NCBI GenBank assembly: GCA_947172415.1
Contig: OX359195.1
Location: forward strand, 7,495,001 to 7,559,000
Source: Chondrosia reniformis
Lineage: Eukaryota; Porifera; Demospongiae; Chondrillida; Chondrillidae
Reading direction: 5' to 3'
DNA: 64,000 nt
Below the pieces are notes generated by a model. The model saw only the letters and a list, made by a program, of their open reading frames with translations. It was not told the DNA's origin and searched no databases. Both the position numbers and the translations under genes were made by a program. Every line of letters begins with the position of its first letter. Position 1 is the first letter of the stretch. Shown here piece by piece: positions 1-64,000 of this stretch.

Positions 1-27
1 TGGAGTTAAAAAACAAGACTGTTTTGG

Positions 28-1092
28 TCACATTGGCTGTGTTTCTGGTTGTCTTGGCAATCCCAAAATTCCTCTTCCTCTTCCTCTACCTCTTCCTAAT
101 GGAGCTGGAACGGAACTGGAAATACAAATGACACTGGTGCTACATCTGTCATTGAGTGAATATCAATGGTCTGTACCTCATGTTCTGCTTACTCTGCTTC
201 GTAGATTGAGGGGAGGGTTTATGGCTTGGGGTGGCTGGGATAAACAACATATTTGATAGATGACAAATTGTATCTTGGACCTCCTGGAAAACTTGTTTAT
301 TTGTGGGTACCGTATGTTGGTATGTGCTCACCTTCACTGTCTCGCTCTCACCTTCACTGTCTCGCCCTCACCTTCACTGTCTTGCCCTTACATTCATTGT
401 CTCGCTCTCACCTTCACTGTTTCGCCCTCACCTTCACTGTCTCGCCCTCACCTTCACTGTCTCGCCCTCACCTTCACTGTCTCGCCCTCACCTTCACTGT
501 CTCGCCCTCACCTTCACTGTCCCAGTCCTCTTCAGTTTCAGGACACCACTGGCTGTTAGCAACTGGGAGCTCCAAGTTTCCTCCTTCCTTTGTTGCTGTA
601 ACATTAAAAGTGATTTAATCTGTAGATAATGGTCTGGCTAAGCGAGACTAACTTCTTACCTGGTTGGATTTGTAGATCAACCAATTTCTGCGTAGAGAAA
701 AGAATTTACATAATTTACCAAAACAAATGTGACGCCGACACTAACTACGAACACACACACACACAACTACAAATACACGAGTCGTCTCGCTCTACTGACC
801 CGATATTCACACCTCTGTATATGATTCTCCAGCTCAGAAGACAAGACGACATGCAAACGCGAGAAAGGACAAAACTTGTAATCGTGCTTATTACAGTTCT
901 AAAAGGAGGATAAATAAAGTGAATACAAGGCGTGATAGTGGAGCGTTCGGTTCGCCAAGACCATTTCGCCGCACGCACCTTGTAACATTTGGTCATATGA
1001 TGCACCAGTCTGCGGACAGTTACGCGATGTACTTCGTCAAACGGACATGTCACCAACGTGTCGGGGTCCAGGTGCGAGAAATCGTGCTCCAT
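28..1092 (-). CDS. GTSF1: GTSF1/Asterix-like double CHHC zinc-finger protein
   Basis: Six exons read on the minus strand: 979-1092, 800-898, 660-687, 512-595, 193-234 and 28-104, all with GT-AG junctions that keep frame, giving 147 residues. Residues 16-37 form a first CHHC finger (CPFD..H, then H and C) and exon 2 holds a second one (CPFSRLH, then H and C). Exon 4 ends in an acidic stretch with WCPETEEDWD, like the CPPCDEDWD segment of animal GTSF1. The last exon codes for alternating Gly-Arg (GRGRGRGRG). GTSF1 proteins bind PIWI and help transposon silencing in the nucleus; that role is inferred from family. The start is the Met just before the finger; an in-frame Met lies 24 bases upstream. 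The last two exons are less certain than the first four. It is head-to-head with the SR-protein gene. Confidence 0.82.
327..520. repeat. 20-base minisatellite in GTSF1-like intron 4, carrying the splice donor
   Basis: About ten head-to-tail copies of a 20-base unit (ccttcactgtctcgccctca on plus). On the minus strand each copy reads acagtgaaggtgaggg, so each has the same exon-end plus GTGAGG donor as exon 4. It makes several short false reading frames on the plus strand. Confidence 0.95.
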
Positions 1093-1308
1093 TGTGAGGT
1101 GATCAGATACTAACAATCAGAGGAATAATCTACGGAGCAATGTAATATCATAACACGTGTGACTGCGCATGCTCCTGAGCACGTCACAGGTGTCGCAACA
1201 CTTTACCTATTGGTGGTATACGCACGCATACCTCAGGAAGACAAGTAAGCTAAGTCAAATATTTATAATAAGCAGGTATCTTAGCTTTTTCCCATTTTGT
1301 AGTATAAG
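1093..1308. promoter_or_regulatory. Shared divergent promoter region of GTSF1-like and SRSF2 genes
   Basis: Only 216 bases separate the two start codons, so both promoters and 5' leaders must lie here. No clear TATA box is seen near either start. Confidence 0.55.
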
Positions 1309-2910
1309 ATGTCTGGAGCGAACGGACCGCCTCCAAATATTGAAGGGATGGTCAGTTTGAAGGTTGACAACCTTACCTTCAGGACTACTATCGATGATCT
1401 TCGACCCTTGTTTGAAAAATATGGCGACGTTGGAGACATTTACATTCCGAGAGACCGTTTTACCAAGGAATCGAGAGGATTTGCTTTTGTGCGTTACTAT
1501 AGTAGACGCGGGGCAGAGGCTGCCATGGACAGACTGGACGGCTATAGGTATGATGGTAGGGATATGAGGGTGCAGTTGGCTAGGTACGGGAGGCCCAGCC
1601 ACCCCCCTCCATCCCGTAGGAGCGGAGGCAGGAGAGGATACAGGTGAGGGCGAGATGGTGATGGTGTACATGTGTGGAGTATGTCGGGGGCCATTGCTGG
1701 AGGGTGTGGATGGTGATGGTGGTGTTATGTTGGGGACGGGATGGTGATTGATGGATCGTAATATGGTATGTTACAATTGCCATCAATTTTTCAAATTGTT
1801 GGCAATTTTTTTATAGTAATATTTGTGTTACAAAGTCTTGCAGTAATTATAATGTTTTTTGTTTGTTTGTTTTGTTGATGGTGTCAGGCTGTAAATGGGT
1901 TATGTCATGAATGTTGTTACTGATAGCTCAATTAACCATAAAATATGCTGTACATTACAGTGATTGGCTTTTCCTTGCCTATGTACGTACGTACATGTAT
2001 GTGTAAGCATTTTATATATATAAACCTAAGTAGGCTATGTTGCCAACACAAATTGTTTCTAAAGCATGTATCTACAGTCAGTGACTGTCACATGCATGGC
2101 TTATATAATTACAGTTGATGGCTACAAGCTACAATCATATATAATTATATATGATTGTACATATGGGTTGGAAAGTAACTTTGACTTAACTGTTGTTTCT
2201 ATTTTGATGCTGTTTAGGAGATCGAGGTCAAGGTCTTATGACAGACATCGCAGAAGGAGTCGCTCTAGATCAAGATCTCGAGACCGGTACCACAGGAGGA
2301 GCTACTCCCGATCACTGTCTAGATCCCGATCTCGCTCGCCAAGGTACTCAAGAGGAAGAGACAAGTACAGGAGGTCGTATTCTAGATCTCAGTCACGGTC
2401 CAGATCAAATTCACCCTACAAGAGGTGTGTTGAATGATCCCCGATGCATAGTCATACCAGAGGTTGGACGGCACTTATATACAGCACTGCTGATGAGTAA
2501 TCTTAATATAATTTTCCTGCATACTACATTCATTATATAGTTAAAGGCCTATAGGGAGCTAGAGCTTGGATGACTATACAAGAGTTGCTCTTATTCTTCT
2601 GCTGGGATGGCCAGCTATTCATGTACAGGTTACCAATTGCAATTGTTAGATGATTCATTCCATTGTTGGTAGGGATCGCTATGAGAGAGACAGATCAGGG
2701 TCTGAAGAGAGATCAGGATCTCGAGATAGGTCACATTCAGGATCTCGAGATAGGTCACACTCAGGATCTAGAGACAGATCCCGTTCCAGATCACATGATT
2801 CAAGATCTGATAAATCTCGATCTGGTTCTGTAGAGAAGTCCAGATCTAGAAGTCCTAACAGCACGTCTCAAGGTGTTGAGCAGGCCAATAATAACGACTC
2901 TGACAACTAG
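1309..2910 (+). CDS. SRSF2: SR splicing factor, SRSF2 (SC35)-like
   Basis: Three exons: 1309-1643, 2218-2424 and 2673-2910, joined in frame, about 259 residues. Residues 14-92 are one RNA-recognition motif of the SRSF2 type (VDNLTFR as RNP2, RGFAFVRY as RNP1). A Gly/Arg/Pro hinge follows, then about 150 residues of Arg-Ser repeats in exons 2 and 3. SRSF2 binds exonic enhancers and recruits U1 snRNP and U2AF in the nucleus. The RNP motifs and the N-terminal [14 protein letters not shown] support SRSF2 over other SR proteins, which often have two RRMs. An AATAAA at 3118-3123 may be its polyadenylation signal, which would overlap the 5' end of the next gene. Confidence 0.9.
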
Positions 2911-3072
2911 CTGAGAACTTTGTCTATCTTGTTTATTTAGCTTTTGTATGAGAATGTGTGTTTGCACATTCACATATACTCGAACATTTAAGAGACTTTC
3001 CATTATAAACCTACAGTATTTGTTGCATTGGAGATTGAATGTTACAATTGTAATCTGTAGCTAAAGAATGTC

Positions 3073-5883
3073 ATGAAACTGATTAGTTTTTCCAGCTTTA
3101 GCATTCATTCATCTTTTAATAAAAGAAGGTACTCAAAGCTCCCAGGGCTTACGGTAATTCATAACACTTCAAGCAGTAAGACATACGTCGCGTGTGGATA
3201 TAGTCAGCCGTCCTCTCAAGGGATTCCCCTGATTTTGGCACGTGACTGCTTCAAAGAGATGAGCTGCTACGATAGATTCAAGGCAGTAAGTGTTCTACCA
3301 GTACATTCATATTGATATAATGATGCGATAGAATAGTCCTTGTCTTAATCCTTCTCTGTGTAGGGATGTCGTGAGAGAAGATTTCCTACAAACTGGGGGA
3401 TCCTGTTTTGTTATTTGTTAACTTTCTTGTCGTCCATTTCTCAGTTTGGGTTCCAATTGTCTCTGCAATCGATTCACCTGAACACTTCAGCTTTCTCAAT
3501 CCAGCAAGCAATCCCTATTTCCATGTTCCTCCTCAGCATCCCTTACCTCTGCTGCACGTTGCCTGCCTACTTCATTGGACAGAAATTTAGATTTAGAAAG
3601 CTTGTAATAGTCGGCTTCTTCGCCTCCTATCTCGGGTCGTTGTCCCATACGATTGTCTGTATGTTTTGGAAGTGTAATTATCTTTGGGTCTCGAATGGCG
3701 TGACTCTGTATCTGCCTGGATACATTCTGTTTTGTGTCGGCAATGGCATAAAGACGTACGGTATACTTCTGCTGATGTTAGATCAGATCCCGATGGAGAG
3801 CAGTCGTGTAAGAAGTGTGGTTGTTCATTGGTACCTGATATTTTACTATTCTGGAGCTCTCACTGCCTCTACTGTCTTCCCGCTAATGATGATGTATCTA
3901 CCTTCATCTTATATGTGGGCACTCCACCAGTTTGTACTGCTTCTGGGCTTGCTGGTGCTTCTTTTCTCTCCTTTCCAGAACTACTTTTTGACAACCTTGA
4001 AGTACCCTTTCAAACTGATATTTCTTGTCACTAGACTAGCTCTAAAGGGATGTAAGTGTCGAACAAGAAGAAATATGATATCTGACACTACATCTGCTTA
4101 TGCTAATAGAATGGCATATTATCGCAATAGGTCAAAGTCCACCTCAGTGTCCAGAATTGTGGAGTATCCCAACTGTTTTGAGAGAATTATGAAAGATTAT
4201 GGCGGCCCTCTTCAGTCTGATGATGTTCGGGATGTACAAAGATTTTATGTCATTTTACTAATGCTCTCCTCCTTTGCAGCCTATTTTTGGATCTTTTCTA
4301 TGGCAAGTGTGCATGCATTCCCCAAAACTCTACAAGGGTTCCCTATGTGATTTTTTCTTGCTCTCGTATTGATGTTATTGACAGCCATATTTTTTAGGAA
4401 AATAGTGATGAGATTATATTCATGCATTATCCAATCTAAACATAAGGGGGTGTTATTATGTAAACAATTACTTGTCTGTATTTCTATGTCCATGGAAGTG
4501 AAGATTCACTAACTCTAGTACACTTCCACAAATGTCCACCTGGTAGGTGTTTGTAACTATACTACATATGATGATGGGACATATGAAATTTATTATGTAT
4601 ATAAAGTGCTATAAAATGTATTATCTATGTATGTATAGATCTGAAGATTTACTTTACTTTACATTTCTCTCCAGACAGAGACTGGTTTTCTCTCACAAAT
4701 TCAAAGAATGAAGTTGTTTTCCACTGTGACTGAGCATGGATTTTCCTTATCAAGCAATGTCACAATAATATCTAATTCTTTACCTCGCGTTTCCATGTTC
4801 TCCCTACCTACTTTTCTAACAACTATTTTTACTCTAATAGTAGCTGATAGATTGGTGTACCCCTTATTTGCTGAGATCCTACATGTCCGCTTAAGAATTG
4901 GCATTGGCTTGGTGTGTGCACTTCTGGCAGCCATTTTGACAATGACTTTGGAAATTGTACGATTAGAACTGTTTAAGCCAAACACAGACAACACTCAGAG
5001 CACTGTCATAAATCATTTTTTTCCAATTCATGACTCTGCTGGTACATTCTGGCCAACATCATCCATACAAGCAGTTTGGGTAATTCCTCAATGCTTATTC
5101 CTCGGGATAGCTATAGCACTGGTTGAGACTGGAGGTGAGTTATTGATGTATTATAAATATTATTATTATAACATACTTATTAATAGTTATAGGTTTTTTC
5201 ATCTTGGATGACTGGGAGGTGATCACTGGTTGCCAATTTAGTAGGACTTCAGTCCCCCAGCCAAGATTAGACTTTGGTCACTTGGCTGGTTGGCGTAATA
5301 CTTTCCAGTGATGATTTTTGCTTATCATAAAATAGTTATCTATGTACATACATGTTATGGCTTTTACTTTAGGATTATTAAAAATTGAAAAGTCTATTCA
5401 AAGCCTATTTTTACATTTTGTTACTGTTATTCTGGTGCAGTATTAGCCAAACTTTATATGGTGCAAAACTTTAATAACAGGATAAAAGTTCCAGAAATAC
5501 AATATACTGAATTATGTTTTTCCTTTTTCTCCACAGCTTTTGAGCTGGCATGTATAGCAGCTCCTCAGATGATGCAGACTCTTCTACTTTGGCTGCTTCT
5601 CCAATCATATGGCGTTGCACAAGTGCTCAGCGGGCTGTTGATGCTAACACAATCACATGATCCATACTGGTGTTTCTTTTGCACACCCGAACCCTCGTTT
5701 GGGACCAGCACTTATGTCACTATTGCTGTATGTTCATTTATTCTTTTAGTTTTCTACATTTTCTATGCCAAGCTCTACTACAGACTAGAGTTAAGTATTT
5801 TAAAGCCCTATAATCAGGAAGTCCCGGAGTATGAGCATAGAGGACATCCAGCTGAGTCTTATGAATCATTTGTTAACCACTAA
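3073..5883 (+). CDS. Proton-coupled oligopeptide transporter family (POT/SLC15-like) membrane protein
   Basis: Four exons: 3073-3285, 3364 to about 4308, 4675-5134 and 5537-5883. Exons 1-2 and 3-4 join cleanly in frame. The exon 2-3 junction has two workable pairs (4306 with 4679, or 4308 with 4675). The protein is about 650 residues with around 12 hydrophobic segments. The POT-type stretches are the start of helix 1 (ERRFPTNWG then a long hydrophobic run), GNGIK in mid-protein, and the helix 10-11 region with ETGGAFELACIAAP. POT proteins import di- and tripeptides or nitrate-like solutes with protons. Substrate residues are poorly conserved here, so substrate is unknown. The true start could instead be the in-frame Met at 3259. 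Confidence 0.68.
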
Positions 5884-6118
5884 ACTGATCCGATCATGTG
5901 ACTAACCTATTACGTAATCTCTTGTGTATAAATGTATTTATGTGCTATATATACAATCTTTTGCTGCATGATTGTTACGTCTGTTATCTTATATTATTAA
6001 TATTAGAATGAGATTGATTAAATTTATTACACTTGCCAGTTGCAAAGACATATTTATGCAATTAAAAGATTGCAGTCACAGTTTAAAGTACTCTAGTTAA
6101 AAATAGGAGTTAATAGCT
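5884..6118. other. Short intergenic gap between convergent genes
   Basis: Only 235 bases lie between the POT-like stop codon and the ANAPC10 stop codon. It is AT-rich and should hold both 3' ends. No other gene is seen. Confidence 0.6.
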
Positions 6119-7521
6119 TCAGCGAATGGTAGCACAGCTTTGAAATTCAGTACTTGTAAAATAATCTTGACTGAAAGCAATGCAATGTGACTGGTAATTG
6201 TGGCATCCAATACTACAGAATATTGAAAGCTGCAATGGTACATTTCCCAAGATAACTGAACAGTTCTTACTGGGGTACTCTGATGTGAATCTGTCTTATA
6301 CGGCTGTCCCTCCCATTCTGGTGGTTGGATAAGATGGCCAGTTGAAGTAGGAACACAGATGGTGGCCTAGTTAAATATAATGAGCACAAACTGATAGAAG
6401 GGAGAGTTCTCAAATCTGCATCATTGAGTCACACGAATTTCAGGTCTGTATTTTAACAATTTGACTACACACTACACACTATTAGACCTTCCATGTTTGC
6501 CAACGACATCCTTATCTACATTGATACATTAAAAATGTGACCACAAGTAATTGCTAGCTATTTGTATCAGCAGTCATGGTTAAATCTCTGTTAGTGAAGC
6601 AAATGTCAACGAAGAACACATACTTTGAATTTCTATCTTTTAATTTTAGTACTGTCCAGCCAGTTGGTTGGTTAATTTCTTCCAACAATATTTGCTGTGT
6701 TAGAGAAGAGATATATATATATAGCTAGCTTTACCAGAGACATACATAATGACTCAAGGAAGTATGACTTGTTTAAATAATGTTTACAAACTTTGATAGC
6801 AGTATTTTAGATTTTCTGATAGACTTTAGTATCAAACAGTATTGAAAATGGGACAATTGTATAGTCTTCAGGTTACACCTACTTGCAAGTCATGGAAATA
6901 TGTTCCAGCTCTTACTGACACCTTGTTTGGTGTATAGCTTTCATCATTGGCAAAGTCCAAATAAAGCTTCAAACTCTACAGTGAGGTGACGGTGAAGTTG
7001 GTCACATGGACTTGCCTTCGTACTGCAACTTACATGTACTGTTGTCTTCTTCTGAAACTCCATATTGATCAGATGCGGCTGAGGGCCATCGGACCTGAAG
7101 GTTGGCAAAGGGAAACCTTAAATGTACAGCAGATCTAGTCAAAGCAAAACAGTCTGGCTATGTGAGACTAGACAAACTGATGGATCACCTCAAATACAAA
7201 TCAATGGCCAATCATACCATACCCAGCTGTCTATAGTAGCTCCATCTAGCTATAGGGCCCACCAGCATACAGGTGTGGTGCCATGCGACCAAGTAAAACA
7301 CTTGTGGTGTGCATTTCAGTACTAATTCGGCATAATCTTTCACCAAAACAACTGTAAGACACGCACTGCCAATAGGTTTCCATGTCACCGTCTCGCAGAT
7401 ATCTAACTCCGTAACCCTGCTTGCAAGAAGACACGGACCACACAGCCTGGTCGCCAACATCCCTCAAATCGTTCCAATTCGCGGGTACATCTGGCTGAAC
7501 ATGCAGTTCCGGGCTCGCCAT
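6119..7521 (-). CDS. ANAPC10: Anaphase-promoting complex subunit 10 (APC10/Doc1)
   Basis: Six exons on the minus strand: 7367-7521, 7034-7094, 6883-6975, 6624-6694, 6271-6366 and 6119-6170. All junctions are GT-AG and in frame, giving 175 residues (human 185). The DOC domain is plain: [18 protein letters not shown], then [24 protein letters not shown] and [14 protein letters not shown] all match the family in order. APC10 helps the APC/C recognise D-box substrates during mitotic exit. The last exon is short and diverged, but SCATIR before the stop fits the family tail. It lies 103 bases downstream of the FEM1-like gene on the same strand. Confidence 0.92.
7151..7170 (+). repeat. Dispersed 20-base motif, copy 2 of 4
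   Basis: Reads agtctggctatgtgagacta. Near-identical copies lie at 631-650 (plus), 24441-24460 (minus) and 51374-51393 (plus). It may be a transposon end or a shared signal; see findings. Confidence 0.6.
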
Positions 7522-7624
7522 TTTGTCAAAATTTTACCGCCTGAGAAAATTAAATATTCACTTACAGCATAGAAAGGTAAACAATACAACACGCAGTGTT
7601 ATATACAAACAGCATAAAATACAT

Positions 7625-9835
7625 TTATGTCGGTTCATCCATTAGTAAACGTTCCTTTTTAAAGTCCTTCTGTTTCTGCTTTAACTTGAGTACTTCAACT
7701 TTATCATAAAGGTGAATTTGCTGTAGCAATCTTGAAGGAAGCTTGAAGAACTTGTAAGGAATCTTGCTGCGAATGATCTCCCGACAGCTTGAGGCAGAGA
7801 GGGTGCTCAGCAGTTGAAATCGTTCTTGAAACACTGCCGGAGTCATTTTGAACAAGTCATGCACAGATTCTCCATCAGAGGTAACTGAGTACATGTCACA
7901 GTTGTACTCTAGTAGAGTTTCAAACAATGCAATGGCACCAATGGGGTTGGTTCTGCAGAGCTTAGGCACAAATAAAATGGCTACATGGACTGGAGTTTTC
8001 CCCTGAATATTCACAATATTGAGTGCCTTGTTAGCTCCCCACTCTAAGAGGGCGGACACAAGGAGCTGGGGGTTGTAATCCTGAGGCAAAGCCTTTCTCA
8101 ATGGCTCCATAATGTTGCCCACTGCAAGATGGAGCAAGGTCCCATCCAGTGGCGTGTAGAGATGCTTCTTCACAAGTTCTCTACCGATCCTGTGAAGGCT
8201 CTCGTGTTCCGGTGGAATGCAGCAAAACTCAATTTCCTGCTTGTCTACTTGAGTGATGTATCTCATCCAGTGATACAGGAGCATAAGGGTGCTGGCGAGG
8301 AGGTGTGTCAGGTCAGCCCCCGGCATCCATTTGATCAGAAAGTCCAATTGCTCAACTGCAAATGATGCAAAATAGGCAAAGTCAGGAGGGGAATCCCCAC
8401 GAATATTGGAGTAGGAGCTTGAGTTCCATTCCTTGACTATCTTGGATAGGCCGCTCTGTATTGTGCACAGATCCTTCTCAAGATCGTGCTTAAGAGTGTC
8501 AACAAAGTCCCTTCCCTGGTGATGCTTCATGTTGAGAAACTTGGTGAGCTCCAGAGCGTACTTGAAGAGCTCCAAGGAGAGCTGCAGACGAGGGATCGGA
8601 CAGCCAATGACAGGCTTGCAGAATCTATACCCTCTGTGTACCAGGAAGAAGATGAGACCAGGATCACTGCGACCCATGATTCTCTCACGGATCATCAGAG
8701 ATTGCACAGAGTACCAAACGGCAAGGGACATATTGGCTGGTGGAGTATACAACTGCTTTCTCTCATGAAACTCTGAGAATAGGGGCAGCATCTTCCACTT
8801 GTGTACTGGCAGGGGCTTCCCCTTCTCCTCTGCCTTCAGCCTCAGGTCCCATGCATCCTCCCACATCTCCCTCACCGCTTCCACAGTGCCATCTGAGCAC
8901 TCAAACAGCGTAGAACCAAGCAGAAATAGAGCATTTGAAGCTACAGCAGACGGACAATCCTTCATGTTACGAAAATATCGAACAACTTCAATCATTTTCG
9001 TGGAAGCTGCGAGATAGATGGGTGACGGCACGTAATCCTCGCTAGAGCTATCCGCGTCCTTAAAGTCCGGTTTCATTCCATGCTCCTCAATCAACAGCTT
9101 TAACATGTTCATTCGTCCCTTGGCGGCTCCCAAGTGGACGGCCGTGTAACCGTTAACGGTACGCTGATTCATATCAGCTCCCCGGCTAATAAGAAACCGT
9201 ACGGCTTTCTCTTGGTCGCGCAGTACGGCAATCAATAGAGGACTCTGACCGACCGAATTTGGCGTGTTGATATTGGCTTTGTGACTCAACAACTCTTCCA
9301 TCACGGTCAGGTGCCCGTGAAACGACGCTCCCCTGAGAGGCGTCGAGTTGGAACCCGTGGCCAAATCGACCGTGGCCCCTTTCGACAAGAGAAGTTTCAC
9401 TATCTCAAGATGTCCCCCCGTGCTTGCTACCCAAAGGGCCGTAGCGCCGTGTACACGTTTGTTGGTCGCTTTGGAGATCACGGTTCCTTTCTGGTTGACA
9501 TCTGTCGTCCCGTTGAAGATTTTATGGGTCAAAAAGTACTGAACAGCCGCTAAGTGTCCATTTTGAGCCAAAAGGATAAAAGGCGTTGGTTGACAGAGAC
9601 GATAATCTCTTTTAAAGGTATCAGGACCAACGGGACGATCTGAACTAGTTACAATTTCTTCAATATGCTTGAACAACATTGGATTTTTTTCTTCATTCGT
9701 ATCCTCACACATTTTACACAAATCTTCATAATCCTCATCTGTTAATTCCATGTACTCGCAAGCTCCATTGTCCTCTGGTCTGAGATCGTACATCTCTCGC
9801 GTCTCCATGTTCTTCCAGTCTTTAGCACTACCCAC
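7625..9835 (-). CDS. FEM1-like ankyrin-repeat protein, predicted CUL2 substrate receptor
   Basis: One uninterrupted reading frame of 736 residues, longer than usual FEM1 proteins (about 620-670). Ankyrin repeats occupy roughly residues 80-290, with the FEM1-type run GATALWVASTGGHLEIVKLL followed by NSTPLRGASFHGHL. A helical middle part and two more ankyrin-like repeats near residues 570-650 (GTLLHLAV, GKTPVHVAI) follow, as in FEM1. FEM1 proteins bind CUL2-ElonginB/C and target C-terminal degrons. A VHL box could not be assigned with confidence. An acidic N-terminal stretch of about 60 residues is extra. It is intronless while both neighbours have many introns, so an old retrocopy is possible. 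It shares a 135-base divergent promoter with CAND1. Confidence 0.8.
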   Translation of the reverse strand: MGSAKDWKNMETREMYDLRPEDNGACEYMELTDEDYEDLCKMCEDTNEEKNPMLFKHIEEIVTSSDRPVGPDTFKRDYRLCQPTPFILLAQNGHLAAVQYFLTHKIFNGTTDVNQKGTVISKATNKRVHGATALWVASTGGHLEIVKLLLSKGATVDLATGSNSTPLRGASFHGHLTVMEELLSHKANINTPNSVGQSPLLIAVLRDQEKAVRFLISRGADMNQRTVNGYTAVHLGAAKGRMNMLKLLIEEHGMKPDFKDADSSSEDYVPSPIYLAASTKMIEVVRYFRNMKDCPSAVASNALFLLGSTLFECSDGTVEAVREMWEDAWDLRLKAEEKGKPLPVHKWKMLPLFSEFHERKQLYTPPANMSLAVWYSVQSLMIRERIMGRSDPGLIFFLVHRGYRFCKPVIGCPIPRLQLSLELFKYALELTKFLNMKHHQGRDFVDTLKHDLEKDLCTIQSGLSKIVKEWNSSSYSNIRGDSPPDFAYFASFAVEQLDFLIKWMPGADLTHLLASTLMLLYHWMRYITQVDKQEIEFCCIPPEHESLHRIGRELVKKHLYTPLDGTLLHLAVGNIMEPLRKALPQDYNPQLLVSALLEWGANKALNIVNIQGKTPVHVAILFVPKLCRTNPIGAIALFETLLEYNCDMYSVTSDGESVHDLFKMTPAVFQERFQLLSTLSASSCREIIRSKIPYKFFKLPSRLLQQIHLYDKVEVLKLKQKQKDFKKERLLMDEPT

Positions 9836-9970
9836 TATAAGTGTTCTGCGGTAAGGATTTCCTACTTATTCATGGTACTGCCGTATACTCTATAAAATTC
9901 CGTATACTCGGCAGCCATTTTGGATTGGAAAAGCAGAAGGACCAGGTTTTTAGATTCAAGTCGACAGAGC
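9836..9970. promoter_or_regulatory. Divergent promoter between FEM1-like and CAND1
   Basis: 135 bases between the two start codons. It contains a repeated ccgtatactc segment (two copies within about 25 bases) and no obvious TATA box. Both genes act on cullin ligases, so co-regulation is plausible. Confidence 0.55.
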
Positions 9971-12900
9971 ATGGCTGCAGCTCCATATCACATCTCCAAT
10001 CTCTTAGAGAAGGTACATTATAGTCTTTTTGTCACAAACACCCCATTTCGGCCATTTTACTTCTTTTCTTCAAAAATCGCCTTGTTTGTCGATAGTTTCA
10101 AGGTAGTTAGTGTTTGCGTTCAAAGTTACATGTAAGGCCCACTGGAAAATACAATATGTTTGTCTAGTAATTGAAATAATTAATGCTGGATTACAAGGCT
10201 AATGTAGGCCAAGTAGAGTGTTGAGTGTTGGATGGTGTAGCCATGGATAAGTTACCTTGCTTATAAGTCCACTGGTTTGTGTTTCTGGAGAAAAGAGTTC
10301 AAATGTACTAATGTGTCCCATACATGACAGCTAACTAATTGCATGTAGATGATGTCGGTAGACAAGGACTATCGCTTCATGGCAACCAACGATCTCATGA
10401 CAGAACTGCAGAAGGATTCCATTAAACTGGATGATGACAGTGAACGTAAAGTTGTAGCTAGCGTGTTGAGACTGTTGGAGGACAAGAATGCAGAAGTTCA
10501 GAACCTAGCTGTCAAATGGTAAGCCACACCTCTGTACAGAGTTCAGAGTGCAGAGTTCAGAGTGCACGGTTGGTCACATTTAGGTCACATGTCTGACCTG
10601 CTATTGTCACACGGGCAGTAGGCTAAGACTCAGACTTGTTAGCAGTACCACCTATATATCTAACTACTTCCTAAATGTTGCACTGGATAGATGTTATGCA
10701 TGTGTTGCTCAATCTTGTTGGTATGGTTCTGTTGCTATGACAACAGATGTACCACCCAGAATGCTAGGATAATGGGTTGGATTAAATAGATATATAGACA
10801 TTGTGTATTGTGTCTCAGAGTGTTGTTTAAATTGATAATATTCACTGTCTGTCTTTTAATGTCACAGTCTAGGGCTATTGGTGTGGAAGGTTCGGGAAAC
10901 CCAAGTGTCTACCATTGTCACTTCCCTCTGTAAAAATATATTCTCTGAAAAGGAAGAATTGAGGGACATTTGTGGAATAGGCAAGTACACAGATCCACAC
11001 TTGCCTGATGATTCACTGATGAGGGTACAGGAGACTCACTGACTGCAAAGGTCACCTACCTTTGTGTGGTCTGCAGCTGGCCCCCTGTTACATTGACTGA
11101 TTTCACTTACCTTTTCCATTTCTGTGCTTTCCATTTTCCTTAGCTAATTGATTTCAGCCTGCATATCTTAATTATCTAGCCCTCTCCTGTCCTCTCCCCA
11201 CCCACTCCCCGCCCTCTCCTGTCCTCTCCCTGCCCACTCCCCGCCCTCTCCTCACCCACTCCCTACCTCTCCCCTTCCCTCTCCCTTCCAACTCCCCGCA
11301 CTCTCCCCTTCCCTGTCCCAGGTATGAAGACTGTCATTGCTCAGTTCCCCAAGACATCTGGTGGTGTTGCTGTATCTAGTAGTAGGCATATCTGTGACTC
11401 CTTCCTGACAGCCATTGAGACAAAGAGTGTGGATACGTATATTCTACTGGAAGTTCTTGATGTCTTGGCAGAATTGATACAGAAATATTCAAGTTTGTTC
11501 CCATATTGTTGTTTAGTGTGAATGTGAACTAAACAGTGTATGTTTTCCAATTGACTATGTCAAAAATAGTTTGGAAGGAATAATTAAATGCTGTATGAGG
11601 TGGATAAGCTGTTTCTTCCTCTTTCCTCTTATTGTCTTGCAGGCTCTCTCTCCAATTTTCATGAAACCATGGTAACAGTATGCATGCCATATCTGGTGGA
11701 CCCACATCCTCTCTCAGTTCGAAAGAGAACATACATTGCCTTGTGTTAGTGGCTAAGTGCTGTTAGACTTGTAACTGTAGACTTTACAAACACATTCAAT
11801 GTCACTCTACTGTCTACAAGGCAATTTTAGATATTGATGTCTATTGTTATGTAACTTGTTGTTGTTGTTGTTGTTGTTGTTGTGCAGGCAATTTATCAAT
11901 AAGTTGTAGCTCGGTTCTCTTTGACTCCATCATAACCCAACTGCTGATGGGTTTGAAACTTGGAGCCGACGGATCAGGCAGTTTCTCTTTGATAAATGCT
12001 CGCACGTACATTCAGACCTTGGCCGCAATCGCTAGACATTCAGGTACTCGTCTTAGTCCTTTTCTAGTTCAAGTTGTTCCTGCAATCATGTATTACACAA
12101 AGAATGATAAAGAAGATGAATTGAGAGAATCTTGTTTACAAGCTTTTGAAGCACTTGTCAGCCGCTGTTATACAGAGATCACACCTTTCATACCCCAGGT
12201 GAGCATTAATAGGAGTTGGAGAGGAGTTGTGGTCAAAAGTACCTGGGAGAAACCCAAGCCTCTTGGGGGTTTCCCTATTTGAGTTCATTGCTCCTCCCCC
12301 TCTCTTCCTCACTCCCCCTCCCTTCGTCACTCCCTTCCTCCCTCCTTCACTCCCTCTCCCTTCCTCACTCCCTCTCCCTTCCTCCCTCCTTCACTCCCTC
12401 TCCCTTCGTCACTCCCTCTCCCTTCCTCCCTCCTTCACTCCCTCACTCCTTCCCTCCCATTTTCTTGCTTCAGATTGTTGGCCTTTCTCTGGAGTTGCTC
12501 TGTCACGACCCTAACTATGACTATGGGCTGGAGGAGGAGGAAGAGGGAATGGACACTGATAAGCTGGAGGATGAAGAATTGTAAGTGAACACCCAAATTG
12601 GACGATTTCTTCCGACTTACCTTTAGATGGCTCACTTTTGAGTGTCTAAAGATGCTCAATAGATGAAGGAATACCCAGACCTTGTTCCTCACCAGTTACC
12701 TTTGAATTCAGTGTCTACAGTGTGTATGTCCTGCAATGGAGGACTTAAGGGGCTAATTTATGATTTTGTTAAAGTTATATAATATCAGGCATTTGAATAT
12801 CTTATTGTATTATATATATTATTCATACATTTTTGGTATGTATGTGTGTGATTTAGTGAATCTGATGACGAGTATTCCGATGATGACGATGTCAGTTGGA

Positions 12901-15900
12901 AGGTGCGGAGAGCAGCTGCCAAGTGTCTTGGTGTGGTCCTGGGCTCAAGGCCTGAAATGTTGACCTCATTTTACAAGGAGGTGTCTCCGTCTGTCATTAA
13001 GAGATTTAAAGGTGAGTATTCTGATCTCTCTTCCTCTTTCTCTGTGTGGCTGACTGTTTGTTCAATTCAAATTCTTGTGATATTCTCCTCCGCATGTAAC
13101 TAGAAACTGTAAAGTGATATTTAAGATGAGCAATTATTTGAACTGTAACTCCATTTGTACACATCTGTATGTATATGTAGTAACATTCTCATGTACTCGG
13201 TGATATTAACTGAACCGGAATCTTTAACATAATATCATAAATTGTTTAATGTAATGTTATTATAAGTATATTATTATTATACTATTTGTACATGTACGTA
13301 TGTACTTACATTATATAAATATGGAGAGTTTTGATAGACCTTTGCCTTAACCACAAGTGTTTTTAGGTATAGTTAGGTCACAAGGTAATGAGGTGCATTA
13401 TCTCATCAAGTCAAGGGGTACTCCAAAGTCAACTAGTTTGTTAGGTGGGATTAGTTGACTTGCAAATAATTAGAAGTCTATGTAACATCAAAAATGAGTG
13501 ACTATTCACACATACATACTTATGTCAGAGAACTTGTGTTTTTTATCAGTGTTACTCTGTAAGAATTCTGCATCATATATTTAAGAAAGTTGATTCTCCA
13601 AAACTGTTGAAACTCTAATAAAGGCACAGACATGAGATTGTTTACTATTGGGGAGATGTTTTTGTAATAATAATACCCTTTGCCAGTTATCAAAATTACC
13701 TATTTTGTATGTTATCCCTTAATTGCCTATGAGGTGATGGCTAGATATAGAAATGTAAAAGTAAGGCTTTTTAATTGTTAATTAATGTGTTTTAGTGCAA
13801 ACAGTGAAATAATTCTTTCTTGCATGTAGAACGTGAAGAAAATGTGAAAATTGACATATTTGCTGCATACTGCGCTCTGCTCAACTGTACAAGGATCACT
13901 TCATCGGTTCAGCAGACATCCGACGAGATGGAGATGACAGACACACCCATCTCCCTCCTCTCCAGCCAGGTGCCCTCCATAGTGAAGGCCCTTCACAGAC
14001 AGCTCAGGGACAAGAGCCTCAAGATCAGACAGGGCTGCTTCGCCCTCTTCACCTCTCTAGTGAGCGTGCTTCCCGGCACACTTGACACCCACATGGATCA
14101 GGTCATTCCGGGAGTGCTCTCCTCGCTTGTGTGAGTATGACTTTATCACTTTAGGTAGGCTATACGCTGTACGGATATGAGAAGGTGTTTAGTATGGGGG
14201 AGTCTGAGGAATTGAACAGTGAGCCATTGTATTGATTACCAAGTACGGTGTTTGATGTCATCTGATCTCAAGCCACCCAACACCAGGGCTACAACAGACA
14301 TTTGTATTATATCTGTAATGTTAGAAGAGACTGTGGGATGTATTGGATTAATGACTTTTGTTTTTGTATGCACAGGGAAAAAACTTCCACTCCAAATATG
14401 AAGATGGATGCTCTCAGCTTTCTTAACATTCTCTTTACACATCACAGTCGCACAGTCTTCTATCCACATGTGTCTGCTATTCTACCAGTTAGTGCCCCTC
14501 CCCCTTTCCTTCACCCTGCCCCTCCCCCTTGCCCTGCCACTGTGCCCCTCCCCCTTTCCCTTACCCCACCCTCACTTCTCTGTATGTCAGTCACCCTCTC
14601 CCGTTCAGCTGGTGTAGCGCTCTAGCAGTTCCTTCTCTGTTTCTCTCTTCCTTAGGCAGTAATAACTTGTGTGAACGACTCATTCTATAAGATAATCTCT
14701 GAGGCTCTCTCTGTTCTGAAGAAGATTGTGGAAATAATCAAACCTCTTGGTCAGTACATTATACAATAATCAAGGGTTTTCCCCTCAAGCGTTGCTAGTG
14801 TTATATCTATCCAATGTCACTCCCCATTCTGCCCTAGATGCACCACAAGATGGCGGTGAGGGTGTCTGTGACTACCAGCCTCACTTAGAGGATATCTACG
14901 AGACCACTCTGTCGCGCCTGAAGGCAACCGACATCGACCAGGAGGTCAAAGAAATGGCCATCACGTGCATGTCAGGATGCTCTCATGAGATGTACACTGT
15001 ATATACCTTAATTTGACTATGTAATATTTCCCACACAGGGGAACCATTCTGTGTCACTTTGGGTCAGAATTACAGTCCAAGTTAACTGTTTGTTTGCCCA
15101 TCTTTCTGGAGCGTCTGAAGAATGAGATTACAAGGCTCACTGCAGTGAGATCACTAAACATTATTGCAAGGTGTGTATGTACGTCTGCGTTTGATTGTAT
15201 CTACACATGTCTACGTATGTGTGTGTGTGTGTGTATACTAGCTGAGTAATTTTTGCAGAACTAAACTCCTGATTGGTTTAAGTGTAATTATATACTGTTT
15301 TACAGGTCTCCAAATAACATTGATCTCACACTGATTTTAGTGAGTTCTCTTGTACACTAGTTATTATATCTCGTACCCAAGTTAGTTTTATTAATACTTG
15401 TTATGACCTGATCTCTGTTAGGTGGAGGTGGTCCAACTGCAGTCGTCATTCCTTCGGAAGAACCACCGAGACCTGCGTTTGGCGACTCTGACATGTTTGG
15501 ACAGTCTCGTCAAAGTGTACTCCACCACCCTCTCACCTACACTGGTTGCCATGGTGATTGAGGAAATTCCTCAGCTTATCTCGGATAGTGATCTCCACGT
15601 ATCACTGGTGAGTAGCCAGAATGTGTTAAGTGCATGAAGTATTTCATATTGGAGTTGACTGACTTGTGTTCGTTTCCTTCTAATGGTTTTGTTGCTTAGC
15701 TTGCTATGACGTTCATTTGTACGCTGCTGACACTGCACAAATCAGAGGTTGTGATGAATATCGGAAGAGGGCAGGTCATGGTGAAGATCATTGACCTGGT
15801 GCAATCTCCCTTACTTCAAGGTTAACTACCACACACCTCATTGAGGAAACTCTTCTGGGATACATGCATGGTTAACTGGAACTAAGCATTTAGCTCCCGT

Positions 15901-18900
15901 TTCCTAGGAAACCTGTATTCCCCTATGTGACATCATTTCTATGGCGATTGTGAATTTGTTAAAACCTTCATGTAATTAATACTTTGTCCTAATGATCTGT
16001 TAGGTCAACATGAAATATTTTTATAATTACTTAACCAATTGGGGGATCACTTCCACTGTATTTGTTAATGATAGGATATACGTGTACATATACATATGTG
16101 GTATGGACTGTTATTGATGTATCCTGGCATCCTTCACATGGGTAATATGTTTATAGGGAGTGCTTTGAATGCAGTGCTGCAGTTCTTTCAAGTACTGGTA
16201 CAGCAAAATGTATCGGGTGGAGTGACATTCAATGAGTTGTTTAAAGTGAGTTAGTTCTGCAACTATGCTTTCTATGATATATGATATATGTTGCGTCATA
16301 AAAGTTTAAATTCTTCAATCTCCTACTCTCCCTTTTCCTCTCCTCTCTCTCTCTCTTCCCCTACCTCCTCCCTCTCTCCCTCACCTTCACCCTTGCCATC
16401 ACCCTCTCTCCCTCCCTCTCCCCCTCTCTTTCTCCTAGCTTCTTACTGATAGTGTCTACCAGCCCAGGGAGAAGGAAGGCACTGTGTTGCCAGGCACCCA
16501 ATTAGCAATTCACAAACAGGCGTTTCACAATATTGCCAAGTGTATAGGAGTCATCAGTCTGTCAGTTCAGTCCAAAACAGTCAGTGTTGTGGAGAAGTTT
16601 ATAGAGGATGTGAAGAATGAGACTTGTACTACATCTGTCAAGCTCCTAGCTCTCTTCTCCATTGGGGAAATAGGTAGACACAGGTATAGCATTGGGAATA
16701 AAATCATGTATTTATTTATTTATTAGTACATAACAAGATATGGTTATGTTGAAAATAATGTTACCTTGTGTAAGTTGTATAAACATAAAGTTGTACCACG
16801 TCTGTTGCCATAGTGACCTCAGCCACCATGTCAGCCTACAAGAGGTCATCATCGATGCCTTCAGCTCCCCTACAGAGGAGGTGAGGGCGGCCGCCTCCTA
16901 CGCCCTGGGGAGCGTCAGTTCAGGTAACCTCCAGTTGTATCTCCCAGTCATTCTGGAGGAGATTCAGTCAAAGCCAAAGAAGCAATATCTTCTGCTCCAC
17001 TCACTGAAAGAGGTCCGTACCAGTCTCTATTTGTAATATAGTGTATAGCTGTATGTAGTGCATAGCTATATATACATATTGTGTATGTGCCTACCCCTCA
17101 GGTGATTGCTTGTCATTACGCAACACCAGAAGGTCTGGCTGCCCTGAAACCTTATGTACCCCAAATATGGCCTGTACTGTACAGCCATTTTGAAAGTTTG
17201 GAGGAAGGCACAAGGAATGTGGTGGCCGAGTGTGTTGGCAAACTGACACTTCTTGATCCAGAAATACTGCTACCAAAGCTCAAAGTAAGTTTCGGAATAC
17301 CTCCCCCTAGTGATTGGTTCTCTCAGGTTACGCAATCCAGCCTGTACATTTCAACATCATTCACTGTGTCTGTACATTGTCTGTACATTTAGAATTTTTG
17401 TATTAAAAAAGGCTAAATTTAGGATTGGTTATTTAATTATTTATGTTAATACCTGTGTTAATAATTATTTGTTTATTTGTGTATTTTGTAGGAAAATTTA
17501 GCATCTTCTTCAGCATTTGTGCGTAGTACTGTAGTTACAGCCTTCAAATATACAGTGACTGACCAACCCCAGCCAATTGACGCTTTACTAAAGAATTGTA
17601 TTGGAGATTTCCTTGGTACTCTGGGTGACTCTGAATTGGTAAGAAAGTTGGGCCATCTGGTTAGGTACAGCACCTCTTGACACCATAGATACAAGGATTC
17701 ATGAAAGAACAAGAAAAGGATAAAGACTACCAGGGTCATTGATGCAGGGTGGAATTCCCAAAAACAGCTGTCTGACCCATTGGAGAGGATGAGCAGTAGA
17801 AGGAGAAAGCTCTTTTATCCTCATCCAAAACTCTCACTATATGTTTAGTTCCTTATAGGCCTTTATTCTAAAATAGATGTGTTAGATTATTCATGTATCT
17901 ATAATTAGACTGTTTAGTAGTGTCCAACAGTACGTATTTAATGTTAAACCTATGTTATGTGTTATGTATTATATAGATAATGTATAATAGTCTTGCTATG
18001 TGTACATTGGTGTAGAACGTGAGGCGAGTTGCTCTAGTGGCCTTCAATTCTGCGGCTCACAACAAACCAGTTCTTATTGCCGATCTCTTGGACACACTCC
18101 TACCAGTCCTCTACAAGGAGACCAAAGTTAGGGTAAGTCCCAAAGCTAGGGTAAGTCCCAAAGCTAGTTAGGGTATATCCCTTTCACAGACATCATAGGA
18201 TAACAGTGCTTGTAGAATAACTTTCTTATGGAATGTTACATTTTTAGGAGGAACTCATTGAGGAGGTTGAAATGGGTCCCTTTAAGCAAATTAAAGATGG
18301 CGGGCTTGATACTAGAAAGGTAGCCTTTGAGTGCATGTACACACTCCTTGAAAACTGTCTGGACAGACTGGATATATTTGAGTTTCTTCATCACGTTGAG
18401 GATGGATTGAAGGACCACTATGACATTAAAGTAAGAAAAAGACTTGTTTTTATGAAGCTAGAGTATACGTATATGCCTTTCTCTACTGAATCTGTAGATG
18501 TTATCATTTCTGTTGATTGTGAGGTTGTCAAGGTTAAGGCCAACTGCTCTTTTAGAAAGTATGTCTCTTCATTCAAGTTTGCGTAATGCACTACTATATA
18601 TTATGCTGTTTGTCTGAAGGAATCGAGAAACTGATCGATCAGCTGAAGCTGACTATTCAGTCCAAAGTAAAGGCTAACGCTGTAAAGCAGGAACACGAAA
18701 AGCAAGAGGAATTAAAGAGATCTGCTCTGAGGGCTGTTGCAGCTCTTCTTACAATTCCTGATAGTGGTATGTCTGTAAACATATCCTGGATTAGATTTTA
18801 GTTTTTTCTTGTATATTCCAGTATATTCTTGTATATCTTGCAGATAAAAGTGTGGTATTATCAGAGTTTATTAGTCAAATCAAAGGCAACCAGGAAACAG

Positions 18901-18968
18901 CTGCTCTCTTTGAGTCGGTACAGAATGACAGTGCCTCCGGTGGTATTGAAGCAATGGAGGTCAAATGA
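9971..18968 (+). CDS. CAND1: CAND1, cullin-associated NEDD8-dissociated protein 1
   Basis: Twenty-six exons could be joined in frame: 9971-10012, 10349-10518, 10868-10980, 11322-11492, 11643-11744, 11888-12198, 12474-12580, 12857-13011, 13830-14130, 14376-14487, 14656-14749, 14838-14970, 15039-15170, 15306-15339, 15422-15607, 15700-15820, 16157-16245, 16439-16683, 16814-17012, 17102-17284, 17492-17638, 18016-18132, 18248-18430, 18498-18558, 18620-18766 and 18844-18968. The product is 1259 residues (human 1230). It starts with YHISNLLEK, has the acidic loop before [17 protein letters not shown], and ends in the conserved [19 protein letters not shown] region. CAND1 is a HEAT-repeat exchange factor that swaps substrate receptors on cullin-RING ligases. 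Intron 3 uses a GC donor (AG|GCAAGT). Intron 22 has a duplicated donor. Confidence 0.96.
11160..11321 (+). repeat. Pyrimidine-rich satellite before CAND1 exon 4
   Basis: Tandem ctctcctgtcctctccc/cactccccgc-like units run directly into the 3' splice site. Three other CAND1 introns have comparable tracts. Confidence 0.85.
12288..12473 (+). repeat. Pyrimidine-rich satellite before CAND1 exon 7
   Basis: Irregular repeats of cactccctctcccttcctc run to the acceptor. They create two false proline/serine/leucine-rich reading frames. Confidence 0.88.
14490..14580 (+). repeat. Pyrimidine-rich tract in CAND1 intron 10
   Basis: Repeats of gcccctccccctttccctt lie in the short intron before exon 11. Confidence 0.75.
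16319..16438 (+). repeat. Pyrimidine-rich tract before CAND1 exon 18
   Basis: Imperfect ctctctccctccctctcc repeats end at the acceptor of exon 18. Confidence 0.8.
18121..18176 (+). repeat. Tandem duplication of the exon 22 splice donor in CAND1
   Basis: The 18-base unit gggtaagtcccaaagcta occurs twice with a third partial copy. GTAAGT donors stand at 18133 and 18151, 18 bases apart and in frame. Confidence 0.85.
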
Positions 18969-19340
18969 TTATCAAATATATTGGCTGAAACGTTGAAATT
19001 GTGACGTTATACTAGTTTGAATGATACCTTTTAGCAATACTCTCGTTAGATTATAAATGCATTATTTTGTAATGAAATAACTAATGTACAAAATACAGTT
19101 GATAAAGTTGCAAGAATTTAACACAGAAAACACATTTAATACACATATAATACACAACTCCTCAGGATTGAAACGTTCAACTGAAAAGTCTATCTGAAAC
19201 TGTATTTTTAACTGCTCAGAGAGTCAAAAGATGTACTATCCATTAGATATGTAATACGAAGGAGGTATGGGTAGGTATGTATATAGCTGTAATTGAAGTA
19301 CTGTATGCTGAGTGCTTGTGTAAGTCCTGTATAGTTGCTA

Positions 19341-20684
19341 TTAGATGGGTTCCTTGATAACTTTGATGTCTGTGTAGGAGACACCTCTATAAGTTCCCTT
19401 CACAGGATATTGAAGTGTGCTTCCATCTCTTGTGGTCAGCACCATGTCACCTTCGTATGGAATATCAATGCAGGACCGACCTGTAGTAATCTTGATTCTC
19501 TCTCTGCTCTCTGGAGGGATTGTGATGGGGATTTCCCACTCCCTTGTCTTAACCTCTATATGGTGTCTCTGGTAAGTGCCCTGGGCTGTTAGCTTGACAC
19601 TGTAGCCAATTTCCACTGTCAGCAACTCTGGCATTCCTGAAGACACTTTGAAATCACCTGCCATTTCTGCTCCGACACTTATAGACCATTCTGATTCCTC
19701 TGTCACCTCGTTTGATATTCTACGCACAACGGTGCTTTCATTTTTATTGCCACGATTGTCATACTCCAGGCTGTCAATCTCTTCAACAACCACCATTGCT
19801 TCTGCTGATGCAATAGTGGGATAGTGGACATTTTGTAGCATGGAGTTAGTGATGTTTTTTATGAAGATGAATCCCACAGCAAGAAGCTCATTTGCCTCAT
19901 CCGGATTCCTCAACAAGTGTGCAATGGCTCCGATACACAAACCAGAACCAACATCTACAGGATAAGTCTGTTTTTCATGATCCTTATCGGAAATCTTGGC
20001 AGCAAAAGATGAGCCTGATCTATTGGTGGAAAAGTTTATGGCTCCCAGACGCAATTTCCTCTGATTTGATTCGCCATTTCCTGAAAGCTGCATAGATGTG
20101 ATTGTTTCACCAGTTTGTAGTACATACTCATTATATTTGCCAACTGAAACTCCAAATTCTTCAGATTGACCATCACTTAACCAAATCTTGATGCAATTTA
20201 TTTGCTTCTTACCAACCCAAACTCCAATTTTTTGGACCAGCAATCCATCATGGCCACCTACTATGCGTTGAAAAGCCCCAGCATATTCAGTGTCACGGTC
20301 TCCTCCCATTCTCTGTTTACGTCCACCCACAAATTGAACCTTTTCATAAGGCTCTCTCTGACTACTGTTGCCGGAGGAGGACTCAGATCTTTCCCATGAG
20401 GAAGGAACTAGCTTCTTTTTAAAAAAGTCAAAGAGGCCTCGTGTAGCTTGAAACTTCTCTGAAGACACTCTCTTTTGCTGCACTGGTACATTTATAGTAG
20501 CTATGTCCAAACCAAATTCAAGTTGATTGTTTCCATATTCCTCTTCTTCAGTGGTGTTCTCGACACTTGTGGATTTGTGTTCGTCTTCCTGGTGAATCTC
20601 TTTCTTTATGAGATTAAAGCACTCAAGCTCCTCCTCTGACAGATCCAGCATTGTGTAGCTTGCCTCCTCACTATCCAACTCCAT
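19341..20684 (-). CDS. Natterin/aerolysin-like pore-forming protein with jacalin-like lectin domain
   Basis: A single reading frame of 447 residues that looks whole. Residues 1-110 are acidic and low in order, with no signal peptide. Residues about 135-275 resemble a jacalin-like beta-prism lectin (AGAFQRIVGGHDG, KIGVWVG, LRLGAINFSTNRSG, GSGLCIGAIAHLL). Residues about 285-445 resemble the aerolysin module: long Ser/Thr/Val/Glu strands around VTEESEWSISVG, then EWEIPITIPP. Animal proteins of this type are secreted or vesicle-associated defence or endolysosomal pore formers. Lectin binding and pore formation are inferred from the fold only. It lies tail-to-tail with CAND1, with 372 bases between the two stop codons. 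Confidence 0.75.
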   Translation of the reverse strand: MELDSEEASYTMLDLSEEELECFNLIKKEIHQEDEHKSTSVENTTEEEEYGNNQLEFGLDIATINVPVQQKRVSSEKFQATRGLFDFFKKKLVPSSWERSESSSGNSSQREPYEKVQFVGGRKQRMGGDRDTEYAGAFQRIVGGHDGLLVQKIGVWVGKKQINCIKIWLSDGQSEEFGVSVGKYNEYVLQTGETITSMQLSGNGESNQRKLRLGAINFSTNRSGSSFAAKISDKDHEKQTYPVDVGSGLCIGAIAHLLRNPDEANELLAVGFIFIKNITNSMLQNVHYPTIASAEAMVVVEEIDSLEYDNRGNKNESTVVRRISNEVTEESEWSISVGAEMAGDFKVSSGMPELLTVEIGYSVKLTAQGTYQRHHIEVKTREWEIPITIPPESRERIKITTGRSCIDIPYEGDMVLTTRDGSTLQYPVKGTYRGVSYTDIKVIKEPI

Positions 20685-21564
20685 TTGAGTGTCTCAATAC
20701 CTAATAAACTCAACTACCAGTTGTTCTATATATTTTGGCTTATATATATATATTAAACAATAGGATTTAACACATACTCAGTAAATATATATATATAATA
20801 CAGTACATAGATTAATAATTAATATACTATTCAACATATTGTATCAATGGAATCACACCTATTCTTAAGTTTTATATAGGAAATACTGATTGCATTAAAT
20901 ATTCATATAGCCTTAACATAGTATACCTTTCAATATGCATTTAGAATTCACTACTCTTGACTATATAGCTCTTTTATTTAATTATAGTATATTTGATTAT
21001 ATATACATGTTTCTTTGTAAATCATGCAAGGCATTAATTCATATATATACATGTACATCTGGAACTGGAAATATATAGGCTGGGCCTCTGATATAGCTTG
21101 TATACATACATAGAATAGAATCACCACTAATTAGCATGAATGGAGAAACTAATTACTTGCTTATATATATACATGTAAGATTGAGAGGAAGCTTCAAGCA
21201 TGTTTGTAGCATTAGTGTAGCATTAGTGTAGCATTAGTGTAGCATTTGTAGTTCAGTAGTAGAGCAGGTGGTCAAAATGTTCATTACCATCACTACTTCT
21301 CTTGTGTTTTTCCCTCTTCATGCTTATACATAGTTGTGGTTTGATTATCACTTTGATTATTCATCTATTACAATATGCAACATGCTACATTTTTTAAGTC
21401 AAACATCCTTATAAACATATACTAAAGTAACCATTATAGTCTGAACAGTGTCAATAGTTACAGCAATCTACATCTTCGATGTCTACTTGGTCTGGAAACA
21501 CTTTCAGGGAATGTTACAGTACTAACATTCCCTGTATCACATGAGAAATGGTCCATGGTAAACT
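20685..21564. other. AT-rich gap with short tandem repeat
   Basis: About 880 AT-rich bases with many TATATA runs. A 12-base repeat (gtagcattagtg) occurs about three times at 21209-21246. The end nearest 20685 should be the promoter of the pore-forming protein gene. No coding exon is supported, except a possible alternative last exon of the next gene near 21475-21582. Confidence 0.5.
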
Positions 21565-24356
21565 CTAATTCCCCAGCTTCCCCTGCACAATGTAATAAAG
21601 GATATATAGAATGGTTGACTAGTTTATACTATAAATTGTACCCCTAATTATGTGAGTATATGTGAACAAACTGTTCTAGTTTATGCTCAAATAAGAAGAT
21701 TGATTCAAAGAAACCTAAAGTCCCAAATAATCGGCAAACAGCTAGATTATTACATAATTTGTGTGCAATACATGTATATGTATTGCATGTACAGATACAT
21801 AGATGTATTTTATTATATGAAGCTATACCATTTTGCACTTCAGAAGGTACAGCAGTGCTGTTTTGGTCACTTTTTGCCAAAATAGGCTGTTCATACCCCT
21901 AATTGCAAGAATTTTGTTAAATGTATATCTGGTAGTATACACAAATGTAGGTATAGTATATACGTGCACGTACGTATGTATTGCATTAAACTTCTATATC
22001 TACAGTATATATACTAGCGGATTAGAAATGCAACTGTATAGAGGCTTACTTCGTTATTGCTGAGTCTGGAGGGTTTATTAACTCCAGGATAGGGTTCTGG
22101 CCTTGGGACATAACCTGGACCCACTAAACTAGATCTAGAACTAACAGTTCCACTTTCTTGAGCAGAAAAAGGAAGTCTTTCCTAAACAGGATGTCAAAAA
22201 GGTGTATAAGAATAACCATGCATACAGATATACGTAAATATACAACAGACATATAATAAGAATATTTGTATATATATACAGGTGACACATGTTAAAACAC
22301 AAATATATAATAATATTCTTATTACCTTAAAGTCCTCATTGTCATCACTCATGTCTGGTAGCAAACCATCTGGGTAACTCCCAACAATTGTAGGAAGCTC
22401 TGAAGAACAACGGCTGGAGGCACTTAGATTAGTGTGTTTCCTTTTTGCTCTATAGGATCCAGAGTGAGGTGTAATGGAACAGAAACTTCTTTCACTGCCT
22501 CTTCTACTTAGTCCTAATGAATTTTCAAAATCTGCCTTAAATTTGCAAAGGAACTTAATGGCATCTTTAATACTTTCTTCAATAAATCTGATACCCAAAT
22601 TTTCAAGAAGCTCCCTAATTGATTCTTCTTGGGACTGAGACTATACCAAGTAAAAGATGAACATAACACTTATTGTATATAGATAAATGTAAATCATTTA
22701 CGTACGTACCATGTTTCCTGTACTATAAAAAGGTACAAAAACCATTGGCAAATTTGAAAAGAAGCCAGGTGCTTTTAATTCATTCAGCCATTTTGTAATA
22801 ATGTAACTAGCTTGCTCATTTGTGACATCTGCCACTAGAATAACACCCATACAACGGTTTTCAGGAATTTGAAAATTTTGTAAGACCTAAATGTATATAT
22901 ACATAAGTACATAAGTACATATGTTATCTTTTTGTTTTGGATATCATATACGTATATATATTAACTTGCACTGGTTATACATATATGTATACTTCATAAT
23001 AATATGAGCTCACACTCTGAAATGTCCTTTTGGAATGCTTTAATCTCCTCAGAACATCTGTAATAAATTTTGTATATGATTGACCCACATACATGAACAA
23101 TCAAAATGATAATCAAATCATTTGCAAACATCAATCATGAAAAGGGAAAAACACCAAATAAACAATTGCTGGGAATCAGTACAAGTATATTACAGTGACA
23201 TACACACACACCATTGAAAGGGATATCAAATATGACTACAGGCAATTCATTCTGGAGAGGTGGTTTGTGTAGTATTTTGCAATAGGTAATATCTTCATCC
23301 TATCTGAGAGTCAAGGAAGGATAATAGATAAAACTTTTAAAATGTGATGGCTTTTAGAGGTCTAGTTTATTGATCTTATAAATTATATCAATAGATAGGA
23401 TTTAAGCTAGGATACATCTGGGTTGATATCTTCAAGAACATGTGTCCCATCTTTCAAAAACTTATTTAATAGTGTCGGCTGATTAATAGCATCTCCTAAC
23501 AGCACTATTGCTACAGGGGCTTGATTGATGCTAGCACAATCTTTCTCTATTCCTAAAAAAATGTAGAAAAAATTGAAGCACTAAAATAAAAATTGAGAAT
23601 TTGTTATATAGTACTGAAAAATAGATGATTTAACAGAGAGAATATTGCTATATATAAGAACTGCTGAACATGCTATTCTTGTACCTGACTGGCAAGTTAT
23701 AAAGGTTAAGTGGGAAAGGTTGCATTAATTATGCATGTATAATGGCGGCGTTCAGGAAGCTTTAGTTAACGAAGCTTTTCTGTCGCTATTTATAATGTTC
23801 AGGACACTTAAGCGTCCTCAATCGTTAGGATTAAGAATATATATATTAAAGCCCAACGATGCGGCCAAGTAGTTCGAGTTAATTCGGGGGCGGCAGCCCC
23901 ACGAGTTTTTAAACTCGAAATACTTGTTTAATAGGTTTGAATTAATTATCTTATTGTTTAAAGATTATAGTCAATGTTACATGGAAAATATATAGACTCA
24001 CTTTCGCTGAATATTGCACTGCCTCGGCTTGAAACCTCTTGCCTTTCTAACTTCCTTTCGTTGATGAGATCTGCAATATCTGAATGGTTAGTTATATTAG
24101 ACTTTTGTAATTCCTCCATGAATATGCTTATGGGACATTGGTTGTCGACTTTGGCAGATTTAACTAGCCTAATAAGTAGGGCTTCTGCTATATCTCGAGA
24201 CGGCTTTGAATTCTCCATAAACTTCAAATCGTCGTAATCGGGTTGAGATAAAACTCCACGAGAAAACATGCGAATAACAATATCAGGCACATGTAGCCGG
24301 TCTACTATGTCAGGGATAAGGTCTCGAAGCGCGTCTTTCGCAAGCCGGTCCTCCAT
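21565..24356 (-). CDS. CARD domain fused to a degenerate Ras-like GTPase fold
   Basis: Eight exons on minus: 24002-24356, 23416-23552, 23212-23299, 23014-23057, 22710-22886, 22326-22640, 22050-22181 and 21565-21582, all in frame, 421 residues. Exon 1 (residues 1-118) is a CARD-like six-helix death fold (RLHVPDIVIRMFSRGVLSQ, ending in IFMEELQKSN). Residues about 131-300 follow a small GTPase: VAIVLLGD at 132-139, LLNKFLKDG, VVIFD at 185-189, MGVILVADVTNE at 221-232, KWLNELK at 240-246, LPMVFV at 254-259, and LGIRFIEES at 282-290. Every nucleotide-binding motif is altered: GDAINQPT for GxxxxGKS/T, DIPF for DxxG, VPFYST for NKxD, EESIK for SAK. A Ser-rich tail follows. An in-frame Met lies at 24404. 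The last short exon has an alternative reading. Confidence 0.72.
23741..23930 (+). mobile_element. Short interspersed repeat, copy A, in intron 1 of the CARD-GTPase gene
   Basis: About 190 bases starting at aatggcggcgttcaggaag and ending near a cgagtttttaaactcg hairpin, over 90 percent identical to 32160-32349. It has no coding capacity. The matching copy sits inside an element with inverted ends, so it is probably a non-autonomous DNA transposon fragment. Confidence 0.7.
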
Positions 24357-24440
24357 TGTATAGACTTCAGATCGATCGGAATATTGCCATGAATACAATT
24401 TCACATAAATGGTTATCTCCCCAGCATGCAGATGATCAGC

Positions 24441-24460
24441 TAGTCTCGCGTAGCCAGACC
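24441..24460 (-). repeat. Dispersed 20-base motif, minus-strand copy
   Basis: Reverse complement reads ggtctggctacgcgagacta. It lies about 85 bases upstream of the CARD-GTPase start codon. Confidence 0.6.
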
Positions 24461-24520
24461 GTTATCTCGCCTCCATATTTACGTGGTGACGTCATATTTG
24501 CAATCATTTGTATATATAAA

Positions 24521-24890
24521 GTTAAATAAAAACATTCAAAAATGAAGTTAAAAGTAGGGATGGCACTATAACAGTGATTGGCACATCTAGAAAAAGTAAC
24601 GAAACAAGAAAGTGATCATCTGGTAAGGCTAACATTGCAGAAGTGGCATACTGAAACTTAACTATACACATCACTTCTATGTTTGGGCGCATCATGGATA
24701 TACTAGAAGTAGGGATCGATGCGCCCAAACATAGAAGTGATGTGTATAGTTAAGTTTCAGTATGCCACTTCTGCAATGTTAGCCTTACCAGATGATCACT
24801 TTCTTGTTTTGTTACTTTTTCTAGATGTGCCAATCACTGTTATAGTGCCATCCCTACTTTTAACTTCATTTTTGAATGTTTTTATTTAAC
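24521..24890. repeat. Long near-perfect inverted repeat with 173-base arms
   Basis: Left arm 24521-24693 and right arm 24718-24890 are reverse complements with only one mismatch seen (g/a near 24600 and 24812). A 24-base loop lies between. The arms hold no reading frame. A transcript would fold into a long hairpin. It could be a foldback element, a hairpin-RNA locus, or an assembly or cloning artefact. Confidence 0.9.
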
Positions 24891-25387
24891 TTGTATTGCC
24901 CCTTTTTTCTTGTTAATATTTGTTTTGAAAGTTTTCTTGGCGAAAACTCGAAATAAAGTAGCAGAATAGACGATATAATAGAGAGCTCTAAATTAAAAAA
25001 TGGCGTCCGAAAAGATCCCAAATTTGATAAGATGTTTTTCTACCGTTCTTTAACATTCAGTTTAGGATATTAAAGGGTCCATAATCGTTAAGAATACGAC
25101 TGTATATAGGCCCTGCAAAGCGACTAAGAAATTCGATCGCGGGTAACGGCAGTACCACAAATATTACTCATTCGGGTTACTTATTTTATATAGAGAGAAT
25201 TTGAAACTTAATTAAAAAATGGCGTTCAAAGAGGCCCTAAATTTGGCACTTTCAAAAGTAACACGCTTCGGTTGGAGCGCGTTGAAATCTAGGGTAGCCT
25301 ATTCCCTAGTTCGGAAACATTCATGACGATTTAGTATTTGTATGTACCTGCGTAAGTTCGCATGTTAGCGCTAGCTCATTTGAAAAA

Positions 25388-25433
25388 AGAAGAAGAAGAA
25401 GAAGAAGAAGAAGAAGAAGAAGAAGAAGAAGAA
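25388..25433 (+). repeat. (GAA)n microsatellite
   Basis: About fifteen uninterrupted GAA/AAG triplets. The surrounding 24891-25720 has no supported gene. It contains two related copies of a taaaaaatggcgt...ttaaagggtcc-type segment near 25000 and 25215. Confidence 0.9.
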
Positions 25434-25739
25434 AAAATGAGGAATTGCAGAATTTGGCCTATTTCGGTTTAACCACTTTGCCAAGGCTGTAGAGCATCGT
25501 AACATGTTTTGGCGTTTAGAAAAGCATGCAAAAACGACTGCAAACACACGAATGCAACTGAAAATCTGAACGTTGTTGATTTATGAGGTGTTAATTGATA
25601 ATACATTGAATAGGGCGGCCATGTTTTTTTCGGCCATCCCTACTTATAGAGTACTACCGTACTCTATGATTATGTCCAACGAGCAGAGTTGGTTAATTTG
25701 TAAATATTACATAGATATCAATTCTTACATGTAGAGGAA

Positions 25740-26260
25740 CATTACGGGTTTGTGCCCATTGGCCAAAGCCTACATCAATGCACATCCGTGCAACAGCCTT
25801 AAACCATGGTAGATGCACCTGGTGCCATATGATTCAGTCCTGCAGACAATTGCTCATCCCAACCCTCAATGAATCTGAGACAATATATGCAGACTCCCAG
25901 GTCTCAGAGCCAGCAACAACCCCCTGTACCACCGTCCTGACACGTCATCAGACAGGCCTGACTTGGTAGTGGTCTCAGGGAGAGACCTTCACATCATGGA
26001 ACTTACTGTTCCAGCCAACACCATTGAGAACCTGGAAGAAGCAAGACGTAGCAAGCAGGCCAAATACCAGCCCCTGCTTGCTGACCTGGAAGCTCATCCA
26101 CTCATCTGGTAGGTGTCCTATTCCACAATAAAAGTGGATTCGCTTGGCCACTACCCACTATCAGCTGTCCAAGCCCCGTGTGAATCTTCAGCATCCATCA
26201 CAAGGCGCCAAGCTAACAACATCTTGGCTCAAACATGCAAAGTGGCTGTAGGGTGCTCCC
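25740..26260 (+). mobile_element. Relic of a LINE-type retrotransposon, C-terminal region
   Basis: Broken frames carry RPDLVVVSG, IMELTVPANTIENLEEA and KQAKYQPLLADLE, the conserved block found downstream of reverse transcriptase in many invertebrate non-LTR elements. Stops interrupt it (for example just before 26110) and no reverse-transcriptase core is present. It is a truncated, decayed copy. Confidence 0.6.
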
Positions 26261-26783
26261 ACTGACTACATGTTCAGACCTCATCAGTGCAGCGAGTGGG
26301 ACAATCACAAACCTTTATACAGTTTATGTTAGCTGGTCATCCATGATTTATCATACTTTTTTTGACACCCATGTTATTGTTAACCCTATCACCCTCATAT
26401 TGTGTATCTGTGATCCAAGCCCATGTTCTCATGTTAGCTTGTGTCCAAGGCCTTAAGTTTTATTCTTCTGTACTGTCTTGCATATTTGCAATGGTTTCAA
26501 AAATAGACATCTATATTGTGCATATATAAATTATATCATATCTACAGACTATATACATACCAGTTACAGTGTGTCTATATGTATTATAAATTTCTATAGC
26601 AAAAAAGAGCATACAGCTAAATATGTTATCACATTTTCAAGATAAAGCCACATCAGATGTATCCTGAATCATGCGCTAGACTTCTCTCACTGGAAGGTGT
26701 ACATTCTGGTCTCATCTTGTGTAGGAGGGTGACACTAGACTAGTAGTACCGAGAGGATCCGATACACTCAACAATAATATATC

Positions 26784-27266
26784 CTACAATAATCGACTCA
26801 ATGCTGACTTCAATTTCTTTCCAAAATTAGCCTTTTTCATATTCAAAATGGCATTGAAAGTAAATATACACCACACTTCAAAGAGAATAATGCAAGCAAA
26901 GAAGCAGCCGGTAATAGCCAATCCGTTGTCCCGGGAGCCTGTCGCCAGGTAATGGGCCAGAACGACATCCAGCACCGTCTTGAACGTCACGGTAACGTAA
27001 GCAATTAGATATTTCACGGATCGTTTGCACACTAGCTTTGCGGAGCAGCACTTGGAGTCGTCAGGGTTGACCAGTTTCTTGATCATTGCAAATGTTATGA
27101 TAACATAGAGTCCCAAATCCAGCAGTAACTGAGGTATGAAGACCTCGTACCATTCCAAATCTATAATCCTCCTTGATTGAAGTACTATCAACACAAAATG
27201 AGGTACTACAGACACTAATACGTAGGAATACACCAGAAATAGGGTAAAATTATAACATAACGCCAT
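26784..27266 (-). CDS. Four-helix TMEM60/185/203-like membrane protein, copy 1
   Basis: An intronless frame of 160 residues with four hydrophobic segments. After helix 1 comes [18 protein letters not shown], the W..VF(I/V)P..D signature shared by TMEM60, TMEM185 and TMEM203. Helix 3 ([14 protein letters not shown]) also fits. Family members sit in the ER or endosomal membrane, with calcium or lipid roles proposed for some; no function is claimed here. It is a paralogue of 28631-29089. Its start codon is only 14 bases from that of PRDX4 on the other strand. Confidence 0.65.
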
Positions 27267-27280
27267 CTTATCTTAGATCG

Positions 27281-28042
27281 ATGCACCATATAAAAATGGC
27301 GGTCGTGCTACAGTCTGTGTTATCTTTCATTCTACTCGTGTTGTACGCGAATGCGCAAGAAATGTGCCAGAGGTACCCCGGGCTCTTGTTCCCACAGGAG
27401 ACTATTAGAGACGGAGAGCATGCTCTTCACTGGAGCAAAGCACAGATTTCTAAAGCAGCCCCCAACTTTACAGGAACAGCAGTCGTAGACGGAGAATTCC
27501 AAGAAATTTCTTTAAAAGACTTTCAGGGAAAGTATTTAGTGTTCTTTTTTTATCCTCTGGACTTTACGTTTGTGTGTCCAACTGAGATCCTAGCCTTCAG
27601 TGACAGAATTGAAGAGTTTGAGCAGAGCAACACTGCAGTAGTGGCCTGTTCAGTAGACTCCAAATACACTCACCTAGCATGGATCAACACGCCCAGGGAG
27701 AAGGGAGGACTGGGAAGTATCAAGATTCCACTCTTATCTGATTTAACAAAACAAATTTCCAAAGACTACGGTGTGCTACTGGAATCTGAAGGAGTGGCAC
27801 TGAGAGGACTGTTCATCATTGACAACAGAGGAGTGCTCCGACAGATAACTATGAATGACCTTGCAGTGGGCAGGTCAGTTGATGAAACTCTCCGCCTGGT
27901 CCAAGCGTTCCAGTATGCCGACAAGCAAGGAGAGGTGTGTCCATGTGGGTGGAAGCCTGGGGACGATACTATAATACCTAATCCAAAGGATTCACTAAAT
28001 TACTTTAAGAAGCAAACAGGAAAGTCAAAGATTGATCTCTAA
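27281..28042 (+). CDS. PRDX4: Secreted/ER typical 2-Cys peroxiredoxin (PRDX4)
   Basis: One exon, 253 residues. A hydrophobic signal peptide ([18 protein letters not shown]) comes first, then an N-terminal extension with a Cys as in PRDX4, then the thioredoxin fold. The peroxidatic Cys is in [13 protein letters not shown], and the catalytic Arg is in the expected region after it. The resolving Cys is in GEVCPCGW, where most family members have CPAGW, so an extra Cys is present. GGLG and the C-terminal YF helix (NYFKK) mark a form sensitive to overoxidation. PRDX4 reduces peroxide in the ER lumen and feeds disulfides to PDI proteins such as the PDIA6 encoded at 52 kb. Start may be the Met at 27281 or 27296. 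Confidence 0.93.
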
Positions 28043-28630
28043 AGGAAAACTGGTACCACAGAAGTAGGACAATTTCAATTTTATAAGGAAATAACAATTA
28101 AAGTCGCTTGTTTGAACCTTTTCATATATTGGGCATTGTATCAATAGTATAATATAATAGACTTACAATCTGTTACCATCAGTAATTGATTAATTATTCA
28201 GTAATATTGTGAACACTGCATTCTTTCTATGTATCTAGTATAGAGTATAGCTAAGGAAACCACAAGTTTTATGATACATCATTTAACTTTCATACTATGC
28301 TAGTCTCTTAACTATTGCTGTGTGATGCATTGCAAAGATCAAATGTCAACAGTAGTCTTGCACATCAAAGACATATCAGAAAACCAAAATTTATACATAT
28401 AATTATTTATATTACAGTTAGACAATAAAAACAAACAGAAAGTGAATTTGGTATGTAAATCAAAACAATAAAATTGAGACATATAGAAGCACTGTGCAAT
28501 AGTAGTAAAGTGAATAGCACGTTTCCCTAGAGTGGTCTTGTGAATCCTTGAATCTTGTCTTGTCTTGCGAATCCTTTTACTACCTGAAGAGACATCTACA
28601 GCTTGACATATACATTAGCAGTTTCAAAAG
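28043..28630. other. Convergent 3' intergenic region
   Basis: AT-rich, with AATAAA-like signals near 28423 and 28469. It should hold the 3' ends of PRDX4 and the second TMEM-like gene. Nothing coding is seen. Confidence 0.5.
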
Positions 28631-29089
28631 CTAGAAGGAAGAGTCCATATTGCCAACTCGGTATGCTATGAGTTGCGTCAGTCCACTTCCATAAAGGAGC
28701 AGGGTCACTCCTAACAGGAGAAGCAAGAGACACAAGCAGACTGCTGGTATGAAGAAGCTGACAAGGTTTAAGGTGTACAACACCATTAGCACATCCACCG
28801 CCACTTTGAGTGGAACTCCTATAAAATTCAAGAAAACGCCGGAACCCCAAGCCGGCGTTCTAGAATCTTCATCGCAGAAACTGTAGTCTCCTATACTACA
28901 CTGACAGCACCGGATAAACATTAAAATTATTGCATAGATGTCAACTACAAATTGTGGTATAAACACGAAGTACCACTCGAGATCGTCATAGGTCCGAAGC
29001 TTGGCAATAAACATGCCAAAAAATATAATTTGAGTCAATAGAGCCAGAAATACCAGTACAAATCGCCCGATTCTTGTCCAAGTGCACAT
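28631..29089 (-). CDS. Four-helix TMEM60/185/203-like membrane protein, copy 2
   Basis: An intronless frame of 152 residues with four membrane segments. It shares LEWYFVFIPQFVVDIYAI and the helix 3 pattern (PLKVAVDVLMVLYTL) with the gene at 26784-27266, so the two are duplicates that now flank PRDX4. It is head-to-head with LACTB2, 133 bases between start codons. Function not assigned. Confidence 0.62.
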   Translation of the reverse strand: MCTWTRIGRFVLVFLALLTQIIFFGMFIAKLRTYDDLEWYFVFIPQFVVDIYAIILMFIRCCQCSIGDYSFCDEDSRTPAWGSGVFLNFIGVPLKVAVDVLMVLYTLNLVSFFIPAVCLCLLLLLLGVTLLLYGSGLTQLIAYRVGNMDSSF

Positions 29090-29222
29090 GATAGGGGCGT
29101 ACTACTACTGCTTCAATCCTAGTCCGTCGGCCATTTTTGTCATGTGATTAGCTGAATTAGGTGTAATGAACGTATAATCGTATACACATCTAACTTTTGG
29201 CAGTACCATACTATAGGTGGAA

Positions 29223-30825
29223 ATGTCGCTCCTGAACGCAACCTTGGAGCAGCTGTCTCAGGTGGAGAGGCTCAGTTCCAGAGTTATTCGTATACTGGGT
29301 CTGAATCCCGGAAAGATGACGTTGCAGGGCACCAATACTTACTTGGTTGGCACCGGGAGACGGTGAGATAGCTTGTCTTATTGCTGATCAGAAGTCTATA
29401 GATGACGTTCTGTATCCCTATATCTGCAGGCGCATCTTAATAGATACGGGCGAAGCAGGCAAGACCGAATATGCGCAGTTGTTACAAAGGTCTCTCAAAG
29501 AGTATGATGCGACAGTCAATCACATTATAATTACACATTGGCATCACGATCATTTTGGAGGCATCAAGAATGTATTAAGTGTTCTAGGTACGTCAATCCG
29601 AGAGAAGTGCACCCCGTGGATAAAATATATACCTATAGTCTCGCCCCACCCATTTGTATGTAGGGAATAGGCCTCAAGTCTCCAAGCTGCCCTGCCCCTT
29701 GAAGGATGTCGAATGGACGCAACCTATTTCTCTCCAAGTTTCCCCACTAAGCGACGGTGATGTCATAGAAACTGAAGGTGCGTCACTCAGCTGTTCAGCT
29801 GCTTGCCAGCCAAGTTGTATGGAGTCAAAATAGCATCTGTACCTGTTGCCATAGCTACATCTATACCTGTTGCCATAGCTACATCTGTGCCTGTTGCCAT
29901 AGCTACATCTGTACCTGTTGCCATAGCTACATCTGTGCTTGTTGCTATAGGTGCATCACTGCAGGTAGTACATACTCCCGGACACACTGTGGATCACATT
30001 GCATTACTTCTGAAGAGTGAGAATGCATTATTCACTGGAGACTGTATCCTGGGTCAAGGGACGGCTGTGAGTAGTGATCATCATCCATGAATACCGAACC
30101 TGTTAACACACTTGTGTGCTGACTACAAACCATCCACATATCAATATGTTTATATATATATAGTGTGTATGTATATGTATCAATATGTATCAATATGTGT
30201 ATGTAGGTGGCTGTATTGCCTGTTATGTATACCACTTAAGTTAGTGTGTATTTACCAGTAATATGAATAATATAAAACACCATTTCCTGTAGATAAGTTT
30301 GACATGTATATGAGGCTGAGGAATAGAATAGACTAAAACACTATTTATTACTGAGGGAAGGTATTAAGGATTTGCATGGGTCCATATTATACAGTGGAGA
30401 GAATCATATTTGATTTCTACACTGATACTTTAGTGTGTGTACAGTAGGACCTGCTGTTATGCTAGTATGGTCAGAGTGTTTCTACTTCCCTTTAGGTGTT
30501 TGAAAACTTGTATGATTACATGCAGTCCTTGGACAAGATGCTGGTATTGAACCCCGGCAGGCTCTACCCGGGGCACGGACCTGTGTTAGAGGACGGATCT
30601 GGTGTGATCCAGAGCTACATCAAACACAGAAACATGAGGGAGCAGCAGGCATGTATATATCTCTTGTTTAAGTACCACATAATATGTTGGTACATTCATG
30701 TTTATAAAATGATAGAAATATGTATGATAGAAATGATAGGGTAAGTATAAACGTTTTACTTTAATGCATGAGCGACAATTTGTATTATGTAGCAATATGC
30801 ACACAACCAAATTGACAATTCTATT

Positions 30826-30860
<35 letters not shown>

Positions 30861-32623
30861 TTGTACATATTGTTGTTTTGTTCTGGGTGCCTTTGTAGTA
30901 GCCTCAGGCTATTGGCCTCCCCAGTTTAAATAAGATATCCTGATATCCTGATATCCTGATAGGGTTGTTGTCATCTGTTAATTGCTGACGAAAAACGCAT
31001 TCATTTTGGAATGTGGTGTTTTAGATAATTCATATAGTCATATAGCAGTCATATCTCAATTGGTTGCTGTGTATGATAAACCTTTACATTTACTTATATA
31101 GATTTTTAAGTATTTGGAACAGTCAAATGTTCCTCAGACTAAGAGGAAGATTGTAGAGGTTTTATATAAGGTAGGTAGGCCATGTATATACATACATTAT
31201 GATATATATACGTATATATATATTTATATTTATATGCATACTTACATTTGTTTATGTATATATACTTAAATTATAACATTATAAAACATATTATAGCTCC
31301 TAGACATTTGATTTATTATTTGACAGTATTTTATATGCATATATAAACCAGATGAAGCTTTCTGATGCAAAGGATCCAGCGAGTCCCATTGTTATTTGTA
31401 TTCAATTATAACCTAATGGGTATTTGCCATATATGGGTGTAAATCCACTCAGGATCTGATAAGATCTCCTCTCCTATACGTCTTTACATCTGACTACATC
31501 TGACTACGTGTGTCTCCTCTCCTGTGCATACATAGGAAGTTAAACCACTTCTGTGGCCAGCAGCAGAAGTCAATGTTGGACACCACCTGGACAAGCTGGA
31601 GAGAGAAGGGAGAGCAAGTGAGCCTCCATCCCATGCACATATACATTATAGTGGCTTAGGAAGTGGTCTGATCTGCTTTCATTTTGGTTGGACCACTTTT
31701 TGTGCTCAACAAACTTTTAAAATTCTCTTAACTTCTACTAGATCAGCACTAGTCTGATGAAATCAGACCTTGTCGACTGTGTGATAAGGTCTGACAACTT
31801 ACTTTCTGCGGCGGTGATTGCGCAATGAAAGGGTCTGATTTCATTGGACTAGATCAGCACTAGGAAAAACTTCAGCTGCTCAGGTCAAATTAGAGTAATA
31901 TCTATGCTTAATTTTTAGGGGCTGCCGCAGGCAGCCCCTTATATTGTTTTCATTTGCCGATTACGTTGTACGGCTTCATGTTACGGAAAGATATATATAT
32001 AGATATATATATATATATCTATATATATAATACGGGTTCATACGCAACTGTTATAACACTTTATTTATACGTCGATATATATTTAATACAGGTTCATATA
32101 TACGCAACTATTATAATACTTTATAATACTTAATTTATACATCAATACATCGTTTTGCAAATGGCGGCGTTCAGGAAGCTTTAGTTAACGAAGCTTTTCT
32201 GTCGCTATTTATAGTGTTCAGGACACTTAAGCGTCTTCAATCGTTAGTATTACGAATATATATATTAAATGCCAACGATACGGCCAAGTAGTTCGAGTTG
32301 ATTCGGGGGGCGGCAGCCCCACGAGTTTTTAAACTCGAAATACTTGTTTGTATGGTTAACTCAAGTTCTCCTCACCCACATGTCACAGCGATTTTTACTT
32401 GGTTTGATTGTAAAATATTGCAAGCATAGTAAAGATTTTCTTGCTTTATGATATCACTGCTGCTATTTCAGAATTGTGAAAGTACTTTCAAATTGCCTCA
32501 TATGCTCATGCACTATAAGTGATATGGACAGTATAGCCTTGTATTAATCCTAATTCTGTATTTATAGGGAGGCTAGATGCTACTGAAGAGTGGGTGATCG
32601 ATAGTACTGGTGCCAAACTATGA
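29223..32623 (+). CDS. LACTB2: LACTB2, metallo-beta-lactamase-fold endoribonuclease
   Basis: Eight exons: 29223-29362, 29430-29587, 29664-29777, 29951-30066, 30496-30648, 31102-31170, 31536-31617 and 32568-32623, in frame, 295 residues (human 288). Conserved blocks appear in order: [24 protein letters not shown], the metal-binding [27 protein letters not shown], and YPGHGPV. The C-terminal winged-helix part is in exons 5-8. LACTB2 is a mitochondrial single-strand RNA endonuclease in mammals. Intron 5 appears to use a GC donor (CAG|GCATGT), the only choice that keeps frame and matches REQQI. Intron 3 is built of repeats resembling its own acceptor. Intron 7 holds a transposon-like insert. Confidence 0.94.
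29830..29950 (+). repeat. 24-base tandem repeat that resembles the intron 3 acceptor of LACTB2
   Basis: Five imperfect copies of gctacatctgtacctgttgccata end at the true acceptor (gttgctatag, exon from 29951). Each copy contains gttgccatag, a near-match to that acceptor. Confidence 0.88.
30826..30861 (+). repeat. (TTTA)n microsatellite
   Basis: About nine tandem TTTA units in LACTB2 intron 5. Confidence 0.9.
31919..32321 (+). mobile_element. Non-autonomous DNA transposon-like element in LACTB2 intron 7
   Basis: It starts ggggctgccgc and ends gcggcagcccc, an 11-base inverted pair about 400 bases apart. The left end is itself a hairpin (ggggctgcc/ggcagcccc). Inside are an AT palindrome and a duplicated ggttcatacgcaact segment. 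The right half, 32160-32349, matches copy A at 23741-23930, running slightly past the inverted end. No target duplication could be fixed, so exact limits are uncertain. Confidence 0.6.
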
Positions 32624-32919
32624 ATATACTTATAACTTATATGGCATGCTGCATGTTTGCTATGTATATAAATTTAAATATAAAATACTTACAAAAAATG
32701 AGATTGACATCAAATTACTGTCTATATTTGTTCTCACCTTTATTTCTTGATCTCATCTTCCCTCCCATTAATTCCTTCACATATATAACACGGTACCGGT
32801 GCCATTAGGCCCCATTAATGGTTTAGATAATGGAAACCATCAAACTATAAATAGGTTTCCCTAGCAGCCTCAAGATATACAGCCAGTGTGTGCGCGGTGA
32901 GTGTGTGATGGTTTGCGAG

Positions 32920-35064
32920 ATGCTGAACAAGAGGTTCCTTGTGAGTTTTGGCTTACTCCATTTGACTGCTCTTTCAATTAGTACGCCTACTTGTGAACAA
33001 AAGGATGAACATATTTGGAACGTTTCATGTAATCCTGGAACTTTTCGTCACCAAGAGACTGGAAATTGCGAATGTGGTAATGTTCCTGACACTTCTGATG
33101 AAGGAAGGGCTTTTGTTGGAATTTCGTATTGTAAGTCTCTGAACTCAACCAACACTGACAACAACTTACAAGCTGTTGTGCATATTTCGAGATGGGCTGG
33201 ATATTATTATAATAAAATAGGTATGCCTGCCGACCTGGTACACGATGACTACTTCACTGTTACTTACTGCTGGATACATCATTGCAAACGACATATACAC
33301 GGCTTAAAGTTGCCTTTAGATCCAAATGAGCTAGATTCTCAGTTTTGTGGCGTCAAAGATCGTACAGGATTGGCTTGTTCAAGATGCAAGGATAGTTTTG
33401 CTGTGTCTATTAATCTACCCGAGTTCACGTGTGCTGATTGTACGAATGCTAATAAAGCGGCCAATGTTGTATATTGGATAATAGCAGAATTTTTACCGCT
33501 AGGCATACTAGTGTTGATCTTTCTACTGTGCGACATTCAAATAAGTGGTCCTATGAACGCCTTCTTGTTATTTGCTAACACATTTGACAATATGAGCCTG
33601 TATGGAAACAGTGCCATCGACTTTGCTGATCAAGGCATGGAAAAAAATTACGAAGCTTTGTCTACTTGGGCTAGGTATTTCTATTCGATTTGGAACCTGG
33701 AATTCATTGCTAGTTTCCCCGTGTTTCTTCCTCTTTGTGTATCAGAAACATTCACAGATATGGACTATCTTGCTACAAAGTTGATATATGGATCACCTAT
33801 GCTAATCATATTGATCATAATGTGTTTTCGTAGCATCTACAGATACCAACATAGAACATACAGATTACGTTGCAAGGCAATGTTCACATGTATGCAATTC
33901 TGTCATAGAAAAATAGTTAACTTTCAAAGAAGATATTTCAACAAAGAGAATGTCACCTTGAATGCTGGCTTTGCTTCTTTTTTCCTCCTCACCTATTCAA
34001 AACTGATCAATGTCTCTTTTCTGTTGTTGGCAACTACGACCTTGGAAACTAAGAATAATCCAACCACACGTCTTCGACTAGATCCATATACTAAACCATT
34101 TGAGCAGTGTCACTTGCGTTATGCCATACCTGCACTGATAGTGATTTTTTTTCTGATTGTTTTTCCAAGCTTTGTATTGCTGTGTTATGTGGTGCGTAAC
34201 AGAATAGAGTTCTATCGGAGATATAGAAGTACAAAGTTACATCAGTTGAACACTCACTTAGTATCTAATGGACCACTGTGGGTTAGAGCAGTCCACGACT
34301 TCTGTAAATATTATGCATCCGGCTTAAAAAGAAAGTACTATCTCTTTGGAATGACACTTTTTCTGTATCGAATCTGCTCTACACTAATTTATGCATTTTG
34401 TGAATTAGAGCAGCGATATCTTGCACATATTGCACTTGCTGGAACATACCTCTTCCTTATTTCATGGCTACGCCCTTATAATTCCACAGTTGGAATTAAA
34501 ACTGTTCAATTTAGTCTCAATACAGTTCAGTCTTGCTTTCTTCTTATAACCATTCTCGTAAATGCAATATCCCTGTGGAATCACTATCAGCTATTAGAAG
34601 TGCTTCAAATCACTAATACAGTTCTTGCTTGGTATATATTTCAGCAAATTCTTATTTTTCTGCCATTGTTTTATGTGATATTTTATATATCACTCTCCTT
34701 GTCAAAAATTAAATGGCATGTAGCTTGTAAGCAAAAACCATCACCTGAAACTAAATCTTTGGAGAGAGAAAGGTCTTTAGATAATGTAAGAGCCTTAACA
34801 GAATCTATGACCGCTGAAGATTTCGATTACTATGAGATAGAAGATAGAGACCTCGAATGGAGTCTAAAAGAAATGAATGCTACTCAAAGAGAAGAGGCAA
34901 AAGTAGAAAGAAAAGATTGGTGTATTCCCTTTCTCAAAATTTGCTGTCATGTTAATCCTGCAGTAAATCTTGAAACACTCACTACTACATTCATTGATGT
35001 CAGTGCCAAAGACCCAGATGCCAAAGACACGAATGTTAATGCACCCACTCGTAGTGAGTGGTAA
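32920..35064 (+). CDS. Orphan multi-pass membrane protein with Cys-rich extracellular N-terminus
   Basis: One exon, about 714 residues from the Met that starts a good signal peptide (RFLVSFGLLHLTALSIS). In-frame Mets at 32890 and 32908 would add 10 or 6 residues. The first 180 or so residues are extracellular-like with many Cys and N-glycosylation sites, ending in GLACSRCKDSFAVS and CADC just before helix 1. About eight or nine hydrophobic helices follow, then an acidic cytoplasmic tail of roughly 110 residues. I do not recognise the family. The arrangement suggests a receptor or channel-like protein. No introns are seen, unlike most genes here. Confidence 0.6.
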   Translation: MLNKRFLVSFGLLHLTALSISTPTCEQKDEHIWNVSCNPGTFRHQETGNCECGNVPDTSDEGRAFVGISYCKSLNSTNTDNNLQAVVHISRWAGYYYNKIGMPADLVHDDYFTVTYCWIHHCKRHIHGLKLPLDPNELDSQFCGVKDRTGLACSRCKDSFAVSINLPEFTCADCTNANKAANVVYWIIAEFLPLGILVLIFLLCDIQISGPMNAFLLFANTFDNMSLYGNSAIDFADQGMEKNYEALSTWARYFYSIWNLEFIASFPVFLPLCVSETFTDMDYLATKLIYGSPMLIILIIMCFRSIYRYQHRTYRLRCKAMFTCMQFCHRKIVNFQRRYFNKENVTLNAGFASFFLLTYSKLINVSFLLLATTTLETKNNPTTRLRLDPYTKPFEQCHLRYAIPALIVIFFLIVFPSFVLLCYVVRNRIEFYRRYRSTKLHQLNTHLVSNGPLWVRAVHDFCKYYASGLKRKYYLFGMTLFLYRICSTLIYAFCELEQRYLAHIALAGTYLFLISWLRPYNSTVGIKTVQFSLNTVQSCFLLITILVNAISLWNHYQLLEVLQITNTVLAWYIFQQILIFLPLFYVIFYISLSLSKIKWHVACKQKPSPETKSLERERSLDNVRALTESMTAEDFDYYEIEDRDLEWSLKEMNATQREEAKVERKDWCIPFLKICCHVNPAVNLETLTTTFIDVSAKDPDAKDTNVNAPTRSEW

Positions 35065-36154
35065 CTGTAGGCTTAACATCATGTAAAACCATATACCTTA
35101 CCTAATGACTTAAGAGATTGTTAACATTTATTCTGCTGTAGTTGTTACATTAGCAGTTGAACATTGATTTGCATGCATGTAAGCCAAATAAGTGTGTTAT
35201 TGCTCATGAAACCTTCCAAAAATATAATACCTCATAATTAACAGGCTCAGGCTTGTTTAGTCAAAGCATGCTTGACAGGCTTCTCCTTTGTTTGGACTGT
35301 GGATATCATAATTATATTCATGGGTTATATGAATATCATTATTTTTTGTTAAAAATGGCAGGTCACCCCACCACCTTGAAGACTGTGCTAATACTTTCTA
35401 TAATATTCATTGTGAGATATTTAATCAGTATTATAGAGTATATACCATCCCTAGTATTTCCAAACTTTGAAAGTCGTTGAGTGTTCTTATATATGATCAC
35501 AACATTTTGTCAGCCATACTTTTGGCTGTACCCCTTATCTGCTGATAAAGAAACCACAAGCTTTTCTGATCACCATGTGCACTGGTATCCTAATTGAGGG
35601 AGGAGCTTTCACTATAGAGAAATTAGATTATGCAGTATGTGCCTCCTCCCTTTCTGAGACTTGCAAGGCTTCACTAGTGTGAGAAGACTGCAGTCATGCA
35701 ACTCACTATCCGTGTTTGTGTCATGACTGGATCAGAAGTGTACAGTATTAATGGAATCTGACAGGCATATCTAGAAGTCTACCAATTGCTTTCAGTATGC
35801 AGTGGTCCAGCCCTGATATCACTCTACATGTCCATATGGAACAGAGGCTGTGATAGTTATAGGTTGATAAAATTACTGTTGGTAGAAGAATTACATATAT
35901 ATGCCATACGTATATATGGTGAAGGAATGTTGTTAATATTTAAAGGAGTTAAGAATGGATTAAGAAGGGAACCCGGGGTAAGAGGCCTATAGGGTTGTAA
36001 AGGGATGGCTGACATGGCAATAACCATGCCATAATAGAAAAGAACACCTGTTCAACATTTATATATAACTTGCATCATGATGAGTCAATTATGGCTAGAT
36101 TTATGTAATTAAGGGTCAAGAGTATACAACTTAGAAAAATATAATAGGCCTACA

Positions 36155-36355
36155 CAGGATCAAATATCAGGTTTCATATGGCATGAAACATATCAAAGGG
36201 TGCTCAAGAATGTGCTAACAGATTAATTTCTTGGGTTTCACGTTTTTAACAGGCCCCTTTCCAGTTTTATACATACTTTCATACCTTTTGAACCCTGGCT
36301 GGTCAAAGAGTTTCAAATAGGTTTCATGCCTTTTGAAACCTGACATTTGATCCTG
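36155..36355. mobile_element. MITE-like element with 35-base terminal inverted repeats
   Basis: Arms at 36155-36189 and 36321-36355 are reverse complements with three mismatches, around a 131-base core. There is no reading frame. Size and ends fit a miniature inverted-repeat transposon. Confidence 0.72.
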
Positions 36356-36579
36356 TACTATACTTCTACCATCATGTTTGTAAATGTTTTTATTTACAGT
36401 ACAAGTTATATACAATATGCTAATATAATTAATATAATTCATATTTACTTGTATATACTGTATATGCATGTTCTGCCTCAAATGTAACGGATACGTATAC
36501 AAATATGCTTTATCTAACATTCAATCTTATCCTGGGATGATCACATTCATACCTGAGACTTTCCACCAAATTCCACCTT

Positions 36580-36735
36580 CTCAGGCATTTAACTATCAAC
36601 TTTCTATATACCAAGCCTACATTCTCTCCTTCCTAGACTACTGTGATGTAGTATGGAATGGCACCGCTTCCACTAATGCCATCAAGTTGGAGAGATTACA
36701 AAACTATACTGTGCGAGAATCATACTCAGACAGTC
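36580..36735 (+). mobile_element. LINE reverse-transcriptase tail fragment
   Basis: The frame reads YQAYILSFLDYCDVVWNG and then LERLQNYTVR, matching the block at the end of LINE reverse transcriptases where a DYC..VW motif is followed by LxxLQNRxxR. It is short and isolated, so a dead 5'-truncated remnant. Confidence 0.6.
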
Positions 36736-37386
36736 ATTGTATGTAAATTCCTCCTGGCTTGGAGGCTTCTCCAACCTAAGCTAAATCTGTTATTGGTGGC
36801 AGAGGATAGCTTGCTTTGAGGATTATCCTACAGTGCAGAACGCGTATGGGCTTCCAAAATACAACCTGTTACCAGTAACAAACCATGCAGCTGCTCTTTC
36901 TCCATGGGTGTTGGTGACGCTATAGAAATTACATCACTTGATTGTGCAATCATAACTTTGAGTTCTTCATTATATCTTGATTATTTTGCAATTTTAATTA
37001 AGCTAAATTTCGCCAGACGTTTGTTATACGCATGTACCATAATATATGTTGGATTTCAAGTGATCTGACCAATTGAAAATTCGTATCAATATAACACATT
37101 GTTTCAATATAAATTTCCTATACGTTTTCTATAGGTTAATGGCATTTTATATGCAGACTTTGTCCTCCGTTTTCTAAGAAACGGAGGCCTAAATGAAAAA
37201 ATCCCTTAATTTAAAATGAGTCTTATACCCTAAACTTTATGATAAGATGCCCATTCTGTTTCTAGGTATTTAGATTACCTCAGTAACTTGCACTGTACAT
37301 TATCTTTCAGTAACATGAAGCCATACAACGTAATATAAAGGGGGGCTATCCCTAAGCTGTACTTTCTGAGTGGTAGCCCCAACGAA

Positions 37387-39522
37387 ATGCACTGCAACTT
37401 GACTCTTCTACTTCGTAAGGGTCCTCTCTTCTTAGGATTTGTAATTGCAGTCGCGCTTCTCCTCCTCTGGATACAATTTGCGAACCACAAAGACAGAAAG
37501 ACGATAAAGTTGGTGTCCATTCAACAAATGAGGTTTAAAGCAACAAAAGAAGATTCTATACAGACTCCTAAACAAAGCCAGTCTACCACAATTGCCTACC
37601 CAAAAGTTGAAGCTGTTTTGGATCCCGTTGATTTTCAAAGAAAATGTTCCTTTGCTAACTGTTTCAACCTCAGTAAATGTAATTACCGTACGTTTAAATT
37701 TTATGTTTACCCGGAATCGGGAGATTTAGCCATTACAAATTCATTTCGAAGTATTTTAAGGGTGCTGAGACTCAGCAAATACTTCACTTCAATACCAGAT
37801 GAGGCGTGCTTGTTCATACCAGCTGTGGACACTTTGAATAGAGACAAGTTGAGCGGCAGCTTTGTCAGTAAAGAGACTATTATGAAGGCTCTGCGCGATC
37901 TTCCTTACTGGAACATGGGAGAAAACCACCTTCTTTTCAACTTGTACTCGGGTACATTTCCAGACTATGAGGAATTCGTTGACTTTGACTCTGACAAAGC
38001 TATGTTGGCAAAAGCCTCCCTCTCCACTCAGTCCTACAGGAAGGGCTTCGATATCAGTCTTCCTCTTATAAGAGAAGATCATCCTGAGGTTGAGATGAGT
38101 TCCAGATTCGTGAAGCATTCTGAACTTGTAAAGAAGAAGTACCTGATGACGTTTAAGGGCAAGCGGTATGTGTATGGCATAGGGAGTGAGACTAGAAACC
38201 AGCTGTATCACCTTCATAATAACAAGGACATGATAATAGTCACCACCTGCAGACATGGTAAATCTTGGGAAAAGTTGCAAGATTGGAGGTGTTCAGAAGA
38301 TGAAAGAGAATATCAAAAGTACTTATGTCAATGGTTTGATAAGGATAATAATTTAGCTTATATATATTTAGATCACGAGTTTCAAGGCTAAAAAACTCAT
38401 TCTTTGTTTCAGCTCGGCCACCATTGTTGTCTATTCAGCTCGGCCACCATTGTTGTCTATTCAGCTGTGTTCCAGTATCCTAGTCTCTATATACTGGCCT
38501 TAGCTCCTTCCCCTCCTTGCATGCTAGTATGAAGGTAAACCTTGTATTGATACTGGGTGGGTATATTGCCCACAGCTCTGTACTACATTTGATCACACAA
38601 AACTGTTAACCTATAATTGGTGTCCATATTTATTAAATTTGTAATTAACCATAGCATCAATTCCTTTCTCTCTACTATAGATATGATTATTCAGATTTAA
38701 TGTTCAATTCTACTTTTTGCTTGGTTCCCCGAGGCAGGCGTTTAGGGTCCTTTCGCTTTCTGGAGTCCTTGGAGGCAGGTTGTATGCCAGTCTCACTTAG
38801 TAATGGGTGAGTCCCTACCAGAATCAGTGCTAATTAGGTAAATATTGTAGTTGGTGCTGCCAAACCTCTCTCTACCCCCTTGTGGGTCAGTGTTTGTCCT
38901 TTGTAGGTAGCACCATTCCTATGGTATCTGTTTCCCTGGTATAAGAAAGCCCTGACCCAGCCCCCAAATTTAATACTCTTGAAGACTAAAGCATTGCTGG
39001 GAGACCATACATATTCGTTGCTAGGAGACCATACATATTCGTTGCTAGGAGACCCATGATTATTTGGTGTGCACCACCAGCTGACAGCATGTAAACATCA
39101 CATGTTGTATGGTGATAGTCAGCCATTTTATTGTATGAGGTCTCTACTGGTATATCATTTAGCTCATTCACAACAATTAGTTTTGTCATTACTTTTTGAT
39201 TTACGTAATTATGCTCAATTTTGCTTTAGGTATATATTGCCTTTCCAAGAGGCTATTGATTGGAAGAAAGCAATCTTTGTTGCTGATGAGCATTCCCTCT
39301 TCCAGCTTCCTTTCATTCTGCGGGACATGTCACCCAAAACCATTCACTCTATGAGGCAACAGAGCAAGATTCTGTGGGAAAGGAACTTCTCTTCTGTTAA
39401 GGCTATTGTGGATACGACACTAGAGGTAAGGATGCATACCTTCCAAGTGATATCCTAGTGAAAGGTTTCTACTACTTCTATTTGAATAGATAATCCGCCA
39501 AAGGATTAAGCCCAGTCATTAA
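37387..39522 (+). CDS. EXT1-like exostosin (GT47 domain only)
   Basis: Four exons: 37387-38318, 38681-38806, 39230-39425 and 39490-39522, in frame, 428 residues. It is a type II membrane protein (helix about residues 13-33), then an exostosin GT47 domain: [63 protein letters not shown], and the [12 protein letters not shown] block. All are strongly EXT1-like. Human EXT1 is 746 residues with a C-terminal GT64 domain; here a stop falls soon after the IIRQRI segment, so GT64 is missing. EXT1 with EXT2 polymerises heparan sulfate in the Golgi. A 3' exon set outside this model cannot exist, because a new gene starts 105 bases on. Confidence 0.85.
38410..38466 (+). repeat. 26-base tandem duplication in intron 1 of the EXT1-like gene
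   Basis: The unit cagctcggccaccattgttg plus tctatt occurs twice in a row, starting just after exon 1. Confidence 0.85.
39020..39143 (+). repeat. Dispersed repeat with X-box-like motifs, copy 1
   Basis: About 100 bases from gttgctaggagacccatg to ttgtatgaggtc are almost identical to 54598-54703. It is preceded by tandem copies of ttgctaggagacc. The reverse complement, ggtctcctagcaac, resembles an RFX X-box half-site pair. It lies in intron 2 of the EXT1-like gene. Confidence 0.75.
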
Positions 39523-39627
39523 TCCCAAGGAGGTCGATGAACGAAGCAAGAGGTATTCGTAGGACCCGAACACTGAAATTGGTCCATTGATATGCAAAGC
39601 CACAACTGAACAGTGGGGTGACAAAAA

Positions 39628-40482
39628 ATGGCTGCAGTTTACTTGCAACTTTGTATCCCTTGCATCCTGTTAATGATTTCGCCCTCGTGCGTGTTCTGTG
39701 ATCATGTTTGCTCTGCGATTCCGGAAGGCTTTGTGTCAATTGCCAACTACGATCCGTCTGTCGTATTGGAGATACGCTATGCGGGTTATCACAACTTCAT
39801 TGGCCGACCCATTCGTGGCTATGAGGAACCGCTTTGCATCTTGACTAGGCAAGCAGCTAAAGCTCTCAGTGCGGCGCAGAAGGAATTCCAGAGCATGGGG
39901 TATTCTATTAAAGCATACGATTGTTATAGACCACAAAGAGCCGTTGATAATTTCGTGGAATGGTCGAACGACCCTACCGATAACCTGACAAAAACAGAGT
40001 TCTATCCCACTCTAGACAAGAGTGTGCTATTTCAACTCGGTTATATAGCCGAGAGATCAGGACACTCGAGAGGCTCGACGTTGGATCTTACCATTATACC
40101 AGTGCCAGCTCTCCCTGAACCAGAGTACGTGCCCGGAATGGAACTGTATCCGTGCACTAACTCCGTACCCAATAGATTTAACGATACCAGTATTGACATG
40201 GGGACCGGCTATGACTGCTTTGATCCACTAGCTAACACTAACAATACTGATGTGGGGATGATGCAAAGGGACAATCGCATGATGCTAATGGATGTCATGA
40301 CTAGAAACAACTTCACCAACTATTGGGCAGAATGGTGGCACTACACACTTGATAATGAGCCTTATTTAGACATGTACTTTGATTTTCCGGTGCAATGCCA
40401 AGAGTCCACTGCTCGTGTAGTTTATCTGAACCTTTTGCTTCTGTTAGCTGCTGTATGTTGCAGCATGTACCTTTTTATTTAA
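39628..40482 (+). CDS. VanX-type D-Ala-D-Ala dipeptidase (peptidase M15D), copy 1
   Basis: Intronless, 284 residues. A signal peptide (about residues 1-24) is followed by a complete M15D domain: YDCYRPQRA with the catalytic-site Arg, GHSRGSTLDLT with the zinc-binding His and Asp, and EWWHYT with the catalytic Glu and the last zinc His. VanX enzymes split D-Ala-D-Ala, a cell-wall precursor dipeptide, and are overwhelmingly bacterial. The C-terminus (VYLNLLLLLAAVCCSMYLFI) is hydrophobic and fits a GPI-anchor signal or membrane tail, absent from copies 2 and 3. The secretion signal and spliced neighbours argue for a transferred gene adapted to the animal. A role in digesting or disarming bacteria is inferred. 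Confidence 0.85.
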   Translation: MAAVYLQLCIPCILLMISPSCVFCDHVCSAIPEGFVSIANYDPSVVLEIRYAGYHNFIGRPIRGYEEPLCILTRQAAKALSAAQKEFQSMGYSIKAYDCYRPQRAVDNFVEWSNDPTDNLTKTEFYPTLDKSVLFQLGYIAERSGHSRGSTLDLTIIPVPALPEPEYVPGMELYPCTNSVPNRFNDTSIDMGTGYDCFDPLANTNNTDVGMMQRDNRMMLMDVMTRNNFTNYWAEWWHYTLDNEPYLDMYFDFPVQCQESTARVVYLNLLLLLAAVCCSMYLFI

Positions 40483-40570
40483 CTTTATGTCCCTAGTTAT
40501 TTAACTTTATGTCCCTAGTCATTTAACTTTATGTCCCTAGTTATTTAACTTTATGTCTCTTAGTCATTTA
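40483..40570 (+). repeat. 23-base tandem repeat after VanX copy 1
   Basis: Four copies of tttaactttatgtccctagt plus tat or cat start at the stop codon and end near the left edge of the histone H4 duplication. Confidence 0.9.
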
Positions 40571-40730
40571 ATGCCATTGCTTTCCTTTTGTATGTCAGAA
40601 GATGGATGCATTATTATTGTATAATCAATTCAATATATATAATTTTTAAGTGCACCATGTGCATTGCACACTAAGGCGAGAGTATAAATCAATTTAGTAC
40701 AAAATGACTGTAAGATAATCCACCCACGCG

Positions 40731-40788
40731 AATCGTGACGTCACGATTTTAACATTTTACAACATGGTCCGCCATTCTTCTATAAATG
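40731..40788 (+). promoter_or_regulatory. Histone H4 promoter: CRE palindrome and TATA box
   Basis: A perfect 18-base palindrome centred on TGACGTCA lies at 40731-40748. A TATAAATG box lies at 40781-40788, 75 bases before the start codon. Both are nearly kept in the minus-strand H4 copy (49353-49408). Confidence 0.75.
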
Positions 40789-40844
40789 GCTGTTTATTCA
40801 CTTGGCATTATCGATTCAACGTGATTTCAGAGCCGATTTAGTAA

Positions 40845-41174
<330 letters not shown>

Positions 41175-41192
41175 ACACTTTTCACTCAAAAC

Positions 41193-41208
41193 GGCTTTTC
41201 TTAAAGCC
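41193..41208 (+). terminator. Histone mRNA 3' stem-loop
   Basis: ggcttttcttaaagcc is a 6-base stem with a 4-base loop and fits the histone stem-loop consensus. A purine-rich stretch with gaagatg follows, like a U7 target. Confidence 0.93.
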
Positions 41209-41422
41209 ATCACTTTTCAGAAGATGTTTCACCAATGCAACATGTACCTTTTTTATTTATGAATTGTAAAATGTGCAATCTTCATCGTTTTTTTTTATTG
41301 GCATATACTGAATCAGTTCGATGTTTACTCAATTCCAGAAATGTTATATGCAAATTGATGATCGTGACAAGGTGTTAAATGTTAATTATGATGCACCCTT
41401 AGTGGGGCGTAACTGTAAAAAT

Positions 41423-43632
41423 ATGGCTCAGCCTTCTACCCCAAGAGACATTATCAGAGATTGTTATGACCAGTTAATATCGGATTTAAACGTAGCCATT
41501 CTTCAACCAGTATTACTGTCAAAGAATTTAATAACCCAAAGTTTGAAACAGAAAATAATGGCCAACGACACTGATGAGGAACAGAATACAGTACTTGTTG
41601 ACCATATTATGAAAGTAGCAACCTGGGAGAAACTCGAAGCGTTCGTTCAGACGTTACAAGATAAGGGAACACCACCCTATGATAAAATGAAAAAGCTAGC
41701 TCAATTGATAAAAAGTAAAATTCCTGATGACATCTCAGAAGATGATCATATCAGAAAATCTGTAAGTCTATTATGCAAAGCTTAGACAGGCTAGGCTATG
41801 TATGTGTATACTATTATGGCTAGGCTATGTATGTGTATACTATTATGGCTAGGCTATGTATGTGTATACTATTATGGCTAGGCTATGTATGTGTATACTA
41901 TTATGGCTAGGCTATGTATGTGTATACTATTATGGCTAGGCTATGTATGTGTATACTATTATGGCTAGGCTATGTATGTGTATACTATTATGGCTAGGCT
42001 ATGTATGTGTATACTATTATGGCTAGGCTCAAGACAAGACACTATATAGCATACATTTAAAATAGGAATGTATTTAATTGAATGTAGCTTACCCTGCTTA
42101 ATTGTATGTCTAATTAAAATTAGTGAATAGATCAGTTACTTTTTATTTCTTTAGTCCCAGTATAATCCAAAAGAACAATCAAAGCTTCAAACAGAAAACC
42201 AGGAGCTTCAGAGGGAGGTGAAGCATCTGAAAAAGGTCAATAATCAGTCTCACTGTTATTCTACCCCTTTCATTTCATATTAATTTTCATAACTGAGCTG
42301 ATGTCGCAATAATCAGCATCTTTAAATTCTCGGTATATACATACCAGACCAAACCATTGTTCAACTCTTTACATTCTACTATTTTTAATCTTCTAGGTAA
42401 TCCTTAAACTGTCTCCTTGGCAACCATTACCTGCCCTACCAAGAAAAGCTGCCTGTCTCTCAGTTGTGGAGACTAACGGAAGCATATACATCGGTGGTGG
42501 CTTTACGGGTAGAAGATTTACTTATTACAGCTTTTGCAAGGATATTCTTGGCCGTACATCTTTACCTTTGATATTCAGACTTTGCCCAGATTCTTACAAA
42601 TGGATAGCTCTACCCTCTAGTCCCTCTGTAGTGATCCATTTTGGTTTAGCTTCTGTGGCCCATAAGATCTACCAGGTGGGAGGGGAATATTTAGAAGAAT
42701 CTGACCATCACAAAATAGGTGTACCATCAAATATGGTTATGGTCTATGATACAGAAGAGGGGAAATGGGTGGATGATCTACCCTCCCTTCATTTTTCTCG
42801 CTCTCTACCTTCAGTTGCTGCCACCCAAACTCATTTGATTGTTGCAGGTGGTGTTGATGCAAAACAGAAGCCAATTGCTTCCATTGAGATTTTCGATTTA
42901 GTTTCTAAGAATAATAGTTGGTTGGTTCGAGAAGGAGTCCCACTAGAGTTGTGCTATCCCCAAATTATAATCATTGATGGCATTCTCTACTGGGGAGCTG
43001 ACAGAGCTAGTGGACTTCACTTTAAAATTCTTCAGCATGCTACTGATGAGCTTAATCAGAATCAGTTTGATGTTTACTCAATTCCGGTGGATAATTTACT
43101 ACAGGATTCGACAGGGAGAGTAAAAATTCTTTCTAAAGCCTGGAGTAAACTCCCATCACTGCCAACTTGTGGATCAGCCCTGGTTGACCTCGAAGGTTCA
43201 GTGCTCTTAGTTGGTGGGAGAGACAAGAAGGGGAAGAGTAGTAATTTTTGTTATAGTTATGACAAGGAAGAGGATACTTGGGAGGTCGCAAAGGTGCATA
43301 AGCCAGATCGAATCCCACTTACATCAAATTGCGTTAGCCCTGCTGCCATCCACTCACAGAATAAGTTGTACCTCTTTGGTGGTATTGTATGGTCTGAATG
43401 GATGCTCATAAAAATAGTCCTAACATTGATCTCCCTTGTTTTAATTGCTCTTTGTGTTATGGCATATGGCATTTATGTAAATCAATCCATTATTATCAAA
43501 GGAGGATTTTATTTGTTTTGGGGGGCTTTTCTATGTATTGGTATGTATTGCTTGGAAAAGTGTTTAAGACTACCCAAACTTATTAATGCTGTAATTATTC
43601 GCTCTTCTCATGTAGTATTTCTTAACAAGTGA
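41423..43632 (+). CDS. CARD-coiled coil-Kelch protein with C-terminal membrane segments
   Basis: Three exons: 41423-41761, 42155-42235 and 42397-43632, all phase 0, 551 residues. Exon 1 is a CARD/death-fold-like helical domain (IIRDCYDQLISDLNVAIL, VDHIMKV, FVQTLQDKG). Exon 2 is a short coiled coil rich in Gln, Glu and Lys. Exon 3 has about five or six Kelch blades with GG pairs (IYIGGGF, IYQVGGE, LIVAGGV, VLLVGGR, LYLFGGI). Two hydrophobic segments lie near residues 475-530. The order suggests a membrane-anchored adaptor that links a Kelch ligand-binding propeller to CARD signalling; this is inference. An upstream in-frame Met at 41321 exists but lies in duplicated histone-flank DNA. It resembles BTB-Kelch proteins only in the propeller. 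Confidence 0.72.
41790..42021 (+). repeat. 29-base minisatellite in intron 1 of the CARD-Kelch gene
   Basis: Eight essentially identical copies of gctaggctatgtatgtgtat plus actattatg. Confidence 0.97.
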
Positions 43633-43739
43633 TGCAAATGTGTACTATTAAGAAACCTTTTTTATTGTAATGTTTTTATTTGAAATAAGTAGTGCAGTGA
43701 TGATGACACAATTGCAGCCATGACGTCAGACTTTTAAAA

Positions 43740-44501
43740 ATGTCGAAGCTCCAAATTGTGTTCCATCTCCTCGGAGTATTATCTCTTAGCTGTTCCCTCT
43801 GTCCGGCCATACCGAAAGGATTCGTGTCAATAGCCGACTATGATCCCACAATAATTCACGAGATACGATATGGAGGGTTTCACAACTTTGTAGGTCGAAT
43901 CATACGAGGCTACGACGAACCGCTTTGCATCTTAACCGAACAAGCCGCCCGAGCCCTCAGTGCAGCGCAGAAGGAGTTTATGAGCATGAAGCCTCCCTAT
44001 TCTATCAAAGTGTACGACTGTTACAGGCCGCAGATGGCAGTAGACGACTTTGTGGAGTGGGCCAAGGATTTAAACGACACCAAAATGAAAGAAGAGTTCT
44101 ATCCTTATCTTAATAAAAGCGTCCTCTTTCCACGTGGCTACATAGCAGAGAAGTCGGGTCATTCGAGGGGGTCTACATCTGACCTCACCATAGTACCCTG
44201 GCCTCCAGAACCTGAACCTGGTTACTACCAAGGCATGAAGCTGCTTCCATGTACTAACCGGCTACCATTCCGATATCCTGACAACAGTATTGATATGGGA
44301 ACTGGATTTGACTGCTTTGATGAGCTAGCACACACCAACAACACCAACATCACTACAAAAGAAAAGGAAAATCGAATGCTGCTTAAGAAGACTTTGACAA
44401 AGCATAATTTCACAAACTATTGGGCAGAATGGTGGCATTACACACTTAACAATGAACCGTTTCCAAACACTTATTTTAACTTTTCAATAAAGTGCAAATA
44501 G
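43740..44501 (+). CDS. VanX-type D-Ala-D-Ala dipeptidase, copy 2
   Basis: Intronless, 253 residues. It has a signal peptide (about 1-22) and all active-site blocks: YDCYRPQMA, GHSRGSTSDLT and EWWHYT. It lacks the hydrophobic tail of copy 1, so it should be a soluble secreted enzyme. Nearly identical to copy 3 and about 60 percent identical to copy 1. It begins 107 bases after the CARD-Kelch stop. A TGACGTCA site at 43721-43728 lies just before the start codon. Confidence 0.85.
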   Translation: MSKLQIVFHLLGVLSLSCSLCPAIPKGFVSIADYDPTIIHEIRYGGFHNFVGRIIRGYDEPLCILTEQAARALSAAQKEFMSMKPPYSIKVYDCYRPQMAVDDFVEWAKDLNDTKMKEEFYPYLNKSVLFPRGYIAEKSGHSRGSTSDLTIVPWPPEPEPGYYQGMKLLPCTNRLPFRYPDNSIDMGTGFDCFDELAHTNNTNITTKEKENRMLLKKTLTKHNFTNYWAEWWHYTLNNEPFPNTYFNFSIKCK

Positions 44502-45388
44502 CATGTACAAGCCGTTACTAAGACAGTAGTGGCAATGCAGAGAGTGACTAAGTATGAAGTTGTACAATAAATGTGGATTTATTAACATTATGATGAATTC
44601 TTTTAAAGGGAAGGTACCTTTCCATATAGTTTTCCTGTGAAATCTATAATATATAACCAGATTGTGATAGAAATATAACCACTAGAGAATCACCTAATTT
44701 GTTATTTATAGTGTAAACTAGATGATCAGACTCATATTTAAGAATAAATTAATATCTCTCTTCTCTGTGTAATGTTTTATAAGTTAGAACATAAAGGAGT
44801 CAAAACTGAGGAAGTACTATGATCACAATAAACAGTCAGTTGTAGAGTGGAATAATTGCTTAATACCCCATGGTGTGAAAGTATAAATCCATGGTTCTAA
44901 CTGTAGCTGGGGGTTTCCCAATGGAAAGTACCTAATTATAACCTAATCATCCAATATCAAAAAATTGAAATTACTTCATTGTGACTTCATTGATCATGAC
45001 CTCCCACAGTCTGCACTAACACTTTGTTTATTGATTAGGTTATGAAAACTTTGGCTGCGTACCTGTTTTACTGGCAAAAGTTTTCAAGATGTGGCTCTCT
45101 GTCTTGCATTCACTCATGCTATAATAGAAGTGTAGTTTATAGTGCATGTATTAGATTATTCATGTATATTAAAGTATAGATAGTCTATACCCTCAAATCC
45201 CTTCATTTCTATATATACGAGATGTATCAATTCATCCAGCTACCATCAAAACCATGTTCATTTTTGGCTGGTGTTGGCGTTGTGTATTAAGCAATAAGCT
45301 ACTTGCTTCCACTGAAGAAATATATACACGCAGATAAATGGCCCAACTTGAAACGTAATACATGCTTATGATGCCATCTTGATTAAAA
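44502..45388. other. Gap between VanX copies 2 and 3
   Basis: About 890 AT-rich bases. An AATAAA at 44567-44572 is a likely polyadenylation signal for copy 2. No gene and no match between the flanks of the two copies are seen. Confidence 0.55.
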
Positions 45389-46150
45389 ATGTCGAAGCTC
45401 CAAATTGTGTTCCATCTCCTCGGAGTATTATCCCTTAGCTGTTCCCTCTGTCCTGCCATACCGAAAGGATTCGTATCTATAGCTGACTATGATCCCACAA
45501 TAATTCACGAGATACGATATGGAGGGTTTCACAACTTTGTAGGTCGAATCATACGAGGCTACGACGAACCGCTTTGCATCTTAACCGAACAAGCCGCCCG
45601 AGCCCTCAGTGCAGCGCAGAAGGAGTTTATGAGCATGAAGCCTCCCTATTCTATCAAAGTGTACGACTGTTACAGACCGCAGATGGCAGTAGACGACTTT
45701 GTGGAGTGGGCCAAGGATTTAAACGACACCAAAATGAAAGAAGAGTTCTATCCTTATCTTAATAAAAGCGTCCTCTTTCCACGTGGCTACATAGCAGAGA
45801 AGTCAGGTCATTCGAGAGGGTCTACGTCTGACCTCACCATAGTACCCTGGCCTCCAGAACCTGAACCTGGTTACTACCAAGGCATGAAGCTGCTTCCATG
45901 TACTAACCGGCTACCACTTTGCTACCCTGACAACAGTATTGATATGGGAACTGGATTTGACTATTTTGATGAGCATTCGCACACCAACAACACCAACATC
46001 ACATTAAAACAAATTTCTAACCGAATGCTGCTTAAGAAGACGTTGACAAAGCATAATTTCACAAACTATTGGGCAGAATGGTGGCATTATACACTTAACA
46101 ATGAATCATTTCCAAACACTTATTTTAACTTTTCAATAAAGTGCAAATAA
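45389..46150 (+). CDS. VanX-type D-Ala-D-Ala dipeptidase, copy 3
   Basis: Intronless, 253 residues, same length as copy 2 and about 94 percent identical. It has all catalytic blocks. Most changes fall in residues 195-225 (PLCYPDNS, DYFDEHSH, ITLKQISN against PFRYPDNS, DCFDELAH, ITTKEKEN in copy 2). One Cys lost in FDYF and one gained in LCYP suggest a changed disulfide. DNA identity stops at the start and stop codons. Confidence 0.85.
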   Translation: MSKLQIVFHLLGVLSLSCSLCPAIPKGFVSIADYDPTIIHEIRYGGFHNFVGRIIRGYDEPLCILTEQAARALSAAQKEFMSMKPPYSIKVYDCYRPQMAVDDFVEWAKDLNDTKMKEEFYPYLNKSVLFPRGYIAEKSGHSRGSTSDLTIVPWPPEPEPGYYQGMKLLPCTNRLPLCYPDNSIDMGTGFDYFDEHSHTNNTNITLKQISNRMLLKKTLTKHNFTNYWAEWWHYTLNNESFPNTYFNFSIKCK

Positions 46151-46498
46151 GGAATTGTATGCCTTTGCCCTCTAGCCAGCCACATGTACATACATTATAA
46201 GATTTCAATTTCAATTCAAACTTGTTGAAACTTGTTCAAACTTGTTCATGATTCATTAAATCCTAAATCAAGAGAGCTGTTTTGAAGCATCTTGTTTATT
46301 TTAATATTTCAGCCTGGATGCATACTCAGACAACATATACCCTATTATCTCATGTTTATGGTATGGATTGCACAAGCATTCTGTAACTTGCTGGATATGT
46401 TAATTAGGTGATAAATAGAATCAATTAACCCCTTCAGTATATAAGCAAGGAGTCTAAGAAGAAAGATTCAGTGTATAGCATTTGAATTAACAGGCAAA

Positions 46499-48723
46499 AT
46501 GAGTAAACAGTGAGTACTGATTGAGTAACTATATAATCTATGCAACTAGCTGTATATAGCTACTGAATTACTCTATCTGCTTATGATTGTTTACTTTTAA
46601 AAGTAAATTATTATATTATCATATAGCATTTCCAAGATCAAGCTAGCAGCTAAGTTTCCTATAAGGCCAAGATCACCATCACCTGTTTCAGAAGTACATC
46701 TGAAGTTTCCCAGCCAAGTGACAGCGGTTATCAGCAATAACTTCACTCCACGCAGAAGATTACCATCACCAGTTGAAGATGTGAAAGGAAGGGATCCTTT
46801 TCATGGCAGACTTAGGGACACAATTGCAAGACCCATGTCACCTCCAGGACCAAGAGGAATAAGAAAATCAGCTTCTTTGGATGGTATTTCTGAGTCTTCG
46901 GAAGCTGTAATTCCTCTAAGAACCACATTATCTCCAATAATATCACAATGTACGGGAACTGATGCCATTGAACCCTCTGAGATCAGCCTGAATAAGCCAG
47001 TTTTCAGTAGCGTTGGGAGAAATATAAGTACCGCAAGTACAAATCAAGGGGATGTTTCATCGCAGCCAAGAGCAGCCACACAAAACCAAAGTGGAAAGAA
47101 GCGAAGCACAGAAGGTAGATAGCATCTCCTACATATGGCGTTACTCTTTGTATATTGCTCTAGATAAGGAGACCACGAGAAAAGATGGCCGCCCTTAAGT
47201 CCTTGAAACCAACAATGAATGGCTTTTTAGTTCCTATAACAGCTTTTGAAACACCAATGAGTGTGTCTGTGGGTTAAGATACAGTCCTACTTCCGGTTTT
47301 TCTGCGTACAGAGTCTAAGATTCTAGCGACTAGGAAATAGGTAACCTTAAATGTTTGACATGAAGCAAGTTATTTCTGAGGGTATCAGTTAAACATAGAA
47401 GCATAGACTGATGTGTATGGTACAGTCACTTAAATTTCAGTAGCTATACCATTTCTGTATGATTAGCCTAATTACATGATTACTGCCTTGATTCACCAGC
47501 TACTGTATACTTTATATTTTTTCTGTATAGGGAGGTCTGTAGTACCCTGGCAAAGTACAACTGAAGGAGATCATGAAGACCCCTGGCACAAAATTTACAT
47601 CCACTCAGATATATTGACACACAGATTCTCAAATGGGCCATATGACATTGTTAGCTTATTCAAGCTCCTCCTAAAGAAAAGACACATTGAATTCTTCAGA
47701 CAACTTCGAAATAATTTTCCGGATGACCGTAGATACAGTAAAGCTTCTATATCTCTAGTCTTTGAAAGAGATCAGAAGACATCAGATTTGCCTTTGAGTT
47801 TCCTCTCCAATCCGCAGTGTGAGGGAATCCGCCTGAGCCTTCTATCTCTGGTATTTGAGGTGCTGTTGAATGCTCCTGGAACTAAAGAAAACTTTGAACA
47901 TCTCCTTTCAATATCAGAAATCAGTAATGAAATTCCACCAGCCATGAAACTCTTCTTTGAGGCTCGTCATGCTTCTATCACCAATGATTCCAACAAGCAA
48001 ACAAAACTACTAGCAGAGGCTGATCATTTACTCAATAACTACCCTCTGACTCCAAAGGATTATGCATGGATTTATGATGCTCTGGGGCACATAGAAAAGT
48101 TGAAAGAGAGTGAGACATTTGAAGAGGTTTGCAAGAGAAAAGCCCACTATCATGAACTGGCTGAGGTATACAGAAGGCAAGAAAAACCTGTAAATGATGT
48201 TGAATTGGCAGTGAACATGTACGAGAGAACCATATCCAGACAAAGCCATGGATTTGCTAATGCTCACATTGGTTGTAATGGAGAAATTTCTTTGAGAGAG
48301 AAGAGTGAATACATGACCCTCGGTGCAGCCTATCACAGTGAGGCTGTAGAAGAGGCAACAAAACTGCAACACTATCTAGGCTTCAAAGTTGAGGATATGC
48401 ACAAAACTGATCTTACAGTGAGTCTGAGATTTGATGCCATGCTGAGAAAACTGAGGCCAAAGCAGATTGCAGCACAAATGGAATATTATTCCCTAAGGTG
48501 GTCTACAATTAAGTTTCATGCAGAAGTGCAGAGACATGCCAACATGGTGCGTCAAGAACGAGATCGTATACTTTATGATCTACTAGAGAATGAACAGCCA
48601 TCCACATCTCCAACTACAATTTTGAAGCAGAGGATGATGGAAGAATTTATTCCTTTAATTAGAGATGTCAGTAAAGGGATCATTCAAGGATTTACTCTTG
48701 ATTGCCCTGGCATGTCTGAATAA
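46499..48723 (+). CDS. Unrecognised 563-residue protein
   Basis: Three exons: 46499-46509, 46627-47114 and 47531-48723, in frame. Residues 1-165 are disordered, rich in Ser-Pro and Arg (RPRSPSP, RRRLPSP, RPMSPPGP), suiting proline-directed phosphorylation. Residues 180-560 are mostly helical, without signal peptide or membrane helix (KLLLKKRHIEFFRQL, ELAEVYRRQEKP). A TPR- or alpha-solenoid-like fold is possible but not shown. I do not recognise the family. Confidence 0.6.
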
Positions 48724-48923
48724 TTAAACTTTTTGACTTGACTTTTATTAAAAAAATGTGCAGAATGTTAATATTTTAAATCATTTAATATGTACTTTTA
48801 TTGATCATCAATTTGCATAACACTTCTGGAATTGAGTAAACATCAAATGAAGATTGCATATTTTACAATTCATAAATCAAAAAGGTACATGTTGCATTGG
48901 TGAAACATCTTCTGAAAAGTGAT

Positions 48924-48939
48924 GGCTTTAAGAAAAGCC
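48924..48939 (-). terminator. Histone mRNA 3' stem-loop, minus-strand H4
   Basis: Reverse complement is ggcttttcttaaagcc, the same stem-loop as the plus-strand gene. Confidence 0.93.
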
Positions 48940-48965
48940 GTTTTGAGTGAAAAGTTAAAAAGTGT

Positions 48966-49295
<330 letters not shown>

Positions 49296-49593
49296 TTACT
49301 AAATCGGCTCTGAAATCACGTTGAATCGATAATGCCAAGTGAATAAACAGCCATTTATAGAAGGATGGCGGACCATGTTGTAAAATGTTAAAAATCGTGA
49401 CGTCACGACTCGCGTGGGTGGATTATCTTACTGTCATTTTGTACTGAATTGATTTATACTCTCGCCTTAGTGTGCAATGCACATGGTGCACTTAAAAATT
49501 ATATATATTGAATTGAATATACAATAATAGTGCATCCATCTTCTGACATACAAAAGGAAAGCAATGGCAGTATGAAGAACAGCTCATGAGGTG

Positions 49594-51951
49594 TCATTTT
49601 ACTCTGAAATGTTGTTGAATATGTTCATAGACAACAAATGTAATACAAACAGCAGGAGTCACTCTAAACAAGAAAATGAAATTTAAAGTGTTAAGCACTG
49701 GCACAGATAGTTCAGAGAGATTTCAAAACTAAGACTAAGTTAAACATGATTCACATGGCCTGCAATTCTACCAACAGATCATGTATCAGATGATAAGGAA
49801 GTTCATATATTATTAGTATATTAGTAACTATCATTAGTATATTACTAACTATAAACTCACTTCAGTATGTTAGGAACTAGGCCTTTATAGAAGCCCCTCC
49901 ATCCCTCATACCTACAGAGGGTGTAGTTACATACACAAGTCACTATATAACATTGTCTGATATATTTGAGAACTAATATCAGCGAATCAATACTAAATGT
50001 ACAGTGAACATACCTGTATGTTTTCTTTACAGTGTCCATTATCCCAGTAAACTTGGTCTCCTGGTCCTAGCATGCATAAGAGGTACTTTATAGCACACTT
50101 TAACAGCAAATAGTTGGGCTGTTGGCTTCATAAGATATATAATATTAAGTCCAAAAGTATAGAACACTTGAAGGTGAGTGTGCCTTTAGTCAAGCAGTGT
50201 AGCATACATTGTGGAACATGTCCTCAAACTGAACTACATGTTTGAGCAAATACTTTTCAAAATAAACTGGACCTTCCATCTTGCCAAGGTTTACATAACC
50301 TAGGTAAACCCTCAGCTGTCCAGTAAATGGCAACTCTTCCTATAATGACCCTACTCGACTAGACATACTCACCTGTAACCTTGCCCTTACTACTTGGTAG
50401 GGAAATGTGGTAGCCACTGCAATCACTTTCGATACAGCTGCTATGGTCAGGTATACCAGAGTATTCTATATGGGATCATAATTATGTAAATATTTGGCTT
50501 TTGAAAGTAGGGACTCTATACAGATACCAGCCTTAAAATAAACACTTATCAAACAGTCAAAATTGCATACATTGATTACTACAAAAGATTTTTCATAATT
50601 CTCCTCACTAGTTTAGTTGTAATGGATATGTTCTTTGCGTTGCAATATATCTTTTTCATTTCTTCGTAAGCCATAAACTGTATAGCTCCGTGTGACACGC
50701 CAAACAGCCCTGGCACATAGCCTTTGTACATTCCCCTGATGCCTTCGTGTCTCATCAGCTTCCAGAGACCATCTGACAGAAGAAGACAGATCTACTCTAA
50801 CTCTACTAGAGAATTTGAATATATAGAAACAATCCTACTGGATCACTAGTGAAGAAAACATTTCTAGAAAGAATTCCTTGTTCCATGTAAAGGACTTTAA
50901 GAGTAATGTCCTTAAAGGCTGAACATTAAATGAATATAAAGTGTTGGAGACTGAGATTAGTGCATGGAGGAAGCTGCAGTGCAAGGTAAGGCTAGATGGA
51001 GTGACAACTGACCAAACGCTCCACTGTACCTCCTGTGTGGTGGAAGGGAGTCTGATTGGTAGAGACACAATCTTGTCTTGACCACCCAGATGGGGTTGGT
51101 CATACTCAGCGTCAGCACACCTTGAGACAATGGAAGAGAGAAAGTAATAATCAAATGACTAAATTTATTAAGTGAGATTCACCTGCCGAGGCAGCACACA
51201 AGAGATGAGTTCCAGCGGACAACTGCTTCTCCTCATTGAATCCTCTGACTTGAAACTTGGCAACATTGTAACTAAGCAAGTAAGCAAGTTTAGTGAAAAT
51301 TGATAAAGGACTTATATAGTCAGACTGTAACTTCACCTGTGACATCAGCAGGTGAATGTGGAGGTGAAATAGTGGTCTGGCTATGTGAGACTAGGACTTA
51401 ATATGTACAGCATGTGTGTTCTACACTTACAAAAGGAAATACAATCCCCATGAAGATCCAGCTCCCAACACATTGGCACTTGCCCCCTAAACAGAAGAGA
51501 ATTACTATGAAGGTGTGACTCTTCAAATTTGTCTCACACAACCAGACCTACAGCCTTCCATTTAAGGAAGTGCTATAGATATACTATATCTGTGGTCACA
51601 GTTACCTTGTATAGTCCGAGTACTCCATCTTGTTTGAGGATAGTCTTGGCTGCATCAAATACACCTTTGTACTTTGGTCTGTATGCAGTAGATGAGCCAT
51701 CATTGACTGTACAAATATAAAGTTTGAGTGAGTGGAAAACCCTATAATTAATGACGAGTAATTAAACATTGATTACCAGCAAATCTTATTTTTATCAGAT
51801 CAAAAGGATGCAATACGAGAGTTGACAGTGTCCCTCCGGCTATTCCTCCCAACAGGTGCTCGAGGCGAACCCCACTTCGAAGAGAACGACTCAAAGCGAC
51901 TAGCTTGCTGTACAGACCAACATGGCTGATTGATGACTTGTTGGTCTCCAT
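49594..51951 (-). CDS. SLC25A32: SLC25A32, mitochondrial folate/FAD carrier
   Basis: Ten exons on minus: 51777-51951, 51606-51706, 51431-51486, 51183-51271, 51013-51120, 50609-50772, 50373-50465, 50014-50066, 49861-49911 and 49594-49663, in frame, 319 residues (human 315). Three carrier repeats each have the PxDxxK-type motif: [21 protein letters not shown] (with the W typical of this subfamily) and [11 protein letters not shown]. The [10 protein letters not shown] and [16 protein letters not shown] stretches also match. It moves folate or FAD across the inner mitochondrial membrane. It is head-to-head with PDIA6. Confidence 0.95.
51374..51393 (+). repeat. Dispersed 20-base motif, copy in SLC25A32 intron 3
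   Basis: Reads ggtctggctatgtgagacta. A weaker relative (ggtctagccatgtgagaca) is at 55774-55792 in PDIA6. Confidence 0.6.
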
Positions 51952-52237
51952 TCACAGTCTACCAGCAGTAGACGCAGACAGCACTTCTACTCACAGACAA
52001 ATCATATGGTCATCAGCTCCTGTCGCGTAGAATTATATGGTCATCGCAAATAAAAATAAATGGATTATGTAATCAAGGAAATACTTGCATAATCGTTGAA
52101 CTGGCGTGGTTTCTTTCGACAATTCCACCAATCAAATTAGTGCACACAATTCCTAGCCGATACGTACATGTACATTGCGATTCCTCGTAGACCAGGTTAC
52201 CACAAAGACTTGTGAATTTGGATCGTTGATCGTGAAG
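51952..52237. promoter_or_regulatory. Divergent promoter between SLC25A32 and PDIA6
   Basis: 286 bases between the two start codons, holding both promoters. No TATA box is obvious. Confidence 0.55.
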
Positions 52238-55200
52238 ATGAGGGGTAAGATTCATTTCCGATATCGCTGTGAATTGTGCGGCATGAGCATCTCCTCTGAC
52301 AGAAGTGTTTGGAGGAAATACTTAATGTATGTGTTCCAGAAGAAGTGCTTGACCTCGAAATTACGTATAAGCGATTGCAATCACTACGCGTCATGCAAAT
52401 TAGGTGCTGCTCTGTATGAAGACATTATCATGGTAACTCGTTCAATTTTATATTTCCTGTGAAAATTCTTGTTCTTATGTATGTAGGGTCGATACTCATA
52501 GTAATTGGTTTACTTGTCGGATCATCTCTGGGATTTTATGAGGAGGGAGGAGACGTGGTCGTACTCACTGAGAGCAACTTTAAAAGTCAAGTAATACAGA
52601 GTAGTGAGGTCTGGCTGGTCGAGTTTTTTGCTCCATGGTAAGTCAATTTGTTAATGGAGAGAGTTAATTGTACATTAATCTTGTTCTGATGGACCAGAGG
52701 TATGTTTTAGTGTAATATTTAGTGTGGTCGTTGTAGACAGTAATGAGATGTTGACCTGTAAGCTGTTTTGTGATTTTAGGTGCGGACACTGTCAAAGGCT
52801 AACTCCCGAGTGGAAGAAAGCGGCGTCCATTTTGAGAGGGGTTGTGAAGGTGGGAGCTATTGATGCTGACAAATACAGGAGCATTGGTGGGCAATATGGA
52901 GTCAAAGGCTTTCCAACAATCAAAATATTTGGGGAAGACAAGCAGAATCCAAAGGATTTTAAAGGTGTGCTAGACCAATAGATATATATGTACATACATA
53001 CAATTGCTAATAAGATACAAGGTGTTGTGATGGTTACAATAGAACACAAGATTCCCTTCTAACTTTATCACAAGACTTAACAGAACTCTGCATCTAGAAC
53101 TGCAAACATCAGTATTGAACCATATCGTCACTACTGTATGTTGCTTAGTTACGTTCACTGTTGCTTAGTAACATTCACTGTTGCTTAGTTATGTTCACTG
53201 TTGCTTAGTTACATTCACTGGTGATAGGAATAGTGTAGCTCGAACGTGTCTATGGTGTCTCCAGGTTCCCGGACGGCACCTGTACTTGTGGAGTCGGCCA
53301 TGGGTGCTCTGACTGACATGGTCAATGGGAAGCTGGGGGGTGGAGGACAGAAGAAGTCTGGTGGAGGTGGAGGAGGAAGCGAGGGGACTGGAGGATCCGA
53401 TGAAGTTGTCACGTTGACAGATGCCAACTTTAAGGAGCTGGTAATTGACAGTAGAGATCCCTGGATGGTAGAATTCTTTGCACCTTGGTAATTGAGCATG
53501 CGGTCCAGTTGATACATATTGTAATGCATACATTTAATAATAATAATGTATACTTTTGTATATAATTATAGGTAAATAGTTAGAATGCTTGGAGTATGCT
53601 ATGTATCTAGCTTTTTATGAATGGTGATAGTGTGTTTAATGAATCCTGCTTTTGTTGCTATGGCAACACTAATGATAGATACCAACTCATTATTCACTAA
53701 TAGTATTTGGGCTATGGGAGGGCGTGCCAGCCTTACCAGTTGTACTATGTATGTAGGTGTGGTCACTGTAAGAGCCTCGCCCCCCACTGGGCCAAGGCCG
53801 CTGGAGAGATGAAGGGAAAAGTCAAATTTGGAGCTCTAGATGCTACAGTACACCAGAGCACGGCACAGCAATATGGGGTAGGCTGGTCACATGACTTTAG
53901 TACTTAATTACAAGAATATATTTCTGAGCTCCAAACCTCCATTTTATGATTTGAAGACATGTTTAAAAACTATTTATTAATAATTAATAAATTTGAGTTG
54001 TAGAATAAAATAGATATGTACATAATTGGTAATTGCATACATACATACATGAAAAATCTAAGATACCATTTTCCTACATGCTATATGCCTATTCTGTAAA
54101 AAGAGCCTATAGGGGAACTAAACCTAAAGAGAGCTTTAGATGAAGATACAGTAGTCTTTTCTTCCTTCTTTTCCCTTTCTTTTATCTTCTTCTCCACTGG
54201 GTCAGACAGCCGTTTCTGGGAATTCCACCCTTCATCAGTGATCCTGGGAGTCTTTGTCTTTTTCTTTATCTTGATCTTCTGTGAATCCTTGGCTTGGCTT
54301 GGCTTGACATACATGGGCTTGCCGTAGAGAGAAGAGAGATAGCAATAGTTGGATGATATTCTTTGCATTGGTTTAGATCCAAGGTTTCCCCACTATCAAG
54401 TTCTTCCCAGCTGGTTCCAAAACCTGGTCCTCTGCGGAGGACTACAATGGTGGAAGGACGTCGCAAGACTTGGTGGACTATGCCAATCAAAAATGGAGTG
54501 TGTCTCTGCCCCCTCCTGAGGTCTATCAGGTGAGGATTGTGTGCAGTCTAGTAGCAATATATATATACTCGTTGCTAGGAGACCGTGTATACATATCTGT
54601 TGCTAGGAGACCCATGATTATTTGGTGTGCACCACCAGCTGACAGCATGTGAACATCACATGTTGTATGGTGATAGTCAGCCATTTTATTGTATGAGGTC
54701 TTAATGTGCATCTACGTGACTTGCTGCTCTACTGTTAAGAGTACAGTCATCACTTCTCTAGAGTAATACTATAGCACCATTTTCTTAAGATGTGGTTGAG
54801 GCTAATAATATATACTAAAGCACTACTCCTACGGGTATGATTATAATAGAATGGAAGAAACTGTTTATATGTGTAATGTTCCGTTTGCTTGCAGTTGATC
54901 CAACAGCAGATACTGGATGACTGTACCAGCAGACAGCTCTGTGTCATTTCCTTCCTGCCACACATCCTGGATACTGGTACGCCATAGTATGCTTACAGGA
55001 AGTAATGCACCACTAATAACTTCCTGTTTCTCTCTACAGGTGCTGAACAGCGTAATAAATTCATAGCTGTTCTCAAGGCTCAGGCAGAATACTTCAAACA
55101 AAGGGACTTTGGGTGAGTTAAGAACATTATAATGAATGCTACACAATCCAAAGTAATAGGGTTTTTCTTTCTTAGGTGGGTGTGGTCTGAAGCTGGTTCT

Positions 55201-57383
55201 GCTCTTCAGTTGGAGGAGGCAGTTGGAGTAGGAGGATTTGGTTATCCAGTAAGTGGTCCACACAGGGTATTCCCCTATGTGTGCACTTCATTCATACAGG
55301 GTATTCCCCCTATGTGTGCACTTCATTCATACAGGGTATTCCCCCTATATCTGCTCAGGGTATTCCCTTCCATGAAGTGTGTGTGCACTATGTATCATAA
55401 GTTTCACTTTAACATTCTGCAGGCACAAATTGCTCTGAATAAGAGAAAGAAATCTTATGCTACCCTGACTGGCCCATTTAGTGAAGCAGGTATCCAGGAG
55501 TTCTTGAGGTACGTAAGTCAGGTGTATATGAAGGTACTTGCATGTGAGTGCTCCAGTATAGTGAATTGTAGAGCTGGCCCTCTCCAGTCTCCTGTGACCA
55601 TTCATCTGGCTACATTAGAGAGATAACCAAAGTAGCAGGGTACGTATACATGTATGTTTTGTGTGTGTGTAGAGATTTAGTGGGAGGTCGTAGCAGACAT
55701 GCTGTGCTAAAGGGAGAGACAGTACCTGAGGTGGACACCATTGAGCCATGGGATGGTAAAGATGGCGAGGTAAGGTCTAGCCATGTGAGACATCTGGCTA
55801 TCCTTACATTGGGATATCAGATACTCCTCTCACAATAGCTGTGTTTTGCTTGCTTGTAATATGAACCAGGTACATTTCACTGTATGGGAGGAGGTTGGGG
55901 TCAGATGTACGTACCATCTCAGTTGGTATAATTACATATTGATTGGGATGGAATGCTATTCACATGTTGTACATTAATTAGAGTCTTCATCTTACACAAA
56001 TGAGGTCATTTTCATACATATCTACTCACTGCAGAAGAGAGCTTATTCTGTACATAAGATCCGTGGACTCTTATTCTGTACATAAGATCCGTGGACTCTT
56101 ATTCTGTACATAAGATCCAAGGACTCTTATTCTGTACATAAGATCCGTGGACTCTCATTCTGTACCTAAGACCCGTGGACTCTCATTCTGTACATAAGAC
56201 CCGTGGACTCTTATTCTGTACCTAAGACCCGTGGACTCTTATTCTGTACATAAGGCCCGTGGACTCTTATTCTGTACATAAGACCCGTGGATTCTTATTC
56301 TGTACCTAAGACCCGTGGATTCTTATTCTGTACCTAAGACCCGTGGACTCTCATTCTGTACATAAGACCCGTGGACTCTCATTCTGTACATAAGACCCGT
56401 GGACTCTCATTCTGTACATAAGACCCGTGGACTCTCATTCTGTATATAAGACCCGTGGACTCTCATTCTGTATATAAGATCCGTGGACTCTTATTCTGTA
56501 TATAAGATCCATGGAGTGTTTGTGTTCCCAGTTGTATTTTTAGAGTATATGATTTGGTTTTGACTAAGTGATGAAGTTGTGTTAGGAGGAGGATGTACGT
56601 GTAGACACAATATTGCTATGTTGCCCAACCTACTCAGTAATCTGTGGTATTCTATCAGTGTCTGCCAATTTTATGCACAATGAGCTAGAATTGTGTAGCC
56701 TTGCATTAATAAGATTAATCATATACTGACCATATCTAGTCATAATTGAGATTTAGTATCATCCTTATGCTATAGTAATTCCATACCAAGACTACAATGT
56801 CTGTCTGTTAGGTCTAAACATACTAACCTAGTTCTCTCACATGCTACTGTCTGACGTGAACGTCTACAAACTCTTTATCCTGACAATTTTGGAAACCTAA
56901 ATTTAGTGGAAGCTCTTTCAAGTTACAAATGTGCAAGCTAAACCAGTGAGGTGCTAGTTCTGTAGCTCTGTCACTGCTTAGCAGGTTTCCATTGGCATAT
57001 GCAGCAATTATCAAATCACCAATCTGTTATAATGGTCACATGTGTTAGAACTATTTACTTTATGCAGTTGTCAGTGTTGATATTGTCATTGCATCATTTG
57101 TGTATAACCCAATATATATAAAATTAACATATGTGATATCAATTAGAATATCCAATCGCACCAATCCTTATAATATTTCAATTATCCATATACATAATTA
57201 TGTAGTTTTACTTGTAACTGATAGCGTTGTCTAACTGTATGCTACATTACCTCTTCCATTGAGAACATAGTACATAATCATTGTATACATAAGTACTCTA
57301 TTGCTCTATTGTAGCTACCAATTGAAGATGATATTGATCTATCAGATTTTGACATGGACGCGGATCAGAAGGAAGAATTGTAA
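52238..57383 (+). CDS. PDIA6: PDIA6 (P5), protein disulfide isomerase
   Basis: Twelve exons: 52238-52244, 52487-52637, 52780-52964, 53265-53487, 53757-53877, 54377-54529, 54895-54976, 55040-55112, 55176-55248, 55423-55508, 55673-55769 and 57315-57383, in frame, 439 residues (human 440). A signal peptide spans the 7-base first exon and exon 2. Two thioredoxin domains each have APWCGHC, a motif split by an intron at the same Trp codon. A Gly-rich linker joins them. The C-terminal b-type domain (LCVISFLPHILDTG, VWSEAGS, IEPWDGKDGE) and an acidic tail end in KEEL, a KDEL-type ER retrieval signal. It makes and rearranges disulfides in the ER and can take oxidising power from PRDX4. Confidence 0.96.
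53135..53223 (+). repeat. 20-base tandem repeat in PDIA6 intron 3
   Basis: Four to five copies of ttgcttagttacattcactg. Confidence 0.9.
54570..54703 (+). repeat. Dispersed repeat with X-box-like motifs, copy 2
   Basis: Nearly identical to 39041-39143, with two copies of gttgctaggagacc at its left end. Same orientation relative to its host gene (intron 6 of PDIA6). Confidence 0.75.
56040..56515 (+). repeat. 28-base minisatellite in PDIA6 intron 11
   Basis: About 17 copies of cccgtggactcttattctgt plus acataaga, with three common variants (ttatt/tcatt, acataa/acctaa/atataa, gaccc/gatcc). Confidence 0.95.
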
Positions 57384-57529
57384 AAGCAATAGACTGAAAT
57401 AGGCGTCATTTTCACATTTTTTGAGTTCTAATATTTCCACGCATCATAGTCATTGACGGAAATTATTATGATTTAGCGGAAGTGGTTGCTTATATAAAAG
57501 TTGACCCGCGCCGTCAATCTGAATAATAT
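57384..57529 (+). promoter_or_regulatory. Short gap between PDIA6 stop and STK3/4 start
   Basis: 146 bases on the same strand. A tatataaaag box at 57491-57500 lies about 35 bases before the first ATG of the kinase, so it could be its TATA box. Confidence 0.5.
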
Positions 57530-60500
57530 ATGCACAAGCAAAACAAGATGGCGAACCAGAGCGACAAGTGGCGTTTGAGTGAAGACAGTCTAACGAAGGA
57601 ACCCGAAGAAGTCTTCACGCTAATGGAAAAAATAGGAGAGGGCGCGTACGGAGCGGTTTACAAGGCCAACCATAAGGAAACGAGTCATCTTCTCGCTATA
57701 AAACAGGTACCCGTTGATTCGGACCTTCAAGAGATCATTAAAGAGATTTCTATCATGCAACAATGCGACAGGTAAGAGCAGAAAGTATAACAACTTCCTC
57801 TTGTGTCTTGGACCTCTAAATAGTCAAGTTTAAGGGGTTGATAAACTTACTTTATCGCTTTCTTATTACTTTAGCTACCTCTTGGCCAACAACAATTTCA
57901 AATCTTAATTTATTGTCTCCATAGAGATATAATTGGCAATTTCAAATCTCTCTCTCTCTCCTTTCTCTTTCTTTGTAGTCCTTTTGTTGTCAAATACCAC
58001 GGCAGTTATTTCAAGAATACAGATTTATGGGTAAGTCGTAATTATATAAATAAACAGTCCTTCAATTAATAAGAACAACATTTGGTCAAGTAACCTTGAA
58101 ATCAGCACCCATCAATAGGTACTCAGAGATAGCTTATTTCTAGGAACCTGATTATATCACCAAATCTGTTTTCTTTAAATCTTTGTTTTTTTTTGCTCTA
58201 TTTGAGCAAGTAAGCATAATGTTTTCAAAATATGACATAGTCTTAGTGTGTAAATGAGAATTGTGGTATTAGTTAACCATGTATACAGTCAGTTTCAATT
58301 TCTGGTTCTGAGTGCCTTATGGTATAGCAATGACATGTCAGGTGTTTACCAAATTGTTTTATTAAACAGGAAATGGATGGTAACTCCTTTTCATGTTGTC
58401 AAACTTGCTTAATAGTTGTTGGGATGTCACCATTTGTACTAGCAAGGTCAAGGTGGAGAGGAGGACCAGTGATCTGATAGGTTCTTGGATAGCTAATGGA
58501 TTAAATGGACTTTGACTCTGAATGAAGTAACTTGGTGATTTCCTATCTCCTTCATAATGAGAGGCTTTTGTGCTGTGTTTGAATAATTATATCAGTCCTT
58601 TCTTAAGAGAAGTATACCTGTATTACGTAGTATCACTACTGGATCTAATTGGCCGAGGTGTTAGACGAGTTGTTGGATCCGATTGGCCGAGGTGTTAGAC
58701 GAGTTGTTGGATCTGATTGGCCGAGATTGGTTGGATCCGATTGACTTAGGTGTTAGACGAGTTGTTGGATCCGATTGGCCGAGGTGTTAGACGAGTTGTT
58801 GGATCTGATTGGCCGAGATTGGTTGGATCCGATTGACTTAGGTGTTAGACGAGTTGTTGGATCCGATTGGCCGAGGTGTTAGACGAGTTGTTGGATCTGA
58901 TTGGCCGAGATCGGTTGGATCCAATTGGCTTAGGTGTTAGACGAGTTGTTGGATCCGATTGGCCGAGGTGTCAGATGAGTTGTTTGGATGGCTGTATTCA
59001 TTGTGGTATAGTAATTTTAAGGATCTAGTAATAATGATTGAATTAAAAAAGTGTTTTATATACAACTTATAATTTGGGATGCGGTTACTACATATGCCTG
59101 TCATTCTAGTCTGTCCAATTATACGGCATATTTCTATAACTTAATAGTAATATCATGCAATGTGGTGCTATTTTAATATGTTCATGTACACCTTGATGAA
59201 CATCAAAGGGAATACCTGGTGTAATGTTGCTATTTTTATTATACCATTTAATGCACATTCTCTGATAACTAGAATGACTGAACTAAATAGTTCTATGCAG
59301 TAAAAAATGTACTAAAATGACCTAATTCCTTTTAAAGAATTAAAACGGACATCCAGGGCCAATCGTGGGTTTTGTTCCTAGTAACGGCTATCTGGACCGG
59401 TGGAGCAGACAGACCAGAGAAGAGCCTTGCATCCTCGCTACTAGCCATGGGGTATCTGTACTTGGGTGTTGAAAAGGGAGCCTTATACTCATGTACAGTG
59501 TCTTAGTGTGAATTTTGAGATTTGATTGAAATGTGTAATCAACTGACTGCCCTGGGAGGTGTGAGGTGGTAGTAATAGCTTTATATCCTTCACACTGCTC
59601 TCACTAAGTGTCAAATTACATATGAATATTTAATTAGTTGGTATAATTTGGTTTTAATATGATTATCCTAACAACAGAACTAAGTTAATCTAATTTGCAA
59701 AGGTATTTAACCTATTTGTTATTAGCACAGTATTGACCATGCATATCCATTGACTTCACAAAGCAATTTGTACAAGAAGATACAGTCTGTATATGCCATC
59801 TGTCCGTCTCTCCGTCCTTCCATTCATCTGTCTCTCCGTCCTTCCATTCATCTGTCTCTCCGTCCTTCCATTCATCTGTCTGTCTGTCCTTCCATTCCTC
59901 TGTCCGTCCTACAATATTCTGTAAAGACACATTATATGTATGTATGTACACATCTTATATGAATGGAAGGACGGATACTGCAAAGTGTTTCTCTGTGTCT
60001 TGTTCACTTCTCCCTGTTGCCAGCTGTGCCTCTCAAGGCAGGAAGTCTGCGTCACTTGTACTCTAGTTTCAAGTTGGCATGGTGTGATGTCTGCCCATAG
60101 CCTCAAAGAGTTTACAGTATTTCAGCTTCAGGGATGTCTGGCTACGTCCACATGCTTTACAGAATTACAAATACTGAACATGTATACTTTTATCTTATCA
60201 CAATCTCAAAGGACACATTACAATAGATCTCAATTAGTACATTCCCATTGGCCAATTACTCTTTATATGTGAACTGGCTGAATGTCTCTAGCAACTGCCA
60301 ATTAGTGTCCATGAATGGCTGTGAAAGTTATTGTTATAGTCTCCCCATGCTAGACCTTTTAAAGATGAATGATCTCACTCTTGAGAATTAAGAATTGGAC
60401 ATTTTGGTAATCAAATCTACATACTGTATATGTACATATCTGATGTTATTTCTCCTTATAAGTTGTGTTCCCATATGTGATGTGTGTTAATAAACCACAT

Positions 60501-63500
60501 CCTAAATACTGTAGTCCCATTTAGTTTATCAACATAATCAGTCAAGTAGATAGCCATCCATCTCTATTGCCATCCATCAACCTGCCCCATCTTTAGTTAG
60601 TTCAGTTAGAGTCACTATTAATACACTAAAGTGCAAATGCAATACAGATCACACACTCTGTTCATCATATGACTTCAGATTAGATTCAGCACTTTAGATA
60701 AGCTAGGCTACAGTTTAAACTTCCTCAGGAAGTTTGGGTGAATTATTGCCATAGAAGACATTTTGGGACAGATAGTGACTGTAATCAGGTAGGAAAAGAG
60801 ATTCCGCATGTCCAATGATCTGGTACAGTTGGTAGCAATATATCAGTCAATGTGTGAATGTTTGTATAGTTTCTAGAAGTGATATGTTTTTGTTAAATGT
60901 TTGTATGAATTGCTGGTCTAGACCATGTTTCAAGCTCTGCATTCCTGTAATTCCATATATTGTATGTATGTTCATCTGAATAGACTGTGGGTGTTCCTAT
61001 CTGTAAGGTCTAATTGTTGGCAGCGCTGGACCCATTGTGTCTCTCTCAACCAATCCAAACCTCTCAGTTTAGAGACCTAAAGACCAGGAAATGAACTTTA
61101 TTAAAAGTTATGAATCTGTGGACTTCCTTGTATTGTTGTCATTACTATAGAGAAGGATTTAGAGAAGGATTCAGTGATATGAGCCTGTGTAATTGTTTGT
61201 TTGTATATTAGAAACCATATTGTTGTCTTGTTTACCAAATTATGATAGGCAGTCTTGAAGATTCCCACAAAATGTACAACTATGCCAGACATTAATGGCC
61301 TGGTAACTTTAAAGGATTCCCTAATATTTGGCACCCTTCAATGTAGAAATTGACACCACCAGTCTGTTAACCAAGTTTCAATTTGTATCACTAGACAACA
61401 GGTGTGTAGAAATCCTAGTTACATTGGTGCATTATTGAATCAGTACTGGTCTATGGGGGGTATATTAGCGGTCTTAACATATGTGGCTGTGAGTCAAGAT
61501 TACTTGAGTAATATATGTACTGTTATATACTGAATTGTGAGCAGTGTTACATACAACAGGAATACAGTACACGTTTGGTGTCCATGTAATTCTGTATTCC
61601 AAACCAATTACGAAGTTCACGGAAAGGGCATCCTTTGTTAAATCAGCCACATCCTTTTTACCAGTTTCAATGTAGCCCTTGTCACAAGGAAATTCAGTTA
61701 ACCTCCTCTTCCCTCCATAATGGAGACCATCTCTGTTTGCAAGCCAATCTAATGTGATAAGTAAAGGACAGCCAACTCTGCTGGCCGCAGTTCAGTGTTT
61801 TGAATTTGAGAGGGTGTTTGGATACTTGGATGTAATCACTCTTCTTTGTAGATAAGATAATATACCATTTCAACTATCTGGAAACCTAGCTCTGCCTAAT
61901 GTAATTATGTATGGTTATGATAGTACATATACTATACACTTGCGTTGGACTGTTAGTCCAATTTTGTGTGGAACTCTGTGCATGTTGGATAGGGTGTGCT
62001 GTATTCTCTAATGGTTCACTATTCTGTTACTAAATATAGCAATCAAGTGCTTCCAAATATGGAAACCTGGCTCAATAGTATACAGACTATTGGTAACTTA
62101 TTTCATATTGAGATTGTTTGTGTCGCACTAGTTATTGCAATTTCTATTTGTTACTGTTCATGCAGTAAGTTTCAGAGTTTGTTAGTTTCTTATGACTGCA
62201 TCAAACTTATCTTTGAAAGGGCTCATCTTTCAATCCTTTGAGCACCTAAAACCAGTTGTTTGGACCCAGGAGATCTTTATGGATATATCAGTGTAATATT
62301 GAATGTATGCTGTGTGTATTCATATATAAGGACTTGTTCTATATGTTAATGTACGTAGTGTTTATGTATATGACATTTTGTGTAGATTGTAATGGAGTAT
62401 TGCGGTGCTGGATCCGTGTCGGATATCATGAGAACATTGGACAGAACTGTAAGTATGCATCTGTAGTGTGATGGAATGTGGATTTCATCAGACTTATTAT
62501 CAGGATGGTATCTTCTAAGAATTTTAATGTGCTGAAATAGGCAGTTTGTTTTTGTCCTCTGGTCAAAGTTTCAACCCAAATGGGAACAGGTCCTATAAAA
62601 GAGAAAATGGAAGATTAACTGATTAAAATGAAATGTTAAACCAAATCCATTTTCACTGTTAATCAGTCAGAAATGATTCAATTAAGTCAAAAATGAGTCG
62701 AGTAGAACTTTATTTGACAAATGCTTAGTCCTCCTATACCCTATGGTCCTGCTATTCAACACAAAGTCTATATACCAATGTTTTGAATACATCAGGATGT
62801 GACTATATGTGGAAGTTCTATATATAGTAACAAGTCAGTAGGCTAGGTGTGTGTGTATATTCAGGCTAGTCTTCCAATTTGACCAGAGATTGTTTCCTTG
62901 CTTTGTTTGAATGCAACATTACCATATATGGTCATACTGTGGTTACCTAGAGATAGCCTATATTGAGCCTAGCAGTTGGAATGTACACACTAAATGAGTT
63001 GCCATGGTAACATGCTGTATATATGTAGTTCTACATTGAATAATTGTAAAATCCAAGAATATCATATGTACATAGTAGCTAATAGTAAACATTATGAACA
63101 CCCAATCTATGTGACCACACTATTATTACATATTATTACAGGCAGGAATAGTACTGTATCATACTACATACGTACATTACAATATGGTGTCAATAGGGAT
63201 ATGGATTATGTATTATTTTCTCTGTACTATGGGACCACACTACGTATATAGCAACTCCACTCACTGTCCCTCAAGATGTTGTTTACACTACTTATATGTA
63301 CTGTATGAGTGTGTATTTCTGAAACAGAAACCTTTGACACAATTCTCCTTGTCTGTGTTTTGTACTGTAATGTATGTAATGTGCGTATTCACCCTTCAGT
63401 GACCGCTATGACCTCCCTGCCTCAATCATCATCCTCACTCGTACGTACCTCTGTAGCTTAATGTATGTAATGTGCGTATTCACCCTTCAGTGACCGCTAT

Positions 63501-63865
63501 GACCTCCCTGCCTCAATCATCATCCTCACTCGTACGTACCTCTGTAGCTTAATGTATGTAATGTGCGTATTCACCCTTCAGTGACCGCTATGACCTCCCT
63601 GCCTCAATCATCATCCTCACTCGTACGTACCTCTGTAGCTTAATGTATGTAATGTGCGTATTCACCCTTCAGTGACCACTATGACCTCCCTGCCTCAATC
63701 ATCATCCTCACTCGTACGTACCTCTGTAGCTTAGTGAAGATGAAATTGCTGTTATATTAAATCAAGCTCTGAAAGGCTTAGAATACCTACACATGAGAAG
63801 AAAGATACACAGGGATATCAAGGCTGGCAACATCTTATTAAACACGGAGGGACATGCTAAATTAG
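57530..63865 (+). CDS. STK3: STK3/4 (MST1/2, Hippo) protein kinase, 5' part
   Basis: Four exons seen: 57530-57771, 57979-58030, 62386-62448 and 63730-63865; the gene continues past the window. The frame is phase-correct throughout. It has [14 protein letters not shown] before the kinase domain, the Gly loop GEGAYGAV, the catalytic Lys in [20 protein letters not shown], the [12 protein letters not shown] hinge, and the catalytic loop [19 protein letters not shown]. These match MST1/2 closely. MST kinases phosphorylate LATS and MOB1 in Hippo signalling. DFG and the SARAH domain would be further right. A second in-frame Met is at 57548. Intron 2 is 4.35 kb and repeat-bearing. Whether it is STK3 or STK4 cannot be told, as the split is vertebrate-specific. 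Confidence 0.93.
58641..58986 (+). repeat. Higher-order minisatellite in STK3/4 intron 2
   Basis: A basic 34-base unit (ggatccgattggccgaggtg plus ttagacgagttgtt) alternates with a shorter ggatctgattggccgagattggtt unit, making a compound repeat of about 90 bases seen about three times. Confidence 0.93.
59799..59908 (+). repeat. 24-base minisatellite in STK3/4 intron 2
   Basis: About four copies of tctctccgtccttccattca plus tctg. The rest of the 58-62 kb intron shows no exon that I can support. Confidence 0.92.
63370..63733 (+). repeat. 91-base tandem repeat spanning the STK3/4 exon 4 acceptor
   Basis: Four copies start at 63370, 63461, 63552 and 63643. Each ends in cctctgtagctta, and in the last copy this is the true acceptor plus the first four bases of exon 4. 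Confidence 0.95.
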
Positions 63866-64000
63866 GTATGTGGGCTCACTTTGATAAGAATCTTCATCCA
63901 TGTCGATAATCTTAGCATAGTACTTCTCTTCTCTGATTGGCCTTTCCTGTGTAAGGATATTATTGAGATAGCTCATCTTTAATCTTTTGAGCGTCTAGAG

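Follow-up and report, generated by a model that had tools for sequence, protein, structure and literature searches.

Analysis of a sponge gene predicted to join a CARD to a Rab-like domain with degraded nucleotide-binding motifs

We analyzed a 64,000-nucleotide stretch of the Chondrosia reniformis genome (the window) and found on its minus strand a gene that probably encodes a CARD adaptor, in which the CARD is followed by a docking domain of the non-switching, pseudoGTPase type and then by a Ser-rich tail. The eight-exon model (positions 21565-24356; Table 1) yields 421 amino acids followed by TAG and contains seven GT..AG introns with fitting phases. The exon joins of an initial annotation, made from the sequence alone, were borne out by these coordinates, and the residue positions it gave for GDAINQPT, VILVADVTNE (223-232), KWLNEL (240-245), and LGIRFIEES (282-290) were all correct.

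Table 1. Exons of the modelled CARD gene, with positions in the window and codon-usage scores.
Feature	Position	Strand	Residues	Content	Coding score (bits)
Exon 1	24356-24002	minus	1-118	CARD-type death fold; donor GTGAGT	+30.7
Exon 2	23552-23416	minus	119-164	strand 1 (predicted); P-loop degenerate, GDAINQPT (138-145)	
Exon 3	23299-23212	minus	165-193	predicted strands 2-3, degenerate G3 FDIPFN (188-193)	+3.9
Exon 4	23057-23014	minus	194-208	predicted switch II/helix 2 region	
Exon 5	22886-22710	minus	209-267	strand 4 VILVADVTNE, helix 3 KWLNEL, strand 5, degenerate G4 VPFYST (259-264)	
Exon 6	22640-22326	minus	268-372	helix 4, strand 6, near-G5 LGIRFIEESIK; beyond about residue 318 (22488), Ser-rich tail	+32.1
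Exon 7	22181-22050	minus	373-416	tail	+14.4
Exon 8	21582-21565	minus	417-421	last five residues and stop TAG	

A codon-usage test trained on nine long ORFs of the window favored the modelled frame in exons 1 to 7. The weakest internal exon was exon 4 (+1.2 bits in frame versus 7.6 in another frame), and exon 8 is beyond the reach of the test because it holds only five codons and the stop. All seven introns scored negative in every frame, a result that is in part built into the test: the background was drawn from those introns, and stops were penalized. The GC content was 39% in the exons and 30% in the introns. Weak splice sites in the model are the donor of intron 2 (GTATCC) and the GATAG acceptor before exon 3. 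The gene is presumably transcribed and spliced as modelled. For this species, a genome of 117.37 Mb, comprising 14 chromosomes and the mitochondrion, has been reported together with RNA-seq data and an Ensembl gene set (PMC12181767).

The initial annotation had read exon 1 as a CARD-type death fold, and this reading was supported by two structure models and by alignment to other CARDs that the genome encodes. The modelling gives a six-helix CARD-type bundle, with helices at residues 2-17, 23-32, 38-50, 53-66, 75-85, and 89-115 in the second model, and the structural matches were mostly CARDs. In the alignment, identity to the eight CARD stretches used from this genome was 14-28%, and the comparison with the Pfam CARD family gave an E value of 0.0022 with 18.4 bits, which is under the cut-off of 23.9. 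Elsewhere in the window, a 157-codon open frame on the plus strand (41312-41785) encodes a second CARD, with a Pfam E value of 2.1e-6, over the cut-off.

For the middle domain, sequence searches pointed to Rab GTPases. Among the best 60 of 91 PDB matches of residues 119-315, 59 were Rab entries and 1 was a glycosyltransferase; the top match was Rab27A (E 1.6e-4), the sole one below 0.001. The reversed sequence, used as a control in the PDB search, gave 0 matches. The best Pfam family was Ras, with E values of 0.016 for the whole domain and 0.0043 for residues 209-309, both under the cut-off, and with a lead over the next Pfam row of only about two- to fourfold. Weak Pfam rows with E values within a few-fold of Ras (MinC_N, MHC_I_3, and Retrotran_gag_4) were taken as chance matches because the PDB search and the shuffles favored Rab. 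An NCBIfam search of the whole middle domain found nothing. Since a CARD is present, a caspase identity was considered for the middle domain; this and other alpha/beta folds were rejected, as Pfam ranked Ras first and, at E 10, showed neither a caspase family nor TIR, NACHT, or AIG1, although HMMER filters discard most matches above about 0.1. An AIG1/GIMAP identity was further disfavored by the lack of a P-loop.

Comparison with shuffled sequences was consistent with the search results. A small-GTPase profile, built from 11 small GTPases of the same genome and 5 others, scored the middle domain at 10.7 bits, and the best shuffle reached 7.4 (2000 made, 1443 reported). In hhalign, the middle domain scored 35.4 (probability 67%), the best among 200 shuffles being 22.5; when a global alignment was forced, the score was 26.5 and the probability 39%.

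According to the initial annotation, all four nucleotide-binding motifs are changed. This held, and for G1, G3, and G4 the conclusion that the key nucleotide-holding residues are lost is supported by the aligned sequence. In G1, GxxxxGK[S/T] is replaced by GDAINQPT, which offers no Lys in either the gapless or the gapped register. G3 reads FDIPFN where WDTAGQ is expected, without DxxG, and the G4 consensus [NT]KxD aligns to FYST within VPFYST, which does not match it. G5 is altered by one residue: ETSAK corresponds to EESIK (288-292), so that SIK stands where SAK was said to be missing, and the original wording was too strong on this point. An overlooked exon with an intact P-loop was rejected as an explanation, since a six-frame scan of positions 20700-27300 found no canonical P-loop. 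In small GTPases, the P-loop Lys and NKxD are needed for holding the guanine nucleotide. Because both are lost here, the middle domain is predicted to bind no guanine nucleotide, and because G1, G3, and G4 are without nucleotide-holding residues, it should not switch.

The signal was unevenly distributed over the middle domain. When residues 209-318 were shuffled, the observed global score was reached in 0 of 250 cases, versus 10 of 250, a borderline result, when residues 119-208 were shuffled within the whole-domain alignment. This places the signal in residues 209-318, whose descent from a Rab-like small GTPase we regard as well supported by the sequence comparisons. Piece by piece, the score was matched by 3 of 200 shuffles for exon 5, 6 of 200 for exon 2, 35 of 200 for exons 2-4, and 47 of 200 for residues 268-320; exon 1 and the tail, the negative controls, were matched by 166 and 184 of 200, respectively. 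Since the signal is weak in residues 119-208, which should carry strands 1-3 and the P-loop, a complete GTPase fold over residues 119-318 is rated only as likely. Alternatively, only the Rab-like segment from strand 4 to strand 6/helix 5 was kept, and residues 119-208 form another fold or a divergent or shortened sheet, in which case the CARD adaptor would stand but the term pseudoGTPase would be wrong. In line with this, neither exon 2 alone nor exons 2-4 alone found a GTPase in the PDB, residues 119-208 found none in Pfam and NCBIfam, and shuffles of exons 2-4 scored as well at the rate given above. However, the true first half beats 240 of its 250 shuffles in the whole-domain alignment, and in the global hhalign alignment the register is kept at strand 1, at the P-loop position, and at the G3 Asp. 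We therefore consider a partial segment unlikely; the strand 1 and P-loop reading, plausible but weak, is the best available alignment. Thus, of the small GTPase that was proposed to span strand 1 through the last helix, the second half proved significant, while the first half found no GTPase on its own.

Could the model combine two genes? A CARD-only product is possible, because the frame of exon 1 stays open beyond its donor (ORF 23958-24461) and meets a stop 14 codons later; exons 2-8 would then belong to a separate gene, and a dispersed repeat within intron 1 would fit such a wrong join. The exon 1 donor GTGAGT, the T-rich acceptor at exon 2, and the fitting frames argue otherwise. Moreover, the model has no Met between residues 118 and 221, so that exons 2-8 alone would need another first coding exon. 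Overall, we think it very unlikely that two genes were joined. The intron 1 repeat itself (23741-23930) has at least 40 near-full-length copies elsewhere in the genome with 91-99% identity. Apart from the repeat itself, the search listed 44 rows, of which 4 were partial, and the number is a lower bound because 40 of 1529 candidates were scored. It is also scarcely probable that the gene is decaying, with the second domain of a former CARD-GTPase drifting for lack of use. The degraded G motifs would be expected under decay, and no relative that displays conservation was found, but the reading frame is open across seven introns, codon usage is coding-like in exons 1-7, and Rab-like stretches persist between the motifs.

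Searches of a set of 5.8 billion proteins, which includes NCBI and UniRef eukaryotes, gave 7643 and 556 candidates with shared words, but no homologue at E 10 among them; distant relatives can escape this search because exact 5-residue words are required. With the whole protein as query, the genome (117,379,552 bases, 15 contigs) gave only the gene's own exons and two matches with E values of about 0.7, one of them a Rab6-like gene on C13. Furthermore, none of the 72 CARD matches in the genome was followed by a Ras match on the same strand within 8 kb downstream; this pairing used 104 of the 151 Ras matches, with the weaker Ras rows excluded.

Counted at the exon level, the genome contains at least 72 CARD matches at E 0.1, at least 19 caspase-domain matches, and at least 101 NACHT matches, and a 453-residue open frame on C2 carries both CARD and caspase matches. 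Because of these many matches, partners for a CARD adaptor plausibly exist in the sponge. AIG1 GTPase exons were found within 8 kb downstream of CARD exons on the same strand in 5 pairs from 4 CARD matches, against 0.08 pairs expected at random; the distances were 0.9-6.8 kb, and C4:661501-671000 is an example locus. A CARD-AIG1 fusion is not claimed for this genome, because the direct splice meets a stop in the one pair examined.

Several features were observed in the neighborhood of the gene. An inverted repeat with arms of 175 bases (24519-24693 and 24718-24892; 99% complementary, 24-base gap) begins 163 bases upstream of the ATG. Adjoining the gene, a single 450-codon open frame on the minus strand (19341-20693) encodes a lectin domain of the jacalin-like type (Pfam E 6e-8), together with a weak aerolysin match (E 0.02, under the cut-off), a combination that we take to resemble natterin-like proteins. 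Farther away, three Peptidase_M15 (D-Ala-D-Ala dipeptidase) open frames lie on the plus strand within 7 kb (39622-40482, 43707-44501, and 45383-46150). The last two are closely alike by eye, and a bacterial origin of these frames is possible.

On our preferred reading, in which the gene encodes a CARD adaptor whose pseudoGTPase domain does not switch, the CARD would enter homotypic assemblies with sponge CARD proteins, for example CARD-caspases or CARD-bearing NLRs. The middle domain would be of Rab/Ras derivation, with the second half backed by sequence statistics and the first half presumably of the same source. Being predicted not to switch, it may offer a fixed surface for protein docking or dimerization, comparable to the GTPase-like domain in p190RhoGAP and that in AAGAB. 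Through this surface, CARD assembly could be coupled to a partner at a membrane or in trafficking, or to another copy of the same protein. The tail has 19 Ser among the last 103 residues of the 421-residue model, and its exon 7 part matched no Pfam family and no known domain; the tail of about 100 residues may be disordered, phosphorylatable, and regulatory.

A broader proposal, which we put forward only tentatively and with more doubt than confidence, is a class of death-fold adaptors, represented to date by this single sponge gene. In it, a permanently non-switching Rab-like platform would replace the regulated GTPase switch that accompanies death folds elsewhere (AIG1, AP-GTPase), and no nucleotide cycle would be needed to link CARD assembly to partners among Rab effectors or in membrane trafficking. 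The fusion of a cell-death/immune adaptor domain to a GTP-blind Rab-like domain would make a fixed signaling scaffold. In the setting of a genome rich in CARD and NACHT matches, such a protein would suggest that animal death-fold signaling drew on GTPase folds for scaffolding in addition to switching. Literature searches found no combination of a CARD with a Rab-like pseudoGTPase, and in the literature collection searched, the only paper with both "pseudoGTPase" and "caspase recruitment" is a review of inflammasome ATP binding.

To our knowledge, neither p190RhoGAP nor AAGAB contains a CARD, and the Pfam family to which AAGAB presumably belongs was absent from the Pfam rows of the sponge protein. 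Each offers a precedent for a GTPase-like domain in which no switch has been demonstrated (PMC5593906, PMC12429027). PseudoGTPases have been called an emerging class, and p190RhoGAP has two such domains, pG1 and pG2 (PMC5593906). Like the sponge protein, p190RhoGAP carries a GTPase-like domain with degraded G motifs inside a larger signaling protein, and its class (i), without nucleotide binding, is the one predicted here. However, the fold and non-binding of pG1 were established by crystal structures and assays (PMC5593906), whereas those of the sponge domain are deduced from sequence. The GTPase-like domain of AAGAB likewise has a protein partner, but this is the AP2 adaptor complex, bound through its sigma2 subunit (PMC12429027).

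Closer in composition are two animal proteins that combine a death fold with a GTPase domain. DAPK is a kinase with an AP-GTPase of the Ras-like clade (PMC8195603) and a death domain (PMC3726526), and thus joins both domain types in one cell-death protein; it differs from the sponge protein in the C-terminal death domain, the kinase, the other GTPase type, and the order. In the snail Biomphalaria glabrata, proteins with DD-CARD, AIG1, and coiled-coil parts have been described (PMC7053062). These also unite a CARD and a GTPase domain within one invertebrate protein, but the published GTPase is of the AIG1/GIMAP type and is accompanied by a coiled coil, whereas the sponge domain is Rab-like and has no AIG1 match. 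Our protein and literature searches did not contradict the view that this domain order was undescribed in animals, yet that view has to be narrowed: the joining of a CARD to a GTPase was already known from the snail (PMC7053062), which makes the sponge gene a variant rather than a new kind, and it is the version with a Rab-like candidate pseudoGTPase that is new.
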